A DNA stretch of 64,000 bases, from NCBI GenBank assembly GCA_027487945.1, contig JAIYCQ010000016.1, positions 1 through 64,000 of the forward strand, written 5' to 3'. Position 1 is the first letter of the stretch; the number at the start of each line of letters is the position of its first letter. Shown piece after piece: positions 1 to 64,000 of this stretch. The notes under the pieces were generated by a model. That model was given only the letters and a program-made list of their open reading frames with translations. It searched no databases and was not told the origin of the DNA. The translations under genes and the position numbers were made by a program. The stretch comes from Caulobacteraceae bacterium. GTDB taxonomy: Bacteria; Pseudomonadota; Alphaproteobacteria; Caulobacterales; Caulobacteraceae.

Positions 1-1
1 C

Positions 2-742
2 GCTGTCATCATCTATGACGACCTTTCCAAGCAGGCCGTCGCCTACCGCCAGATGTCGCTGCTGCTGCGCCGTCCCCCGGGCCGCGCAGCCTACCCGGGC
101 GACGTATTCTACCTACGCAGCCGCCTGCTGGAACGCGCCGCCAAGCTGAACGAGGACAACGGCTCGGGCTCGCTGACGGCGCTGCCGATCATCGAAACCC
201 AGGCCAACGACGTGTCGGCCTACATCCCGACCAACGTGATCTCGATCACCGACGGCCAGATCTTCCTCGAGACCGACCTGTTCTTCCAGGGCATCCGCCC
301 GGCGGTGAACGTCGGCATCTCGGTCAGCCGCGTGGGCTCCTCGGCCCAGATCAAGGCGATGAAGACCGTCGCCGGCCCGATCAAGGGCGAGCTGGCCCAG
401 TACCGTGAAATGGCCGCCTTCGCGAAGTTCGGCTCGGACCTCGATGCCGCCACCCAGCGCCAGCTGGCCCGCGGCGAGCGCCTCACCGAGCTCCTGAAGC
501 AGCCGCAGTACGCGCCGCAGTCGGTCGAGGAGCAGGTCTGCGTGATCTACGCGGGCACCCGCGGCTACCTCGACGCCATCGCCACGGCCGACGTCGGCCG
601 CTTCGAGCGTGAGTTCCTGGCCCGCCTGCACAGCAAGCACCAGGACCTGCTGGACGCCATCCGCGAGACCAAGACCCTGTCGAAGGATCTCGAGGACAAG
701 CTGAAGGCCGCCCTCGAAGGCTTCACCGCGACGTTCGCGTAG
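2..742 (+). CDS. atpA: F1 ATP synthase subunit alpha (C-terminal part)
   Basis: The reading frame is open from the first bases of the window, so this is the last 246 residues of a protein usually about 510 long; the first Met, at base 53, is internal. The alpha/beta signature is visible ([17 protein letters not shown], including the arginine finger SVSR), preceded by [19 protein letters not shown], followed by the helical C-terminal domain. It forms the non-catalytic alpha subunit of the F1 hexamer at the inner membrane. atpG follows 30 bases later, so this is the usual atpA-G-D-C order. The 5' end lies outside the window. Confidence 0.97.
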
Positions 743-772
743 CACCGGCCGAGCGGGAGAGAGTAGCCCTCG

Positions 773-3295
<2,523 letters not shown>

Positions 3296-3296
<1 letters not shown>

Positions 3297-3562
3297 TGGC
3301 CGAAAAGCTCCACTTTTCGCTGGTCGCGCCGGAGCGTGAGGTGTTCTCGGGGGAGGTCGACCGCGTCGACGCCCCCGGCGCCGAAGGCGACTTCGGCGTG
3401 CTGGCCGGCCACTCGCCGTTCATGACCGCGCTGCGCGAGGGCGTGGTCATGGTGGTGAACGGCGCCCAGACCCGCGTCTTCCAGATCCAGGGCGGCTTCG
3501 CCGACGTGAATGCTCAGGGCCTGACCATTCTGGCCGAGCAGGCGGTCGAAGCCTCCGTCTGA
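3296..3562 (+). CDS. atpC: F1 ATP synthase subunit epsilon, short form
   Basis: An 88-residue epsilon subunit starting on the last base of the atpD stop. It contains only the N-terminal beta-sandwich (KLHFSLVAPEREVFSGEVD, PGAEGDFGVLAGHSPFMTAL, FQIQGGFADV). The usual protein is about 130-140 residues and ends in two helices that can inhibit ATP hydrolysis. That inhibitory domain is absent: the stop comes right after the beta-sandwich. No downstream frame continues the family, so this is not a recent frameshift. It still couples gamma to the c-ring. Confidence 0.95.
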
Positions 3563-3649
3563 CTTCATCCCGCCGTAAAGCCGCATCAAGAACGTCTTGC
3601 GAGGGAACACCGGGCGGTCTTTAGTGCCGCTCGACAGCATAGGGATGTG

Positions 3650-4234
3650 ATGAACATGCGTAGCCCCGCGCTTCTGGGCCTGACCGCCGCGGCGATCTTC
3701 GCCACGACCGCCTTCGCCCAGGATCTCCCGGCCCCGGCGCCGACCCCTGAAACCGTCGCGGCGCCCGCCGTGCCCACCGACGTCACTTCCCTGGCGGTGC
3801 TCGACGTGCTGACGCGCGTCTGCGCCGAGAGCGTGCGCGGCGGCGACATGAAGGCCCTGGCCACCCAGGCCGGCTTCAAGATGAAGCGCGATGTCTGGGT
3901 CAAGCAGTATGCCAAGGGCTACCAGATCTCGATCATGCCTCCGGGCACCAACCCGCAGGTCTGCAGCGTGACCCTCGACCACCCGGTCGGCGGCATCACC
4001 CCGGTGATCGTCGACGTCCACAACTGGGCCATGGGCAAGGGCTGGGAGCTGTATCGCAACGATCAGATTCTCACCGACATGGACCGCACGACCCGGTCGT
4101 GGGAAATGCGCGGCGAGAGCGAGCTCGAGGCCGTCGTCCTGGTGACGGTGCGCAAGCCGAACGGCGCGCCGCTGTCGAGCAAGGCCGACCGGGCCGAGCT
4201 GCTCTACAGCCTCTACAAGACGCCGGCCCGCTAG
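3650..4234 (+). CDS. exported hypothetical protein
   Basis: A 194-residue protein with a clear Sec signal peptide ([20 protein letters not shown], cleaved after AFA) and then a Pro/Ala-rich linker, so it is periplasmic or surface-exposed. The mature part carries two cysteines (RVCAESV and PQVCSVTL) that could form a disulfide, and an alternating strand pattern. I do not recognise the family. The ATG at 3650 is preferred over the in-frame GTG at 3647, because AGGGA at 3641-3645 is better spaced from the ATG. It follows the atp operon by about 90 bases with no clear terminator between, so read-through is possible. Confidence 0.8.
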
Positions 4235-4245
4235 GGACCGGTCTG

Positions 4246-4299
4246 GCCGGCCGGGACGACCCGGCCGGCGTCTTCACCCCCGACGGGGACGACCCTGTC
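4246..4299 (+). promoter_or_regulatory. guanidine-II (mini-ykkC) riboswitch
   Basis: Two adjacent hairpins each close an ACGA tetraloop, the defining pattern of this class. Hairpin 1 is a perfect 10-bp stem (4246-4255 with 4260-4269, loop 4256-4259). Hairpin 2 is a 7-bp stem with one G-U pair (4282-4288 with 4293-4299, loop 4289-4292). They end about 10 bases before GGGAG at 4309-4313, the likely ribosome binding site of the exporter gene. Known members bind guanidinium between the loops and free the ribosome site. The downstream SMR gene is the classical partner, which makes the call strong. Confidence 0.93.
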
Positions 4300-4320
4300 A
4301 TCACCACCGGGAGCGTGGTC

Positions 4321-4653
4321 ATGGCCTGGATCATTCTGTTCGTCGCCGGCCTCTTCGAGGTCGGCTGGGCTGTCGGTCTCAAATACACCGAGGGCTTCAC
4401 CCGCCTCTGGCCGACGGTCGGCACCGGGGTCAGCCTCGTCATGTCGATGGGTCTGCTGGGCTGGGCGTTGAAGACCCTGCCGCTCGGCACGGCCTATGCG
4501 GTCTGGACCGGCATCGGCGCGGTCGGGACGGCGCTGTTCGGCCTCCTGGTGCTCAAGGAACCGGCCACGGCGGCGCGGCTGGTCTGCCTCGGCCTGATCG
4601 TCACCGGCATCCTGGGGCTGAAGCTGTTCTCGCCGTCGGGTCCGTCCAGCTAG
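4321..4653 (+). CDS. gdx: guanidinium exporter of the SMR family (Gdx/SugE)
   Basis: A 110-residue, four-helix small multidrug resistance protein. The essential Glu is at position 13 in [10 protein letters not shown], as in Gdx proteins, with Trp16 also matching that subtype; the second half has [19 protein letters not shown] and the typical LVLKEP loop. Gdx proteins exchange guanidinium for protons as antiparallel dimers; older annotations call them SugE quaternary-ammonium pumps. The guanidine-II riboswitch just upstream supports guanidinium as substrate. The stop codon overlaps, on a shared CTAG, the stop of the converging minus-strand gene. Confidence 0.96.
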
Positions 4654-4904
4654 CGGATCGGCACGGGTGCGTCGGGGTCGGCGCGCGGCGGGCCGCCGGG
4701 GACCAGGGCGTCCAGCACCTGCAGCCCGGCCGGGGTGATCACCCAGCCCTCGCGATTGCGCTGCGCCAGGCCGAGCTCGGTCAGGGAGACGGCATCGGAA
4801 ATGCGGATCCAGTCCACGTCCCCGCCGCCATGCTTGCGTTCGAGATTGCGCAGGGCCTCGATCTGACCTTCCGAGAGCCTCGGCGCAGCCGCATCAGGGG
4901 TCAT
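4650..4904 (-). CDS. small hypothetical protein, winged-helix-like
   Basis: An 84-residue protein starting at the ATG at 4904 ([20 protein letters not shown]); a longer frame exists upstream but has Arg-rich, non-coding-like composition. The pattern [20 protein letters not shown] followed by AGLQVLDAL resembles a winged-helix fold of the kind in small regulators, but there is no clear family match and no partner gene. It converges on gdx with overlapping stop codons. Function unknown. Confidence 0.65.
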
Positions 4905-5009
4905 CGGCCGAGGTCTCCACGCGCGGGGGCGACACCGGCCTCGCCGATCAGCAGTACCAGAGGCGCACACAGCCGTCCGATAAACTTGTCGGGACGGGCC
5001 CCCTCGCCG

Positions 5010-5759
5010 TCAGGCCGCGGCCTGGTCCCGCGCCGCCAGCCAGTCGAGGCAAAGGGCTGCGGCCTCGTCCCAGCCGGGCTCGCCGGGAATCCAGTGGCTC
5101 ATGGACGGCAGGGTCTCGAACCGCGCGCCCAGCCGCTGGGCGGTCTGCCGGGCGGTGGCGGGCGGGTGGATGACGTCGCGACCGCCGGCCAGGACGAGCG
5201 CCGGCGCGGCCACCCGGCCGACCGAGGTCGTCATGAACGGGTCCAGCCACCAGTTCAGGGTCTGCCACAGCGCCAGCCCGCTCTCGGGCACCATGCGTTC
5301 GAACACGGCGCGCCGGTCCTCGCGGGCCATGCGGTCGAGGCTGAACCGTTTGGCCAGGGCATAGTCGGGGTCGATGGCCTGAATCCAGAAGGGGCCGAGC
5401 GCATAGAGGCTCATGGCGCTGACGGCCTCTTCCATGCTGCTGCCGCTGACACCCCAGGGCGGCGAGGGCGCCAGCAGGATCAGGGCGCTGACCGGCGCGC
5501 CCGCGGCGGCCAGCTGGGCGACCAGACCGCCCATCGAGTGCCCGATCAGGATCGGCGGTTCGGGCAGGGCCTTGCACAGGGCGGCGACATCGCCGGCATA
5601 GTCGCGCATGCCCACCCCGGCCGGCGATCCGCCGGCTCCATGGCCGCGAAGATCGGGCGTCAGCACCACATGGCCGGCGGCTTCGAACGGCTCGCGAAAG
5701 CGCTCGAACACCCAGCCGCCACAGAAGGCGCCGTGCACCATGACGACAGGCGCTGGCAT
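5010..5759 (-). CDS. alpha/beta hydrolase
   Basis: A 249-residue single-domain alpha/beta hydrolase. It shows the oxyanion motif VMVHGAFCGGW, the nucleophile elbow IGHSMGG and a C-terminal catalytic His in SMSHWIPGEPGW; the acid is probably Asp in LAGGRDVIHPP. The ATG at 5759 is chosen because AAGGGG lies just before it and the family normally starts right before the first strand; the TTG at 5819 would add 20 unlikely residues. No signal peptide, so cytoplasmic. The substrate cannot be told; esterases and lactonases have this shape. It neighbours another hydrolase of the same fold. Confidence 0.9.
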   Translation of the reverse strand: MPAPVVMVHGAFCGGWVFERFREPFEAAGHVVLTPDLRGHGAGGSPAGVGMRDYAGDVAALCKALPEPPILIGHSMGGLVAQLAAAGAPVSALILLAPSPPWGVSGSSMEEAVSAMSLYALGPFWIQAIDPDYALAKRFSLDRMAREDRRAVFERMVPESGLALWQTLNWWLDPFMTTSVGRVAAPALVLAGGRDVIHPPATARQTAQRLGARFETLPSMSHWIPGEPGWDEAAALCLDWLAARDQAAA

Positions 5760-5881
5760 GGTTCCCCTTGTTCGTACGGCGACGACGCTGCCTGGCGCGG
5801 CCTTGTCCGTAGCCGGCAAGCTTACTTGGATTTGGCCGGGCGCACAGGCGTTTTACGCAGGTCCCCCGGTTTGGCTGTCGC

Positions 5882-6673
5882 TCAGCCGGGCGTCAGCCCC
5901 CTGGCCGTCAGCCAGCCGGCGATGTCGGCGATCACCTGGTCTGTCCCGGGCTCGTCGACGATCCAGTGGGCGTTGTCGGCGTACTCGCGATAGTCGCCGC
6001 CGACCCGGGCGTACTTCTCGCCGACCTTGCGAACACCGTCGATCGGCGTCGTCCGGTCCTTCGCCCCGCCGATCGTCAGGACGGGGATGGTGATCCTCGT
6101 CTCATCGATGAAGGCGATCCTGTGCGGGTCACGGTCCGGATAGGCGAGGTCGGTGTAGACGCCGCCGCTGTCATGCACCGTACCGGCGAAGATCCCGGCA
6201 TGTTTGGCGGCCGGCACGCGGTTCAGAACACCCCAGGAAAAGCCGGTGCGCCAGATCCTGTGCCCGCCGGTCTCCACCTTGCCGCTGAACAGCACATTGG
6301 CGAAGGTGAACAGCGGCGCCAGCGAGCCGGCGCCTCGTGCGTCGGCCGGCGAGGCGGGCGTCAGCAGCACGGCGGCGCGACCGACGCCCCGCTCGGCCAG
6401 CTTCTGGACGATCAGCCCGCCCATCGAATGGCCGAACAGGACCGGCGCGAGGCCGGTGTCCGCCTCGACTTTCCGGGCCAGGGCCTCGATGTCGTCGACG
6501 TAGTCCTTCAGACGCAGCTTCGGCAGGTCGGCCGGCGGCGGTCCGGCCGTGCGCCTGTCCGGCCGCAGGGTCGGGGTCTCGACCGTCCAGCCCAGGTCGC
6601 GAAAGGCCGGGGCCATCCGGGACCAGGCCTCGCCGGTACCGCCCACGCCATGCACCATGATGATCGTGCTCAT
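5882..6673 (-). CDS. alpha/beta hydrolase
   Basis: A 263-residue alpha/beta hydrolase starting MSTIIMVHGVGGTGEAW at 6673, with AGGGG shortly upstream. It has the nucleophile motif FGHSMGGLIVQ, an acidic residue in TIGGAKDRTTPI and the catalytic His in NAHWIVDEPG. It is about as similar in layout to the hydrolase at 5010 as any two members of the fold, so tandem duplication is possible but not proved. The gap of 122 bases suggests separate or loosely linked transcription. Substrate unknown. Confidence 0.9.
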   Translation of the reverse strand: MSTIIMVHGVGGTGEAWSRMAPAFRDLGWTVETPTLRPDRRTAGPPPADLPKLRLKDYVDDIEALARKVEADTGLAPVLFGHSMGGLIVQKLAERGVGRAAVLLTPASPADARGAGSLAPLFTFANVLFSGKVETGGHRIWRTGFSWGVLNRVPAAKHAGIFAGTVHDSGGVYTDLAYPDRDPHRIAFIDETRITIPVLTIGGAKDRTTPIDGVRKVGEKYARVGGDYREYADNAHWIVDEPGTDQVIADIAGWLTARGLTPG

Positions 6674-6701
6674 GCTCGCCCCTGTGAAAGTCCGTGGCCG
6701 C

Positions 6702-7175
6702 CTAGGTTCCGGCGAACTGGCGGAAGGCCGCGACGACCTGGTCATAGGCCGCGCGCTTGAACGGTACGATCAGGTCGGGGGCCTCGTCGAGCCGCGCCCA
6801 GCGCCAGGCCTCGAACTCGATCTGATGATGGGCGTCGAGGCGGATCTCGGCGTCGTCGCCGGTGAACCGCAGCGCGAACCACACCTGCTTCTGGCCGCGC
6901 CAGCGACCGCCCCGGGCCGCGACCTCGGGCGGAAAGTCATAGAGGATCCAGCCCTCGGTCCGGCCCAGGTACTCGGCCGAGGTGACGCCGGTCTCCTCCG
7001 CCAGCTCCCGGAAGGCGGCGTCCAGCAGGTCCTCGCCCGCGTCGGCGCCGCCCTGCGGAAACTGCCAGTTCCACGGCTCGGGGGTGCGGGCGCGACGGCC
7101 CAGCCAGACGAGACCGTCGGCGTTGAACAGCACGACGCCGACGTTCGGCCGATGGTCCGGATGCGGATCGCTCAC
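6702..7175 (-). CDS. rppH: RNA pyrophosphohydrolase (Nudix)
   Basis: A 157-residue Nudix protein. The full box is present, with G-x5-E-x7-REL-x-EE-x-GV seen in GGADAGEDLLDAAFRELAEE followed by TGV. The surrounding residues (RPNVGVVLFNADGLVWLGRR, WQFPQGG, GQKQVWFALRF) match the RppH/IalA family, which removes pyrophosphate from mRNA 5' ends and starts decay. The start is a GTG at 7175 that overlaps the stop of the upstream gene (GTGA), so translation is coupled; the longer open frame upstream is the shadow of that gene. Confidence 0.95.
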   Translation of the reverse strand: MSDPHPDHRPNVGVVLFNADGLVWLGRRARTPEPWNWQFPQGGADAGEDLLDAAFRELAEETGVTSAEYLGRTEGWILYDFPPEVAARGGRWRGQKQVWFALRFTGDDAEIRLDAHHQIEFEAWRWARLDEAPDLIVPFKRAAYDQVVAAFRQFAGT

Positions 7176-8353
7176 TTCTTGACCAGCGCCGAGGCCGGAG
7201 CCAGCTGGAAGCCGCGGTCGGGCAGGCCCTGGGCCCAGCGCGCCGCCTCGTCGACCGTGACCGGATAGGCGAAGCCCGAGCCGAGCGCCTGCCCCTTCGA
7301 CCGGGCGGCGGCCTCGAGCAGGGCCAGCTGGCGATTGATGGCCTCGGCCGAGAGGTCGTCGTCGACCACCCGGTCGGCCGAGGTGCGCAGGGGGCCGCCG
7401 GCCCGGCCGGCGCTGCCGTCGTCGACGAAGGCGAGGCCCCGCTGACGCAGGGCGCCGGTGAAGCCGTTCATCGCCGCCGGCGTCGCCATGAACCGGGACC
7501 CCAGATAGTTGGTGACGCCGAAGTAGCCGGTGGCCCGCGACAGCAGCCATTCCAGCTTGCGCGTCGTCTCCGCCGGCTGGCTTGAGGCCAGCAGCGTCAT
7601 CGGGCCGGGATCATTCGCCGGGTAGTCGGTCGGCTCCATCGGCGCTTCCAGCAGCACCTCGTGGCCATTGGCCCGCGCCATGTCGATCCAGCCCTGCAGA
7701 CCCTCCGCATAGGGCGCGAAGGACAGCGTCACCTCCGGCGGCAGGGTCTCGATCGCCCGGCGGGTCAGGGCGGCGTTAAGGCCCAGCCCTCCGACGACCA
7801 GCGCCACGCGCGGCTTGCCGTTGGGGGTAAAGGGACGGGCGTAGGCCTCGGCCGGCTTCTGGCCGTTGGGGCCGATGATCGGCAGGGGCGCGCCGCCGGG
7901 GCCGGGCGCGGTCAGGCCGGCCAGCGGGGCGATCGGCAGGGCGCTTCCCATCCCGCCGCCCTCGGCGGCGCCGCCGCCCGGCAGGGTGATCACCGCCGAG
8001 CCGGCGATCGGACCCGTGGCGGCGAACGACATCGGATCTTCAGACAGGGAGTAGTAGCCGGTGCTGAAGGCCGCCTCGCCGTCGGTCTCCGGGGCGAGGG
8101 CCTCGCGCCAGCCCGGCACCTCGACGCCGCTGGCCGCGGCCTCCGCCAGGGAGATCCGCACCACTGGCGCGCCCGCCCTGGGGTCGCCGGTGATCAGGAT
8201 CAGCACGGCCAGGGTGGTCAGGAACAACAGGCCCGCGCCGCCGGCCGAAATGTAAGGATTCTGCGCCGCGCCCAGCGCAACGGCCTGCGCGCGCGCGAGC
8301 GGACTCGGCGCGGACTGGACGGCAGGACGGGCGAGCGGCTTTTTTGAGAACAT
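7172..8353 (-). CDS. divergent polysaccharide deacetylase family protein
   Basis: A 393-residue inner-membrane-anchored protein: a cytoplasmic N-terminus, one transmembrane helix at about 38-57 (YISAGGAGLLFLTTLAVLIL), a low-complexity Gly/Pro linker, then a C-terminal domain of the divergent polysaccharide deacetylase (YibQ-like, PF04748) family with RVALVVGGLGLNAALTRRAI, HEVLLEAPMEP and GYFGVTNYLGSRF. The family is linked to peptidoglycan remodelling and usually sits, as here, next to an S41 protease and an EnvC-like factor. The enzymatic activity is unproved. It overlaps rppH by four bases. Confidence 0.9.
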   Translation of the reverse strand: MFSKKPLARPAVQSAPSPLARAQAVALGAAQNPYISAGGAGLLFLTTLAVLILITGDPRAGAPVVRISLAEAAASGVEVPGWREALAPETDGEAAFSTGYYSLSEDPMSFAATGPIAGSAVITLPGGGAAEGGGMGSALPIAPLAGLTAPGPGGAPLPIIGPNGQKPAEAYARPFTPNGKPRVALVVGGLGLNAALTRRAIETLPPEVTLSFAPYAEGLQGWIDMARANGHEVLLEAPMEPTDYPANDPGPMTLLASSQPAETTRKLEWLLSRATGYFGVTNYLGSRFMATPAAMNGFTGALRQRGLAFVDDGSAGRAGGPLRTSADRVVDDDLSAEAINRQLALLEAAARSKGQALGSGFAYPVTVDEAARWAQGLPDRGFQLAPASALVKK

Positions 8354-8411
8354 GGCGAAGCAGGGGGGACTCTAACCCGCCTCAGCCTCGCCCGGTATGG
8401 TTAATGAAGCG

Positions 8412-9827
8412 CTATTTCGTCTCGGTCTTCGGCTGAACCTTGCCGTCGACCACGGCGACGCGCGGCGCCGGCTTGGGCAGCTTGGGCGTGGCCGACACAG
8501 AGCCGTTGCGCAGCACGTCGATGGCCCGCTGCAGCTGGAAGTCGCAGGCGATGGTCAGGGTGGCGAGGGTGACCTTCTTGCAGGCCTCCTCATTGAAGGT
8601 CATCGGCGGCGCTTCGGCCGGCGTGTGGGCGCCGCGGCGGGTCTTGCCCTCCTCGGCGTCCAGGGCGTTGCGCAGCATGGCCTCGCTGTACTGGATCGAG
8701 CGGGTGGCGATCAGCTCGGCCTGTTCACGGCTCGAGGCGACCTCCAGGTCCGGCTCGATGCCGGTGCGCTGGATCGACCGCCCGGACGGCGTGAAGTACC
8801 GCGCCGTGGTCAGCTTCAGGGCGCCGTCCTCGCCGCCGCGCAGCGGGATGACCTGCTGCACAGAGCCCTTGCCGAAGCTGGTCAGGCCGACGACCTCGGC
8901 CCGCTTGCGGTCCTGCAGGGCGCCGGCGACGATCTCGGCCGCCGAGGCCGAGCCGCTGTTGACCAGCACCACGACCGGCAGGCCGTTGAGCATGTCGCCC
9001 GGGCGGGCGTGATAGCGCTCGATGTCGTCGGCGGCGCGGCCGCGCTGGCTGACCACCTCGCCGCCGTCGAGGAAGATGTCGGAGATGCCGACCGCCTGGT
9101 CGAGCAGGCCGCCGGGATTGTTGCGCAGGTCGAAGACCAGGCCCTTCATGCGCGGGTTCTGCTTCTTCAGGCCCTCGATCGCGGCGATGACCTCGTCGGT
9201 GGCCTTCTCGTTGAAGCCCGACAGACGCACGTAGCCGTAGTCGCCCTCCATCCGCGCGGTCACGGACCTGGGCTTGATGACCTCGCGCACCAGGGTGACG
9301 TCGAAGGGGTCGGCCTTCTCGCGGGCGATGGTCAGGGTGACCTTCTCGCCCGGCTTGCCGCGCATCAGCTTGACCGCGTCATTGCTCGGCATGCCGATGA
9401 CGCTCTCGCCGTTGACGCCGGTGATGTAGTCGCCGGGCTGCAGGCCGGCGCGCGAGGCGGGCGTACCGTCCATGGGAGCGATGATCTTCACCACCCCGTC
9501 CTCGCTGGTGATCTCGATTCCGAGGCCGCCGTACTCGCCGCGGGTCGACTCCTGCATATCCTCGAAGCTCTCGGGCGCGAGGTAGGCCGAGTGAGGGTCG
9601 AGCGAGGCGACCATGCCCTCGATCGCCGCCTCGATCAGTTTCTTCTCGTCAACCGGCACCACATACTGGCGCTCGACCTTGTCCAGCACGTCGCCGAACA
9701 GTTCGAGCATGTGATAGGCCTCGCTCCTCGGCTTGGCGGTGGCCTCGGCCTTCTGGCTCACATAGGCCATGGACCCGGCGCCCAGGACAAAGGCGCAAGC
9801 GCCGATCAGCAGGTTCTTCTTCGTCAT
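8412..9827 (-). CDS. ctpA: carboxy-terminal processing protease, S41 family
   Basis: A 471-residue exported protease. Start MTKKNLLIGACAFVLGAGSM at 9827 gives a signal or anchor segment; the upstream in-frame start at 9887 would add Arg-rich residues before it. A PDZ domain (IIAPMDGTPASRAGLQPGDY) is followed by the S41 core with catalytic Ser in NSGSASAAEIVAGAL and Lys in TSFGKGSVQQV. These serine-lysine proteases trim periplasmic proteins at hydrophobic C-termini, often peptidoglycan hydrolases. It lies between the EnvC-like gene and the deacetylase-like gene, an arrangement typical of alphaproteobacteria. Confidence 0.96.
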   Translation of the reverse strand: MTKKNLLIGACAFVLGAGSMAYVSQKAEATAKPRSEAYHMLELFGDVLDKVERQYVVPVDEKKLIEAAIEGMVASLDPHSAYLAPESFEDMQESTRGEYGGLGIEITSEDGVVKIIAPMDGTPASRAGLQPGDYITGVNGESVIGMPSNDAVKLMRGKPGEKVTLTIAREKADPFDVTLVREVIKPRSVTARMEGDYGYVRLSGFNEKATDEVIAAIEGLKKQNPRMKGLVFDLRNNPGGLLDQAVGISDIFLDGGEVVSQRGRAADDIERYHARPGDMLNGLPVVVLVNSGSASAAEIVAGALQDRKRAEVVGLTSFGKGSVQQVIPLRGGEDGALKLTTARYFTPSGRSIQRTGIEPDLEVASSREQAELIATRSIQYSEAMLRNALDAEEGKTRRGAHTPAEAPPMTFNEEACKKVTLATLTIACDFQLQRAIDVLRNGSVSATPKLPKPAPRVAVVDGKVQPKTETK

Positions 9828-9911
9828 CGCCCGTCGGGGCTCCCTAAACGGCGTTACGCGCCGTGACCGATACAAGTTCCACGCCAACCTCGCGCGGAGG
9901 CCGGGCCGAAA

Positions 9912-10997
9912 TTAAGGCGTCGCCGCCGAGGCTCTGGTCCCCCCCGGCAGCCAGGGAGCCGGATCGACTGGCATTCCCGAGCGCCGGAGCTCAAGATAGA
10001 GCTCCGATCCGGATCGTCCCCCATCAGCCACCCGGCCGACAGGCGTGCCGGGCGCGACCGATTGTCCGGGCGCGACCGTCACTTCGCTCATACCGCCCAG
10101 CACCAGATGGTAGGCGCCCGCCGTCCGCAAGATCAAGATGACGCCCCAGCCGGTGACTGGCCCAGCGAATTCAACCACGCCTTGCGCGGGGCTGGCGACC
10201 ACGGCGCCCGCGCGGGCGGCGAAGGCCACGCCCTCGGAGCGGCCGCCCTCGGGCAGAGCCGCGCCGAAGCGCCGCGCCGCCTCCCCCTCGACTGGTCGCC
10301 GCAACGGTCCGGGTCCGCTGTCCCCGCCCGCAACGCGCGGGAAGCTGTCGACCAGCCGGCCGGGGCTGCCGGCATCGCGGCCGGCCAGCAGGGCGTCGTC
10401 GGCGAACCGCTTCTCGATCTCGGATTGCTCGACCAGCAGCCGCTCGACGTCGCCGCGGTGCTGGGCGGCCAGGCTCTCGGCGGTGAACCGCTCGGCGTCG
10501 GCGGCGGCGGCCTGCCGGCGCAGGGCGGCGATCTCGCGCGCCTCCTCGGCGTAGGCGCGGGCGCGGCCCTCCAGGGCCGGGGTCATGGCGCGGATCAGGA
10601 TGGCGGCCCGGACCGCGTCCCGGGCGTCCTGCGGCCGCACCAGCAGGGCCGGCGGCGGCTGGCGGCGGAACAGCTGCAGCGCGCCCAGCAGGCGGGCCAG
10701 CCGGTTGCGGTCGCGACCCAGCTCGGCGGTCAGGGCGGTCTCGCGGACGTTCAGCATCTGCAGTCGCATACGGGCGCTGGCCACGTCGCGGCTGTCCTGG
10801 GCCTGACGCGAGGCCAGCCGCTTGAGTTCGCCGCGCAGGGCCTCGATCTGGCGGCGCGCCTCGGCCCGACCCGCCGTGGACCCCGACTGAACGGCGGTCA
10901 GCGCCTGGGAGGGGGCGCCCGCCGGCTCCTGCGCCACACTGCCCCCTGAGATGGCCGCGAGGGCGAGGACAGAGGACAGGATCAGGCGGCGGCGCAT
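9912..10997 (-). CDS. EnvC-like murein hydrolase activator (degenerate M23/LytM)
   Basis: A 361-residue exported protein: signal peptide 1-22 (MRRRLILSSVLALAAISGGS), a long coiled coil (about 35-110 and 140-185, rich in Ala, Glu, Arg) and a C-terminal LytM/M23 domain. The zinc ligands of active M23 enzymes are not seen: the position of the first His/Asp reads GRSEGVAFAA and the usual HLHFE-type motif reads ELYLELR, with only one His in AYHLVLGG. Like EnvC it therefore probably activates amidases at division rather than cutting peptidoglycan. It follows rlmH by 14 bases. Confidence 0.9.
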   Translation of the reverse strand: MRRRLILSSVLALAAISGGSVAQEPAGAPSQALTAVQSGSTAGRAEARRQIEALRGELKRLASRQAQDSRDVASARMRLQMLNVRETALTAELGRDRNRLARLLGALQLFRRQPPPALLVRPQDARDAVRAAILIRAMTPALEGRARAYAEEAREIAALRRQAAAADAERFTAESLAAQHRGDVERLLVEQSEIEKRFADDALLAGRDAGSPGRLVDSFPRVAGGDSGPGPLRRPVEGEAARRFGAALPEGGRSEGVAFAARAGAVVASPAQGVVEFAGPVTGWGVILILRTAGAYHLVLGGMSEVTVAPGQSVAPGTPVGRVADGGRSGSELYLELRRSGMPVDPAPWLPGGTRASAATP

Positions 10998-11011
10998 GGT
11001 GCAGGAGTAGC

Positions 11012-11476
11012 TCAGTCGCGGTGGTAAGGCGACCCGCCCAGGATGGTCACGGCGCGGTAGACCTGCTCGGCCAGCATGGCGCGAGCCAGCGCATGCGGCC
11101 AGGTCTGGGGGCCGAAGGCGAGCTTTTCGTGCGCCGCCGCCAGCACGGACGGATCCAGACCGTCGGCGCCGCCGATCACGAAGACCAGCCGCCGCACGCC
11201 GTCGTCGCGCAACCGGCCAATGCGTCCGGCGAAGTCCCGCGAGGTGCGGACGGTCCCGTGCTCGTCACAGCAGACCACATGGGCGTCCTTGAGGTGAGGC
11301 AGGATCACCTCGGCCTCGGGGCCCTTGCCGCTCTTGCGCGCCTCGACCTCGATGATGTCGACGGGGCCGAGCCCCAGCGCGCGTCCACTGGCCGTGGCCC
11401 GCTCGGCATAGTCCTTCGCCAGCAGGGCTTCGGGAGCCCGGCCGAGGCGATGGACGGTGAGGAGGGTGATCTTCAT
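11012..11476 (-). CDS. rlmH: 23S rRNA (pseudouridine1915-N3)-methyltransferase
   Basis: A 154-residue SPOUT-class methyltransferase of normal length, starting MKITLLTVHRLGRAPEALL at 11476; an earlier in-frame start at 11500 would add eight residues. The SAM-binding knot is visible in LVFVIGGADGLDPSVL and the C-terminus in FGPQTWPHALARAMLAEQVY followed by RAVTILGGSPYHRD, ending as the family always does. It methylates pseudouridine 1915 in helix 69 of the 70S ribosome. It follows rsfS, the classical partner, separated by an intergenic repeat. Confidence 0.97.
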   Translation of the reverse strand: MKITLLTVHRLGRAPEALLAKDYAERATASGRALGLGPVDIIEVEARKSGKGPEAEVILPHLKDAHVVCCDEHGTVRTSRDFAGRIGRLRDDGVRRLVFVIGGADGLDPSVLAAAHEKLAFGPQTWPHALARAMLAEQVYRAVTILGGSPYHRD

Positions 11477-11485
11477 CTGGCGCGT

Positions 11486-11591
11486 TGCGTCCTTCGACAC
11501 GGCCCTTTGGGCCTGCTCAGGATGACGTCTTCAGAAGGCTGTGAACCCACGTCATGCTGAGCAGCGCTGAAGGCGCGTGTCGAAGCACGCA
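11486..11591 (-). repeat. intergenic inverted repeat, family A (copy 1)
   Basis: This non-coding stretch between rsfS and rlmH is an imperfect inverted repeat. One outer arm reads TGCGTCCTTCGACACGG and the other GCGTGTCGAAGCACGCA; inner arms are CTGCTCAGGATGACGT and ACGTCATGCTGAGCAG. Related elements occur at 55556-55660 and 62038-62143. It would fold in RNA and lies within a same-direction gene run, so it may act in mRNA stability or termination. Confidence 0.75.
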
Positions 11592-11595
11592 GGGC

Positions 11596-11988
11596 CTAGT
11601 TCGCCGCCGGGGTGATGTGCGGCGAGTCGACCGACCAGATCTTCTCGATGTTGTAGAAGGTCCGGACCTCGGGACGGAACAGGTGGACGATCACGTCACC
11701 CGCGTCGATCAGGACCCAGTCGCAGTGCGGCAGGCCTTCGACCCGCGCCTTGCCGTGGCCGGTTTCCTTCAGCGCCCGCAGGATGTGGTCGGCCAGAGCG
11801 CCGACGTGACGGTGCGAACGGCCGGACGCGACAATCATCGTGTCGGCCATCGGGCTCTTGCCCTTCAGATCGATGAGAACGATGTCCTCGGCCTTGTCGT
11901 CGTCCAGCCGGGTCATGATCAGGTCTTCGAGCGATCCCATCTGTCGGGGTTCGTCGGTTGAAGCCCCGGAATGGGCTTCGTGCGCCAC
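11596..11988 (-). CDS. rsfS: ribosomal silencing factor RsfS
   Basis: RsfS/Iojap family, which binds L14 and blocks subunit joining in slow growth. The core is clear: DDDKAEDIVLIDLKGKSPMA, DTMIVASGRSHRHVGALADH, then GLPHCDWVLIDAGDVIVHLF and RTFYNIEKIW. The start is uncertain: a GTG at 11988 gives 130 residues, and an ATG at 11940 gives 114, closer to the usual length; neither has a strong ribosome site. It lies between nadD and rlmH, the order conserved in many bacteria. Confidence 0.95.
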   Translation of the reverse strand: MAHEAHSGASTDEPRQMGSLEDLIMTRLDDDKAEDIVLIDLKGKSPMADTMIVASGRSHRHVGALADHILRALKETGHGKARVEGLPHCDWVLIDAGDVIVHLFRPEVRTFYNIEKIWSVDSPHITPAAN

Positions 11989-12075
11989 GGGCGCGAACTC
12001 GCGGTTCAGCGGAGTGCTCCTTGTTAGCCTCGCAAGCGAGACCTCATAGCACGTCGTGCGGCCCGCGTCAGCGAA

Positions 12076-12750
12076 TCACTTTTCGCCCTTTCGACGCCCC
12101 TCGCGCAGGGCGGTGGAGGACGCGAAATTGAGCGGTCCATGCAGATAGACCCAGGCCGGCGCCGCCTGGTCCGGCAGCAGCGCCGCCTCGGCGGCCGGGC
12201 GGCGGGCGGCGGCGAAACGGCGGGCGGTCGGCGAGAATCGGCTCTTCAGGCTGGCCCAGGGGCGGGAGATCACCGCCACCGGCACCTCGCGCATGATCTG
12301 GGTCCAGCCCTTCCAGCGGTGGAAGGTGGCCAGGCTGTCGGCGCCCATGATCCAGACGAACTTCACGCCGGGATACCGCGCCTTCAGGGCCCGGACCGTG
12401 TCGATGGTGTAGTGGGAGCCCATGCGGGTCTCGACGTCGGAAACGACCATGCCCCGGTCGCGGGCCTGTCGGCGGACGCCGGCCATCCGCTCGACCAGCG
12501 GGGCGGTGTCGCGCGCGGACTTCAGCGGGTTCTGTGGTGAGACCAGCCAGATAACCCGGTCCAGGCCCAGCCGCTTGCGGGCGGTCTCGGCGACGTGGGC
12601 GTGGCCGTCGTGGGCCGGGTTGAACGAGCCGCCGTAGAGGCCGACCCGCATGCCCGGCTGGAGATGGAAGCCCGTCCGCAGGGCGGCCGCGCCGCTCCGG
12701 AGCGTGGCGCGGACCGGGCCGCCGAACGGGCTGTGACGGGACGGGTTCAA
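12076..12750 (-). CDS. nadD: nicotinate-nucleotide adenylyltransferase
   Basis: NadD joins ATP and nicotinate mononucleotide to make deamido-NAD. The nucleotidyltransferase motif GGSFNPAHDGHAH is present, followed by WLVSPQNPLK and later FVWIMGADSLATFHRW, then the C-terminal SSTALREGRR (the ISSTxIR position). The start is a TTG at 12750, supported by GGGAG eight bases upstream. It gives 224 residues with about 33 before the conserved MRVGLYGGSF; a later ATG there would also work. It follows proA by 22 bases. Confidence 0.95.
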   Translation of the reverse strand: MNPSRHSPFGGPVRATLRSGAAALRTGFHLQPGMRVGLYGGSFNPAHDGHAHVAETARKRLGLDRVIWLVSPQNPLKSARDTAPLVERMAGVRRQARDRGMVVSDVETRMGSHYTIDTVRALKARYPGVKFVWIMGADSLATFHRWKGWTQIMREVPVAVISRPWASLKSRFSPTARRFAAARRPAAEAALLPDQAAPAWVYLHGPLNFASSTALREGRRKGEK

Positions 12751-12772
12751 ACAGTCACTCCCGGCCGCCGCG

Positions 12773-14047
12773 TCAGGGACGCGTCTGGCCGGTCCCCCGC
12801 ACGACGTACTTGAAGGTGGTCAACTGCTCGGCGCCGACCGGGCCGCGGGCATGCAGCTTGTCGGTGGCGATGCCGATCTCGGCGCCGAAGCCGAACTCTC
12901 CGCCGTCGGCGAACTGGGTCGAGGCGTTGACCAGCACGATGGCCGAATCGACCAGGGCGATGAACCGGTCCGCGGCGGCGGCGTCCTCCGTGACGATGGC
13001 GTCGGTGTGGCCCGAGCCGAAGGCGGCGATATGGGTGGCCGCGCCCTCCACCCCGTCGACCACGGCGACCGAGATGATCGGCGCGAGGTACTCGGTCGTC
13101 CAGTCCTCCACGGTCGCCGGAGTCATCGACGGCTCGATGGCCCGCGAGGGGGCGTCGCCACGCAGTTCGCAGCCGGCGCGGATCAGGGCGTCGGCGATCG
13201 GCGGCAGCAGCCGCGCGGCCGCCGCACGGTCGATCAGCAGGGTCTCGGCGGCGCCGCAGACCGACACCCGCCGCATCTTGGCGTTCAGCACGATGTCGCG
13301 AGCCCTGGCGATGTCGGCGGCTTCGTGGACGAAGACGTGGTTGAGGCCCTCAAGGTGTCCCAGCACCGGCGCGCGGGCCTCGGCCTGCACCCGGGCCACC
13401 AGGCTCTTGCCGCCGCGCGGGATGATCAGGTCGATGGTGCGGTCCAGGCCCGACAGGATGGCCCCGACGGCGGCGCGGTCAGCGGTCTTGACCACCTGCA
13501 CGCAACTGGCGGGCAGACCGGCGGCGGCCAGGCCCTTGACCACGCTGGCGTGGAGGGCGGCGTTGGTCAGCAGGCACTCGGACCCGCCGCGCAGGATCGC
13601 CGCGTTGCCCGAGCGGATGCACAGGGCGGCGGCGTCGGCCGTCACGTTGGGCCGGCTCTCGTAGATGATGGCGATGACGCCGATCGGCGTGCGCACCCGG
13701 GCGATGTCCAGGCCGTTGGGCCGGGTCCAGCGCTGGGTCTCGGCCCCGACGGGATCGGGGATGGCGGCCACGGTCTCCACGGCCCTTGCGACGCCCTCCA
13801 GCCGGTCGGCGTCGAGCAGCATGCGGTCGATCATCGGCGCCGACAGCCCGGCCTCCCGCGAGCGGGCCTGATCCTTGAGGTTTGCGGCGAGGATGGCGGC
13901 TGCGTCGGCGCGGATCGCCGCGGCCATGGCGGTGATGGCGGCGGTGCGCTGGTCGGCGGTCGAGAGGCGCAGGGCGCGCGCGCCCTCGCGGGCCGCCCGG
14001 CCCGTCGCCGCCATCATCGCCTGCAGACTGACGCCCGCGTCGTCCAT
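12773..14047 (-). CDS. proA: glutamate-5-semialdehyde dehydrogenase (gamma-glutamyl phosphate reductase)
   Basis: A 424-residue ProA, second step of proline synthesis. The aldehyde-dehydrogenase fold shows the catalytic Cys in [16 protein letters not shown], nucleotide-binding segments [20 protein letters not shown] and PRGGKSLV, and the C-terminal motif [20 protein letters not shown] followed by [10 protein letters not shown]. It sits 55 bases after proB in the same direction. Length and motifs are complete. Confidence 0.98.
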
Positions 14048-14102
14048 AACTTCCGTCCGTCCCCGGATATGCTCAGGATGAGCCTTAGCCGGTTTCCGGC
14101 TG

Positions 14103-15230
14103 TCAGGCCATGGCCAGGTCGTCGGCGTGGATCATCGGCCCGCCGGTGTAGCCGAGCGCCGCCTCGATGGCGTCGCTGCGCAGGCCGAGGATCTTCTCGG
14201 CCTCGGCGGCGTCGTAGCGGACCAGACCCCGGCCCAGCTCGCGGCCGTCCTCGGCGCGGATCATCACCGCATCGCCCTTGCCAAAGCGCCCTTCGACGCC
14301 GCGCACCCCGGCGGCCAGCAGGCTCTTGCCCTTGCTGAGCGCCCCGGCGGCGCCGGCGTCGACGACCAGGGCGCCCTGCGGCGACAGCGAGCCGGCGATC
14401 CAGCCCTTGTAGGCGGCGGCGGCGCTGAGCGAGGCTTCGATGACCGTGGCCGGGGCGCCGTCCTCGATCGCTTGCAGCGGCTGCGGGCGGCGGCCCAGGG
14501 TGATGATGGTGGCGCAGCCGGCGGCCCGGGCGATGCGGGCGGCGGCGATCTTGGTGGCCATGCCGCCGGTGCCGACCCCGGCTCCGGCGTTGGCGCCGCC
14601 GGCCATGGCGTCGATGTCCGGCGTGATCTCGCCGATCCGGTCCAGCCGCGTGGCGGACGGGTCGCGGCGCGGGTCGGCGGTGTAGAGGCCGTCGATATCG
14701 CTGAGCAGGACAAGGGCGTCGGCGGCGATCATCTGGGCCACGCGGGCGGCCAGCCGGTCGTTGTCGCCGTAGCGGATCTCCTCGGTGACCACGGTGTCGT
14801 TCTCGTTGACCACCGGCACCACGCCCAGCGACAGCAGGGTGTCGACCGTGGCCCGGCCGTTCAGCCAGCGGCGACGGACCTCGGTGTCGTCGCGGGTCAT
14901 CAGCACCTGGGCGACGGCGAGGCCGTGCGGCTCGAAGGCCTCCTCCCAGGCGCGCATCAGCAGGGACTGGCCGGCGGCGGCGGCGGCCTGTTTCTCCGGC
15001 AGCGTCAGCTTGCGGCGCGTCAGACCCAGCCGCCGACGGCCCAGAGCCACGGCGCCGGACGACACGACCAGAACCTGTTGTCCGCGGGCCCGCAGTCGCG
15101 CGGCGTCGGCCGCGAAGGCGGCCAGCCAGGCGCGGTCCGGCACGCCGGCCTGGGCGTCGACGACGAGGGCGGAGCCGACCTTGACGACGATACGACGGGC
15201 GCGGCCGATGTCCGACCCGTCAACGGTCAT
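14103..15230 (-). CDS. proB: glutamate 5-kinase
   Basis: A 375-residue ProB, the feedback-controlled first step of proline synthesis. The amino-acid kinase domain (about 1-260) shows [45 protein letters not shown] and [15 protein letters not shown]; a C-terminal PUA domain occupies about 285-370 ([31 protein letters not shown]). Its ATG overlaps the stop of the upstream secreted-protein gene (ATGA), so the two are coupled. Confidence 0.98.
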
Positions 15231-15676
15231 CCGGGGGCGCCGATGTCTTCGATGAACGCCTCACAGGCGTCGCCCATGCCGGAGGCCTTCCAGTTCGTGA
15301 CCTTGCCGGTCTTGTCGAAGGCGACCGCCAGGCGGCAGACGGCGCCGCCGATCACGCCGCAGCGGATCACCCCGCCGGGCGCGACCCCGCAGGCCGTGGC
15401 CTCCGACCGGCGAAGCCAGAAGGTCACCTGACCGTCGGTGGCGTCCCGCGTGCTCTCACTGAGGCCGAGGCGTCCGCGCAGTCTTTCGCCGGACTTGCCC
15501 TTCCAGGCCGCCATCAGGGTGTCGATCCGGGCGATGGCCTGTTCTGTGGTCAGCGGCTGCGGCGGGGCGGCCGGAGCCGCTTTCGCGGGCGCTTCGACCG
15601 GCGGCGGCGCAGCGACGGTCGGGGCCGCCGCCGGCTGGGTCATCAGCATCGCGACGAGGAGGGCCTGAAGGAGCAT
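15227..15676 (-). CDS. small exported hypothetical protein
   Basis: A 149-residue protein with an N-terminal signal segment ([19 protein letters not shown]), then a Pro/Ala-rich linker to about residue 42, then a compact domain with four cysteines ([26 protein letters not shown]) that may form two disulfides. I do not recognise the family. It is wedged between obg and proB: 21 bases after obg and overlapping proB by four, so it belongs to the same transcript. Probable place: periplasm. Confidence 0.8.
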
Positions 15677-15697
15677 CTCTTGGTTCCCTGTTGCCGG

Positions 15698-17487
<1,790 letters not shown>

Positions 17488-17489
17488 CC

Positions 17490-18023
17490 TCACGCCAGCC
17501 ACACCATCATCCGCGCGTCCGCCGGCGCGCCGCGCGCGCGGGAGGGCAGGGGCTTGACCTCGCCCGTGTAGAGAAAGCCCGCCTTGATCAGCACCTGACC
17601 CGACGCCGGGTTGTCGGCGAAGTGGGCGGCGACGACGTAGCGCCGGCGCCAGTCACTGCCGGCCCAGGCCAGGGCGCCCGACAGCGCCTCGGTCGCCAGG
17701 CCGCGGCCCCACCAGTCCCGCCCGATCCAGTAGCCGACCTCCAGCCGCCCGTCAGGCGGCGTAAAGAAGCCCAGGCCGCCGACCACGCCCTCGTCCTCGA
17801 GATCGAGGAGGAAGTTGCGGCCGGTGCGGGGATCGCCGCCCTGGCAGAGGGCGACGAAGTCCTCGGCGTCCGACAGGCCATAGGGATGCGGCACGCGGCT
17901 GGTCATCCTGGCGATGTCGAAGTCGTTCATCAGCCGCGCGATGCGGGGCGCATCGGCCATGCCCGGCGCCCGAAGGGTCAGGCGGCGGGTCTCGATCGTC
18001 GGCGAGGGGTCGATCACACACAT
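17490..18023 (-). CDS. GNAT-family N-acetyltransferase (RimJ/RimL type)
   Basis: A 177-residue acetyltransferase. It starts with the RimJ/L pattern PTIETRRLTLRAPGMADAPR and has the acetyl-CoA binding segment GYWIGRDWWGRGLATEAL (Q/R-x-x-G-x-G/A region), with VAAHFADNPASGQVLIKAGF near the end. The acceptor is unknown; family members acetylate ribosomal proteins or small molecules. It converges on the DsbA-like gene with two bases between stops, and lies downstream of rpmA beyond a terminator. Confidence 0.92.
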   Translation of the reverse strand: MCVIDPSPTIETRRLTLRAPGMADAPRIARLMNDFDIARMTSRVPHPYGLSDAEDFVALCQGGDPRTGRNFLLDLEDEGVVGGLGFFTPPDGRLEVGYWIGRDWWGRGLATEALSGALAWAGSDWRRRYVVAAHFADNPASGQVLIKAGFLYTGEVKPLPSRARGAPADARMMVWLA

Positions 18024-18101
18024 GGTGGTGTCCTCCCGGCCCTGTCCCCTTTTCCTTCAGCCCGGCGAGGCCGGGACAGGGGTGGAGGCCTTGAAACAGC
18101 A

Positions 18102-18134
18102 AAACGGGGAGCCCGGCGTCCGGACTCCCCGTTT
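18102..18134 (-). terminator. Rho-independent terminator after rpmA
   Basis: A perfect 10-bp stem, AAACGGGGAG (18102-18111) with CTCCCCGTTT (18125-18134), with further CCGG pairing inside the loop. Read on the minus strand it ends in GTTTTG. It sits between rpmA and the GNAT gene and probably ends the rplU-rpmA transcript. Confidence 0.8.
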
Positions 18135-18192
18135 GGGAATTTCATGTCCGGATCGCCTGTGTCGGGCGATCCGGATGGAGGTCCAGGATCGC

Positions 18193-18465
<273 letters not shown>

Positions 18466-18495
18466 TGTGGTCTCCTACTTAAAGCGACGAGGCCG

Positions 18496-19062
18496 TCAGG
18501 CTTCGTCGGCTTCCTTCTTCGCGGCGGCCTTCTTGGGCGCAGCCTTCTTGGCGGGGGCGGCGGCGTCGTCAGCCTTGGCGGCCTTCGGCGCAGCGGCCTT
18601 CTTCGGGGCGGCCTTGGCCGGCGCTTCGACCGTGGCGGCCGGAGCGGCGTCGGCGGCGACCGGCGCGACGAACTTCAGGTTCCGCGAGCGGGCGTTCAGC
18701 TCGGCCTTGGTGGTCAGGTCAACGGTGCCTTCCCACTTGTCGGTCTTGCCGGCGCCGGCGACCGAGGTCACGCGCAGGACCGTCTCGGTCTGGCGGTGAC
18801 CGCGGGTGCGGCGATAGCCCTGACGGCGGATCTTCTTGAAGATCTTCACCTTCTCGCCCTTGCGGGTTTCGATCAGGGTCGCCGTGACGGTCGCGCCGTC
18901 CACGAGCGGGGCGCCCACGGTGATCGCGTCGCCGTCGCCCAGCATCAGGACCTCGCCGAAAGCGACGTCCACGCCGGGTTCACCAGCCAGCTTTTCGACC
19001 ACAAGCACGTCGCCCGCCTGGACCCGGTATTGCTTGCCGCCTGTCTTGATCACCGCGTACAT
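18496..19062 (-). CDS. rplU: 50S ribosomal protein L21 (bL21) with Ala/Lys/Pro-rich tail
   Basis: The first about 103 residues are a normal L21 (MYAVIKTGGKQYRVQAGDVL, VEKLAGEPG, then KKIRRQGYRRTRGHRQ). The protein continues to 188 residues with a tail from about 125 rich in Ala, Lys and Pro, ending AAKKEADEA. Composition resembles the N-terminal tail of AtpD in this same window. The tail is in frame and codon use does not change, so I take it as translated. L21 binds 23S rRNA. Confidence 0.98.
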   Translation of the reverse strand: MYAVIKTGGKQYRVQAGDVLVVEKLAGEPGVDVAFGEVLMLGDGDAITVGAPLVDGATVTATLIETRKGEKVKIFKKIRRQGYRRTRGHRQTETVLRVTSVAGAGKTDKWEGTVDLTTKAELNARSRNLKFVAPVAADAAPAATVEAPAKAAPKKAAAPKAAKADDAAAPAKKAAPKKAAAKKEADEA

Positions 19063-19222
19063 CGGTTATCGCCTTGAAATTCTATGAGTTCGCAAAATAG
19101 GACGCGCCCGCAAGATGGACCTGCGGGCGAGGGGCCGGACTTATACAGCCGAGTGCTGGTGAGTCAACGTCGCCGGGGCGATTTCCCTGTCGGGACTGAC
19201 GCGCCCACAAATCCGCCTCGAC

Positions 19223-19237
19223 TGTTACACTGTAACA
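19223..19237 (+). promoter_or_regulatory. Zur-like operator (15-bp perfect palindrome)
   Basis: TGTTACACTGTAACA is a perfect 7-1-7 palindrome 15 bases before the GTG of the NicO-like gene and 160 bases before rplU. Its form matches the zinc-uptake regulator box of proteobacteria (TGTTATANTATAACA) at the outer positions. A related 15-mer lies before the ZnuD-like receptor gene at 47686. The downstream COG0523 GTPase gene is a typical Zur target. Confidence 0.65.
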
Positions 19238-19252
19238 TGCAAGAAGACTGCT

Positions 19253-19906
19253 GTGACCTCCGCCCTCTTCCTGTCCTTTGTCGTCATCGGTTTCGGCTCG
19301 GCGCTGCTCCACGCGCTGTTCCCGACGCACTGGCTGCCGTTCGTTCTGGTCGGGCGGGCGCAGGGCTGGGCGCTGCGGCGCGTGCTGGCCGTGGCGATGA
19401 TCGCGGCCACAGGACATATCCTCTTCACCACCCTGGTCGGCCTGCTCCTGCGCGGGGCCGGACAGATGATGGGCGGCCACGCCCATGGCTGGCTCCACTA
19501 TGGCGCGGCGGCGGTGCTGTTCGGGTTCGGCGGCTTCTATCTTTTGCGGGCGATGCAGCGTCGCACAGCAACGGTGCTGGCCGGAGGGTTCGAGGGCGAC
19601 ACGCCGCCGCCGCCCCGGGTCACCGACCGCGCCGCCACCCTGGGCCTGGTGGGCCTGCTGGCCCTGTCGCCCGGCGAGGTTCTTCTCTCCTTCTATCTGA
19701 CCGACGCCGCCGAGGGCTGGGCGCAGCTGTCCCTGCTCAGCGTCGTCTTCCTGGCCGGGACCCTGACGGGGATGGTCGCCCTGATCAGCCTGGCCTGGGC
19801 CGGCGTGGCGCGGCTGCGTCTGGACCGGCTGGTCCGGTACGATTCGGCCATCCTCGGCGGGGTGCTGATCCTGCTCGGCGCCATCGTCGTGGCGCTGGAA
19901 ACCTGA
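19253..19906 (+). CDS. NicO/RcnA-like multi-span membrane protein, probable metal transporter
   Basis: A 217-residue protein with about six transmembrane helices. The first helix pair carries HALFPTHWLPFVLVGRAQGW, resembling the HALxPDH metal-site motif of NicO/RcnA transporters, and the second an added His in AATGHILF; a short loop has GGHAHGWLHYG. It lies 44 bases before a His-rich COG0523 GTPase and behind a Zur-like operator, which suggests zinc (or cobalt/nickel) movement. Direction of transport is unknown. The start is GTG at 19253; the frame shows no better start nearby. Confidence 0.75.
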   Translation: MTSALFLSFVVIGFGSALLHALFPTHWLPFVLVGRAQGWALRRVLAVAMIAATGHILFTTLVGLLLRGAGQMMGGHAHGWLHYGAAAVLFGFGGFYLLRAMQRRTATVLAGGFEGDTPPPPRVTDRAATLGLVGLLALSPGEVLLSFYLTDAAEGWAQLSLLSVVFLAGTLTGMVALISLAWAGVARLRLDRLVRYDSAILGGVLILLGAIVVALET

Positions 19907-19950
19907 ACCGGCGTTTGCTCCGGCCGGTCGCCGCCCTTATCTAGGCGGCC

Positions 19951-21036
19951 ATGACCCAGGCCGCTTCCCCCGCCCGCATCCCCGTCACCGTGCTCACCGG
20001 CTATCTCGGCGCCGGCAAGACCACCCTGCTCAACCGCATCCTCACCGAGGACCATGGCAAGCGCTACGCCGTGATCGTCAACGAGTTCGGCGAGGTCGGC
20101 ATCGACAACGACCTGGTGGTCGGCGCCGACGAGGAAGTGTTCGAGATGAACAACGGCTGCGTCTGCTGCACAGTGCGCGGCGACCTGATCCGCGTCGTTT
20201 CGGGCCTGATGAAGCGAAAGGGCGGCTTCGACGCCATCATCGTCGAGACCACGGGCCTGGCCGATCCTGGCCCGGTGGCCCAGACCTTCTTCGTCGACGA
20301 CGACGTGCGGGCCCGGACGCGGCTCGATTCGGTGACCACGGTGGTCGACGCCCTGCACCTGCCGCTGCGGCTGGCCGACAGCCGCGAGGCGGTCGAGCAG
20401 ATCGCCTTCGCCGACCAGATCCTGCTCAACAAGACCGATCTGGTGACGCCGCAGCAGCTGGCGCTGGTCGAGGCCCAGATCCGCCGGATCAATCCGCTGG
20501 CCCCGATCCATCGCACCCAGCGCTCGGCCGTGCCGCTGGACGCCATTCTCGGCCGGGGCGGCTTCGACCTCGACCGCATCGTCGAGCTGGAGCCGGAGTT
20601 CCTCAATCCTGCGCACGGCGAGCCGGGCCACGTCCACGACGAGCACTGCGACCATGATCACGACCACGGCCATGACCACCATCACCATGACCACGGCCAC
20701 GATCACCATGGTCACGCCGCTCATGACCATGCGGCCGAAGCCGGCATCCGCGGCATCTCGTTGACCTCGCAGAAGCCGCTGGACGGCATCAAGGTCACCA
20801 ACTGGCTGAACGCCCTGCTGCAGGACAAGGGCCCCGACATCCTGCGCGCCAAGGGCATCCTCGACATCAAGGGCGACGACCGCCGGCTGGTGTTCCAGGC
20901 GGTGCACATGATCCTGGAGGGCGACTACCAGCGCCCCTGGACCGAGGCCGACAATCGCTACAGCCGCATGGTCTTCATCGGCCGCGACCTCGACGAGGCG
21001 TTGCTGAAGGCCGGCTTCGAGGGGTGTGTGGCCTAG
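19951..21036 (+). CDS. COG0523 (CobW-like) GTPase, putative zinc metallochaperone
   Basis: A 361-residue G3E GTPase. Walker A is [11 protein letters not shown] (15-25), followed by [14 protein letters not shown] and the metal-binding CxCC motif in [13 protein letters not shown]; the guanine motif NKTD is present. A loop at about 225-260 contains some 18 His plus many Asp, typical of metal-storing subtypes. Zinc-regulated members (ZigA/ZNG1-like) deliver zinc to client enzymes in scarcity; others serve cobalt. The Zur-like operator upstream favours zinc. Confidence 0.93.
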
Positions 21037-21045
21037 CCATAGACC

Positions 21046-21204
21046 CATCCTCCCCGCTTTGCGGGGAGGGGGACCATGCGGAGCATGGTGGAGGGGAGTC
21101 GGTGCACAGACCCATTCCACGGCGCTGAAAAGAGTCACCACGCGGCATCTCCCCTCCACCGCTCTCCGAGCGGTCCCCCTCCCCAGCAAGCTGGGGAGGA
21201 TTGG
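21046..21204. repeat. intergenic inverted repeat, family B (copy 1)
   Basis: The left arm reads TCCTCCCCGCTTTGCGGGGA then GGGGGACCATGC, and the right arm GCGGTCCCCCTCCCCAGCAA then GCTGGGGAGGA, joined by GGTGGAGGGG and CCCCTCCACC. It therefore has nested hairpins and a long-range inverted repeat. Copies with the same plan lie at 49766-49944 and 57785-57948. It occupies most of the 230-base gap between the GTPase gene and exbD. Confidence 0.75.
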
Positions 21205-21214
21205 GGACAAAGAA

Positions 21215-21242
21215 AAAGGGCCGGTGTTTCCACCGGCCCTTT
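21215..21242 (-). terminator. Rho-independent terminator of exbD
   Basis: A perfect 12-bp stem, AAAGGGCCGGTG (21215-21226) with CACCGGCCCTTT (21231-21242), loop of four. On the minus strand it is followed by TTTTCTTTG, a good U-tract, 24 bases after the exbD stop. Confidence 0.9.
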
Positions 21243-21266
21243 CGCGTTTCTGGCTGAGGTCGAAGA

Positions 21267-21716
21267 CTACTCGATGTCTTCGTTGATCAGGCCGATCTTG
21301 TAGAAGCCGTTGGCCTGCAGGACGTTCAGCACGGCCATGAACTGCTCGTAGGAGACGTCGGCGTCGGCGCGGACGAAGACCCGCTCTTCCATCAGGTTCC
21401 CGGTCACGCCCTTGGCGGTCATGGTGTCGCTGATGTCGGCGATCAGGTTCTCGAGGCTGGTCTGCTTGTCGGCGATGAAGATCGCGCCCGACTCCTGGAT
21501 GGAGATGAAGGTCGGTTCCTTCGGCTTGGGCTGGTCCGCGCTCGGCGGGATGGCCGGCGGCAGGTCCAGAGCGATCGACACCGTCGCCAGAGGCGCGGCG
21601 ACCATGAAGATGATGAGCAGCACGAGCATGACGTCCACGAAGGGCGTCACGTTGATTTCGCTGTTTTGGCCAAGATCGTACTTCTTGCCGCCACCGCCGC
21701 CGAGTTTCGCACCCAT
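21267..21716 (-). CDS. exbD: ExbD/TolR-family biopolymer transport protein
   Basis: A 149-residue protein with one N-terminal transmembrane helix (FVDVMLVLLIIFMVAAPLAT), the proton-path Asp in PFVDVML, and a periplasmic domain with ERVFVRADADVSYEQFMAVL followed by QANGFYKIGLINED. It works with ExbB and TonB to energise outer-membrane receptors, two of which are in this window. No exbB or tonB gene lies next to it, so either it is a lone copy or its partners lie elsewhere. It has its own terminator. Confidence 0.92.
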   Translation of the reverse strand: MGAKLGGGGGKKYDLGQNSEINVTPFVDVMLVLLIIFMVAAPLATVSIALDLPPAIPPSADQPKPKEPTFISIQESGAIFIADKQTSLENLIADISDTMTAKGVTGNLMEERVFVRADADVSYEQFMAVLNVLQANGFYKIGLINEDIE

Positions 21717-21874
21717 TCGGACACTCCCATCAGGCCGACGCTTCCGATGCGGCGGCTAATCATTCTGGCCACCCATTGCGCGGATGGCATCGCTTGTAAA
21801 GCCCGACTCTCGCCGAACACGAATTCGGCTACACACTGGGCAAAAGCCGTTCCCACGCGGTAAACGCCGGGACC

Positions 21875-22864
21875 ATGACCTTCGATTTCGACGCCTATGT
21901 GACTTCCGCGCTGTTCGACCGTTCGGGGCGAACATTGTTCGCTCTGGGAGACGGTACGGTGCGGGCGGTTGCGGCCGGCGGCTTCGTCACCGTCGAGGCC
22001 CACGACGGCGCCGTGCTGTCGGCCTGCGCCCATCCGTCGGGCCACGGCATCCTGACCGGCGGCGATGACGGCCGGGTGGTCTGGACCCGCCTTGAGGGCG
22101 ACGAGATCGCCGCCAGCCTGGTCGCCGAGGTGAAGGGCCGCTGGATCGACGCCGTCGCCGCCTCCTCCGAATCGGGGCTGATCGCCTTCTCCGCCGGCCG
22201 CGACCTGCATGTGCGCGACGGCAAGGACGCCGCCTTCAGCCGGGTCTTCACGCATGAGAAGTCGGTGTCGGACGTCGCCTTCGATCCGAAGGGCCGCCGA
22301 ATCGCCGCCGCCACCTACGGCGGGGCGGCGCTGTGGTATGCCCGAATCGCCGAACAGAAGCCCAGTCTGCTGAAGTGGGCCGGCGCCCACTCGCTGGTCG
22401 CCTTCAGCCCCGACGGCAAGTTCCTGATGAGCGCCATGCAGGAGAACAGCCTGCACGGCTGGACCGTGGCCGACGGCAAGAACATGCGGATGGGCGGCTA
22501 TCCGGCCAAGGTGAAGAGCATGGCCTTCCTGTCGGGCGGCGTGATGCTGGCCACGTCCGGCGCCAACGGCGCGGTCGTCTGGCCTTTCTCCGGCGCGACC
22601 GGCCCGATGGGCAAGGAGGCCGCCGAGATCGGCTTTGACCAGACCGCCCTGGTCGTGCGGGTGGCCACGACGCCGAAGCTCTCGCTGCTGGCCGCCGGCC
22701 TTGACGACGGCCGCGTCTGGGTCGCCGACCTCAAGAGCGGCAAGATGGACACGCTGAAGGCCGAGAAGGGCGCGGCCATCTCGGCCCTGGCCATCACCGC
22801 CGACGGCGGTCGGGTGGCCTGGGGCGACGAGGACGGCGCTGCGGGGGTCGTGGAGCGGGGCTAG
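21875..22864 (+). CDS. WD40 repeat beta-propeller protein
   Basis: A 329-residue protein without a signal peptide, made of repeated beta-propeller blades: GAVLSACAHPSGHGILTGGD, VSDVAFDPKGRRIAAATYGG, HSLVAFSPDGKFLMSAMQEN, VKSMAFLSGGVMLATSGANG. I count six to seven blades. Such propellers are cytoplasmic scaffolds; the partner is unknown. It diverges from exbD across about 160 bases and converges on the nitroreductase. Confidence 0.88.
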   Translation: MTFDFDAYVTSALFDRSGRTLFALGDGTVRAVAAGGFVTVEAHDGAVLSACAHPSGHGILTGGDDGRVVWTRLEGDEIAASLVAEVKGRWIDAVAASSESGLIAFSAGRDLHVRDGKDAAFSRVFTHEKSVSDVAFDPKGRRIAAATYGGAALWYARIAEQKPSLLKWAGAHSLVAFSPDGKFLMSAMQENSLHGWTVADGKNMRMGGYPAKVKSMAFLSGGVMLATSGANGAVVWPFSGATGPMGKEAAEIGFDQTALVVRVATTPKLSLLAAGLDDGRVWVADLKSGKMDTLKAEKGAAISALAITADGGRVAWGDEDGAAGVVERG

Positions 22865-22871
22865 GACTTTA

Positions 22872-22889
22872 CTCCCCGCGAGCGGGGAG
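22872..22889. terminator. short hairpin between convergent genes
   Basis: CTCCCCGC (22872-22879) pairs with GCGGGGAG (22882-22889) across two bases. It lies between the converging WD40 and nitroreductase stops and may end either transcript. U-tracts are weak. The sequence resembles the inner hairpin of repeat family B, so it may be a remnant of that element. Confidence 0.5.
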
Positions 22890-22898
22890 GAGGAAGAT

Positions 22899-23558
22899 CT
22901 AGAACCCGTCCATGCTGCACCACACATCGAACGGGTCCCGCCGCGTGCGCAGACCGTTGATCGGGGCGGTCTCGTCGGCCCAGCCCAGCGCCATGCCCGA
23001 AAACAGCATGTGGTCTTCGGGCAGGGCGATGTGGTCGCCGACCGTCTTGGGATAGCGGGCCCAGAACTCCTGGGCGCAGGTGGCCAGGCCGCGCTCGACG
23101 GCCAGCAGCATCACCGTCTGCATGTACATGCCGACGTCCGCCCACTGCGGCTTGCCGAGCTTGCGGTCGAGGCTGAAGAACAGGCCGACAGGGGCGCCGA
23201 AGAACTGGGTGTTCTTGAACAGCTGCTGCAGCCGGGCGGGCTTGTCCTCGCGCGGGATGCCGAGGGTGGCGTAGAGGTCCTCGCCGCATTCGAAGCGGCG
23301 GGTGCGGAAGGGGTCCCACAGATTGTCGGGATAGACGTCGTACTCGGGCGTCTCGCCGCCGAGGTTGGCCGCCACCCTGGCCTTCAGCGCCTCCAGCGGT
23401 TCGCCGGCCAGGGCGTGGACGCGCCAGGGCTGCAGGTTGCCGCCGGACGGGGCGCGATGGGCGGCCTCGAGGATCTCGCGGACCAGGGCGCCGGGCACGG
23501 GGTCAGGCTTGAAGGCGCGGACGGAAACGCGGCGATCGACGGCTTCTGTGACGTTCAT
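22899..23558 (-). CDS. nitroreductase-family FMN oxidoreductase
   Basis: A 219-residue nitroreductase starting MNVTEAVDRRVSVRAFKPDP at 23558. FMN-binding residues are seen in RRVSVRAF, RAPSGGNLQPWR and the C-terminal part (DVGMYMQTVMLLAVERGLAT, ALGWADETAPIN). It uses NAD(P)H to reduce nitro or quinone compounds; the true substrate is not predictable. The longer frame to 23591 is less likely because the family starts at this Met and a purine-rich stretch (GAAAGAG) precedes it. Confidence 0.92.
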   Translation of the reverse strand: MNVTEAVDRRVSVRAFKPDPVPGALVREILEAAHRAPSGGNLQPWRVHALAGEPLEALKARVAANLGGETPEYDVYPDNLWDPFRTRRFECGEDLYATLGIPREDKPARLQQLFKNTQFFGAPVGLFFSLDRKLGKPQWADVGMYMQTVMLLAVERGLATCAQEFWARYPKTVGDHIALPEDHMLFSGMALGWADETAPINGLRTRRDPFDVWCSMDGF

Positions 23559-23634
23559 GGCTCTTTCGCTCCGCGGCGGATTGGGCGACATGGGTTAGCA
23601 TCCATCCGCCACGTCAAGGCAAGGGGAGCGGCGC

Positions 23635-24531
23635 GTGAACCCGAAAGGCAACCCTGGCCCGTGGCGGCTGATCCGGCGGCTCGCGGTGGCGGCCTTTCTG
23701 CTGGTGGTCGTCGCCCCGGTGGGTCTGACGCTGTTCTACCGCTTCGTCCCGCCGCCCTTCACCATCCTGATGGTGCAGCGCGTCTTCGAGGGCAAGGGCT
23801 GGGACTACCGCTGGCGCTCGCTCGACCGCATGTCGCCGGCGCTGGTCCAGGCTGCCATCGCCGCCGAGGACGCCCGCTTCTGTGAGCACAACGGCTTCGA
23901 CTTCGAGGCCATGGAGAAGGCCTGGAAGAACAACCAGCGCGGCGGCCGGGTGAAGGGCGGCTCGACCATCAGCCAGCAGACGGCCAAGAACGTCTTCCTG
24001 TGGCCGGCCCGGTCCTACGTCCGCAAGGGGCTGGAGGCCTATTTCACGGTCCTGATCGAGACCCTCTGGGGCAAGCGGCGGATCATGGAGGTCTATCTCA
24101 ACGTCGCCGAGATGGGGGCCGGCACCTACGGGGTGGAGGCGGCCTCGCGCCGCTACTTCGGGGTCAGCGCGGACAAGGTGACCCGCGCCCAGGCGGCGCG
24201 GCTGGTGGCCATCCTGCCCAATCCGCTGAAGTATCGCGCCGTGAAGCCCGGCAAGTACGTCGCCAACCGCTCGCGCCGGATCGGCGCCGCCGCCGGCACG
24301 GTGCGCAACGACGGCCTCGCCGCCTGCGTGGGCAAGATGCGCCGTCAGACCGCCGCCGAAAAGGCCGAGCCCGCGCCGCAGCGCAAGCCGACGGTCCGCC
24401 GCCCGGCCCCGGAGACCAAGGCCGACCCGCTGCCCCCTGCCGAGCCCGTGGACGCCGCCGCGCCGCCGGCGCCCGAGCCGGCCGACGCGCCGGCTCCGGA
24501 AGTTTTCGAGACCCCTCAGACCTCCGATTGA
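23635..24531 (+). CDS. mtgA: monofunctional biosynthetic peptidoglycan transglycosylase
   Basis: A 298-residue GT51 enzyme with one N-terminal membrane helix ([20 protein letters not shown]). The five-motif core is present: [17 protein letters not shown] with the catalytic Glu, [40 protein letters not shown] and [11 protein letters not shown]. It polymerises lipid II into glycan strands. The family is usually about 230-240 residues; here a Pro/Ala-rich C-terminal tail adds about 60. The start is GTG with GGGGAG six bases before. Confidence 0.96.
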
Positions 24532-24610
24532 GGGCACCAGCATTCTTGACGGAAGCGGTCGGCGCGCTTCCCATGCCCGCCAATCAGAATCCCTTCGAGG
24601 AACCAGTCCG

Positions 24611-26452
24611 ATGCTGAAGATGAAACTTCTCGCGGCCGGCGCGGTGATCGCCGTCGCCGCCGGGAGCGCAGGCCTTTTCGCCGCCGCCCAGGCCAAGCAG
24701 CCCGCCCCGGCCGCCACGGCGGCGAGGCCCACGCCGGAGCAGGCCCAGGCCTTCGTCGACCGCACCGAAGCCCAGATGGCCGCGCTGTCGCAGTACGTGA
24801 ACCGCGCCTCATGGGTGCGCGCCACCTACATCACCGAAGACACCATGTGGCTGGAGGCCCGGGCCGGCGCCGAGTTCACCGACCTCGCCACCCGCGCCGC
24901 CATCGAGGCGGCGAAGTATGACGGGGTCGCCGTCGACGCGGTGACCCGCCGCAAGCTCGACATCCTCAAGCGCGCCGTGGTCGCCCCGGCCCCGCAGCGG
25001 CCCGGCGCGGCCGACGAGATGGCCACCATCGCCTCGCGTCTGGACTCCGTCTACTCGACCGGCAAGTTCACCTACCAGGGCAAGCCGATCACCCTCAACG
25101 ACGCCGAGGACGTGCTGTCGACCAGCCGCGACCCGGCGGAGCTGAAGGCGGTCTGGGAAGGCTGGCACTCGATTTCGCCGGTCATGAAGGCTGACTACGC
25201 CCGCCTCGTCGCGCTCGAGAACGAGGGCGCGGCCGGCATGGGCTACAAGGACACCGGCGCCCTCTGGCGGTCCGGCTACGACATGGACCCGGATGCCTTC
25301 GCGGCCGAGACCGACCGCCTGTGGAAGCAGATCGAGCCCTTCTACAAGAACCTGCACTGCTACGTCCGGGCCCGGCTGAACGAGCAGTACGGCGACGCGG
25401 TCCAGCCGCGCACCGGCCCGATCCGCGCCGACCTGCTGGGCAACATGTGGGCCCAGCAGTGGGGCAATATCTATCCGATCGTCGCGCCGAAGACCGAGAC
25501 CTCGGGCTACAGCCTCGACCAGCTGCTGGTCGATGCGAAGTACGACCCCACGAAGATGGTCAAGACCGGCGAGGCCTTCTACGTCTCGATGGGTCTGGCG
25601 CCGCTGCCTGAGACCTTCTGGAGCCGCTCGCAGATCGTGCGCCCCGAGGGCCGCGAGGTGGTCTGTCACGCCTCGGCCTGGGACCTCGATGACCGTGACG
25701 ACATCCGCATCAAGATGTGCACCAAGGTCAACGGCGAGGACTTCTACACCGTCCACCACGAGCTCGGTCACAACTACTACCAGCGCGCCTACAAGGATCA
25801 GCCCTACATCTTCAAGAACGGCGCGAACGACGGCTTCCACGAAGCGATCGGCGATTTCGTCGGCCTGTCGGCGCTGACCCCCACCTACCTCAACCAGATC
25901 GGCCTGCTCGAGACCGTGCCCGGCGCGGACGGCGACGTGCCGTTCCTGCTGAAGATGGCGCTCGACAAGATCGCCTTCATGCCGTTCGGCCTGATGGTCG
26001 ACCGCTGGCGCTGGCAGGTGTTCGACGGGACCCTGACGCCGGAGACCTACAACGCCGGCTGGTGGACGCTGCGCACGAAGTACCAGGGCATCACGCCGCC
26101 GGGCGACCGGCCGACCGACGCCTTCGATCCGGGCGCCAAGTACCATGTGCCCGGGAACGTGCCCTACACCCGCTACTTCCTGGCCCATGTGTATCAGTTC
26201 CAGTTCCATGAAGCGGCCTGCCGGCAGGCCGGCTGGAAGGGCCCGCTGCACCGCTGCTCGATCTACGGCAACAAGGAGGTCGGGGCGAAGTTCAACGCCA
26301 TGATGGAGATGGGCGCCTCACGTCCCTGGCCGGACGCCATGGAGGCCTTCACCGGCCAGCGCCAGGGCGACGCCTCGGCGGTGGCTGAGTACTTCAAGCC
26401 GCTGAACGTCTGGCTGACGAAGCAGAACAAGGGCGAGAAGTGCGGCTGGTAG
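24611..26452 (+). CDS. exported M2-family metallopeptidase (ACE-like dipeptidyl carboxypeptidase)
   Basis: A 613-residue secreted zinc peptidase. Signal peptide at about 1-28 (MLKMKLLAAGAVIAVAAGSA). The zinc site is HHELGHNYY with H383-E384-xx-H387 and a third ligand Glu411 in GFHEAIGDFVGLS, the gluzincin spacing. Further M2 motifs include GYDMDPDAFAAETDRLWKQI, LLGNMWAQQWGNIYP and VPYTRYFLAHVYQFQFHEAA. It removes C-terminal dipeptides from peptides in the periplasm. A strong terminator follows it. Confidence 0.96.
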   Translation: MLKMKLLAAGAVIAVAAGSAGLFAAAQAKQPAPAATAARPTPEQAQAFVDRTEAQMAALSQYVNRASWVRATYITEDTMWLEARAGAEFTDLATRAAIEAAKYDGVAVDAVTRRKLDILKRAVVAPAPQRPGAADEMATIASRLDSVYSTGKFTYQGKPITLNDAEDVLSTSRDPAELKAVWEGWHSISPVMKADYARLVALENEGAAGMGYKDTGALWRSGYDMDPDAFAAETDRLWKQIEPFYKNLHCYVRARLNEQYGDAVQPRTGPIRADLLGNMWAQQWGNIYPIVAPKTETSGYSLDQLLVDAKYDPTKMVKTGEAFYVSMGLAPLPETFWSRSQIVRPEGREVVCHASAWDLDDRDDIRIKMCTKVNGEDFYTVHHELGHNYYQRAYKDQPYIFKNGANDGFHEAIGDFVGLSALTPTYLNQIGLLETVPGADGDVPFLLKMALDKIAFMPFGLMVDRWRWQVFDGTLTPETYNAGWWTLRTKYQGITPPGDRPTDAFDPGAKYHVPGNVPYTRYFLAHVYQFQFHEAACRQAGWKGPLHRCSIYGNKEVGAKFNAMMEMGASRPWPDAMEAFTGQRQGDASAVAEYFKPLNVWLTKQNKGEKCGW

Positions 26453-26477
26453 GCTGACCGTCTGACAAGACACGGGG

Positions 26478-26507
26478 AGGGCGGGCCGCGGCGACGGGGC
26501 CCGCCCT
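26478..26507 (+). terminator. Rho-independent terminator after the M2 peptidase
   Basis: A perfect 10-bp stem, AGGGCGGGCC (26478-26487) with GGCCCGCCCT (26498-26507), loop of ten, followed by TTTC. It lies 25 bases after the peptidase stop. Confidence 0.8.
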
Positions 26508-26634
26508 TTCGCTGTCCGCCGGGTTCGCCCCGTCGTGGTTGCCGGACTTTCACCCTGTCCTGTGGCCGAGGCGTTTACCGTGCCGGTCGCAGTCTGCCCG
26601 TCCGACCGTCAATGCCAGTCGGACAGGTGGGGCC

Positions 26635-27996
26635 ATGATGACCGAGCGAACCCTCCTTCAGCGGATGCGTGACTTCCTGCGCGCGTTCCGGCGCGACAAC
26701 AGCGCCGCCGCCGCCATCCAGTTCGCCCTGATGGCCTTGCCGCTGTCGGTCACGGTGTTCGGCATGGTCGACGTCAGCCGGGCGTCCGCGGCCAAGGGCC
26801 ATCTGCAGGATGCGCTGGACGCCGCCGCCCTGGCGGCCGCCCGCTCGACCGCCGTCACCGACGAGGGGCTCCAGGCCGTCGGCGAGGGGGTGCTGGCGGT
26901 GGACCTGACAGGCTCGCGGGCCACGCTGAAGACGTCCAGCTTCAGGCTCGTCGACAACGCCGTGGTCGCCACCGCCACCGCCGAGATGCCGCCGATCATT
27001 GCCGGTCTCTGGCTGGACGGCGACATGCAGATCGGCGCGGAGACCGAGGTTGTTCGCGCCTCCAAGAACGTCGAGGTCGCCCTGGCGCTGGACATCACCG
27101 GCTCGATGAACGGCAGCAAGATCGCCGACCTGCGCGCCGCGGCCAAGGAGCTGGTCGGGATGATCATCCAGTCCCAGCAGACTCCTTTCTATTCGAAGGT
27201 GGCGCTCGTCCCCTACTCGATGGGCGTCAACGCCGGCAGCTATGCCGCCGCCGTCCGGGGAACCCCGACCAGCGGAACCTGCACCACGCCGGGCTGCAAC
27301 CGGTTCACCTTCACCACCGCGGCGGGGGGAACCTCGACCCGGACCATCAGCAGCTGCGTCAGCGAGCGCACCGGGCCGGAGGCCTACACCGACGCCGCGC
27401 CGTCGACCGCGCTGGTGGGCCGCAACTACGCGGGCAGCAACAACCCCTGTCCGGCCGCGTCGATCAGCCCGCTGTCGAGCGACGAGACCGCGCTGAAGGC
27501 GAAGATCGACACGCTGCAGGCCTCCGGCTCGACGGCCGGCCAGATCGGTCTGGCCTGGGGCTGGTACATGGTCTCGCCAAACTTCGGCTACCTCTGGCCG
27601 AACGATGACAATCGCCCGGCCGCCTACGGCGGCGACGACCTGCTCAAGGTGGTCGTGCTGATGACCGACGGAGAGTTCAACACCACCTACTGCAAGGGCG
27701 TGATCAGCAAGGACGCCACGTCCGGCTCCGGTTCGTCGTCCGACAAGATCAACTGCAACGCCACCAACGGGAACGCCTTCGCCCAGGCCGAGGCCCTGTG
27801 CGACGCCATGAAGGCGCAGGGGGTGGTGATCTACACCGTCGGCTTCGCGCTCGAGGGGAACAGCGCCGCTGAAGACATCATGGAAAGCTGCGCGACCGAC
27901 GCCGATCACATGTTCCTGCCCGACAGCGGCGCGGATCTGAAGGTGGCGTTCCGCGCCATCGGTCAGGACATCAACGCCCTGCGCCTGTCGAAATGA
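26635..27996 (+). CDS. TadG-like pilus-assembly protein with von Willebrand A domain (paralogue 1 of 3)
   Basis: A 453-residue protein. The N-terminus carries a TadE/G-type segment with one membrane helix (AIQFALMALPLSVTVFGMVD) and LQDALDAAALAAARS, the family signature. The VWA domain starts near 145 with the metal-site motif ALDITGSMNGSK; LMTDGEFNTTYCKG and a third motif follow. Cysteines in CTTPGCNRF, SSCVSER and SCATD suggest disulfides outside the cytoplasm. GGTGGGG precedes the ATG at 26635. Two paralogues follow in the same direction. Confidence 0.88.
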   Translation: MMTERTLLQRMRDFLRAFRRDNSAAAAIQFALMALPLSVTVFGMVDVSRASAAKGHLQDALDAAALAAARSTAVTDEGLQAVGEGVLAVDLTGSRATLKTSSFRLVDNAVVATATAEMPPIIAGLWLDGDMQIGAETEVVRASKNVEVALALDITGSMNGSKIADLRAAAKELVGMIIQSQQTPFYSKVALVPYSMGVNAGSYAAAVRGTPTSGTCTTPGCNRFTFTTAAGGTSTRTISSCVSERTGPEAYTDAAPSTALVGRNYAGSNNPCPAASISPLSSDETALKAKIDTLQASGSTAGQIGLAWGWYMVSPNFGYLWPNDDNRPAAYGGDDLLKVVVLMTDGEFNTTYCKGVISKDATSGSGSSSDKINCNATNGNAFAQAEALCDAMKAQGVVIYTVGFALEGNSAAEDIMESCATDADHMFLPDSGADLKVAFRAIGQDINALRLSK

Positions 27997-28041
27997 TCAG
28001 AGGACGGTAAGTTCGGATTCACCATGCGCATTAGCGCATTC

Positions 28042-28081
28042 CTTTACCTTGGCGCTCGATAGTACCCGAAACGGGGTAAAG
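28042..28081 (+). other. inverted repeat over the ribosome site of TadG paralogue 2
   Basis: CTTTACC (28042-28048) pairs with GGTAAAG (28075-28081), and an inner TACCC/GGGTA pair encloses GAAACG. The right arm contains the GGGG that would act as the ribosome binding site for the ATG at 28085. Folding would hide it. Whether this regulates translation is inference. Confidence 0.4.
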
Positions 28082-28084
28082 CTT

Positions 28085-29911
28085 ATGAGCCGCCAGCAGT
28101 CGCGAGGAAACGGAGAATCGGGCGTCGGATTTCTGTCCCGGTTCGCCCGCGCGCGCAGCGGCGCCGTTGCGATCTGGTTCGCCGTCATGGCGCTTCCCCT
28201 CGCGGTGCTGTCCTTCGCCCTGATCGACATCAACCGGGCGAGCGTGGAGAAGCGCTACCTGCAGGACGCGCTCGATGCCGCGGTGCTGCTCGTCGCGCGA
28301 TCGACGGCGACGACCAACGAGCAGGCGCAGACCCTGGGATCGGCGGCCCTGGCGGCGCAACTGGCCGGGATGAGCGACGCCACGCTTGTGAGTTCGTCGT
28401 TCAAGATCGAGGGCAGCACCGTCAAGGGGGCGGCGACATCCGGACTCTCGCCCTTCGTCGCCAACCTCTGGCTGGGTAGCGACATGGGCGTCGGAGCCGT
28501 CTCTGAAGCGACGCGCGCGGCGACAAACCTCGAAGTCGCGATGGTGCTGGACGTCACCGGATCGATGAAGGGCCAGAAGCTGATCGACCTCAAGGCGGCG
28601 GCCAACAGCCTGATCGACATGGTCGTGCAGGACGTGCAGTCGCCCTATTACTCGAAGGTCGCGCTGGCGCCGTTCTCGGTCGCGGTGAATGCCGGGGGCT
28701 ACGCCGCCGGCGTACGTGGCGCGGTGGTGGGCACGAAGGCGATCACCGGGGCGTCCTGGACGACCGGCGCCTCCAAGTCGATCACCGGGATCAGCAAGGC
28801 CAGCACCGCCGTCGTCACCTCGGCCAACCACGGCTTTCAGAACGGCGACGTCGTCTACATCTCCGGCGTGTCCGGCATGACGCAGGTCAACAACAAGTAC
28901 TATACGGTCTCCAACCGGGCGACGAACACCTTCCGCCTGTCCGGAACCAGCAGCTCGTCGTGGAGCACCTATTCTTCCGGCGGCACGATCCGGAAGTGTC
29001 AGGTCTCCGATTGCGGGATCGTCATCACCGCCAACAGCCACGGCTACAGCAACGGCGATCTCGTCTACATCCTCGGTGTCAACGGCATGACCGGGCTGAA
29101 CGGCAATGTCTTCACCGTGGCCAACAAGGCGACCAACACCTTCTCGCTGGCCGGGGCCACGGGCGCGTCCTACAGCGCCTATACATCCGGCGGCACGGCC
29201 TACTGCCTGACCGCCGGCTGCCAGTACTACCGGTTCACCGACCGCGACGGGTACACGCGGATCCAGGAAATCTCGACCTGTGTCTCCGAGCGGGTCGGGA
29301 CCGAGGCCTACAAGAACACCTCGCCGAGCACGAGCCCGGTGGGTCGGGTCTATCTGGAAGACCAGGCGGGCTGCCCGTCGGCCACGATCATGCCGCTCTC
29401 GACCGACAAGACCGCGCTGAAGGCCTCCGTCGAGGACTACGTCGCCGCCGGATCCACGGCGGGGCAGATCGGCGCGGCCTGGGGCTGGTACATGGTCGAC
29501 CCGAACTTCGCCTACCTCTGGCCCACCGCGAGCCAGCCCGCCGCCTACACCAAGCCCGACCTTCTCAAGGTCGTGATCATGATGACCGACGGCGAGTTCA
29601 ACAGCGAGTACTGCAATGGCGTCCTCAGCAAGGACTCCCAGAGCAGCGGTTCGTCCTACCGGATCAACTGCAACGCCACTAACGGCGACGGCACGGTTCA
29701 GGCGCTGGCCCAGTGCAAGGCGATGAAGGACGCTGGCGTGGTGGTCTACTCGGTCGGTTTCGACCTGGGCGGCAACGCCACGGCCGAGAACTTCATCAAG
29801 ACGTGCGCGACCAGCAGTGATCACGTCTACCTGCCCTCGGGCGGGGGCGCGCTGAAGGACGCCTTCGCCTCGATCGGCAAGGACATCATGAAGCTGCGAC
29901 TGTCGAAGTAG
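28085..29911 (+). CDS. TadG-like VWA protein with two inserted phage-type beta repeats (paralogue 2 of 3)
   Basis: A 608-residue paralogue of the preceding gene. TadE/G segment AIWFAVMALPLAVLSFALID, then YLQDALDAAVLLVARSTATT; VWA metal motif VLDVTGSMKGQK near 155 and MTDGEFNSEYCNG later. Between GYAAGVRG and CQYYRFTDRDG lie two tandem repeats of about 65-70 residues (roughly 233-372) that paralogue 1 lacks. Each has the plan HGxxNGDxVYIxGVxGM, a TVxNxATNTFxL strand and a YxSGGT end, as in FCCH-type beta domains of phage structural proteins. ATG at 28085. Confidence 0.88.
   Translation: MSRQQSRGNGESGVGFLSRFARARSGAVAIWFAVMALPLAVLSFALIDINRASVEKRYLQDALDAAVLLVARSTATTNEQAQTLGSAALAAQLAGMSDATLVSSSFKIEGSTVKGAATSGLSPFVANLWLGSDMGVGAVSEATRAATNLEVAMVLDVTGSMKGQKLIDLKAAANSLIDMVVQDVQSPYYSKVALAPFSVAVNAGGYAAGVRGAVVGTKAITGASWTTGASKSITGISKASTAVVTSANHGFQNGDVVYISGVSGMTQVNNKYYTVSNRATNTFRLSGTSSSSWSTYSSGGTIRKCQVSDCGIVITANSHGYSNGDLVYILGVNGMTGLNGNVFTVANKATNTFSLAGATGASYSAYTSGGTAYCLTAGCQYYRFTDRDGYTRIQEISTCVSERVGTEAYKNTSPSTSPVGRVYLEDQAGCPSATIMPLSTDKTALKASVEDYVAAGSTAGQIGAAWGWYMVDPNFAYLWPTASQPAAYTKPDLLKVVIMMTDGEFNSEYCNGVLSKDSQSSGSSYRINCNATNGDGTVQALAQCKAMKDAGVVVYSVGFDLGGNATAENFIKTCATSSDHVYLPSGGGALKDAFASIGKDIMKLRLSK
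28781..29200 (+). repeat. two tandem coding repeats (FCCH-like beta modules)
   Basis: Repeat 1 spans about 28781-28998 and repeat 2 about 29005-29200. Aligned features: NHGFQNGDVVYISGVSGM against SHGYSNGDLVYILGVNGM; YYTVSNRATNTFRLSG against VFTVANKATNTFSLAG; WSTYSSGGT against YSAYTSGGT. They are similar in protein but diverged in DNA, so the duplication is not recent. Confidence 0.85.
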
Positions 29912-30000
29912 GCATTGCGGACTGCTCCCGACTGCGCCGGTTTACGGGATGTCCATAGATCCGTGCGAACGGTGCAGGCCAAGCCTTCGGGACACTCAAG

Positions 30001-31437
30001 ATGCGCTCGATCCGTTGCCTTGCAACCCTGATTGCGCGGATGCGCGGCCTTGCCGGCGATACCCGTGGCGCCACCGCCATCTGGTTCGGCTTTGCGGCTC
30101 TTTCGATCGCCATGCTGACCTTCGGCGGGCTCGATTTCGCGCGAGCCTCGGCAGAGAAGATCCGGATCCAGAACGCCCTCGACGCCGCGGTCCTGCTGGC
30201 CGCGCGCGCCGGGCAGCTGGACAACGCCCAGCTGGACGCCCTTGGCGACAGCGCCTTTGCGTCGCAGCTTGAGGGCTCGGGCAGCTACGCCAAGAACGTC
30301 AGCGCGACCTTCACCAACGGCGACAATGACTCCGTTGTCGGGGTCGCGACCGCCAAGATCGACACCCTCGTCATGGGGCTGCTGTCCTACGAGCAATTCA
30401 CCGTCGGCGCCTACACGAAGGTCAAGCGGGGACAGAACGCGTCCCTTGAGCTGGCGCTGGTGCTTGATACGACCGCGTCCATGTCCGGCGCGCGACTGAC
30501 GAGCCTCAAGACCGCGGCGACCAATCTGGTCAACACCCTCACCGCTGATCCCAAGGCCAACGTCAAGATCGCCGTCGTCCCCTTTGCGCAGTACGTGAAT
30601 ACCGGCGTGTCCCGGCGCAACGAGCCGTGGATGAAGGTGCCCGCCGACTGGGTCGAGGACGTGCCTTCCAAATGCACCACCCAGACAACCAAAACGACCT
30701 GCCAGACCCAGACCTACGCCTGCGTGAAGTACAATGACGGCGTGCCGTACAACTCGACCTGCACCAAGAACGTCAACTGTGTGACCGTGACGCTCAAGCC
30801 TGCGGTTACGACCTGCACGAAGCCGTCCAAGGTCACGCACAAGTACAATGGCTGCACCGGGTCGCCCGATTATCCGAAGAATGTCTCGGACAGTGATCCC
30901 AGCCGCCGCTACCCCGGCTTTCTTGATCTGACCTGCGGATCACAGTTGACGCCGCTCACCACGAACATGAGCACCGTCAGGAGCGCCATTACGGCGCTGA
31001 CGGCGACGGGCGAGACCTACATCCCGTCCGGACTCGCCTGGGGCTTCAACATCGTCTCGAGTCCGATCCCGTTCACCGAGGCGGCGCCCTACAACCCGTC
31101 AGGCCTCAATGAGAACCCGCGCAAGGCGATCGTTCTGATGACTGACGGTCAGAACACGAAGCTGATGACCAAGAGCAACGGCCGCCACGACACAAATCCG
31201 AGCGGCGTCGCCACCGAGGCCAACACCTATACAAAAGAGCTCTGCAAGAACATCAAGGCGGCAAAGATCGACATCTACACGGTCGCCTTCCAAGTCACGG
31301 ACAGTACGATCAAGACCATCCTGCAGGAGTGCGCGACCGGTCCGTCCTACTATTTCGACGCTGCGGACGCCGGCGCCCTGAACAAGGCCTTCACCGAGAT
31401 ATCCCTGTCGCTCCGGTCGCTGTTTATCGCCGAGTAG
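30001..31437 (+). CDS. TadG-like VWA protein with Cys-rich insert (paralogue 3 of 3)
   Basis: A 478-residue paralogue. TadE/G segment AIWFGFAALSIAMLTFGGLD with RIQNALDAAVLLAARAG, then VWA motif VLDTTASMSGAR near 155 and VLMTDGQNTKLM. In place of the repeats of paralogue 2 it has a Thr/Lys/Cys-rich stretch of about 65 residues (about 224-285) with nine Cys, among them TTCQTQTYACVKY and TCTKNVNCVTV. It ends SLSLRSLFIAE. It probably sits at the cell surface with its own disulfides. The gap of 89 bases to paralogue 2 has no clear terminator. Confidence 0.88.
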   Translation: MRSIRCLATLIARMRGLAGDTRGATAIWFGFAALSIAMLTFGGLDFARASAEKIRIQNALDAAVLLAARAGQLDNAQLDALGDSAFASQLEGSGSYAKNVSATFTNGDNDSVVGVATAKIDTLVMGLLSYEQFTVGAYTKVKRGQNASLELALVLDTTASMSGARLTSLKTAATNLVNTLTADPKANVKIAVVPFAQYVNTGVSRRNEPWMKVPADWVEDVPSKCTTQTTKTTCQTQTYACVKYNDGVPYNSTCTKNVNCVTVTLKPAVTTCTKPSKVTHKYNGCTGSPDYPKNVSDSDPSRRYPGFLDLTCGSQLTPLTTNMSTVRSAITALTATGETYIPSGLAWGFNIVSSPIPFTEAAPYNPSGLNENPRKAIVLMTDGQNTKLMTKSNGRHDTNPSGVATEANTYTKELCKNIKAAKIDIYTVAFQVTDSTIKTILQECATGPSYYFDAADAGALNKAFTEISLSLRSLFIAE

Positions 31438-31483
31438 AGTCGCGCCGGATCAGGCCGGCTGTCCCGCCGCCGGCGGAGCGAGC

Positions 31484-33931
31484 TCAGCCGGCGGCCCGTT
31501 CCCGCGCCTCGACCTGTTCGCAGGCGGTGACCAGCACCTGAAGCAGCGCCGCGCCGGACAGGGGCTTGGTCAGGTGGCCGTCGGCGCCGGCCGCCATCGA
31601 CGCCGCCACATGCTCGGGCAGGGCGTTGGCCGACAGGGCCCAGATCGGCGTCGGCGGCGCCCGACGGGCGCGCTCGTCCTGCCGGATGGCGCGGATGGCG
31701 GTCAGGCCGTCCATCACCGGCATCTGCATGTCCATCAGGATGAGGTCGAAGGCGGCTGTGGCGGCGGCCTCGACGGCTTCGGCGCCGTTCTCGACACTGA
31801 CAAGATCGACCCCGACCTGGCCGAGCAGAAGCTCGACGACCTTGCGGTTGATCGGGTGGTCCTCGGCCAGCAGCACCCGGGGCTCGCGGTCGCCTTGCGA
31901 CGGAGCCGGGGCAGGGACCGCTTCGGCGGCCTGCGACGGCGCGGCGCGCTGCAGAACCAGGGTCAAGGTGAAGGCCGCGCCCTCGCCGGGCGTGGAGTCC
32001 GCCGCAAGGTCGCCGCCCATGGCCTCGGCCAGGGCGCGGGAGATCGCCAGACCCAGGCCCGTGCCGCCATAGCGACGCGTGATCGAGCCGTCCGCCTGCT
32101 GGAAGCGTTCGAACAGCCGCGCCTTGACCTCGGGAAGGAAGCCGATGCCCGTGTCGCTGACCGTCAGGGTCAGCCGCGTGCGACCCAGGCCTTCATCGCA
32201 GGCGGAGGCCCGCAGGCCGACCCGGCCGGCGGCGGTGAACTTCACGGCGTTGGAGAGCAGGTTGCAGAGGATCTGGCGGATCCGCACCGCATCGCCGACG
32301 AAGGCGCGCTCTGCGTCGGGTGCGATGTCGATGTCGAAGTCCAGCGCCTTGGCCTCCACGGCGGGCCGGAAGAGGGCGGCGGCCGAGCGCAGGCTGTCGC
32401 CCAGGTCGAAGGGCTCGGCCTTCAGTTCAAGGCGTCCGGCCTCGACACGCGCCAGGTCCAGCACGTCGGCCAGGATGGCCTCCAGGGTCTGGCCTGACGT
32501 CTCGATCAGCCCGACCATCTCCGCCTGGGCCTCGGTCAGCTGCGTGTTGGCCAGCGCCGAGGCCACGCCCATCACGCCGTTCAGGGGCGTGCGGATCTCG
32601 TGGCTCATGTTGGCGAGGAACTCGCTCTTGGCGCGGTTGGCCGCCTCCGCCGCGTCACGGGCCCGGGTGATCGCGACCTCCGCCTGCTTGCGGGCGGTGA
32701 TGTTCTTCAGCACGCCCAGAACGCCGTCGACGCGGCCGTCCTCGCCGTAGAGAAGCTCGGCGGCGGAGAAGGCCCAGACCTCGCTGCCGTCCGGGGGATT
32801 GAGGCGGTACTCCGTGCGGAACGGCGTGCCGTCGGTCAGGTGCCTGTCCCAGGCGGCCCGGGCGACGGGGCGGTCGTCGGGGTGGACGGTGATCCACATG
32901 TCCCGCGCCAGGTCCTCATAGGCCACCGCCCCGCCGAAGAAGGTGTCGGCGGCGCCGTCGACGCGCAGGGTCCGGGTGCGGAAGTTCACCTCGTAGACCA
33001 GCACCTCGGCGATATCGAGGGCCAGCTCCAGGCGCTTGGTGGAGCGTTCCGCCAGCTCCAGCGCGTGGATGACGTCGCTGACGTCATGGCTCATGGAGAC
33101 AAGGCCGCCGACCTCGCCGTTGGCGTCGTGCCAGGGGCAGAGGCTGGCGCGCAGCCAGCGGTCCGGCAGCCGGTGGCTGGGCACCAGGATGCGGTCGGTC
33201 GTCAGGGTCTCGCCCGCCAGGCAGGCCCGGTAGGAATCCTCGAGCGCCTGCCAGGACGCCGGGAACAGCTCCTCCATGGTCCGGCCGAGGGCTTCCGCTG
33301 CCGGGATGCCCTTCTCGTCGACCCATCGCTGGTTGACATAGAGATAGCGCAGGTCGCGGTCGGTCATGCCCAGCGCCACGGGCGAGGCGCGCATGATGGC
33401 GTCCTTGAGCACGGTCGCGGCCCGGGCCTCGCCGGCGGCCTCCTCTGCGATCCGACCGGCGCGCAGGCGCTCGATGGCTTCGGCCAGTAGCGCCGCCAGG
33501 TCGGCCATGTCGGCCATCAGCTGCTCGTCCCGCGCGCGAGGCTCCGGACCGACGACGCACAGGGCCCCGAGGCGGGCGCCGTTCGACAGGGTGACAGGTG
33601 CGTTGCAGTAGAACCGGGCGTGGGGCGGGCCCTTGACCCAGGGGTGGTCCGGCCAATGCGCCGCGAGGTCCTCCCGCCAGACCGCGCCCTCGTGCAGTGT
33701 CGCGGCCGTGGTTGATCCGGCCGGATCGGCGATCTCCTCGGGCATGCCCTCGAAGCCGGACATCCAGACCCGGTCGGCGTCGACCAGAACGACATAGGCG
33801 AAGGGCGAGCGGGCGGCGCTGCGCGCCAGGCGGGTCACCCGGTCGATCACCGGCCGAAGGGCGACCAGATCGAGCGCCCGCACCTCTGCGAGCCGTTGTG
33901 TTTCCTGATCAAGGGGCGCGAGTGGCGCCAT
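31484..33931 (-). CDS. hybrid sensor histidine kinase/response regulator (GAF-PAS-PAS-HisKA-HATPase-REC)
   Basis: An 815-residue soluble hybrid kinase starting [20 protein letters not shown] at 33931. Order: GAF-like domain (about 20-160), PAS (about 180-295, [20 protein letters not shown]), PAS/PAC (about 305-425), HisKA with phospho-acceptor His near 443 in [16 protein letters not shown], HATPase ([33 protein letters not shown]) and receiver with Asp near 734 in [13 protein letters not shown]. No membrane helix, so it senses a cytoplasmic signal. No partner regulator or Hpt gene is next to it. The longer open frame upstream is an overlap with the next gene. Confidence 0.94.
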
Positions 33932-34006
33932 GCCCAAACTCCTCGTCCCTGGTCGGACGAAGACTGGTCGGCCCGTGGTTAATTTAGCGTGCGCGCCAGA
34001 ACGACT

Positions 34007-34024
34007 TTTGACGCCGCCGTCAAA
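34007..34024. promoter_or_regulatory. 18-bp palindrome TTTGACG-N4-CGTCAAA
   Basis: TTTGACGCCGCCGTCAAA is a perfect 7-4-7 inverted repeat over the stop codon of the oxygenase gene and 76-93 bases upstream of the hybrid kinase start. The same core with the same spacing recurs at 61696-61715 and 62002-62017. The form suits a TetR-type repressor site. Confidence 0.45.
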
Positions 34025-34988
34025 GCAGCTTGATCTCGCGCAGACGCTGCATGAGGAAGGCGTCGGCGGTGATCGGCTCCGGATAGCGGTCGGGATTATC
34101 CGGCGTCGCACAGCCGGGCAGGGTCCTGATCTCGTGATCCGGCGCGAAGTGCAGGAAGAACGGCGTCGAGTAGCGTGCGAAGCTCCGCCGCTCCGGCGGC
34201 GGGTTGACCACCCGGTGGATGGTCGACGGCAGCACGTGGTTGGTGGCCCGCTCGAGCATGTCGCCGATGTTGCAGACCAGACAGCCCGGCGGCGGGTTGA
34301 TCGGCAGCCATTGCCCGTCGCGGTCCTTGACCTCGAGCCCGCCCTCCTCGGCGCCGAGGAGAAGGGTGATGGTGTTGATGTCGCCATGGGCGCCGGCGCG
34401 CTCGCCGGTCGCATCGGCCGGGATCGGCGGGTAATGCAGCAGGCGCAGGACGCTGTTGCCCTCGGCCACGGCGGCGTCGAACTGGTCGCGCGGCAGGCCC
34501 AGGTCGTGGGCGATGGCCTGAAGGACCTTGACGCCCATGCTGTCGAGCGCGTCGTACAGCCAGGCGACCTTGTCCTCGAAGTCGGGCGTCTCGACCGGCC
34601 AGACGTTGGGCGGCATCCGGTCTTCGTAGCGGTGGCCGGCCGGCAGGTCGCGGCCCATGTGCCAGAATTCCTTCAGATCATGGTGGCTGGCGCCCTTGGC
34701 CGTCTCGATGCCGAACGGGATGTAGCCGCGCTGCCCGCCCTTGCCGACGGCGTACTGCGCCTTCACCGCCTCGGGCAGGGCGAAGAAGCGCTTGGCCGCG
34801 TCGATGGCCGCGTCGATGCGGGCCTGCGGCAGATCGTAGCCGGAGATCACCGCGAAGCCGTAGCGTCGGAAGCTCTCGCCGAGCGCCCGGGAAAAGGCCT
34901 CGAAGTCGCCGTCATAGAGGGCGAAGGAGACGGGCTCGATGGCGGAGGGGGCCGGCGGCGCGGACGGGGTGGTGGCGGTATCGGTCAT
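34020..34988 (-). CDS. 2-oxoglutarate/Fe(II)-dependent oxygenase (isopenicillin N synthase-like)
   Basis: A 322-residue double-stranded beta-helix oxygenase. The N-terminal DIOX_N part has FRRYGFAVISGYDLPQ and the core shows the iron triad His-x-Asp in RAGAHGDINTITLLLG and the distal His in PSTIHRVVNPP, with the 2-oxoglutarate Arg-x-Ser in FARYSTPFFLHF. Plant ethylene/gibberellin and bacterial IPNS enzymes share this plan; the substrate here is unknown. It lies 88 bases upstream of the hybrid kinase in the same direction. Confidence 0.93.
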   Translation of the reverse strand: MTDTATTPSAPPAPSAIEPVSFALYDGDFEAFSRALGESFRRYGFAVISGYDLPQARIDAAIDAAKRFFALPEAVKAQYAVGKGGQRGYIPFGIETAKGASHHDLKEFWHMGRDLPAGHRYEDRMPPNVWPVETPDFEDKVAWLYDALDSMGVKVLQAIAHDLGLPRDQFDAAVAEGNSVLRLLHYPPIPADATGERAGAHGDINTITLLLGAEEGGLEVKDRDGQWLPINPPPGCLVCNIGDMLERATNHVLPSTIHRVVNPPPERRSFARYSTPFFLHFAPDHEIRTLPGCATPDNPDRYPEPITADAFLMQRLREIKLL

Positions 34989-35105
34989 GGCGGCCTTTTA
35001 CACGCGGCGCGCCGGTCGTGCACCTGACCTGGATCAAGGTTGTTCGCGGCGGGGAACCTCGGCGGACCGGGCGCGTTTGGGCGGAGCAATCATACCGGAG
35101 CCACC

Positions 35106-35780
35106 ATGTTGAAGACCTCGGCCCTCGCCGCCTGCCTGCTCGCCGCCGCCACCCTGGGGGCCTGTACGACCATTGATCCCAACACCGGCGAGACGGTCCG
35201 TAACAACACCGGCTCCGGCGCCATCGCCGGCGCGTTCGGCGGCGCGCTGCTCGGCTATCTGACCAACACCAGCGATGGTGAACAGGGGCGCAAGAACGCC
35301 CTTCTCGGCGCCGGCATCGGCGCCCTGGGCGGCGCGGCCATCGGCAACTACATGGATCGGCAGCAGGCGGAGCTGCGGGCCGAGCTGGCCGACACCGGGG
35401 TCACCGTCACCCGCCAGGGTGACGATCTGATTCTCAACATGCCCAGCGACGTGACCTTCGGTGTCGACCGCGCCGACATCCAGCCGCAGTTCTACGGCGT
35501 GCTCGACAGCGTGGGCACGGTCCTGAACCGCTACCCGCAGACGATGGTCGACGTCACCGGCCACGCCGACTCCACCGGCGACGACCTGTACAACCAGTCG
35601 CTGTCGGAGCGGCGCGCCAGCTCGGTCGCCTCCTACCTGATAAACAACGGCCGCCTGCTACGTGACCGCTTCTACGTCCAGGGTCGGGGCGAGACCCAGC
35701 CGGTGGCCAGCAACGCCACGGTCGAGGGGCGCGCGCAGAACCGTCGCGTCGAGATCGTCCTGCGTCCGTTCCGCGGCTAG
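35106..35780 (+). CDS. OmpA-family outer-membrane lipoprotein
   Basis: A 224-residue lipoprotein. Signal with lipobox LGAC (LLAAATLGACTTID), then Gly-rich segments GSGAIAGAFGGALLGYLT and GAGIGALGGAAIGNYMDRQQ (glycine-zipper type, YfiB/YiaD-like), then an OmpA peptidoglycan-binding domain with DVTFGVDRADIQPQF, VDVTGHADSTGDDLYNQSLS and GRGETQPVASN, ending RRVEIVLRP. It tethers outer membrane to peptidoglycan. CGGAG precedes the ATG at 35106; an in-frame ATG at 35040 would precede the signal by 22 residues. Confidence 0.94.
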   Translation: MLKTSALAACLLAAATLGACTTIDPNTGETVRNNTGSGAIAGAFGGALLGYLTNTSDGEQGRKNALLGAGIGALGGAAIGNYMDRQQAELRAELADTGVTVTRQGDDLILNMPSDVTFGVDRADIQPQFYGVLDSVGTVLNRYPQTMVDVTGHADSTGDDLYNQSLSERRASSVASYLINNGRLLRDRFYVQGRGETQPVASNATVEGRAQNRRVEIVLRPFRG

Positions 35781-35782
35781 GC

Positions 35783-37606
35783 CTACTCCGGTTCGGGCGG
35801 GCCCTTGGGGTCCGCCTGAAGCGGCGCATCCGCCGCGGCCGCCTTCAGCTTGCGCGGCTTGAACAGCGGCCCCGGGATCGGGGCGTTGCCATGCAGCAGG
35901 CCGACGCCCGCATAGATGCCGCCGGTCATCTCCAGCGCGAACCGCTCCTGGTCCCGCTCGCGGATGTCGGCGCTCGTCTCGGCCACCTCTTCCGGCGGCA
36001 GGCCCAGCGCCTCCAGCGCCTGGGCGCCGAAGGTCATGGCCGACTCGAAGGTCTCGCGGATCTGGTAGTCGACGCCGGCCCGGATGAGGTCGAGCGCATG
36101 GCCCCGGTCGAAGGCCCGGACCATCAGTGTCGCGTGCGGGAACTCCTTCCTGGCCAGTTCGACGATCAGGTTGGCGGCCTTGATGTCCTCGATGCAGACC
36201 GCGATCAGCCGCGCCTTGTGCGCCCCTGCGGCGTGCAGGATTTCCGGCCGTGACCCGTCGCCGTAGTAGACCTTGAAGCCGAACGGCTCGGCGTTGCGGA
36301 TGCGGTTGGCGTTGACGTCCAGGATGCTGACGTCGACCCCGCGCGCCAGCAGGGACTGGCAGACTACCTGGCCGAAGCGGCCGAAGCCGACGACGAGCAC
36401 GCTGCCCGACAGGCCGTCGGGCGCCTCGACGCCGTCGGCGTCTTCCGCCTCCGGCCGGACCAGGGCGCGCACCGCCATGACCACGAACGGCGTCAGGATC
36501 ATCGAAAGGATGACGGCGGCGGTAAAGATGGCGTTGTCCCGGGCGTTGATCACGCCGGCGGCGGCCGCCGCCGCATAGAGGACGAAGGCGAACTCTCCGC
36601 CCTGGGCGAACAGCGCCGCCCGGTTGATCGCCTCGCTGGTCCGCGCCCGGAACAACCTTGCCACCACGAAGATGCCCAACGCCTTGATGGCCATCAGTCC
36701 GAGGACCGTGATCATCAGAATACGCCACTCGTCGGCCACGACGGCGAGATCCAGCGACATGCCGACGGCGATGAAGAACAGGCCCAGCAGCAGACCCCGG
36801 AACGGCTCGACATCCGCCTCCAGCTGGTGGCGATAGGCCGACTCCGAGAGAAGCACACCCGCGAGGAAGGCGCCCATGGCCATGGACAGGCCGCTCAGGT
36901 CCATGATCCAGGCGGCGCCCAGCACCACGGCCAGGGCGGCTGCGGTCATCACCTCGCGCGCCCGCGCCGCCGACAGCAGCCGGAACAGCGGGTTGAGCAG
37001 ATATCGTCCGGCGACGAACAGCCCGGCGAGGGCTCCCAGGGCGATCAGCACATCGACGACCCAGGATCCCCCGGTCTCCGGCCGCGGCGACAGCAGCGCC
37101 ACCACCCCCAGCAGCGGCACGATGGCGAGGTCCTCGAGCAGCAGGATGGAGACGGCCCGCTGCCCCAGCGGAGTCGTGGTCTCGCCCCGCTCCTCAAGCA
37201 TCTGCATGATCACCGCGGTCGAGGAGAGGACGAAACCCATGGCGCCGATGAAGGCGACGGCGGGCGCCAGGCCGAAGCCGATCCCGGCCAGGGTCATCGC
37301 CGCGCCGCAGCCGACCACCTGGGCGGCGCCCAGTCCGAAGATGTCGCGCCGCATGCTCCACAGCCGCGACGGCCGCATTTCCAGCCCGATGATGAACAGG
37401 AACATGATCACGCCGAGCTCGGCGATGTGCAGGATTGTCGCCGGCTCCTCCAGCACGCCCAGCGCGAAGGGGCCGATGATGATCCCCGCCACCAGGTAGC
37501 CGAGGATGGAGCCGAACCCGAGACGCTTGAAGATCGGACCGGCGATGACGCCTGCGCCCAGCACCGACACCACCTGGGCGAGGTTCACGCCTGCTTCCGC
37601 CGCCAT
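35783..37606 (-). CDS. CPA2-family cation:proton antiporter (KefB/KefC-like)
   Basis: A 607-residue inner-membrane antiporter. About twelve helices (GSILGYLVAGIIIGPFAL, LGVIMFLFIIGLEMRPSRLW, LLLEDLAIVPLLGVVALL with the Glu-Asp pair) are followed by an RCK/TrkA-N domain from about 400 (GSVLVVGFGRFGQVVCQSLL, ILDVNANRIRNAE), which binds nucleotide and gates transport, and a loose C-terminal tail. KefB/C proteins export potassium when electrophiles deplete glutathione. The ATG at 37606 is seven bases after GAGGGG; a GTG at 37609 is directly adjacent. It converges on the OmpA gene. Confidence 0.95.
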   Translation of the reverse strand: MAAEAGVNLAQVVSVLGAGVIAGPIFKRLGFGSILGYLVAGIIIGPFALGVLEEPATILHIAELGVIMFLFIIGLEMRPSRLWSMRRDIFGLGAAQVVGCGAAMTLAGIGFGLAPAVAFIGAMGFVLSSTAVIMQMLEERGETTTPLGQRAVSILLLEDLAIVPLLGVVALLSPRPETGGSWVVDVLIALGALAGLFVAGRYLLNPLFRLLSAARAREVMTAAALAVVLGAAWIMDLSGLSMAMGAFLAGVLLSESAYRHQLEADVEPFRGLLLGLFFIAVGMSLDLAVVADEWRILMITVLGLMAIKALGIFVVARLFRARTSEAINRAALFAQGGEFAFVLYAAAAAAGVINARDNAIFTAAVILSMILTPFVVMAVRALVRPEAEDADGVEAPDGLSGSVLVVGFGRFGQVVCQSLLARGVDVSILDVNANRIRNAEPFGFKVYYGDGSRPEILHAAGAHKARLIAVCIEDIKAANLIVELARKEFPHATLMVRAFDRGHALDLIRAGVDYQIRETFESAMTFGAQALEALGLPPEEVAETSADIRERDQERFALEMTGGIYAGVGLLHGNAPIPGPLFKPRKLKAAAADAPLQADPKGPPEPE

Positions 37607-37797
37607 CACGCTTCCCCTCGCCGACCTCGTGATCGCAGTTCTGGCGCCTTCGCGCGCGAGGGTCGATTGTCTTGCGCGATGTTTGGCGCGGCGGACACGG
37701 CGATGTTAGCGTGAGGGCGACCCAAGGTTATTCATCACGGGTTGAATTTCCTGCCGATCTCGGCGAGACGGTCGCCGCGCTTTCCCCTGGAGGACCC

Positions 37798-38508
37798 ATG
37801 GTCGACAAGGTGACCAAGACCGCCGCCGAGGCCCTCGACGGGCTTCTGTTCGACGGCATGACCATCATGGCCGGGGGCTTCGGCCTGTGCGGCATTCCCG
37901 AGAACCTGATCGCGGCGATCCGCGAGCACGGCGTGAAGGACCTGACGGTCGTTTCCAACAACTGCGGCATCGACGGCTTCGGGCTTGGCATCCTGCTGGA
38001 GAGCGGCCAGATCCGGAAGATGATCAGCAGCTACGTCGGCGAGAACAAGCTGTTCGAGAAGCTGTACCTCTCCGGCGAGCTGGAGCTGGAGTTCAATCCC
38101 CAGGGCACCCTGGCCGAGCGCATCCGCGCCGGCGGAGCGGGCATCCCGGCCTTCTTCACCAGGACCGGCGTCGGCACCCTTGTGGCCGAGGGCAAGGAGG
38201 TGCGCGAGTTCGACGGCGAGCTCTATGTGATGGAGCGCGGCCTCACCGCCGACCTGTCGATCGTGAAGGCCCATACCGGCGACGCCGAGGGCAACCTGGT
38301 GTTCCGCAAGACGGCCCGCAACTTCAACCCGATGATGGCCACGGCCGGCCGCAAGACCGTCGTCGAGGTCGAGCAGCTTGTCGCCATCGGCGCTCTGGAC
38401 AAGGACAACATCCACACCCCCGGCATCTTCGTGGACCGCATCTTCAAGGGCGCCGTCTTCGAGAAGCGCATCGAGCGCGTCACCACCCGCCAGAAGGAAA
38501 GTGTCTGA
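37798..38508 (+). CDS. scoA: 3-oxoacid CoA-transferase subunit A
   Basis: A 236-residue subunit A of a family I CoA-transferase, starting [20 protein letters not shown] at 37798 with GGAGG six bases upstream; the frame extends further 5' without coding features. The motif [16 protein letters not shown] is the family signature. With subunit B it moves CoA from succinyl-CoA to acetoacetate or a related 3-oxoacid in ketone-body or short-chain fatty acid use. The subunit B gene overlaps its stop by one base. Confidence 0.96.
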
Positions 38509-39149
38509 TGGCCTGGACCCGTGACGAAGTCGCCGCCCGCGCGGCGCTGGAGCTGCAGGACGGCTTCTACGTGAACCTCGGGATCGGCATCCCGACCCTG
38601 GTCGCCAACTACATCCCCGAGGGCGTGAACGTGACGCTGCAGAGCGAGAACGGCATGCTCGGCATGGGCCCGTTCCCGTACGAAGGCGAGGAAGACGCCG
38701 ACCTGATCAACGCCGGCAAGCAGACGATCACCGAGCTGGACAGCTCGTCCTACTTCTCGTCCGCCGACAGTTTCGCGATGATCCGCGGCGGGCATATCGC
38801 CCTGTCGATCCTCGGCGGGATGCAGGTGTCGGAGGCCGGAGACCTGGCCAACTGGATGGTGCCCGGCAAGATGGTCAAGGGCATGGGCGGGGCCATGGAC
38901 CTGGTGGCCGGTGTCAAGCGCGTGGTGGTGGTCATGGACCACTGCGAGAAGTCCGGCGCCCCCAAGCTGCTCAGGCAGTGCAGCCTGCCGCTGACCGGGG
39001 CCGGGGTGGTCGACCTGCTGATCACCGAGCTGGGCGTGTTCGAGATCAACCGCGGCAAGTCGCCTGTGCGGCTGATCGAGCTGGCGCCCGGCGTCACCGT
39101 GGACGAAGTGCGCGAAAAGACCGAGGCGGCGTTCACGGTGGCGGTCTGA
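38508..39149 (+). CDS. scoB: 3-oxoacid CoA-transferase subunit B
   Basis: A 213-residue subunit B with the catalytic Glu in LQSENGMLGMGPFP (SENG motif), preceded by YVNLGIGIPTLVANYIPEG, and ending in a region with VLIELAPGVTVDEVREKTEA-like sequence (read RLIELAPGVTVDEVREKTEA). It starts on the last base of the subunit A stop (TGATG), so the two are made in equal amounts. Complete and of normal length. Confidence 0.96.
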   Translation: MAWTRDEVAARAALELQDGFYVNLGIGIPTLVANYIPEGVNVTLQSENGMLGMGPFPYEGEEDADLINAGKQTITELDSSSYFSSADSFAMIRGGHIALSILGGMQVSEAGDLANWMVPGKMVKGMGGAMDLVAGVKRVVVVMDHCEKSGAPKLLRQCSLPLTGAGVVDLLITELGVFEINRGKSPVRLIELAPGVTVDEVREKTEAAFTVAV

Positions 39150-39214
39150 GTCGATCACGGGCTGTTGTGCGACGGTGACTTGCCCCGGCCGGGCGCTGGG
39201 CCAGGTTACCGGGC

Positions 39215-39799
39215 ATGACCATCACGCGCCTTCTGACGGCCTTCGCCGCCGCCTTCGCCCTCTTCGCCATCGGTCCCGCCCAGGCGGCCCCGAAGCTCGA
39301 GACCGCCTGGTTCGCCGGCGGCTGCTTCTGGTGTCTGGAGAAGGACATGGAGGCCATCCCGGGCGTGGTCGACGCCGTCTCCGGCTATGCCGGCGGCGAT
39401 CTGAAGAACCCGACCTACGAGAACCACGAGGGTCACCGCGAGGCGATCAAGGTGACCTACGACCCGGCGAAGATCAGCTACCGCCAGCTGGTCGACCGCT
39501 TCTGGCCGCTGGTCGATGTGACCGACGCCGGCGGGCAGTTCTGCGACCGGGGCTATCAGTACTCCACCGCCGTCTGGGTGGCGACCGAGGCCCAGCGCCA
39601 GGCGGCCGAGGCGTCGAAGGCCGCCGCCGAGGCCCGCCTGAAGGGACGGAGGATCGTCACGCCGATCGAACGCTACACGTCCTTCTGGCTGGCCGAGGGC
39701 TACCATCAGGACTACGCGAAGAAGAACCCGGTTCGGTATCGCTTCTACCGCCAGACCTGCGGCCGGGACGCGCGGGTGAAGGCGATCTGGGGCCGCTAG
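39215..39799 (+). CDS. msrA: exported peptide methionine sulfoxide reductase A
   Basis: A 194-residue MsrA with a signal peptide (MTITRLLTAFAAAFALFAIG, cleaved after AQA), so it repairs methionine-S-sulfoxide outside the cytoplasm. The active site is GGCFWCLEKDMEAIPGV, with later GYAGG, YENHEGHREAIKVTYDP and AEGYHQDYAKKNP. A later Cys in YRQTCGRD may resolve the disulfide. MsrB is not fused or adjacent. A DsbD-like protein at 53374 could supply electrons. Confidence 0.96.
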   Translation: MTITRLLTAFAAAFALFAIGPAQAAPKLETAWFAGGCFWCLEKDMEAIPGVVDAVSGYAGGDLKNPTYENHEGHREAIKVTYDPAKISYRQLVDRFWPLVDVTDAGGQFCDRGYQYSTAVWVATEAQRQAAEASKAAAEARLKGRRIVTPIERYTSFWLAEGYHQDYAKKNPVRYRFYRQTCGRDARVKAIWGR

Positions 39800-39808
39800 G
39801 GTCCGCCG

Positions 39809-41404
39809 TCAGGGCCGCTCCGGCTTCGGCGCGAAGCCGGAGCCGAGCAGCAGGCTGACCCGCCGCACGCAGCGGTGATCGTACTTCGCGTCGGTTTCAC
39901 CCGGCTTGCCTTTGCAGGGCACGCTCAGCGTGATGCGGCGGACCTCCATCAGCGTCGCGGTCGCGAAGTCCGCGCCGATCATCGCCTGTTTGGCCTCCGT
40001 CTGGTCGTCGAGAATGGCGACCACCACGCGACCACCCTTGCCCGGGGTCAGCGGGGCCTCGGCCTCGGCCTGGTTCCCGGCCCTGTCGCGGACCCAGATG
40101 GTCAGCGGGGCGGCGTCCGGCTCGGCGAAATAGTCGCGGCCATAGTAGGCTAGGGCGTTGAACAGGAAGCGGTCCTCGACGGCGATGGCGGTGACGCCGC
40201 CGTTCAGCGCCTCGGTGCGGGCCCGCTGGATGACCAGGTCGCTGGCCTCCTCCCAGCCGCGCAGACGCTTGATGCTGTTGGACTGCCCCATCTGGTCGAC
40301 GAGGCGGGGGTTGGCGACGATCGTCACCATGAACAGCGCCAGGGCGGCCTGCATCGCCACGGCGGCGCCGAGGCCGATCCGCGCGGCGCGGGTCCAGCCG
40401 CCGGACCAGTCCCGGGTCAGCAGGGCGGCGGTCAGCACCGCGCCGGCGACATAGGCGCTGGCCGCCCAGTTGGCGTTGGCGCGCGAGACCAGCGCCTGGA
40501 CGATCATCGCCGCCAGGGGCGGCACGGTCAGGCAGGCCAGCAGCAGGTCGGGGCCGTGCAGGCGGCGGCGGACGGCGAGCGTGATCCCGGCTCCGGCCAG
40601 CACCCCGAACGGAATGGGCCCGAAGACTCCGAACTGCTCGCCGATGAAACCGAACATCTCCTCCGGATTGAACAGCGCCCCGCCGACATTGGCGTTGGCG
40701 GCGGTGTGGCTGACGGTGGCGAACTGGTGGGCGGCGTTCCAGGCCAGGTTGGGGGCGATCACCGCCGCCAGGGTCAGGCCGGCGGCGAGGGCGCGGCGCA
40801 CCGTCCAGACCTTCCGCGCCTCGGCCGACAGCAGCAGGTGCAGCGCGATGCCGACGAGGAAGTAGAGCGCCGCGTACTTGGACAGCAGCGCCAGGCCCAG
40901 CGCCGCCCCGAGCCCGAAGGCGGGCTTCAGGTCGGCCGGATCATCGCGCAGCGACACATAGGCCAGCAGCGTCAGCGACAGGAAAAACAGCAGGGGCGCG
41001 TCGGTGGCGGCGACGAAGGACGACAGCGCCACGCCGGGCATCAGCAGATAGAGCGCGGCCGCGGCGGTCCCGGTCCAGGGCCGGTAGAGCTTGCGCCCAA
41101 CCGCGAACAGCACCGCGGCCGTGCCCGCGTGCAGCAGCGGGCCGCCCAGCCGCACCCAGGCCTCAGTGTCGCCGCCGACCTGGGTGGTCAGCCAGATGAT
41201 CCAGGCGATCATCGGCGGCTTGGAGAAGTAGCCGAAGTCGAGCGTTCGCGACCACAGCCAGTACTGCGCCTCGTCCGGGTACAGCTCCAGGGGCGACAGA
41301 AAGAGCGCCGCCACCCGCAAGGCCGTCAGTCCAAGGACCAGCAGCAGGGTCGCGCGGGCGGCGCGGGTGGACTCGGAGAGGAGGTCGGGGGCGGTCTGGG
41401 TCAT
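39809..41404 (-). CDS. GT39/PMT-type membrane glycosyltransferase
   Basis: A 531-residue protein with about eleven helices, starting MTQTAPDLLSESTRAARATL at 41404. The first periplasmic loop has the catalytic acidic pair in LELYPDEAQYWLWSRTLDFG and then YFSKPPMIAWII, as in the ArnT/PMT family that moves sugars from polyprenyl phosphate to lipid A, proteins or other acceptors. A soluble C-terminal domain (about 400-531) has two Cys. Acceptor unknown. It converges on msrA nine bases apart. Confidence 0.92.
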   Translation of the reverse strand: MTQTAPDLLSESTRAARATLLLVLGLTALRVAALFLSPLELYPDEAQYWLWSRTLDFGYFSKPPMIAWIIWLTTQVGGDTEAWVRLGGPLLHAGTAAVLFAVGRKLYRPWTGTAAAALYLLMPGVALSSFVAATDAPLLFFLSLTLLAYVSLRDDPADLKPAFGLGAALGLALLSKYAALYFLVGIALHLLLSAEARKVWTVRRALAAGLTLAAVIAPNLAWNAAHQFATVSHTAANANVGGALFNPEEMFGFIGEQFGVFGPIPFGVLAGAGITLAVRRRLHGPDLLLACLTVPPLAAMIVQALVSRANANWAASAYVAGAVLTAALLTRDWSGGWTRAARIGLGAAVAMQAALALFMVTIVANPRLVDQMGQSNSIKRLRGWEEASDLVIQRARTEALNGGVTAIAVEDRFLFNALAYYGRDYFAEPDAAPLTIWVRDRAGNQAEAEAPLTPGKGGRVVVAILDDQTEAKQAMIGADFATATLMEVRRITLSVPCKGKPGETDAKYDHRCVRRVSLLLGSGFAPKPERP

Positions 41405-41463
41405 GGCGGCGGGCGACGCTGGCCTCGCGGGAGCCGTCTGTAAAGGCGATCCCTGCCTCAAGG

Positions 41464-41481
41464 TGTCGCAAACTTGCGACA
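41464..41481. promoter_or_regulatory. 18-bp palindrome TGTCGCAA-N2-TTGCGACA
   Basis: A perfect 8-2-8 inverted repeat in the 279-base gap between the glycosyltransferase gene (starts 41404, minus strand) and the TonB receptor gene (starts 41684, plus strand). It lies 60 bases before the former and could control either. I do not know the matching regulator. The rest of this gap shows no other clear element beyond the AAAGGGG ribosome site at its end. Confidence 0.5.
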
Positions 41482-41683
41482 AGTCGCCTCAAAAGCGCGC
41501 CAATCCTTAACCGCGGCTTGCTTCGTCCGGGTCCGGCCTTCAGAGGAAGGGCTCGGGCGTGGAGACCGCCCCGGCGTACGTCACCTAAGCTTCGCACTAA
41601 GTCGCTATTGCGTGCTGACAATGCCAGGGCCGGGTCTGTTGCAGGTGTTTTGACCCGCGTCGGGACAAAAGGGGATACTCAAG

Positions 41684-44600
41684 ATGCAATTGATGAACAG
41701 GCTCGCCGGCGGCGCAGCCATCGCCGTTCTCGCGCTCGCGTCGGCGAGCGCGGTCTACGCCCAGGAAACGACCGGCTCGATCCGCGGTCGGGTTACCGAC
41801 GAAGCGGGTTCGCCGATCAGCAACGCGACCGTTGTCGTTCGCCACGATCCGACCGGCACCTCGGCGACCGTGATGACCAATGACGAGGGCTCGTTCAACA
41901 CGCGCGGCCTGCGCGTCGGCGGCCCCTACACGGTCAGCGTCTCGGCCCCGAACCTGGAAGCCGGCAAGCTCACGATCCCGGCCATCGGCATCGGTGAAGC
42001 GGGCGACGCCGACATCGTCCTCTACAGCGCCGCCTCGGTTGAAGAACTGGTCGTCACGGCGGCGCCGCTCGACAGCCCCAGCTCGCAGCAGGGTCTCGGC
42101 AGCCGTTACGGCGCCGCCACCATCGAAGTCCTGCCGAGCGCGACGCGCGATCCGAAGGAATTCGCGCGCCTGAACCCGTTCGTCACGCTGGAACTGTCCA
42201 ACAGCGACGCGCTGATCATCGCGGGCACCAACCCGAAGTTCAACAGCCTGACCGTCGACGGCGTCACCCAGAACGACGACTTCGGCCTCAACACCTCGGG
42301 CTATCCGACGCAGCGTTCGCCGATCTCGGTCGACGCGCTCGAAGCCCTCGAAGTGAACGTCGCCCCCTACAGCGTCGTCTACAACAAGTTCACCGGCGGC
42401 AACCTCAACGCGGTGACCAAGTCGGGCACGAACAAGTTCCGCGGCTCGCTGTTCTATGAATTCTCCGACGAAGGCATGGCGGCCACCCGCCAGCTGAACC
42501 GCTTCGGCACCTTCTCGAACACCAACCCGTTCGAGACCAAGACCTGGGGCGGCTCGCTCGGCGGTCCGATCATCGCCGATCGCCTGTTCTTCTTCGTGTC
42601 CTACGAAAAGACCGAGGCGACCAACCCGCTGACGCACGGCCCGGCGACCCTCGGTCGTCCGATCACCCCGGGCGCGGCGACCGAAGCCGACATCGCCGGC
42701 ATCGAGAACACGCTCGACACCCTCTACGGCTTCTCCTTCGACGCCGACAACTCGACCCTCGATGACGGTATCTTCTTCGAGGAAGACGAGAAGTGGCTGG
42801 GCAAGCTCGACTGGAACATCACCGACACCCAGCGCGTCGTGTTCAACTACCAGCTGACCGACGGCAACCGGATCTCGGTGGGCGACTCCGCCTCCGCCAC
42901 CGGCACCTATCCGTTCGCCTCGAACTTCTACAACAAGGGTGAGCGGCTCGAGACCTACGGCCTGCAGCTGTTCTCGAACTGGACGCCCGAGTTCAGCACC
43001 GAGCTGACCTGGAACCGCAAGGAAGTCCTGACGGTCCAGGATCCCCTGGCCGGCTGTGACGACGGTCCGCAGGGCAACGGCGATGAAGAGTGCGAATTCG
43101 CCCAGGTCGAGATCTTCGCCGGCACGACCACCGTGTTCGCCGGCCCCGACCGCAGCCGTCACGCCAACGAGCTGACCAACGAGCTGGAAACCTGGGGCGC
43201 CAAGGCCGAATACACCCTCGGCAACCACACGGTCCTCGCCGGCTGGCTGCTGGAAGACTACACGGCCATGAACCTGTTCGGTTCGCAGGCTGAAGCCCGC
43301 GTGACCTTCGGCAGCATCGCCGACTTCAACGCCGGCCGCGCCTCGCGCATCCGCTACCAGATGGCCTTCCGCGATGCGAACGGCGACGGCTTCAAGAACG
43401 AAGAAGACGCCCGCATCAACGTCGACTACCTGCTGAACTCGCTCTACATCCAGGACACCTGGGAGATCACCCCGGAACTGACCCTGCTGGGCGGTCTGCG
43501 CTATGAGACCTACGGCGGCGATCTGAAGCCGAACCGCAACGTCAACTTCTTCAACCGCTACGGCTTCAACAACGACGCGACGCTCGACGGCCTGGACATC
43601 TGGCTGCCGCGCTTCAGCTTCGACTGGCGTCCGGAAGAGGGCCTGAAGGTCACCGGCGGCATCGGCCTGTTCTCGGGCGGCAGCCCGAACGTCTGGGTGG
43701 CGAACAGCTTCTCCAACGACGGCACCACCCTGACCACCCTGGACTGCAGCCGCACCGGCGCCGCGACCGCGACCTGCCCGCAGACGGTCAAGGACTACCT
43801 GAACAACGTCCTCGCCGGTGGCGAAGACCTCTTCGACCTGCCGGCCGCCGTCGAAAACTACTTCACCGGCGTGAACATCAACTCGGCCGCGGTCGTGACC
43901 GCGCCGACCAACGCCATCGCGCCGGGCTTCGAGATCCCGTCGAGCTGGAAGGCCTCGCTGTCGATCGACAAGAACGTCGACTTCGGCGAATCCGATCTGC
44001 TCAGCGACTGGAACTTCGGCGTCGACGTGCTGCTGACCGAAGTCAACAAGGGCATCACCTGGCTCGACTACCGTTCGGGCACCACGCCCTGCAACGTCGC
44101 GCCGGACGGCCGCCCGGTCTACCTCGGCTCGGGCCTCTGCAAGTTCAGCAACCTGCCGGTCGCCGTCGACCGTCAAGGCGGCAGCACCAACCAGGATCTG
44201 GTGCTGACCAACACCGAAGACGGCCACAGCTACGCCCTGGCCTTCCGCTTCGCCAAGACCTTCGACTTCGGTCTGTCGATGCGCGGCAGCTACACCAAGA
44301 CGGACGCTGAAGACGTCAACCCGGGCCTGTCCTCGGTGGCCTTCTCGAACTGGTCGAACAACGCCACGTCTGACGTCAACGGCGTCACCGCTGGCCGTTC
44401 GAGCTACGAGATCGAGGACTCCTTCAAGCTCGACATGAGCTACAAGAAGAAGTTCTTCGGCGACAACTACACCCGCATCAGCATGTTCGCCGAGTACCGC
44501 ACGGGCTACCCCTACAGCCTGGTGTTCAACACCTCGGGCTCGAGCTGCACGGCGACCGGCTTCAACGGCGGCAACTGCATGTTCGGCGACACCTCGTCGG

Positions 44601-45109
44601 CGACCGCGACGTTCAACCGTCAGCTGCTCTACATCCCGACCGCCGGCGACCCGCTGGTCCGCTTCGAAGGCTCCGCCTCCCAGGCGCTGCTCGACGCGTT
44701 CATCGACAAGAACGACCTCGGCCAGTACCGCGGCTCGATCCTGCCGAAGAACTCGCAGACCTCGGATTGGGTCACGCGGATCGACCTGCGCCTGAGCCAG
44801 GAGTTCCCGGCCTTCTTCCCGAACGGGGCGAAGCTGGAAGGCTTCCTGGACGTCCGCAACCTGGCCAACCTGCTCAACGACGAGTGGGGCGTCCAGGAAC
44901 AGGTCGAGTTCCCCTACATGGCCGCGCCGATCACCGCGCGTATCGAGTCCTGCGCCAGCCTCCCGGGCGGTGCGCCGGCTTGCGCCGCGGGTCAGTCCTC
45001 GCGCTACGTGTTCACCAACGTGGGCACGGTTCCCTTCGACACCGCCAACTCGACGGCCGCGCGCCGCTCGTCCTGGCAGATGAAGGTCGGCCTGCGCTAC
45101 AAGTTCTAG
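41684..45109 (+). CDS. Oar-like TonB-dependent receptor with carboxypeptidase-regulatory-like domain
   Basis: An 1141-residue outer-membrane protein. Signal peptide ends at VYAQ; residues about 30-110 form a CarboxypepD_reg-like beta-sandwich (TTGSIRGRVTDEAGSPISNA), then a plug (EELVVTAAPLD, then VNVAPYSVVYNKFTGGNLNA) and a 22-strand barrel ending in aromatic GLRYKF. Oar-type receptors import large substrates or secreted proteins' products; ligand unknown. AAAGGGG lies ten bases before the ATG. DNA in this gene has fewer CCC and GGG codons than neighbours, consistent with high expression. A terminator follows. Confidence 0.94.
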   Translation: MQLMNRLAGGAAIAVLALASASAVYAQETTGSIRGRVTDEAGSPISNATVVVRHDPTGTSATVMTNDEGSFNTRGLRVGGPYTVSVSAPNLEAGKLTIPAIGIGEAGDADIVLYSAASVEELVVTAAPLDSPSSQQGLGSRYGAATIEVLPSATRDPKEFARLNPFVTLELSNSDALIIAGTNPKFNSLTVDGVTQNDDFGLNTSGYPTQRSPISVDALEALEVNVAPYSVVYNKFTGGNLNAVTKSGTNKFRGSLFYEFSDEGMAATRQLNRFGTFSNTNPFETKTWGGSLGGPIIADRLFFFVSYEKTEATNPLTHGPATLGRPITPGAATEADIAGIENTLDTLYGFSFDADNSTLDDGIFFEEDEKWLGKLDWNITDTQRVVFNYQLTDGNRISVGDSASATGTYPFASNFYNKGERLETYGLQLFSNWTPEFSTELTWNRKEVLTVQDPLAGCDDGPQGNGDEECEFAQVEIFAGTTTVFAGPDRSRHANELTNELETWGAKAEYTLGNHTVLAGWLLEDYTAMNLFGSQAEARVTFGSIADFNAGRASRIRYQMAFRDANGDGFKNEEDARINVDYLLNSLYIQDTWEITPELTLLGGLRYETYGGDLKPNRNVNFFNRYGFNNDATLDGLDIWLPRFSFDWRPEEGLKVTGGIGLFSGGSPNVWVANSFSNDGTTLTTLDCSRTGAATATCPQTVKDYLNNVLAGGEDLFDLPAAVENYFTGVNINSAAVVTAPTNAIAPGFEIPSSWKASLSIDKNVDFGESDLLSDWNFGVDVLLTEVNKGITWLDYRSGTTPCNVAPDGRPVYLGSGLCKFSNLPVAVDRQGGSTNQDLVLTNTEDGHSYALAFRFAKTFDFGLSMRGSYTKTDAEDVNPGLSSVAFSNWSNNATSDVNGVTAGRSSYEIEDSFKLDMSYKKKFFGDNYTRISMFAEYRTGYPYSLVFNTSGSSCTATGFNGGNCMFGDTSSATATFNRQLLYIPTAGDPLVRFEGSASQALLDAFIDKNDLGQYRGSILPKNSQTSDWVTRIDLRLSQEFPAFFPNGAKLEGFLDVRNLANLLNDEWGVQEQVEFPYMAAPITARIESCASLPGGAPACAAGQSSRYVFTNVGTVPFDTANSTAARRSSWQMKVGLRYKF

Positions 45110-45136
45110 GCCTTCGGACCTGAACGACAGACAGGG

Positions 45137-45169
45137 GGGCGGTCCGGAAACGGGCCGCCCTTCTTCTTT
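45137..45169 (+). terminator. Rho-independent terminator of the Oar-like receptor
   Basis: A 10-bp stem with one G-U pair, GGGCGGTCCG (45137-45146) with CGGGCCGCCC (45151-45160), GAAA loop, followed by TTCTTCTTT. It lies 27 bases after the receptor stop. Confidence 0.9.
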
Positions 45170-45219
45170 GCGCGTTACACTTGACGCCGCCCCCCTTCAC
45201 CATCACTTCCCCTCGCCTC

Positions 45220-46218
45220 ATGAGCATCCCGATCATCCCCGCCGAATGGGCCCCGCACCGCGCGATGTGGCTCGGTTTCCCGAGCCATGGCGAGCTGTGG
45301 GAGGAGAACCTCGATCCCGCCCAGGACGAGGTCGCCGACCTGGCCCGCGCCCTCGCAGGTCCGGGTGAGGAGCGTGTCCGTCTGATGGTCTGCGGCGACG
45401 AGGCCGAGGCCGCCGCCCGCAAGCGGCTGGACGGGGTGGCCGGGATCGAGATCGTCCGCGCCCTGTTCGGCGACATCTGGGTGCGCGACACCGGCCCGAT
45501 CTTCCGCGAGGACGGCAAGGCCATCGGCTTCCGCTTCAACGGCTGGGGCGGCAAGTACGACCTGGAGGGCGACGACCAGGTCGCCGCCCAGATCGCCGCC
45601 GCCTCCGGCGCGCCGCTGATCGCCAACGACTTTGTCCTGGAGGGCGGCGCCGTCGACCACGACGGCTGGGGCACGGTGCTGACCACCCGCCAGTGCCTGC
45701 TCAACCCCAACCGCAATCCAGGCTGGGATGAAGCCGCCGCCGAGGCCGCCCTGCGCGAGGCCCTGGGCGCCCGCAAGGTGCTGTGGCTGGGCGACGGGCT
45801 GCGTAACGACCACACCGACGGCCATGTCGACAACCTGGCCCGCTTCGTCGCGCCCGGCGTGGTGGCCAGTCCGGTCGCCTGGGGCAAGGCCGATCCCAAT
45901 GCCGAACTCTATGACGAGACCGCCCGCCAGCTTGCCGGGATGACCAGCCAGCGCGGCGCGCCGCTGCAGGTCATGCGTATCCCCTCGCCCGGCTGGATGG
46001 ACGGCGACGGCGGCCCCGCGCCGGCCAGCCACATGAACTTCATCATCGCCAACCGCGCCGTGATCGTGCCCCTCTACGAGGACGAGAAGGCCGGCGCCTT
46101 CGCCGTCGACGCGGTCCAGAGTCTGTTCCCCGAGCGCAAGGCCATCGGCCTGTCGTCAAAGGCCATCCTGACCGGCGGCGGCTCGTTCCACTGCATCACC
46201 CAGCAGGAGCCTGCCTGA
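45220..46218 (+). CDS. aguA: agmatine deiminase
   Basis: A 332-residue peptidylarginine-deiminase-fold enzyme that turns agmatine into N-carbamoylputrescine. Motifs: PAEWAPHRAMWLGFPSH, FGDIWVRDTGPIF, FNGWGGKYDLEGD, LEGGAVDHDGWGTVLTTRQC, NDHTDGHVDN and the catalytic Cys in TGGGSFHCITQQ. The ATG at 45220 begins MSIPIIPAEWAPHR; a TTG at 45181 would add 13 residues and neither has a good ribosome site. The stop overlaps aguB by one base. Confidence 0.96.
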   Translation: MSIPIIPAEWAPHRAMWLGFPSHGELWEENLDPAQDEVADLARALAGPGEERVRLMVCGDEAEAAARKRLDGVAGIEIVRALFGDIWVRDTGPIFREDGKAIGFRFNGWGGKYDLEGDDQVAAQIAAASGAPLIANDFVLEGGAVDHDGWGTVLTTRQCLLNPNRNPGWDEAAAEAALREALGARKVLWLGDGLRNDHTDGHVDNLARFVAPGVVASPVAWGKADPNAELYDETARQLAGMTSQRGAPLQVMRIPSPGWMDGDGGPAPASHMNFIIANRAVIVPLYEDEKAGAFAVDAVQSLFPERKAIGLSSKAILTGGGSFHCITQQEPA

Positions 46219-47096
46219 TGGCCCGGACCCTCAGCCTCGCGGCGATCCAGACCAGCTATGGCCCGGACATGGAGGCCAACATCCAGAAGACGGCGGCCTT
46301 CATCCGCCAGGCCGCGGCGGGCGGCGCCCAGGTGATCCTGCCCTCCGAGCTGTTCCAGGGGCCGTACTTCTGCGTCAGCCAGGAAGAGCGCTGGTTCGAC
46401 ACCGCCTATCCGTGGCGCGACCACCCCGCGGTCAAGGCGCTGGCCCCTCTGGCCGGCGAGCTCGGCGTGGTCATCCCGATCTCGATCTTCGAGAAGGAGG
46501 GGCCGCACTACTTCAACAGCCTGGTCATGGTCGACGCCGACGGATCGCTGCTCGGCGTCTATCGAAAGAGCCACATCCCCGACGGCCCGGGTTACCAGGA
46601 GAAGTACTACTTCCGGCCGGGCGACACCGGCTTCAAGGTCTGGGACACGCGCTTCGGCCGCATCGGCGTCGGCATCTGCTGGGACCAGTGGTACCCCGAG
46701 TGCGCCCGGGCCATGGCCCTGATGGGCGCCGAGGTGCTTCTGTACCCGACCGCCATCGGCAGCGAGCCGCATGACGCCTCGCTCGACACCGCCCTGCCAT
46801 GGCGCCGGGCGATGCAGGGCCATGCGGTCAGCAACATCATCCCCGTGGTCGGGGCCAACCGCATCGGCTTCGAGCCGTGGGAGAACTATCCCAACGGCGG
46901 CCAGACCTTCTACGGATCGTCCTTCATCGCCGACCATCGCGGGGACCTGGTGTCCGAGCTCGGCCGCTACGAGGAGGGGCTGGTCCAGGCGACCGTCGAC
47001 CTGGGCTTCCTGCGGACGCACCGCGCCGCCTGGGGCTTCTTCCGCGACCGGCGGCCCGACCTCTACGGCGCCCTCGCCAGCCCGCGGCCGGCCTGA
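46218..47096 (+). CDS. aguB: N-carbamoylputrescine amidase
   Basis: A 292-residue nitrilase-fold enzyme, the next step to putrescine. The Glu-Lys-Cys triad is seen in VILPSELFQGPYFCV, YRKSHIPDGPGYQEKYYF and VGICWDQWYPECARAMALMG. The GPYFCVSQEE and PDGPGYQEKYYFRPGDTGF segments are specific to AguB. It overlaps aguA (TGATG) and a GNAT gene (TGATG), so all three are coupled. With aguA it makes putrescine without urea cycle enzymes. Confidence 0.96.
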   Translation: MARTLSLAAIQTSYGPDMEANIQKTAAFIRQAAAGGAQVILPSELFQGPYFCVSQEERWFDTAYPWRDHPAVKALAPLAGELGVVIPISIFEKEGPHYFNSLVMVDADGSLLGVYRKSHIPDGPGYQEKYYFRPGDTGFKVWDTRFGRIGVGICWDQWYPECARAMALMGAEVLLYPTAIGSEPHDASLDTALPWRRAMQGHAVSNIIPVVGANRIGFEPWENYPNGGQTFYGSSFIADHRGDLVSELGRYEEGLVQATVDLGFLRTHRAAWGFFRDRRPDLYGALASPRPA

Positions 47097-47629
47097 TGAT
47101 CGCCACCGACCGCCTGGTGCTGCGCAACTGGCAGGCGTCGGACCTGGAGCCCTGGGCGGCGCTCAACGCCGATCATGAGGTGATGGCGCACTTCCCGGCG
47201 CTGCTGGGCGCTGACGAGGCCGCCGCCATGCTGGCCGCCAACCAGGCCCGGATCACCGATAACGGATGGGGCCTGTGGGCGGTCGAGCGGCGCGACGACG
47301 GCGCCTTCCTCGGCTTCACGGGCTTGATGCCCCTGCGCGAGAGCAATCCGCTGGCCCCCGGCGTCGAAATCGGCTGGCGCTTCGCCCGCCACGCCTGGGG
47401 CGCCGGCTATGCCAGCGAGGCCGCGCGCGGGGCCCTGGCCTTCGGCTTCGAGCGACTGGCCCTCCCGGAGATCGTCGCCTTCACCGCGACCGGCAACCTG
47501 CGATCCCAGGCGGTGATGGATCGGATCGGCATGGCGCGCCGCGAGGACCTCGACTTCGACCATCCGGCCCTGCCCAGGGGGCATGTGCTGGAGCGGCATG
47601 TGGTCTGGGTGGCGCGGGCGCCACATTAG
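47096..47629 (+). CDS. GNAT-family N-acetyltransferase
   Basis: A 177-residue RimJ/L-type acetyltransferase starting MIATDRLVLRNWQASDLEPW on the last base of the aguB stop. It has the acetyl-CoA loop RHAWGAGYASEAARGALAFG and a C-terminal VMDRIGMARREDLDFDHPAL. Because it is coupled to aguA-aguB, polyamine acetylation is a natural guess, but the sequence type is general and this is only inference. Confidence 0.92.
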   Translation: MIATDRLVLRNWQASDLEPWAALNADHEVMAHFPALLGADEAAAMLAANQARITDNGWGLWAVERRDDGAFLGFTGLMPLRESNPLAPGVEIGWRFARHAWGAGYASEAARGALAFGFERLALPEIVAFTATGNLRSQAVMDRIGMARREDLDFDHPALPRGHVLERHVVWVARAPH

Positions 47630-47671
47630 CGGGCAGCGTGGCCGCGGGAGGCCGGGGCGGGCGATCTCGCC

Positions 47672-47700
47672 TTGACGCGATGATATGTTATTTCATAACA
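47672..47700 (+). promoter_or_regulatory. promoter with overlapping Zur-like operator
   Basis: TTGACG at 47672-47677 can serve as a -35 element; 17 bases later ATAACA (47695-47700) is at the -10 place. The 15-mer TGTTATTTCATAACA (47686-47700) is a near-perfect palindrome over the spacer and -10, where a repressor would block polymerase. It resembles the Zur box TGTTATANTATAACA in 13 or so positions and the element at 19223. The next gene is a ZnuD-like receptor. Confidence 0.65.
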
Positions 47701-47732
47701 CTTCGACATCGCCCTGTTGCCGGAACCTGTCC

Positions 47733-49760
47733 ATGTCCCTTCGTCGCCTCCTGTTCGCCGCCGCCTGCGGCCCGGCCCTGATCGTCACCCCCGCGCTCGC
47801 CGCCGAGGAGCGGCCGACCGACGTCGACCAGCTGGTGGTCACGGCCGCGCCGTTCGCCATCTCCATGGACTCGGCCACGACCAGCATCGAGGTGATCGGT
47901 CGCGATCAGCTGGACATCGCGCCGCCGGCCGGGCTCGGCGACATGCTGGCCGGGGTGCCGGGGCTGCGGTCCAGCGCGTTCGGTCCGGGCGCCAGCCGGC
48001 CGGTGGTGCGGGGCCTCGCCGGCCCGCGCGTGCTGGTGCTGAACAACGGGGTCGGCCTGATCGACGCCAGCGCCCTGTCCCCCGATCACCAGGTCGCCTC
48101 CGATCCCGGCGAGGCCGAGCGGATCGAGGTGCTGCGCGGGCCGGCGGCCCTGCTCTATGGCGGATCGGCCATCGGCGGGGTGGTCAACATCATCGACGAC
48201 CGCATCGCCAGCCGCGCCCCTGATGGGGCGGTGACCGGACGCCTCAACGCCTCGGCCGGATCGGTGGACGACAGCCGCTCGATCGGCGGCGCCCTGACCT
48301 TCGGGGCCGGACCGCTGGTCTTCACCGTCGACGGCATCCACCGCCAGAGCGACGACTACGAGATCCCGGCCTATCCCGAGTCCGCCCGACAGCTGGCCGA
48401 GGAGGGCGAGACGGCCGAGACACCCTATCCGGAGCGGCTTGAGAACAGCGCCGTGGACCTGGACGCCTGGGGCGCCGGCGTCAGCTGGATCGGCGCCGAC
48501 GGCTTCCTCGGGGTGGGCGTGAAGCGCACCGAAACGACCTACGGCGTGCCTGGCCACGCGCATGAGGAGCCGCCCGTTCCCCCGCCCGTCCCCGCGCCGG
48601 AAGAGTTCGTCACCATCGGCCTCGAACAGACCCGGGTCGACCTCCGCGGTGAGTGGCGCGGCGCCCTCGGCCCGTTCGACACCCTGCGCTTCAGCGGCGG
48701 CTGGGCCGACTACACCCACACCGAGTTCGAGGGCGAGGAGGTCGGCACCCGCTTCTTCTCCGAGGGCTGGGAAGGACGTCTGGAGCTGGTCCAGACCGAG
48801 CGCGGCGGCTGGAACGGCGCCGTCGGCGTCCAGGCCCTGAAGCGCGACTTCGACGCCGCCGGCGACGAGGCCTATGTGCCCCGCACCGAAATCTCCGAGA
48901 TCGGCGTCTTCACCCTGCAGCGGGTCGACAACGACAGCTGGGGCTATGAGGGCGGCATCCGGCTGGACCGTCGCGAGCTGAAGAGCGTGATCGCCAGCCG
49001 CGACTTCTCCAGCGCCTCCGGCTCGCTCGGCGTCTTCGCGCGGCCGGCGCCGGGCCTCTTCCTGGGGCTGAGCCTGTCGCGGACCGCGCGCGCGCCGACC
49101 GAGGCGGAGCTGTTCGCGGACGGGCCGCACGTGGCCACCCGAGGCTATGAAGTGGGCGACGCCGACCTGGAGGCCGAAATCGCCACCTCGATCGAAGGCA
49201 CCGTCCACTTCGACGACGGCCGTCTGGAGGCCGACCTTCACGTCTTCGTCGTCGACTACGACGGCTTTATCGACCTGACCCCGACCGGGGCGGTCGAGGA
49301 TGGGCTCGACGTATTCCGCTACGTTCAGACCGACGCGCGCTTCCATGGCTTCGAGGCCGAGGCCAGCTTCCGGATCTGGCAGCAGGGCGAGCGGACCCTG
49401 TCCCTCGACCTGGGCGCCGACTACGTCCACGCCAGCAGCGACATGGGGCCGCCGTCGCGCATTCCGCCGTGGGCCATGAGCGGCAAGCTCATCTGGCAGG
49501 ATAAGGAACTGGGCGGCTGGATCGAGGCCCGGCGCGTCTCCACCCAGAACCGCGTGTCCGACTTCGAGCTGCCGAGCGACGGCTACACGGTGGTGAACGC
49601 CGGGGCGACCTGGGCGCCCCAGAGCCTGTCGGGCGCCAAGCTGTTTGTCGAGGGCCGCAACCTCGGGGATGCGGAGATCCGCGAGCACGCCTCGTTCCTG
49701 AAGGACATCGCCCCGCAACCCGGCCGCGGCGTCCGGGTGGGCTTCAGCTACCGGTTCTAG
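47733..49760 (+). CDS. TonB-dependent receptor, ZnuD-like (probable zinc uptake)
   Basis: A 675-residue receptor. Signal peptide ends at PALAAEE; the plug has DQLVVTAAPFAISM, LGDMLAGVPGLRSSAFGPGA, RPVVRGLAGPRVLVLNNGVG and RIEVLRGPAALLYGGSAIGG; the barrel ends in GFSYRF. A loop at about 280-296 contains TYGVPGHAHEEPPVPPPVP, the place where ZnuD zinc receptors carry a His-rich stretch. ATG at 47733; the frame open from 47685 includes the operator and is not the start. Loop and upstream box both point to zinc. Ligand specificity is inferred. Confidence 0.93.
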   Translation: MSLRRLLFAAACGPALIVTPALAAEERPTDVDQLVVTAAPFAISMDSATTSIEVIGRDQLDIAPPAGLGDMLAGVPGLRSSAFGPGASRPVVRGLAGPRVLVLNNGVGLIDASALSPDHQVASDPGEAERIEVLRGPAALLYGGSAIGGVVNIIDDRIASRAPDGAVTGRLNASAGSVDDSRSIGGALTFGAGPLVFTVDGIHRQSDDYEIPAYPESARQLAEEGETAETPYPERLENSAVDLDAWGAGVSWIGADGFLGVGVKRTETTYGVPGHAHEEPPVPPPVPAPEEFVTIGLEQTRVDLRGEWRGALGPFDTLRFSGGWADYTHTEFEGEEVGTRFFSEGWEGRLELVQTERGGWNGAVGVQALKRDFDAAGDEAYVPRTEISEIGVFTLQRVDNDSWGYEGGIRLDRRELKSVIASRDFSSASGSLGVFARPAPGLFLGLSLSRTARAPTEAELFADGPHVATRGYEVGDADLEAEIATSIEGTVHFDDGRLEADLHVFVVDYDGFIDLTPTGAVEDGLDVFRYVQTDARFHGFEAEASFRIWQQGERTLSLDLGADYVHASSDMGPPSRIPPWAMSGKLIWQDKELGGWIEARRVSTQNRVSDFELPSDGYTVVNAGATWAPQSLSGAKLFVEGRNLGDAEIREHASFLKDIAPQPGRGVRVGFSYRF

Positions 49761-49765
49761 GTTGG

Positions 49766-49944
49766 CGATCCTCTCCCTGTCGGGAGAGGGGGACCAGCCG
49801 GAGGCTGGTGGAGCGGGCGGCGCCGCGGCTCGCCGTCAAAAGGCGGTGTTCCCCCCGGGCCGGCCTTCGACGAAATCATCGACGCCGGCGCATCCGTCTC
49901 CAACGTGCTCCGCACAGTCCCCCTCCCCCACGCGGGGGAGGACG
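49766..49944. repeat. intergenic inverted repeat, family B (copy 2)
   Basis: Same plan as at 21046: an inner hairpin CTCTCCCTGTCGGGAGAG, GGGGGACCAGCCGGAGGCTG, then GTGGAGCGGGCGG, and at the far end CCGCACAGTCCCCCTCCCCC followed by ACGCGGGGGAGGA. It fills the gap between the converging ZnuD-like and MaoC genes, which otherwise holds nothing I recognise. Confidence 0.75.
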
Positions 49945-49953
49945 GTCTGATCT

Positions 49954-50823
49954 CTACCCCAGCACCGTCTTGCCGTTCTTCACCACGGTGACGCCGCGGT
50001 CCTTCACCCGGGCCTCGAAGGAGACGACGTCGCCGTCCTTCCAGAGGTCGACGCTGATCGTCTCGCCGGGGAAGACCGGGCTGGAGAAGCGTACCTGGTG
50101 GCTCTTGATCCGCGAGGGGTCGAAGTCGGCATAGGCCTGAAGCACCGCGCGGCAGGTGATGCCGTAGGTGCACAGCCCGTGCAGGATCGGACGCGGGAAC
50201 CCCGCCGCCCGGGCGATGCCGGGATCGGAGTGCAGCGGATTGCGGTCGCCGCTCAGCCGGTAGATCAGCGCCTGGTCAGGCCGGGTCGGGATGTCCACCG
50301 TCAGGTCCGGCGCGCGGGCGGGAACCTCATGGGCCTCGGGCGCGCCGTCGGCCGGCCCGCCGAAGTTGCCGTCGCCGCGGGCGAAGGTCGAGCCGGTCAG
50401 GGTGGCGATCTTCTCGCCGGTCTTCGCGTCCTTCAGCACGGTCTCGTTGTAGATGACCGCGCCCTTGTCGCCCTTGTCATAGGCGCCGATGATCCGGCCC
50501 TCCGCCAGGATGGAGGCCTCGGTCGGGAAGGTCTTGTGGAACTCGACCTTCTGCTCGCCGTGCACGACCAGCAGGAAGTTGATGCCCATCTTGCCCATGC
50601 TGGGCCCCGCGCCCCAGGCCACGGTCGTGGCCATGGTCGGCACGGCCTTCAGCCCGCTCTCGTAGACGAAGGGCAGCTCCTGCAGATTCATCGGGTCGCT
50701 CCCAAGCCCGATGCCGAGGGCGTAGAGCATGGTCTCCTTTTCCGTCCAGGCGAACGGCTGGGGCTCGCTGGTCAGCGACAGGATCTCTGGATAGGCGATG
50801 GGCATGGGCGGGGTCCCGGGCAT
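49954..50823 (-). CDS. MaoC-family (R)-specific enoyl-CoA hydratase
   Basis: A 289-residue double-hotdog hydratase of the type 2 enoyl-CoA hydratase (peroxisomal MFE-2-like) group. The C-terminal hotdog carries the hydratase motif YRLSGDRNPLHSDPGIARAA followed by GFPRPILHGLCTYG, with catalytic Asp and His. The N-terminal half lacks that motif, as usual. It hydrates 2-enoyl-CoA in fatty-acid metabolism. ATG at 50823 or six codons later at 50805, before MPIAYPEILSL; neither has a strong ribosome site. Confidence 0.94.
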   Translation of the reverse strand: MPGTPPMPIAYPEILSLTSEPQPFAWTEKETMLYALGIGLGSDPMNLQELPFVYESGLKAVPTMATTVAWGAGPSMGKMGINFLLVVHGEQKVEFHKTFPTEASILAEGRIIGAYDKGDKGAVIYNETVLKDAKTGEKIATLTGSTFARGDGNFGGPADGAPEAHEVPARAPDLTVDIPTRPDQALIYRLSGDRNPLHSDPGIARAAGFPRPILHGLCTYGITCRAVLQAYADFDPSRIKSHQVRFSSPVFPGETISVDLWKDGDVVSFEARVKDRGVTVVKNGKTVLG

Positions 50824-50978
50824 TAGGGTTGATATTCTTGCCCCGATTGAACCCGCATACCCCGGGCAAGCGCAAGACGGGTGCTCGCATTGCCGCGTTC
50901 CGCCGGATCGGCTAGAAGCGCCGCCTCGACCTTCCTGCGCGGCCGGACCTCGCCCGCGCGCCTCCGCAAGAGACTAGA

Positions 50979-51782
50979 ATGGCCACCGAACAAGCCCCCT
51001 CCGCCGCCGTCACCGGTCAGCTCCAGTTCTACACGACGCCCGAGCCCCTCAGCCGCGACGCCCACGGCGGCCTGGCCGTTCAACAGCTGGAGCGTCCGTT
51101 CGCGTTCGCCGAGACCGGCCATGTCGTGCCGCTGACCGTCGCCGAGTTCGGCTTCGCCGCCGTCAGCTACCCGATCATCTTCGGCGGCGGCGCCTACATG
51201 CCGCTGGCCGTCATGGGCATCAATGGCGGTGAGAACATGTTCGTGAAGGACGGGAGCTACACCGTGGGCTCCTACGTCCCGGCCTATACCCGCCGCTTCC
51301 CGTTCGTGCTGGCGGCCGATGAGGCCCAGAGCCGCCTCGTCGTCTGCATCGAGCGCACCGCGGAAATCTTCTGCGACAAGAGCAAGCCCGGCAGCCAGCC
51401 GCTGTTCACCCCGACCGGCGAGCCGTCGGAATACACCGCCAACGCCATCAAGTTCTGCGAGGACTTCGAAACCGAGCGCCGTCGCACCGAGGCGTTCGTG
51501 GCCGTCCTGAAGGACCTGGACCTGTTCCACACCCGTGAAGCGATCTACCAGCAGCCCAACCCGGACGGCACCACCACCCCGGTGAAGATGGCCGAGTACT
51601 TCGCCGTGTCGGAAGAGAAGCTGAACGCCCTGCCGGCCGAGAAGCTGGTCGAGCTGCGCGACAGCGGCGCGCTGGAAAAGATCTACAATCACCTGACCTC
51701 GCTGGTCGGCTGGGACCGCCTGATCGCCATCGCCACCGAGCAGGCGATGCTGCGTCAGCTGAAGGCCGCCAACGGCGGCTGA
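50979..51782 (+). CDS. SapC-family protein
   Basis: A 267-residue SapC-like protein (QFYTTPEPLSRDAHGGLAVQ, FAETGHVVPLTVAEFGFAAV, PLAVMGINGGENMFV, SYVPAYTRRFPFVLA). The family takes its name from a gene near a surface-layer locus in Campylobacter; in Caulobacterales and relatives it is common, often near TonB receptors, and its role is not settled. There is no signal peptide. Low-GC-third-position-free codon use like highly expressed genes and a strong terminator suggest good expression. Confidence 0.9.
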   Translation: MATEQAPSAAVTGQLQFYTTPEPLSRDAHGGLAVQQLERPFAFAETGHVVPLTVAEFGFAAVSYPIIFGGGAYMPLAVMGINGGENMFVKDGSYTVGSYVPAYTRRFPFVLAADEAQSRLVVCIERTAEIFCDKSKPGSQPLFTPTGEPSEYTANAIKFCEDFETERRRTEAFVAVLKDLDLFHTREAIYQQPNPDGTTTPVKMAEYFAVSEEKLNALPAEKLVELRDSGALEKIYNHLTSLVGWDRLIAIATEQAMLRQLKAANGG

Positions 51783-51806
51783 GACCGGACCGGTCTCTGA
51801 TCGATC

Positions 51807-51839
51807 AAGGGCTCCGCCGGCGACGGCGGGGCCCTTTTT
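51807..51839 (+). terminator. Rho-independent terminator of the SapC gene
   Basis: A 13-bp stem with one G-U pair, AAGGGCTCCGCCG (51807-51819) with CGGCGGGGCCCTT (51824-51836), GCGA loop, then TTT. It starts 24 bases after the stop and also faces the converging MaoC-like gene. Confidence 0.93.
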
Positions 51840-51851
51840 CGTGACGTCCGT

Positions 51852-52244
51852 TCAGCGCGCGAAGACGCTGCGGGTCAGGCAGGAGAAGACGAGGCGGCCG
51901 GCCTCGTCGAGCAGGTCGTGCTGGGCGATGACGATGCCCTTGTCCTCGCCCACCGGGTCCTTGCCCATAATGGTCATCCGTCCGCGCAGCAACTCGCCGG
52001 GCGGCGGGTTGCGCGCCCAGCGCAGGGCGTCGACGCCCAGCCGCTTGGTCATCGGCCAGTCGGCGCTGGCCTGCTCGTCCAGCCGCGACCAGATGGCGAA
52101 CAGCATGGCGTCCGGCGCCCCGCCGTCGATGTCCCAACCGGGCGCGAAGGCGCGGGCGAACGCCTCCAGCGCCGCGGGGTCGACCACGGCCGCCCCGAGA
52201 TTGACGACCATGCCGACCTGGATTTCGTCAAAGCTTGCAGGCAC
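51852..52244 (-). CDS. MaoC-like hotdog protein
   Basis: A 130-residue single-hotdog protein (FDEIQVGMVVNLGAAVVDPA, LEAFARAFAPGWDIDGGAPD, PGELLRGRMTIMGKDP, DEAGRLVFSCLTRS). It has the MaoC fold, but the hydratase Asp/His motif is replaced (GAPDAMLFAIWSRLDE), so activity is doubtful; a thioesterase or binding role is possible. The start is GTG at 52244, three bases after the stop of the upstream oxidoreductase, so they are coupled. Confidence 0.82.
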   Translation of the reverse strand: MPASFDEIQVGMVVNLGAAVVDPAALEAFARAFAPGWDIDGGAPDAMLFAIWSRLDEQASADWPMTKRLGVDALRWARNPPPGELLRGRMTIMGKDPVGEDKGIVIAQHDLLDEAGRLVFSCLTRSVFAR

Positions 52245-52247
52245 GGA

Positions 52248-53264
52248 TCAGGGCTCCGGTGAGATTCGAACCAGCAGCTTGCCGTCATGCGCGCCGGTGA
52301 ACAGCAGTTTCACGGCCTCGGCGGCGTTTTCCAGTCCGTCGACCACATGCGCCTTCCATTTGAGCTGACCGCTCATCACCGCCGGCGCCAGTTCGGCGAT
52401 GGCCTCCATGGCGCGCGGGATGAAGTCGATGACGATGAAGCCCCGGATGGTCAGCCGGTGCATCAGGATGCGGGCGAAGTCGGTCGGGCCGGCGGCGACG
52501 CCCTCGCTGTTGTAGCCGCTGATCATGCCGCACAGCGGCACGCGGCCGAAATTGTTCATCCGGCTGATCACCGCGTCCATGATCTCGCCGCCGACATTCT
52601 CGAAGTTCACATCGATGCCGTTCGGGCACAGCCGGTCCAGCGCCGCGCCGACATCCTCGTTCTTGTAGTCGATGGCCCCGTCGAACCCGAGCTCGTCGGT
52701 CAGCCAGGCGCATTTCTGCGGACCGCCGGCGATGCCGATGACCCGCGCGCCGCGCATCTTCGCCAGCTGGCCGGCGATGGAGCCAACGGCCCCGGCGGCA
52801 GCCGAGACCACGACCGTCTCGCCGGGCTGCGGCTTGCCGAAATCATTCAGGCCGTACCAGGCGGTGAGGCCCGTGGCGCCCAGCACGCTCATGAAGGCGG
52901 TCAGGGGCACGCCCGGCAGCAGCGGCACGGGGCTGAGGGTGGCCTCATGGGCGATGGTGTGGGTCTGCCAGCCCGACAGGCCGGCGTTGACGATGGCGCC
53001 CTCCGCATAGCGCTCGGACCGACTGGCCTCGACCACGCCGATGGTGCCGCCGCGCATGACCTCGTTCAGCCCCACCGGCGGCAGGTACTGGTCCTGGTCG
53101 CTCATCCAGATGCGGTTGGTCGGGTCCAGCGACAGATAGATGTTGCGGACCAGCACCTCGCCATCCTCCAGCGCCCGGATCGGGGTCTCGACATACTCGA
53201 GATCGCCGGGCGCGATCTCGCCCACCGGACGTTTGCGGAGGATCCACTGGCGATTGACGGACAT
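52248..53264 (-). CDS. NADP-dependent MDR oxidoreductase (alkenal/enone reductase type)
   Basis: A 338-residue zinc-free medium-chain dehydrogenase starting MSVNRQWILRKRPVGEIAPG at 53264, with AGGGAGA eight bases before. Family traits: LSLDPTNRIWMSDQDQYLPP, GLTAWYGLNDFGKPQPGETV, the cofactor motif SAAAGAVGSIAGQLAKMRGA and NFENVGGEIMDAVISRMNNF. Related enzymes reduce 2-alkenals or curcumin with NADPH; the natural substrate is unknown. Paired with the MaoC-like gene downstream. Confidence 0.94.
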   Translation of the reverse strand: MSVNRQWILRKRPVGEIAPGDLEYVETPIRALEDGEVLVRNIYLSLDPTNRIWMSDQDQYLPPVGLNEVMRGGTIGVVEASRSERYAEGAIVNAGLSGWQTHTIAHEATLSPVPLLPGVPLTAFMSVLGATGLTAWYGLNDFGKPQPGETVVVSAAAGAVGSIAGQLAKMRGARVIGIAGGPQKCAWLTDELGFDGAIDYKNEDVGAALDRLCPNGIDVNFENVGGEIMDAVISRMNNFGRVPLCGMISGYNSEGVAAGPTDFARILMHRLTIRGFIVIDFIPRAMEAIAELAPAVMSGQLKWKAHVVDGLENAAEAVKLLFTGAHDGKLLVRISPEP

Positions 53265-53373
53265 GAGCGTCTCCCTGTTTTTCCAAGGATCATGGCGTGA
53301 CCCTTGGGGAAGTCGAGGGGGTCTGGCCGCTTTGCGGTGGCGGGGGGCGGGGCCCGCGCCATATAGACGGAGC

Positions 53374-55518
53374 ATGAGCCGCCTCCTCGCCGTCCTCCTG
53401 GGCCTGTTCGCGCTGCTCGGCGCCAGCCCCGCCACGGCTGCGCCGGTCGACACCGGCCACCTGGAGGCGGAGCTGGTCGCCCAGGAGCGCGGCGCCGTCC
53501 CGGGCGGCACGGTCTACGTCGCCCTGCGGCAGAAGATCGACAAGGGCTGGCACACCTACTGGCGCAACCCCGGCGATTCGGGTGAGCCGACCTCCATCAG
53601 ATGGACCCTGCCCACCGGCTGGCAGGCGGGCGACATCGTCTGGGCGACCCCGTCACGGATGCCGATCGGGCCGCTGCTCAACTACGGCTACGCCGGCGAG
53701 GTGCTGCTGCCGGTTCCGATCCAGGTCCCGGTCTCGGCGAAGGTCGGGTCGACGGCGACGCTGAAGGCCGATGTCACCTTCCTGGTCTGCGAACTGACCT
53801 GCGTGCCGGAGGCCGCCACCCTGACCCTGACCGTGCCGGTCGTCGCCGACGCGCCGGGGGCTGATCCGCTCTGGGGCGAGGCGGTCGCGGCCGCCCTTGC
53901 CGCCGCCCCGCGCCCGTCAGGGCTGGCCGCCGTCTACGCGATCGACGGCGGGATCGTCCGGCTGGCGGTCACCGGCGCACCATTGAAGGACGCCGATCTG
54001 TCGCGGGCCTACTTCTTCCCGTTCGACGCCACCGTGCTGGACCACGCCAAACCCCAGCCTGTCGAACGGGGCGCCGAGGGTCTGACGCTCAGCCTGCCGG
54101 CCGGGGTCGCGTTCAGCGCCGGACAGTCGCCCGCCGCCCTGGCCGGCGTCCTGTCGCTGGGCGGTCGGGCCTTCGAGATCTCGGCAACGGCGGGCCTGCT
54201 CCCGCCGGGCGCGCGTGGGGGCGGGGTGCTGCCGCCCGCGCCGCTCGACGACCACGACCCGGCCGCGAAGCCGGGCAGCGCCATCGGCCTGCCGCTGGCC
54301 CTGCTGTTCGCCTTCGTCGGCGGGCTGATCCTCAACCTGATGCCCTGCGTCTTCCCGGTGCTGTCGATGAAGGCCGCCGCCCTCGCCGGCCATGCCCATG
54401 ACCCGCGTGCGGCCCGCCTGCAGGGGGTCGCCTATCTATTGGGCGTGCTCGCCACCTTCCTGGCGCTGGCCGGGGCCCTGGTGGCGCTGAAGGCGGCCGG
54501 CCAGGCGGTCGGCTGGGGCTTCCAGCTGCAGTCGCCGGTCATGGTCGCGGGGCTGGCCCTGGTCATGCTGCTGGTGGCCCTGAACCTGTCGGGCGTCTTT
54601 GAGGCCGGGACCTCGCTGCAGGGCGCCGGCGCCGCGTCCGCCGCGCGCGGCGGCCTTCGGGGCAGTTTCCTGACCGGCGTGCTGGCCGTGGTCGTGGCCG
54701 CGCCCTGCACCGCGCCGTTCATGGCCTCGGCCATGGGCTACGCCCTGACCCGGGACGCCTGGCTCTCACTGCCCGTGTTCGCGGCCCTGGGTCTGGGCCT
54801 CGCCTCGCCCTTCGTGCTGCTGTCCTTCGCGCCGGCCCTGCTGACGCGCCTGCCCCGGCCCGGGCCCTGGATGGAGACGCTCCGCCACGTCCTGGCCTTC
54901 CCGATGTACGGCGCCGTCGCCTGGCTGGTCTGGGTGCTCGCCCAGCAGACCGGCTCCGCGGGCCTGGCCCTCGCCCTGGCCGCCGGGGTGCTGGCCGCCT
55001 TTGCCGCCTGGCTCTGGGGCCATGCCCAGCGCCGGCCGCCGGCCCCGGTCGCACGTAGCCTCGCCGCCCTGCTGGCCGTCGCGGTCATTGCACTGACCGG
55101 CCTGCTGGCGCTGGAGAGGTCCGCTCCGGAGAGCGCTGCGGCGCAGGCGTCTGGCGAGACCGCCCAGGTCCCCTATGAGCCCTGGTCGCCCGAACGGGTC
55201 GCGGCCCTGCGCGCCGAAGGCCGCCCGGTGTTCGTCAATTTCACCGCCGCCTGGTGCGTGACCTGCCAGGTCAATGAGCGCACCTCTCTGTCCACCCGGA
55301 CGGTGGCCGAAGCCCTGGCCCGCAACAACGCCGTGTACCTCAAAGCCGACTGGACCCGGCGCGACGCGGTGATCGCCGCCGCCCTGACCGAGCACGGCCG
55401 GGCCGGCGTTCCGCTCTATCTGGTCTACGGCGCCGACGGGTCGGAGCCGGTCGTGCTGCCGCAACTGTTGACCGAAGGCATGGTGGCCGAGGCGCTCGAC
55501 AAGGCCGCCGCCAGATAG
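53374..55518 (+). CDS. DsbD-family thiol:disulfide reductase (ScsB-like)
   Basis: A 714-residue inner-membrane protein. Signal peptide (MSRLLAVLLGLFALLGASPA), an N-terminal DsbC/DsbD-like domain with the pair LVCELTCVPE, eight membrane helices with LNLMPCVFPVLSMKAAAL and AAPCTAPFMASAMG (the two membrane cysteines), then a C-terminal thioredoxin domain with FTAAWCVTCQVNE. It carries electrons from cytoplasmic thioredoxin to periplasmic thiols, where MsrA or other clients could use them. The frame open to 53140 overlaps the divergent gene and is not coding. Confidence 0.95.
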   Translation: MSRLLAVLLGLFALLGASPATAAPVDTGHLEAELVAQERGAVPGGTVYVALRQKIDKGWHTYWRNPGDSGEPTSIRWTLPTGWQAGDIVWATPSRMPIGPLLNYGYAGEVLLPVPIQVPVSAKVGSTATLKADVTFLVCELTCVPEAATLTLTVPVVADAPGADPLWGEAVAAALAAAPRPSGLAAVYAIDGGIVRLAVTGAPLKDADLSRAYFFPFDATVLDHAKPQPVERGAEGLTLSLPAGVAFSAGQSPAALAGVLSLGGRAFEISATAGLLPPGARGGGVLPPAPLDDHDPAAKPGSAIGLPLALLFAFVGGLILNLMPCVFPVLSMKAAALAGHAHDPRAARLQGVAYLLGVLATFLALAGALVALKAAGQAVGWGFQLQSPVMVAGLALVMLLVALNLSGVFEAGTSLQGAGAASAARGGLRGSFLTGVLAVVVAAPCTAPFMASAMGYALTRDAWLSLPVFAALGLGLASPFVLLSFAPALLTRLPRPGPWMETLRHVLAFPMYGAVAWLVWVLAQQTGSAGLALALAAGVLAAFAAWLWGHAQRRPPAPVARSLAALLAVAVIALTGLLALERSAPESAAAQASGETAQVPYEPWSPERVAALRAEGRPVFVNFTAAWCVTCQVNERTSLSTRTVAEALARNNAVYLKADWTRRDAVIAAALTEHGRAGVPLYLVYGADGSEPVVLPQLLTEGMVAEALDKAAAR

Positions 55519-55555
55519 GGAGCCGCCCGGCTACGCTGTGAAACGCGGCTTGGCG

Positions 55556-55660
55556 TTGCGTCCTTCGAAACGCCGCTTCACGGCTGCCCAGGATGACCAG
55601 GGTGGAAGGCTACCCACAACAGTCATGGGGAGCAGCGCCGCAGGCGCGCGTCGAGGCAGG
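55556..55660. repeat. intergenic inverted repeat, family A (copy 2)
   Basis: Arms TTGCGTCCTTCGAAACGC and CCAGGATGACC on the left, and CAGTCATGGGGAGCAGCG and AGGCGCGCGTCGAGGCA on the right, resemble the elements at 11486 and 62038. This copy is more diverged. It lies between the converging DsbD-like and hypothetical genes. Confidence 0.6.
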
Positions 55661-55676
55661 CCCGAAGTCGGCCTCG

Positions 55677-56147
55677 TCAGACCCCCGACGTCACGCTCGC
55701 CGGGGTGGTGATCACCTCGACATTGTCGCGGAGCAGCCAGACCATCTCGCGCAGGGCCGCGTCGCGGGCCTGGGGGTCGGCGGCCGCCTCGACCTGACCA
55801 AGGCGGACCGGCAGATCCTGGGCGATGCCGCGCAGGATGCATTTCAGGTCGCCGTCCGTGCCGCGCTCGGCCAGCAGATGGTGCGCCTTCATGTCCAGCT
55901 CGGTCAGCGCCGCCAGCTCGGTCTTGAAGGCCGCGAAGCCGTCCAGCGGGCCGGTCTGGCCGCGCCAGCCCTCCACGCGGGCCTTCAGGGCGCCGGCCCG
56001 GGCGATGATGTCGGCGAACAGCGGCTCGGATGCCAGCGGCGAGGCCGGGGCGCTCACGGCGGCGACCGGTCGCAAGGTCGCGCCGTCCGCCGGGGAGGCG
56101 AAGGCCAGCCAGAGGGTTGCGGTGACGGCGATGGCGTCGCAGGACAT
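55677..56147 (-). CDS. exported hypothetical protein
   Basis: A 156-residue protein with an N-terminal hydrophobic signal (IAVTATLWLAFASPADGA) and a mainly helical mature part (LFADIIARAGALKARVEGWR, FAAFKTELAALTELDMKAHH, LKCILRGIAQDLPVRLGQVE). One Cys. I do not recognise the family; a four-helix bundle is likely. It diverges from pgi across about 80 bases. Confidence 0.72.
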   Translation of the reverse strand: MSCDAIAVTATLWLAFASPADGATLRPVAAVSAPASPLASEPLFADIIARAGALKARVEGWRGQTGPLDGFAAFKTELAALTELDMKAHHLLAERGTDGDLKCILRGIAQDLPVRLGQVEAAADPQARDAALREMVWLLRDNVEVITTPASVTSGV

Positions 56148-56224
56148 GGGCCGCGCCTCGTGAGTACAGGGGTCTCCCCAGCTACGCGACGCATGGTAAA
56201 CGGGCCTTTACCGCCGGAGTGCGC

Positions 56225-57784
56225 ATGACCGACCTCGCCGCCGCCTGGACCGCCTTCGAGACGGCCGCCCGCACCGATTCACAGACCCGAATCGTCGATC
56301 TGTTCGTGGCCGAGCCGGACCGGCTGGCGCGGCTGTCGGTCGAGGTCGCGGGTCTGACCCTCGACCTCAGCAAGCAGCCCTGGAGCGAGGCCGGCCGCCG
56401 CGCTGCCCTCGATCTGGCCCGCGCCGCCGGGGTCGAGGCGCGCCGCGACCGGCAGTTCGCCGGCGAGGCCATCAATGTCACCGAGAACCGCGCCGTGCTG
56501 CACATGGCTTTGCGCGCCCCCGACGGCGCCGACTGGCGGGCGGTCGGCAAGCCGGTCTCCGCCGGGGTCGAGGCGGTGCGCAAGGCCATGGCCGCCTTCG
56601 TCGCCGATGTCCGCGAGGGTCGTCTGCGCGGGGCGACCGGCAAGGCCTTCACCACCGTGCTGCACATCGGCATCGGCGGCAGCGATCTGGGTCCCCGCAT
56701 GGTCTGGCGGGCGCTGAAGCCGCTGGTGCCGCAGGTGGACGTCGCCTTCGTCGGTAACGTCGATCCGGCCGATATCGCCGCCGCCATGGCCCGGCTGGAC
56801 CCGGAGACCACCCTGGTCGTGGTCGCGTCCAAGACCTTCACCACCCAGGAGACCATGGCCAACGCCGCCGCCGCCAGGGCCTGGCTGCGGGGCGCGCTGG
56901 GCGAGGGGGCCGACAGCCATTTCGCCGCCTGCTCGACCAACCTGGACGCCTGCGCGGCCTTCGGCATTCCGGCCAGCCGTGTGTTCGGCTTCGAGGACTG
57001 GGTCGGCGGGCGCTACTCGATCTGGTCGGCGGTCGGGCTGTCGGTGGCCATCGGCCTCGGCTGGGAGGCCTTCGCCGACTTCCTCGCGGGCGCGGCGGCG
57101 ATGGACGACCACTTCAAGGCGACGCCGCTGGAGCGCAACGCCCCGGTGCTGCTGGCGCTCGCCCATGTGTTCAACCGCAACGGCCTTGGCCGGCCCGTCC
57201 GGGTGGTCGAGCCCTATGCCGAGCGGCTCGGCCTGCTGGCCGCCTATCTCCAGCAGCTGGAGATGGAGTCGAACGGCAAGCGGGTCACCGAGGCCGGCGC
57301 GCCGGTCAGTCACGCCACCTCGACCGCCGTGTTCGGCAACGCCGGCACCAACGACCAGCACGCCTTCTTCCAGATGCTGCATCAGGGGACGGACGTCATC
57401 CCGGTCGACTTCGTCGCCGTCGCCCGCGCCGATGAGGGTCCGCCCCGCCAGCACGCCATCCTGCTGGCCAACGCCATCGCGCAGGCCGAGGCGCTGATGA
57501 CCGGCAGCGCCAACGCCGCCGAGCCGCACCGGCACTTCCCCGGCGACCGGCCCTCGAGCTTCATCCTGCTGGAGCAGCTGACCCCGCAAGCCCTGGGCGC
57601 CCTGCTGGCGCTCTATGAGCACAAGGTCTTCGTCGAGGGGACGCTCTGGGGCGTCGACAGCTTCGACCAGTGGGGCGTGGAGCTGGGCAAGACCCTGGCG
57701 AGCAAGGTGCTGGCCGAGCTCGAGGGCGGCGAGCCGGGGGCGCACGATGCGTCGACGGCGGCGCTGATCGGACGGCTGCGGTAA
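56225..57784 (+). CDS. pgi: glucose-6-phosphate isomerase
   Basis: A 519-residue Pgi, which interconverts glucose-6-phosphate and fructose-6-phosphate. Signatures: IGIGGSDLGPRMVWRALKPL, VVASKTFTTQETMANA, FGFEDWVGGRYSIWSAVGLS, AAYLQQLEMESNGKRVTEAG and GTNDQHAFFQMLHQG with the catalytic His; the Lys-containing C-terminus follows (WGVELGKTLASKVLAELEGG). CGGAG is best placed for the ATG at 56225; a GTG at 56219 is in frame. Confidence 0.97.
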   Translation: MTDLAAAWTAFETAARTDSQTRIVDLFVAEPDRLARLSVEVAGLTLDLSKQPWSEAGRRAALDLARAAGVEARRDRQFAGEAINVTENRAVLHMALRAPDGADWRAVGKPVSAGVEAVRKAMAAFVADVREGRLRGATGKAFTTVLHIGIGGSDLGPRMVWRALKPLVPQVDVAFVGNVDPADIAAAMARLDPETTLVVVASKTFTTQETMANAAAARAWLRGALGEGADSHFAACSTNLDACAAFGIPASRVFGFEDWVGGRYSIWSAVGLSVAIGLGWEAFADFLAGAAAMDDHFKATPLERNAPVLLALAHVFNRNGLGRPVRVVEPYAERLGLLAAYLQQLEMESNGKRVTEAGAPVSHATSTAVFGNAGTNDQHAFFQMLHQGTDVIPVDFVAVARADEGPPRQHAILLANAIAQAEALMTGSANAAEPHRHFPGDRPSSFILLEQLTPQALGALLALYEHKVFVEGTLWGVDSFDQWGVELGKTLASKVLAELEGGEPGAHDASTAALIGRLR

Positions 57785-57948
57785 CGCCCTCCCTCCCCTT
57801 CATGGGGAGGCACAGACCTGCGCAGCAGGGCAGGGTGGGGCAAGTGATAGCCACTTCCCACGCGTTGTGAGGATCGCCGCTTGCCCCACCCGTCCCGTCT
57901 CGGCGTCGCCTCGCCGATCCTCCCTCCCCACAAGGGGGAGGGAGGCTA
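57785..57948. repeat. intergenic inverted repeat, family B (copy 3)
   Basis: CGCCCTCCCTCCCCTTCATG then GGGAGG opens it and CCTCCCTCCCCACAAGGGGG then AGGGAGG closes it, with an inner pair GGTGGGGCAAGTG and CGCTTGCCCCACCC. Related in plan to the elements at 21046 and 49766. It forms the first half of the 367-base gap between pgi and hisS; the second half holds the His leader. Confidence 0.75.
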
Positions 57949-57967
57949 GGAATGTGCTTCTTTCTCC

Positions 57968-57976
57968 GCTATAGCC
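57968..57976 (+). promoter_or_regulatory. candidate -10 element for the his operon
   Basis: GCTATAGCC (57968-57976) resembles the -10 consensus GCTANAWC known for housekeeping promoters in Caulobacter. It ends nine bases before the ATG of the His leader, so transcription would start at or very near that ATG and the leader might be translated without a 5' UTR. No clear -35 is seen. Confidence 0.4.
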
Positions 57977-57984
57977 CCGCCCCG

Positions 57985-58059
57985 ATGACCCGCGCCGCGC
58001 ACCACCATCACGCCTGCCACGCCATCCCTCGCGGGACGGATCGGGTTCGCGCGGCCTGA
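57985..58059 (+). CDS. histidine-rich leader peptide of the hisS-hisZ-hisG operon
   Basis: A 24-codon frame, too short to be listed as a gene, reads MTRAAHHHHACHA and ends at TGA 58057-58059. Five of its first twelve codons are His, four of them in a row (58000-58011). It stands 92 bases before hisS in the same direction. This is the classical attenuator design: ribosome stalling at His codons when charged tRNA-His is scarce changes the fold downstream. The finding rests on the run of His codons and the position, both seen directly. Confidence 0.8.
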   Translation: MTRAAHHHHACHAIPRGTDRVRAA

Positions 58060-58104
58060 CGGCCAGACGCACACCCTCCGGCCCCGCCCGACGCGGAGGG
58101 GGCC
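58049..58104 (+). promoter_or_regulatory. candidate his attenuator hairpins
   Basis: A small hairpin GGCC-TGAC-GGCC (58053-58064) spans the leader stop, flanked by GCG/CGC. A downstream stem CCCTCCG (58074-58080) with CGGAGGG (58094-58100) competes with GGCCCC (58080-58085) pairing to GGGGCC (58099-58104). No U-tract follows, so control may be by hiding the hisS start or by Rho rather than simple termination. Confidence 0.55.
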
Positions 58105-58151
58105 AGTCACGGCTCCATCCGACCCTCGAAGTCCTGATGTAGAGCCGCCTG

Positions 58152-59621
58152 ATGACCGAAGAGACCTTCCGCCCCGAAGCCCGCGCCCCTCGAGGGTTCG
58201 CCGACAAGCGCGCCGCCACCCTGCGCGCCGAGCGGCGGATCGTGGAGGCGGTGTCGAAGGTCTATGAGCTGTGGGGCTTCGAGCCGCTCGACACCGGGGC
58301 GTTCGAGTACGCCGACGCGCTGGGCAAGTTCCTGCCCGACAGCGACCGGCCCAACGAGGGCGTGTTCGCGCTGCAGGACGACGACGAGCAGTGGATGGCC
58401 CTGCGCTACGACCTGACCGCGCCGCTGGCCCGGTTCGCGGCGCAAAACTGGGAGACCCTGCCCAAGCCGTTCCGCCGCTACGCCTTCGGGCCGGTCTGGC
58501 GCAACGAGAAGCCCGGCCCCGGCCGGTTCCGCGAGTTCATCCAGTGCGACGCCGATACGGTCGGCTCGGCCCGCCCCGAAGCCGACGCCGAGATCATCGC
58601 CATGGCGGCGGCGGGGCTCGAGGCGGCGGGGCTGGCCAGGGGCCAGGCGGTGCTGAAATTCTCCAACCGCAAGATCCTCGACGGGGTCATGGTCGCCGCC
58701 GGCGTCGCCGAGGGCCGCCAGAAGCTCACCGTGCTGCGGGCGCTCGACAAGCTCGACCGGCTGGGCCGCGACGGGGTCCGTGACCTGCTCGGCAAGGGCC
58801 GGCTGGACGAGTCGGGCGCCTTCACCCCGGGCGCCGAGCTGTCGACGGCGGCGGCGGGCCTTGTGCTCGACTTTCTCGACATGGCCGTGGCCGGCGCGCC
58901 GCTGGACCAGCTGGCCGCCGCGCCGTTCGCCCAGGCCGACGCCGCCCTTGAAGGCTTCCGCGAGCTGGAGGCGATCATCGCCGCCCTCAAGGGCCTCGGC
59001 ATCGACGACACCCAGGCGCTGTTCGATCCCTCGATCGTCCGCGGGCTGGAATACTACACCGGCGCGGTGTTCGAGGCCGACCTGCTGATCGAGACGCCCG
59101 ACGAGAAGGGCAATCCGGTCCGCTTCGGCTCCATCGGCGGCGGCGGGCGCTATGACGATCTGGTGGCGCGCTTCACCGGCGAGCGGACCCCGGCGACAGG
59201 CTTCTCGTTCGGCGTGTCGCGGCTGGCGGCGGCGCTGAAGGCGGCCGGACGCGAGGCGGCGGGCGAGGGACGGGGCCCGGTGGTCATCATCGCCTTCGAC
59301 CAGGCGCGGATGGCCGACTATTTCGCCGTGGCGGGCGAGCTGCGGAGCGCCGGCATCGCCGCCGAGGTCTATCTCGGAACCTCCGGCATGCGGCCGCAGA
59401 TGAAGTATGCGGACCGTCGTCTGGCGCCGGCCGCCATCATCATCGGCGAGGATGAGTTCGCCGCCGGCACGGCCACGGTCAAGGACCTCGACCTCGGCCG
59501 CGACCTGTCGAAGAACGTCACCGACAACGCCGCCTGGAAGGCCGAGCGGCCGGGCCAGCAGACGGTCGCCCGGGCCGACCTGGTGGCCACCGTCCGCAAG
59601 ATCGTCGAGGCCGCGCAATGA
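58152..59621 (+). CDS. hisS: histidyl-tRNA synthetase
   Basis: A 489-residue class II synthetase. Motif 2 is FRRYAFGPVWRNEKPGPGRF followed by REFIQCDADTVG; histidine-specific motifs are RGLEYYTGAVFEADL and GSIGGGGRYDDLVARF; motif 3 is GFSFGVSRLAAAL. The C-terminal anticodon-binding domain follows (VVIIAFDQARMADYFAVAGE). It charges tRNA-His. It overlaps hisZ by four bases (ATGA) and stands behind a His-rich leader, so its product level likely responds to tRNA-His charging. Confidence 0.97.
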   Translation: MTEETFRPEARAPRGFADKRAATLRAERRIVEAVSKVYELWGFEPLDTGAFEYADALGKFLPDSDRPNEGVFALQDDDEQWMALRYDLTAPLARFAAQNWETLPKPFRRYAFGPVWRNEKPGPGRFREFIQCDADTVGSARPEADAEIIAMAAAGLEAAGLARGQAVLKFSNRKILDGVMVAAGVAEGRQKLTVLRALDKLDRLGRDGVRDLLGKGRLDESGAFTPGAELSTAAAGLVLDFLDMAVAGAPLDQLAAAPFAQADAALEGFRELEAIIAALKGLGIDDTQALFDPSIVRGLEYYTGAVFEADLLIETPDEKGNPVRFGSIGGGGRYDDLVARFTGERTPATGFSFGVSRLAAALKAAGREAAGEGRGPVVIIAFDQARMADYFAVAGELRSAGIAAEVYLGTSGMRPQMKYADRRLAPAAIIIGEDEFAAGTATVKDLDLGRDLSKNVTDNAAWKAERPGQQTVARADLVATVRKIVEAAQ

Positions 59622-60742
59622 GACTGGAGCCCGCCATTCCGCAGGCCGCGCTGGCCGCCATCCGCGCGCCGTTCGCCCGGGCCGGCGCCACGCCGGTCGA
59701 GGCGCCCGTACTGCTGCCGCTGGCCCTGCTGCTCGACCTGTCGGGCGAGGCGATGCGTCCGCGGCTGTTCGTGGTCCAGGCCGAGGGCGGCGAGGAGCTG
59801 GCCCTGCGGCCCGACTTCACCATTCCGGTGGCCCGCGCCCACATCGACAGCGGGGCGGCGCAGGGTCGCTACGCCTATGAGGGCAAGGCCTTCCGCGCCG
59901 CACCGGCCGGCTCGCAGCGGGCCGAGGAGTTCCTGCAGATCGGCGTCGAGCTGTTCGGCAACGGCGATCCGGCCGTCTCGGATGCCGAGGTCGCGGCCCT
60001 GGCCTGGCAGTCCGCCGCGGCGGGCGGTCGCGACGACCTGACCCTGACCTTCGGCGATATCGCGCTGTTCAGCGCCTTCATCGACAGCCTGGCCCTGGCG
60101 CCGGCGCTGGCGGCGCGGCTCAAGCGGCTGTTCACCCGGCCGCGCCTGCTGGCCGCCGAGCTCGATCGCGCCGACGCCGGCGCGACCGTCGAACGCATCG
60201 TCAACCCGCTGGAGGGCGTGCCCGACGGGCAGGGCCCCGAGGCGCTGCGCCAGCTCTGGGCCATCGCCGGCATCGAGCCGGTCGGGACCCGGCCGCCGGA
60301 GGAGATCGTCCGCCGTCTGGCCGACCGGGCCGAGGCCTCGCGCACGCCGAGCCTTTCGCCGGCCGAGGCCGCCGCCGTACGGGGCTTCCTCTCGGTGTCC
60401 GGCCCACCGGACGCGGCCCTTGCCGAGGTTCGCCGGCTCGCCGGTCCGTCCACCGCGGCGCTCGATGCGGCCACGGACGGTTGGGCGCGGCGGCTCGTCG
60501 GCCTGGCGGAGCGCGGCGTGCCCGGCGATCGCCTGACCTTCGCCGCCGCCTTCGGCCGGGCCTTCGGCTACTACGACGGCGCCCTGTTCGAGGTGCGCAG
60601 CGCGGCGCTGGGCGATGAGCGTCCGGTCGCCGCCGGCGGCCGCTACGACGGCCTGCCGGCCCGGCTCGGCGCGGCCACGACGCTCGGGGCGGTGGGCTGC
60701 ATGGTCCGTCCGGCCCGGGCTTTCGCGGGAGGCATGGAATGA
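59618..60742 (+). CDS. hisZ: ATP phosphoribosyltransferase regulatory subunit
   Basis: A 374-residue HisRS-like paralogue without the synthetase's catalytic histidine motifs in full. It has LALRPDFTIPVARAHIDSGA, GRYAYEGKAFRAAP, QRAEEFLQIGVELFGNGDPA and a late AAGGRYDGLPARLGA. HisZ binds short-form HisG and makes it active and sensitive to histidine. It overlaps both hisS and hisG by four bases, so all three are coupled. Confidence 0.94.
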   Translation: MRLEPAIPQAALAAIRAPFARAGATPVEAPVLLPLALLLDLSGEAMRPRLFVVQAEGGEELALRPDFTIPVARAHIDSGAAQGRYAYEGKAFRAAPAGSQRAEEFLQIGVELFGNGDPAVSDAEVAALAWQSAAAGGRDDLTLTFGDIALFSAFIDSLALAPALAARLKRLFTRPRLLAAELDRADAGATVERIVNPLEGVPDGQGPEALRQLWAIAGIEPVGTRPPEEIVRRLADRAEASRTPSLSPAEAAAVRGFLSVSGPPDAALAEVRRLAGPSTAALDAATDGWARRLVGLAERGVPGDRLTFAAAFGRAFGYYDGALFEVRSAALGDERPVAAGGRYDGLPARLGAATTLGAVGCMVRPARAFAGGME

Positions 60743-61695
60743 ACGGTCCCCTCATCCTGGCCATCCCCTCCAAAGGACGGCTGAAGGAACAGGTCGACGC
60801 CTGGCTGGCCGATGCCGGCCTGCCCTTGTCGGCCCCTGCCGGCGGACGCGGCTACACCGCCCGGATCGAGGCCCTGCCGTCGATCGAGGTGCGGCTGCTG
60901 TCGGCCTCGGACATCGCCTCGGCGCTGGACAGCGGCGAGGTCCACCTGGGCGTCACCGGCGAGGACCTGCTGCGCGAACAGATCGCCGACCTGGACAACC
61001 GGGTGGCGCTGCTGCGGTCGCTCGGCTTCGGCCGCGCTGACCTGATCGTCGCCGTGCCGCGCGGCTGGCTGGACGTCGACACCATGGCCGACCTGGAGGA
61101 GGTGGCGCACCAGCACCTGGTTCGCACCGGCCGCCGCCTGCGGGTGGCGACCAAATACATCGCCCAGACCCGCGCCTTCTTCACGAAGAACGGTGTCGCC
61201 GATTACCGCATCGTCGAGTCGGGCGGCGCCACCGAAGGGGCCCCGGCCTCGGGCGCCGCGGAGATTATCGTCGACATCACCACCACCGGCGCCACGCTCG
61301 CCGCCAATCACCTCAAGATCCTCGGCGACGGGGTCATCCTGAAGAGCCAGGCCCGGCTCGCCGCCTCCCTCACGGCCGACTGGGATGCCGGCCGCCTCGG
61401 CGTGGTGCGCCAGCTGCTCGGCGTGGTGGAGGCCCGCGCCCGGGCGCGGAGCAGTGTCATGCTGGTCTGGCCGGCCGAGCAGGACGCCGGGGCCCGCGCG
61501 GCGCTGGCCGCCCTGGTCGAGGCCGGCGCCCGGCCCCGGGCCAACGGCCTTCTGTTGCGCGAGGGCGACCTTCTCGCCGCCCAGGCCGCCCTGGCCTCGG
61601 CCGGGGTCGGCCCCGTGGCCGCGACTCGGCCCGAGCACCTGTTCGAGCCGCTCTCCGAGGCCGCCGAGTCGCTGGCGGCACGCGTAACGGTGTAA
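60739..61695 (+). CDS. hisG: ATP phosphoribosyltransferase
   Basis: A 318-residue HisG, first step of histidine synthesis. Core motifs: LAIPSKGRLKEQVDAWL, VHLGVTGEDLLREQI, TGRRLRVATKYIAQTRAFF and the PRPP loop IIVDITTTGATLAANHLKIL. HisG that works with HisZ is usually about 210-230 residues; here about 90 residues follow the core (about 228-318: SSVMLVWPAEQDAGARAALA and on), like a degenerate extra domain. No break in frame is seen. The stop is followed at once by a palindrome. Confidence 0.96.
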   Translation: MNGPLILAIPSKGRLKEQVDAWLADAGLPLSAPAGGRGYTARIEALPSIEVRLLSASDIASALDSGEVHLGVTGEDLLREQIADLDNRVALLRSLGFGRADLIVAVPRGWLDVDTMADLEEVAHQHLVRTGRRLRVATKYIAQTRAFFTKNGVADYRIVESGGATEGAPASGAAEIIVDITTTGATLAANHLKILGDGVILKSQARLAASLTADWDAGRLGVVRQLLGVVEARARARSSVMLVWPAEQDAGARAALAALVEAGARPRANGLLLREGDLLAAQAALASAGVGPVAATRPEHLFEPLSEAAESLAARVTV

Positions 61696-61715
61696 ATTTG
61701 ACATCGGTGTCAAAT
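61696..61715. promoter_or_regulatory. palindrome ATTTGACA-N4-TGTCAAAT
   Basis: A perfect 8-4-8 inverted repeat one base after the hisG stop codon. Its core TTGACA-N4-TGTCAA is the same type as those at 34007 and 62002. It could be the operator for a promoter in the following non-coding region or, as RNA, part of the hisG 3' end. Confidence 0.5.
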
Positions 61716-61816
61716 ATACTCGACCGGAGCGCGTTCTTTTGACGAGCCGGTCCAAGAAATAACCCGATTGTCGCCCTTTCGACGCAATTTCTTGCGCGGA
61801 AGGGCCTGCGGGTTGC

Positions 61817-61822
61817 TTGACA
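61817..61822 (+). promoter_or_regulatory. candidate -35 element of the small RNA gene
   Basis: TTGACA matches the -35 consensus exactly. The -10 place 17 bases on (TCTTTT, 61840-61845) is poor. A start near 61852 would agree with the first hairpin of the candidate RNA at 61856. Confidence 0.35.
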
Positions 61823-61851
61823 GGGCAACGGATATGCCGTCTTTTGACGGT

Positions 61852-61982
61852 GCGCGAGACACAAGAACCCTAGAGAGTTCTGGTCTCACGGCGTTTCGGG
61901 GAGGAAACGCCCGCTTGGATCGAGTGATCGAGGAAAAAGCTAGGCCCGCCGCGATTATCCCCCGCGGCGGGCCTAGTCCTTT
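61852..61982 (+). ncRNA. candidate structured small RNA between hisG and the P-loop ATPase gene
   Basis: About 130 non-coding bases hold three consecutive helices. Hairpin A pairs GAGAC (61856-61860) with GTCTC (61883-61887) and AGAAC (61864-61868) with GTTCT (61877-61881). Hairpin B is a perfect 8-bp stem GGCGTTTC/GAAACGCC (61890-61897, 61904-61911) with loop GGGGAG. The last is a 14-bp terminator at 61940-61976. No reading frame fits. A GGAG-type loop could pair with C-rich mRNA or bind an RNA protein. It matches no RNA family I can name. Confidence 0.55.
61940..61982 (+). terminator. strong Rho-independent terminator (14-bp stem)
   Basis: CTAGGCCCGCCGCG (61940-61953) pairs perfectly with CGCGGCGGGCCTAG (61963-61976), loop of nine, followed by TCCTTTCT and preceded by GGAAAAAG. 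It would end the candidate small RNA and any hisG read-through. On the minus strand it also ends in CTTTTTCC, so it may work both ways. Confidence 0.88.
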
Positions 61983-62001
61983 CTGGACCGGCCGCTTGAA
62001 A

Positions 62002-62017
62002 TTGACGCCACCGTCAA
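62002..62017. promoter_or_regulatory. palindrome TTGACG-N4-CGTCAA
   Basis: A perfect 6-4-6 inverted repeat 150 bases before the P-loop ATPase gene, of the same core and spacing as the elements at 34007 and 61696. Confidence 0.45.
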
Positions 62018-62037
62018 ATGCAGGATCCCGGCGCCCC

Positions 62038-62143
62038 ACGTGCTTCGACACGCGCCTGCGGCGCGGCTCGGCATGACAATGGCGGGCGCCTTGGCTTCTC
62101 CGTCATCCTGAGCCGCCGCGCAGCGGCGTGTCGAAGGGCGCAC
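62038..62143. repeat. intergenic inverted repeat, family A (copy 3)
   Basis: TGCTTCGACACGCGCC and GGCTCGGCATGAC on the left pair with GTCATCCTGAGCCGCC and GGCGTGTCGAAGGGCG on the right. Strongly related to the copy at 11486. It lies between the candidate small RNA and the P-loop ATPase gene, completing the 470-base gap after hisG. Confidence 0.75.
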
Positions 62144-62166
62144 CGACACCGCCATCCGGAGCGTCC

Positions 62167-62745
62167 ATGGCCCTGCAAGACACCCACGACCCGACGTTGG
62201 CCGAGGCCGACACCGACCGCTTCGTCGTCATCACCGGCTGTTCCGGCGGCGGCAAGTCGACCCTGCTGGTCGAGCTGGCGCGGCGCGGCCTTGTCGTCGT
62301 TCCCGAGGCCGGGCGGCAGATCGTGCGGGAGCAGGACTGGACCGGCGGCGACGCGCTGCCCTGGACACAGCCCCTGCGCTTCGCCGAGCTGGCTGTCTCG
62401 CGCTGCGTCCAGGGCCTGATCGGCGTTGCGGGCGAGCCCGGCCCGGTCTTCTTCGATCGCGGCCCCGTCGACCAGCTGGCCGGACTGGAACGCCTGGGCC
62501 TGCCGATCCCGCTGACGGTCGCGGGCGCCGTCGGACGCTGCCGCTACAACAGAACGGTCTTTGTCGCCCCGCCCTGGCCGGAGATCTTCGCCGGCGATGC
62601 GCAGCGGCGCCACGGCCTCGATGAGGCGCTTGCTGAATATGGCCCCCTGCGGGCGACCTATGAGCGGCTTGGCTACAGGCTGGTCGACCTGCCGAAGACC
62701 AGCGTCGCGGCGCGGGCCGACTTTGTTCTGGCGGCCCTCGCATAG
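62167..62745 (+). CDS. AAA-type P-loop ATPase/kinase-like protein
   Basis: A 192-residue protein starting MALQDTHDPTLAEADTDRFV at 62167 with CGGAG upstream. P-loop GCSGGGKSTLLVELARRG at about 24-41, followed by VVPEAGRQIVREQDWTGGDA and FFDRGPVDQLAGL, the pattern of AAA_28 proteins (small NTPase/kinase fold). The family has no settled role; some act on nucleotides or cofactors. It ends in a lid-like helix (YRLVDLPKTSVAARADFVLA). Not in an operon. Confidence 0.85.
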   Translation: MALQDTHDPTLAEADTDRFVVITGCSGGGKSTLLVELARRGLVVVPEAGRQIVREQDWTGGDALPWTQPLRFAELAVSRCVQGLIGVAGEPGPVFFDRGPVDQLAGLERLGLPIPLTVAGAVGRCRYNRTVFVAPPWPEIFAGDAQRRHGLDEALAEYGPLRATYERLGYRLVDLPKTSVAARADFVLAALA

Positions 62746-62748
62746 GAG

Positions 62749-62776
62749 AAGGGGCGGCCCTCGCAGGCCGCCCCTT
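62749..62776. terminator. bidirectional terminator
   Basis: AAGGGGCGGCC (62749-62759) pairs perfectly over 11 bp with GGCCGCCCCTT (62766-62776), loop of six, followed by CCTTC on the plus strand. It lies between the converging ATPase and M13 peptidase genes and probably serves both. Confidence 0.88.
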
Positions 62777-62802
62777 CCTTCAGTTCAGGATGCCCGGCGG
62801 CG

Positions 62803-64000
62803 CTACCAGATCCGCACGCGCTCGGACGGCTTGACGTACATCGGATCGCCTTCCTTGACGTCGAAGGCGTCGTACCAGGCGTCGATGTTGCGCACCGTCC
62901 CGTAGGCCCGGAAGTAGGCCGGCGAGTGCGGGTCGGAGACGACCTGCTGCTTGATCGCGTCGTCGCGATACTTGGCGCGCCAGATCTGGGCGAAGCCGAG
63001 GAAGAACCGCTGGTCGCCGGTGAAGCCGTCGATCACCGGGGCGGGCTTGCCCCCCAGCGACAGATGGTAGGCGTCCAGCGCGATCAGCAGGCCGCCGAGG
63101 TCGCCGATGTTCTCGCCCATCGTCAGGTCGCCGTTCACGAAGATCCCGGGCAGGGCCTCGTACTTCGAGTACATCGCGCCCAGCTGGGTCGTGCGGCTCT
63201 TGAACTGCTCGGTGTCGGCCGGCAGCCACCAGTCGCGGAGCGTACCGTCGGCGTCGTACTTGGCGCCCTGGTCGTCGAAGCCGTGGCTGATCTCGTGACC
63301 GATAACCGCGCCGATGCCGCCGTAGTTGATGGCCGCGTCCGCTTCCGGATCGAAGAACGGCGGCTGCAGGATCGCCGCCGGGAACACGATCTCGTTCATG
63401 GTGGGGTTGTAGTAGGCGTTCACGGTCTGCGGGAACATGCCCCACTCGTCACGGTCGACCGGCTGGCCCAGCTTGGCGGTCTCGTAGGCCCAGTTGAAGG
63501 CGTTGATCCGCTCGATGTTGCCATAGAGGTCGTCGGCCTTGATCGTCAGGGCGCTGTAGTCCCGCCACTTGTCGGGGTAGCCGATCTTGACGGTGAAGGT
63601 GGCCAGCTTGGCCTGGGCCCGGGCCTTGGTCTCCGCGCTCATCCAGTCGAGCTTGTCGATCCGGCCCTTCATGGCGACCAGCAGGTCGTTGACCAGCTTT
63701 TCCATCTTGGCCTTGGATTCGGCGGGGAAGTAGGCCGCGACATAGAGCTTGCCGACCGCCTCGCCGAGATTGCCGCCGACCAGGGTGGAGCCACGCTTGG
63801 CGCGGGCGCGCTGTTGCGGCTGGCCCGACAGGGTCTTGCCGTAGAACTCGAAGTTGGCGTCGGCGAAGACCTTTGACAGATAGGGCGAGGCCTGGTCGGC
63901 GGTGTGGAAGGCCTGCCAGGCCTGCAGCGTCGCGATCGGGGTCTCGCCGAAGATGGCGGCGATCTTTGTGAAGGCCGAGGGTTCGCCGACCACAAGCTTG
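62803..64000 (-). CDS. M13-family zinc metallopeptidase (C-terminal part)
   Basis: The frame runs off the right edge, so the N-terminus and any signal peptide lie outside; at least 398 of about 690 residues are seen. M13 (neprilysin/PepO) motifs: VNAYYNPTMNEIVFPAAILQ, the zinc site VIGHEISHGFDDQGAKYD, third ligand in NGDLTMGENIGDLGG, and the C-terminal MYVKPSERVRIW. It cuts small peptides, usually outside the cytoplasm. It is the second large peptidase of the window after the M2 enzyme. Confidence 0.96.
   Translation of the reverse strand, partial: KLVVGEPSAFTKIAAIFGETPIATLQAWQAFHTADQASPYLSKVFADANFEFYGKTLSGQPQQRARAKRGSTLVGGNLGEAVGKLYVAAYFPAESKAKMEKLVNDLLVAMKGRIDKLDWMSAETKARAQAKLATFTVKIGYPDKWRDYSALTIKADDLYGNIERINAFNWAYETAKLGQPVDRDEWGMFPQTVNAYYNPTMNEIVFPAAILQPPFFDPEADAAINYGGIGAVIGHEISHGFDDQGAKYDADGTLRDWWLPADTEQFKSRTTQLGAMYSKYEALPGIFVNGDLTMGENIGDLGGLLIALDAYHLSLGGKPAPVIDGFTGDQRFFLGFAQIWRAKYRDDAIKQQVVSDPHSPAYFRAYGTVRNIDAWYDAFDVKEGDPMYVKPSERVRIW

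Follow-up and report, generated by a model that had tools for sequence, protein, structure and literature searches.

Analysis of the window, a stretch of 64,000 nucleotides of a Caulobacteraceae genome, suggests that the region before hisS is probably a ribosome-operated histidine attenuator of hisS-hisZ-hisG that acts mainly at the level of translation. Comparison with relatives argues for the leader frame, for two competing RNA helices (2:3 and 3:4) and for coevolution of segment 4 with segment 5; we infer in addition a leaderless start, ribosome stalling, an order of folding, a direction of the switch, a response to histidine and translation of the frame itself. The initial annotation, made from the letters alone, had read the region as a His-leader attenuator, and the sequence comparison supports that reading. 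The features of the region are as follows.

57969..57975, + strand: -10-like element CTATAGC; predicted transcription start within a few bases of the leader ATG (motif spacing)
57985..58059, + strand: His-rich leader peptide, MTRAAHHHHACHAIPRGTDRVRAA and stop (sequence; leader kept in relatives; CAC/CAT interchange)
58000..58020, + strand: predicted regulatory His codons 6-9 and 12 (sequence; His columns of the alignment)
58030..58056, + strand: segment 1, located in the final codons of the leader; partner of segment 2 (fold; alignment A1, 78.0% of cells paired)
58078..58090, + strand: segment 2 (CCGGCCCCGCCCG); pairs with segment 1 or 3 (2:3 pairing counts)
58092..58104, + strand: segment 3 (CGCGGAGGGGGCC); pairs with segment 2 or 4 (alignment, pairing counts)
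58110..58121, + strand: segment 4 (CGGCTCCATCCG); pairs with segment 3 or 5 (pairing counts, permutation, covariation)
58136..58147, + strand: segment 5 (GATGTAGAGCCG), with a weak SD-like GAG at 58142-58144 and AUG-UAG; predicted to be maskable by segment 4 (pairing, permutation, covariation)
58152..59621, + strand: hisS, histidine--tRNA ligase (TIGR00442)
59618..60742, + strand: hisZ, ATP phosphoribosyltransferase regulatory subunit (NF008949; ATGA overlap with hisS)
60739..61695, + strand: hisG, ATP phosphoribosyltransferase (TIGR00070; ATGA overlap with hisZ)

The leader frame and its surroundings

The leader frame runs on the + strand from the ATG at 57985 to the stop TGA at 58057-58059 and has 24 codons, encoding MTRAAHHHHACHAIPRGTDRVRAA, of which five are His (positions 6-9 and 12); its ATG lies 167 bases upstream of the hisS ATG at 58152. 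This hidden frame, with four of its five His codons in a row, had been pointed out in the initial annotation and is confirmed in the sequence, and the identities then given to hisS, hisZ and hisG are borne out by TIGR00442, NF008949 and TIGR00070. The gene upstream of the leader is pgi. The genome resembles that of a Caulobacter, its nearest named record being a Caulobacter MAG whose HisS is 98% identical. The gap between pgi and the leader (57784-57948) is a dispersed repeat of about 160 bases, which has nine near-full copies in the genome, including that of the window, and other partial ones.

Taken alone, the His frame of the window is mildly unusual. When His-rich ORFs were defined as having 10 to 45 residues with at least four His within 10 residues, the whole 64-kb window contained one further such ORF, at 24811 on the + strand; the - strand had none. 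Searching the genome with a covariance model of the hisS leader (R1), we found the next match after the leader at E 0.113, the value for the leader itself, 4.2e-19, following from the construction of the model; four matches that were inspected appear to fall within genes. In the main his operon of this genome (6.5 kb taken), where hisF was identified by TIGR00735 and the neighbours hisB, hisH and hisA were named from reading of the sequence, the sole small frame with three His in 10 residues sits inside a hisA-like ORF.

Conservation of the leader

HisS searches of the genus, the family and the collection gathered 223 loci, which were reduced to 172 distinct upstream regions by leaving out two loci that lack the N-terminus of hisS (L015, L055) as well as duplicates and loci with short flanks. 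A leader by the above definition precedes hisS in 132 of these 172 Caulobacteraceae regions. Such conservation speaks against a chance ORF, which we consider ruled out by it together with the codon pattern. The leader was found in 57/60 regions of the window's genus, 23/23 of g7, 2/2 of g16, 2/5 of g22, the single region each of g4, g6 and g19, and 45 of the 58 named records without a genus label; it was absent from the regions of g3 (0/6), g21 (0/4), g20 (0/3), g15 and g18 (0/2 each), and g5, g9, g10 and g12 (0/1 each).

In the main His columns of the alignment, CAC and CAT are swapped, the first two bases being mostly constant and the third base the most variable. The last His column is His in all 132 leaders (CAC in 26, CAT in 106), and two His columns are mixed (His in 17/129 and 36/75). 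Over all sequence pairs, columns with His in either sequence hold 13455 synonymous versus 13877 non-synonymous differences. The remainder of the leader peptide is variable across relatives. Differences of leader length in whole codons were not counted as evidence, since the frames had been picked as ORFs. Among 69 loci with full flanks, hisZ lies downstream of hisS in all, and a pgi match lies upstream in 32.

Three loci of the window's genus, L152, L153 and L036, have no His leader. In L036, whose hisS upstream region is on the reverse strand, AT-rich DNA replaces the promoter and the His codons, and the element from segment 1 on is kept; R1 matches it over model positions 50-148. The sequence of this locus suggests that the sensor half was lost naturally. 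When R1 was run on the 40 hisS loci without the leader, L036 scored 72.8 bits, and the three other matches were at E 0.11 or worse. By eye, L152 and L153 have a promoter-like site right at hisS, and a promoter-like pair (e.g., TTGCCG ... GCTAAG) was seen directly before the hisS ATG in these two, in L103, L111 and L121, and in other loci without the leader. Where the His leader is absent, the hisS mRNA itself would be leaderless. A similar pair was also seen by eye before the hisS ATG of the leader-bearing loci L087, L096, L113 and L115, in which a promoter next to hisS could allow the leader to be bypassed.

Beyond the family, HisS had a match in 360 of 372 genomes of the class, and the best 30 loci were examined, 29 of them new (L298-L326), three of these belonging to the same family. 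Among the 29, L308, from the same order and another family, has a different His leader, MNTALHHHHHHS followed by a stop, before hisS, with another fold; it also gave the single, weak match of R1 in this set (E 0.028). Frames in L303 and L314, having only three His close together, were taken as chance.

Start of the transcript

CTATAG occupies 57969-57974 and is followed by ten bases and then by the leader ATG. Of the 132 leaders, 109 have a [GC]TAnA motif beginning at position -17 to -13 relative to their start codon; elsewhere between -45 and -5 the motif occurs once. Given the usual spacing of bacterial promoters, such a -10 motif places the RNA start at the AUG or a few bases from it. The fixed spacing thus suggests a leaderless transcript; the doubt that the initial annotation raised over the closeness of the -10 element holds, and we regard the transcript as probably leaderless. 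A simple scan of 57780-58200 revealed no E. coli-type promoter. In Caulobacter crescentus, 375 leaderless mRNAs with similar translation efficiency are reported (PMC4117421).

Competing helices downstream of the frame

Pairing was counted on alignment A1, which contains 83 leaders, 82 of them distinct. A single RNAalifold consensus fold had no more than 10 pairs at an energy of -3.69, possibly owing to columns common to structures that exclude each other, and it was replaced by separate counts for each helix. Helix 2:3 is paired in 95.7% of cells, with two pairs changed on both sides, and helix 3:4 in 95.4%, with four pairs changed on both sides; at one pair of 3:4, 23 sequences have C-G instead of U-A. 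When the 3' side of either helix was shifted by one to three columns, 31-58% of cells paired. The covariation score is 0.124 versus 0.079 in shuffled alignments for 2:3, and 0.161 versus a shuffled mean of 0.095 for 3:4, neither value being reached in 500 shuffles, a comparison that is inflated by the relatedness of the sequences. A measure of further pair types was ordinary (63/500 shuffles for 3:4, 272/500 for 2:3). Helix 1:2 is the weakest, with 78.0% of cells paired versus 68.7% when slid by one column, and is thus partly backed by the comparison. In the window, segment 3 has a G in place of the T or C of most relatives, which costs 2:3 and 3:4 one pair each.

Read on the hisS strand, 2:3 and 3:4 together have 78 G.U versus 7 A.C cells, and this excess points to the hisS strand as the structured RNA; for 1:2 the counts are 32 G.U and 40 A.C. 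Because segment 3 is used in both, 2:3 and 3:4 are mutually exclusive, and 3:4 and 4:5, which share segment 4, likewise exclude each other. Mutually exclusive, conserved RNA helices, as in an attenuator, are therefore found downstream of the leader frame. The initial annotation had supposed competing hairpins there; they are present in the folds, with comparative counts for 2:3, 3:4 and 4:5. Retention of the His codons and stems in relatives, on which its reading depended, was examined, and both are kept (leader in 132/172 regions; 2:3 and 3:4 each more than 95% paired).

Possible pairing of segment 4 near the hisS start

Segment 5 ends four bases before the hisS ATG, and the SD of hisS in the window is weak. 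Segment 5 also contains AUG-UAG (58137-58142), fifteen bases before the hisS ATG, which is present in six of the nine sequences of alignment A2, representing the clade of the window. In 46 of 131 leaders (these counts exclude L204, in which no segment 3 was found), the ATG that comes first downstream of segment 4 is no open in-frame start for hisS, which weighs against the proposed switch; in the window, it is that of AUG-UAG. In L096, L113, L097 and L115, a second short frame opens at segment 5 and stops shortly ahead of hisS, and in some other relatives the frame beginning at the segment 5 site continues into hisS.

Segment 4 is complementary to a stretch that lies immediately ahead of the next start codon or overlaps it, with a pairing that differs between clades: in the main Caulobacter group CAU(C)CGUCG of segment 4 matches CGACGAUG, in another group AUCCCU matches AGGGAU, and in the window GGCUCCAUC matches GAUGuaGAGCC. 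The duplex of each leader's own segment 4 and start region was compared with those of permuted partners. Own pairs were more stable in the first run (37 representatives, with 1/5000 permutations as good), with refined segments (43 representatives, z -4.08, 0/3000) and in a curated run (39 representatives, z -4.59, 0/5000), from which the representatives with misplaced segments, L109, L147, L150 and L202, kept in the uncurated run, were left out. Control windows 10, 20, 30 and 40 bases upstream gave z +1.0, +0.7, +2.0 and +1.1 in the curated run. In the uncurated run, controls between -60 and -10 ranged from z -0.3 to +3.2; thus, the permuted null is not neutral.

In A2, five sequences have A and four have G at one position of segment 4, and the opposing bases of segments 3 and 5 agree with it in nine of nine each: the base forms UA (five) or CG (four) with segment 3, and AU (five) or GC (four) with segment 5. 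Shuffles of the nine sequences equalled the observed score in 6/500 and 5/500, and for 2:3 in 53/500. HisS of L004, with A-U, is 94% identical and that of L005, with G-C, 88% identical, so that the A-U/G-C switch seems to have taken more than one change on the tree. By comparison, segment 4 can pair with the hisS start region, with covariation, as in a translational attenuator.

Proposed switch

We propose the following mechanism. The leaderless mRNA would begin at or beside the leader AUG. When charged tRNA-His is scarce, the ribosome would stall on the His run and leave segment 1 free, so that 1:2 forms; 3:4 could then pair, leaving the hisS start region (segment 5) open, which is the ON state. 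With ample histidine, the ribosome would reach the leader stop and cover segment 1, and 2:3 would pair as it emerges; segment 4 could then pair with segment 5 and hide the ribosome-binding region of hisS, giving the OFF state. hisZ and hisG, joined by ATGA overlaps, would come under common control with hisS.

We folded 131 leaders with a blocked ribosome footprint at the first His, the last His or the stop. With RNA up to segment 3, the mean probability of 1:2 was 0.85, 0.77 and 0.16, respectively, and that of 2:3 was 0.45, 0.91 and 0.85; since 2:3 is as probable at the last His as at the stop, the contrast requires a stall early in the run. With RNA up to segment 4, the mean probability of 3:4 was 0.92 at the first His, 0.86 at the last His and 0.60 at the stop, where 2:3 had a mean of 0.38. 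From the stop to the first His, the probability of 3:4 rose by more than 0.2 in 59 leaders and fell in one. These folds suggest that stalling favours 1:2 and 3:4, with an open start, and that reaching the stop favours 2:3, with segment 4 free to mask.

When segment 5 was included at equilibrium, 4:5 was favoured in all ribosome states (means 0.75-0.89), and the accessibility of the start differed between states by a mean of only 0.012; in the window alone, each of the four states had 4:5 close to 1.0 and 3:4 close to 0. In this model, equilibrium folding by itself fails to reproduce the switch, and since 4:5 is favoured in every state, a working switch would need kinetic control. The succession in which helices fold on the growing transcript would then have to matter, a dependence generally attributed to known attenuators.

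Rfam families at the same DNA

The Rfam model His_leader (RF00514), of the leader of the enteric his operon, matched neither the window (E up to 1) nor 10 sources of relatives (E up to 0.01), and the T-box model gave no match in the window or the relatives scanned. A match of HepC_CRE in the window, at 13.6 bits versus a gathering score of 140, was taken as chance. RF01528, the small RNA CC3513, reached its gathering score in six of the 10 sources of relatives (best 133.4 bits), with two more below gathering; L020 and L232 are the same locus, which makes five of nine distinct loci plus the two. Every one of these matches lies on the strand opposite to hisS. RF01528 did not match the window (E up to 1), nor the hisS strand in the relatives scanned. 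On these matches, the C. crescentus sRNA CC3513 is, by sequence, the hisS leader DNA read on the other strand. Two previously predicted ncRNAs of C. crescentus are reported to be in fact translated (PMC4117421).

Analogous leaders before asd, thrS and other genes

R1 also finds alphaproteobacterial leaders that are rich in Thr codons, or in Thr, Lys, Ile and Met codons. With stricter search filters, 39 of 299 genomes of the order had a match at E<=0.001 and 23 of 385 genomes of the class, including that of the window, at E<=0.01. By eye, 12 of the 22 class loci (L261-L282) are leader-like and 10 are not; of 12 order loci examined, 11 are leader-like. The downstream gene was checked in six loci and is asd in L263, L284 and L287, thrS in L261 and L266, and a gene with aspartate kinase and homoserine dehydrogenase domains (AK-HSD) in L283; the names at the other loci come from reading of the sequences. 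Leaders rich in Thr, Lys, Ile and Met were observed before asd in L284, L285, L286, L287, L291, L263, L271 and others, as if they sensed several products of the aspartate pathway at once. Thr-rich leaders were observed before thrS or thrS-like genes in L261, L264, L265, L266 and L269, which come from other alphaproteobacteria; the proteins of L261 and L266 match TIGR00418 only from profile position 170 on.

Of 21 asd, thrS and AK-HSD leaders, 16 were kept after removal of five near-duplicates, and their own helices with the SD region were more stable than permuted ones (z -3.86, 2/5000). In 10 of the 21, the best helix begins 34-50 bases ahead of the start codon, at the position of segment 4, and in the other 11 it begins further upstream. 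Several of these leaders have T-runs after 2:3. Rfam scans of ten analogue loci gave no family at gathering score for the leaders, the one match being a SAM riboswitch elsewhere in L283. We tentatively suggest, with some reserve, that these may all belong to a wider alphaproteobacterial kind of attenuator, in which a leaderless or near-leaderless codon-rich frame would be followed by a common five-segment switch whose last segment masks the ribosome-binding region of the next gene. Its members would precede hisS (His), thrS (Thr), asd (Thr, Lys, Ile, Met) and AK-HSD (Thr, Met), with CC3513 as the hisS member on the wrong strand.

Alternative explanations

One alternative is classical transcription attenuation, in which 2:3 (or 3:4) would end transcription at high histidine, intrinsically or via Rho, and the pairing of segment 5 would be secondary; we consider this unlikely, and the transcriptional and translational levels may act together. 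A simple scan of 57780-58200 detected no intrinsic-terminator-like site, and the lack of a U-tract noted in the initial annotation holds over the same interval. Among 127 hisS leaders (L109, L147, L150 and L202 being left out), the eight bases that follow GGGG in segment 3 contain at most three T in 110 and at least five in seven, L072 being the T-richest and clearest case. These counts make an added transcriptional step possible in some relatives and an intrinsic terminator unlikely in the window. The seven T-rich hisS leaders, the T-rich loci of the asd/thrS type such as L269, L271 and L283, and C. crescentus ilvIH, described as transcription attenuation (PMC4117421), speak for such termination, but the window and the 110 leaders poor in T do not fit it, and the coevolution of segment 4 with the start region would need another cause. 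The opposite logic, with 3:4 as OFF and 2:3 as ON, as in the trp leader, seems to us decidedly improbable. The direction is not settled by the folds, and in the free leader lacking segment 5 the highest mean pair probabilities are those of 3:4. However, the His codons lie upstream of segment 1, and a ribosome stalled early leaves segment 1 free and favours 3:4; moreover, 3:4 excludes 4:5, which covers the start region, and the T-runs of the analogous leaders come after 2:3, not 3:4, which fits 2:3 as the OFF side.

Two further readings dispense with a sensor on the hisS mRNA. The conserved element might be the antisense sRNA RF01528 (CC3513) and the His frame its by-product; although the matches on the opposite strand in relatives are strong (up to 133.4 bits versus a gathering score of 40), we give this very little credence. 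The excess of G.U over A.C in 2:3 and 3:4 (78 versus 7), the codon pattern and the promoter spacing all fit the hisS strand, and the window itself has no match to RF01528 at E up to 1. It is hardly credible, too, that the frame encodes a working His-rich micropeptide, for example a metal-binding one: the His run is strong and well conserved, but the rest of the peptide is variable, R1 finds no second copy in the window's genome, and the counted leaders precede hisS (the place that was searched for them), and complementary RNA segments follow directly after them.

Relation to known systems

Leader-peptide attenuators, His leaders, aminoacyl-tRNA synthetase leaders of Caulobacter and leaderless leaders with amino-acid runs are already known kinds. 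The hisS region resembles the enteric his leader in its short leader peptide with a His run, its competing hairpins and its target in histidine biosynthesis. The target of the enteric leader is the his operon, with a terminator (PMC9413887), whereas here hisS leads the operon, from a probably leaderless transcript, and the window has no terminator-like site or His_leader match. In bacilli, His leader peptides precede a paralogue of hisS (hisS*) and hisZ, likewise a His-codon leader ahead of a hisS paralogue or hisZ; however, these belong to the Bacillus group and were found via Rho-independent terminators, and neither a leaderless start nor start masking is stated in the portion seen of PMC2965389. 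The leaderless polycysteine ORFs of mycobacteria (Canestrari 2020, as described in PMC9031893) are similar in that a leaderless ORF with a run of one residue regulates translation of the next gene, but they concern cysteine, mycobacteria and other genes, and the likeness is one of description. RF01528 covers the same stretch of DNA in Caulobacter relatives but is modelled on the opposite strand as an sRNA gene. Vitreschak reportedly made a comparative study of proteobacterial attenuators in 2004, which may hold relevant predictions.

The closest case by taxonomy is C. crescentus, in which ribosome profiling revealed leader CDSs before trpS, ileS and ilvIH (PMC4117421); the trpS and ileS leaders are frames ahead of aminoacyl-tRNA synthetase genes in the same group. 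The strings hisS and histid- are absent from the main text of that paper, and its Dataset S1 may list a hisS leader. Word searches of open papers found no description of a hisS leader in Caulobacteraceae, and a literature search for CC3513 or Caulobacter gave no mention of CC3513 among the matches listed. The initial annotation had held that attenuation of hisS was undescribed in this group; this stands for hisS in the open papers searched, but the reported trpS and ileS leader CDSs make a synthetase leader there less new than it had supposed. On the sequence evidence, the new element is the proposed masking of the hisS start region, with one base of segment 4 that covaries with two partners.

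Biological meaning

If this proposal is true, one sensor would govern both how much charged tRNA-His is supplied and the first committed reaction of histidine synthesis, in a model genus. The region would be a covariation-backed candidate for amino-acid attenuation by masking of a ribosome-binding region, operated from a probably leaderless leader. In high-GC bacteria, searches based on terminators could miss such attenuators, and R1 as a search template already finds analogous thrS and asd leaders. The leader may also account for an sRNA family that Rfam lists for C. crescentus.
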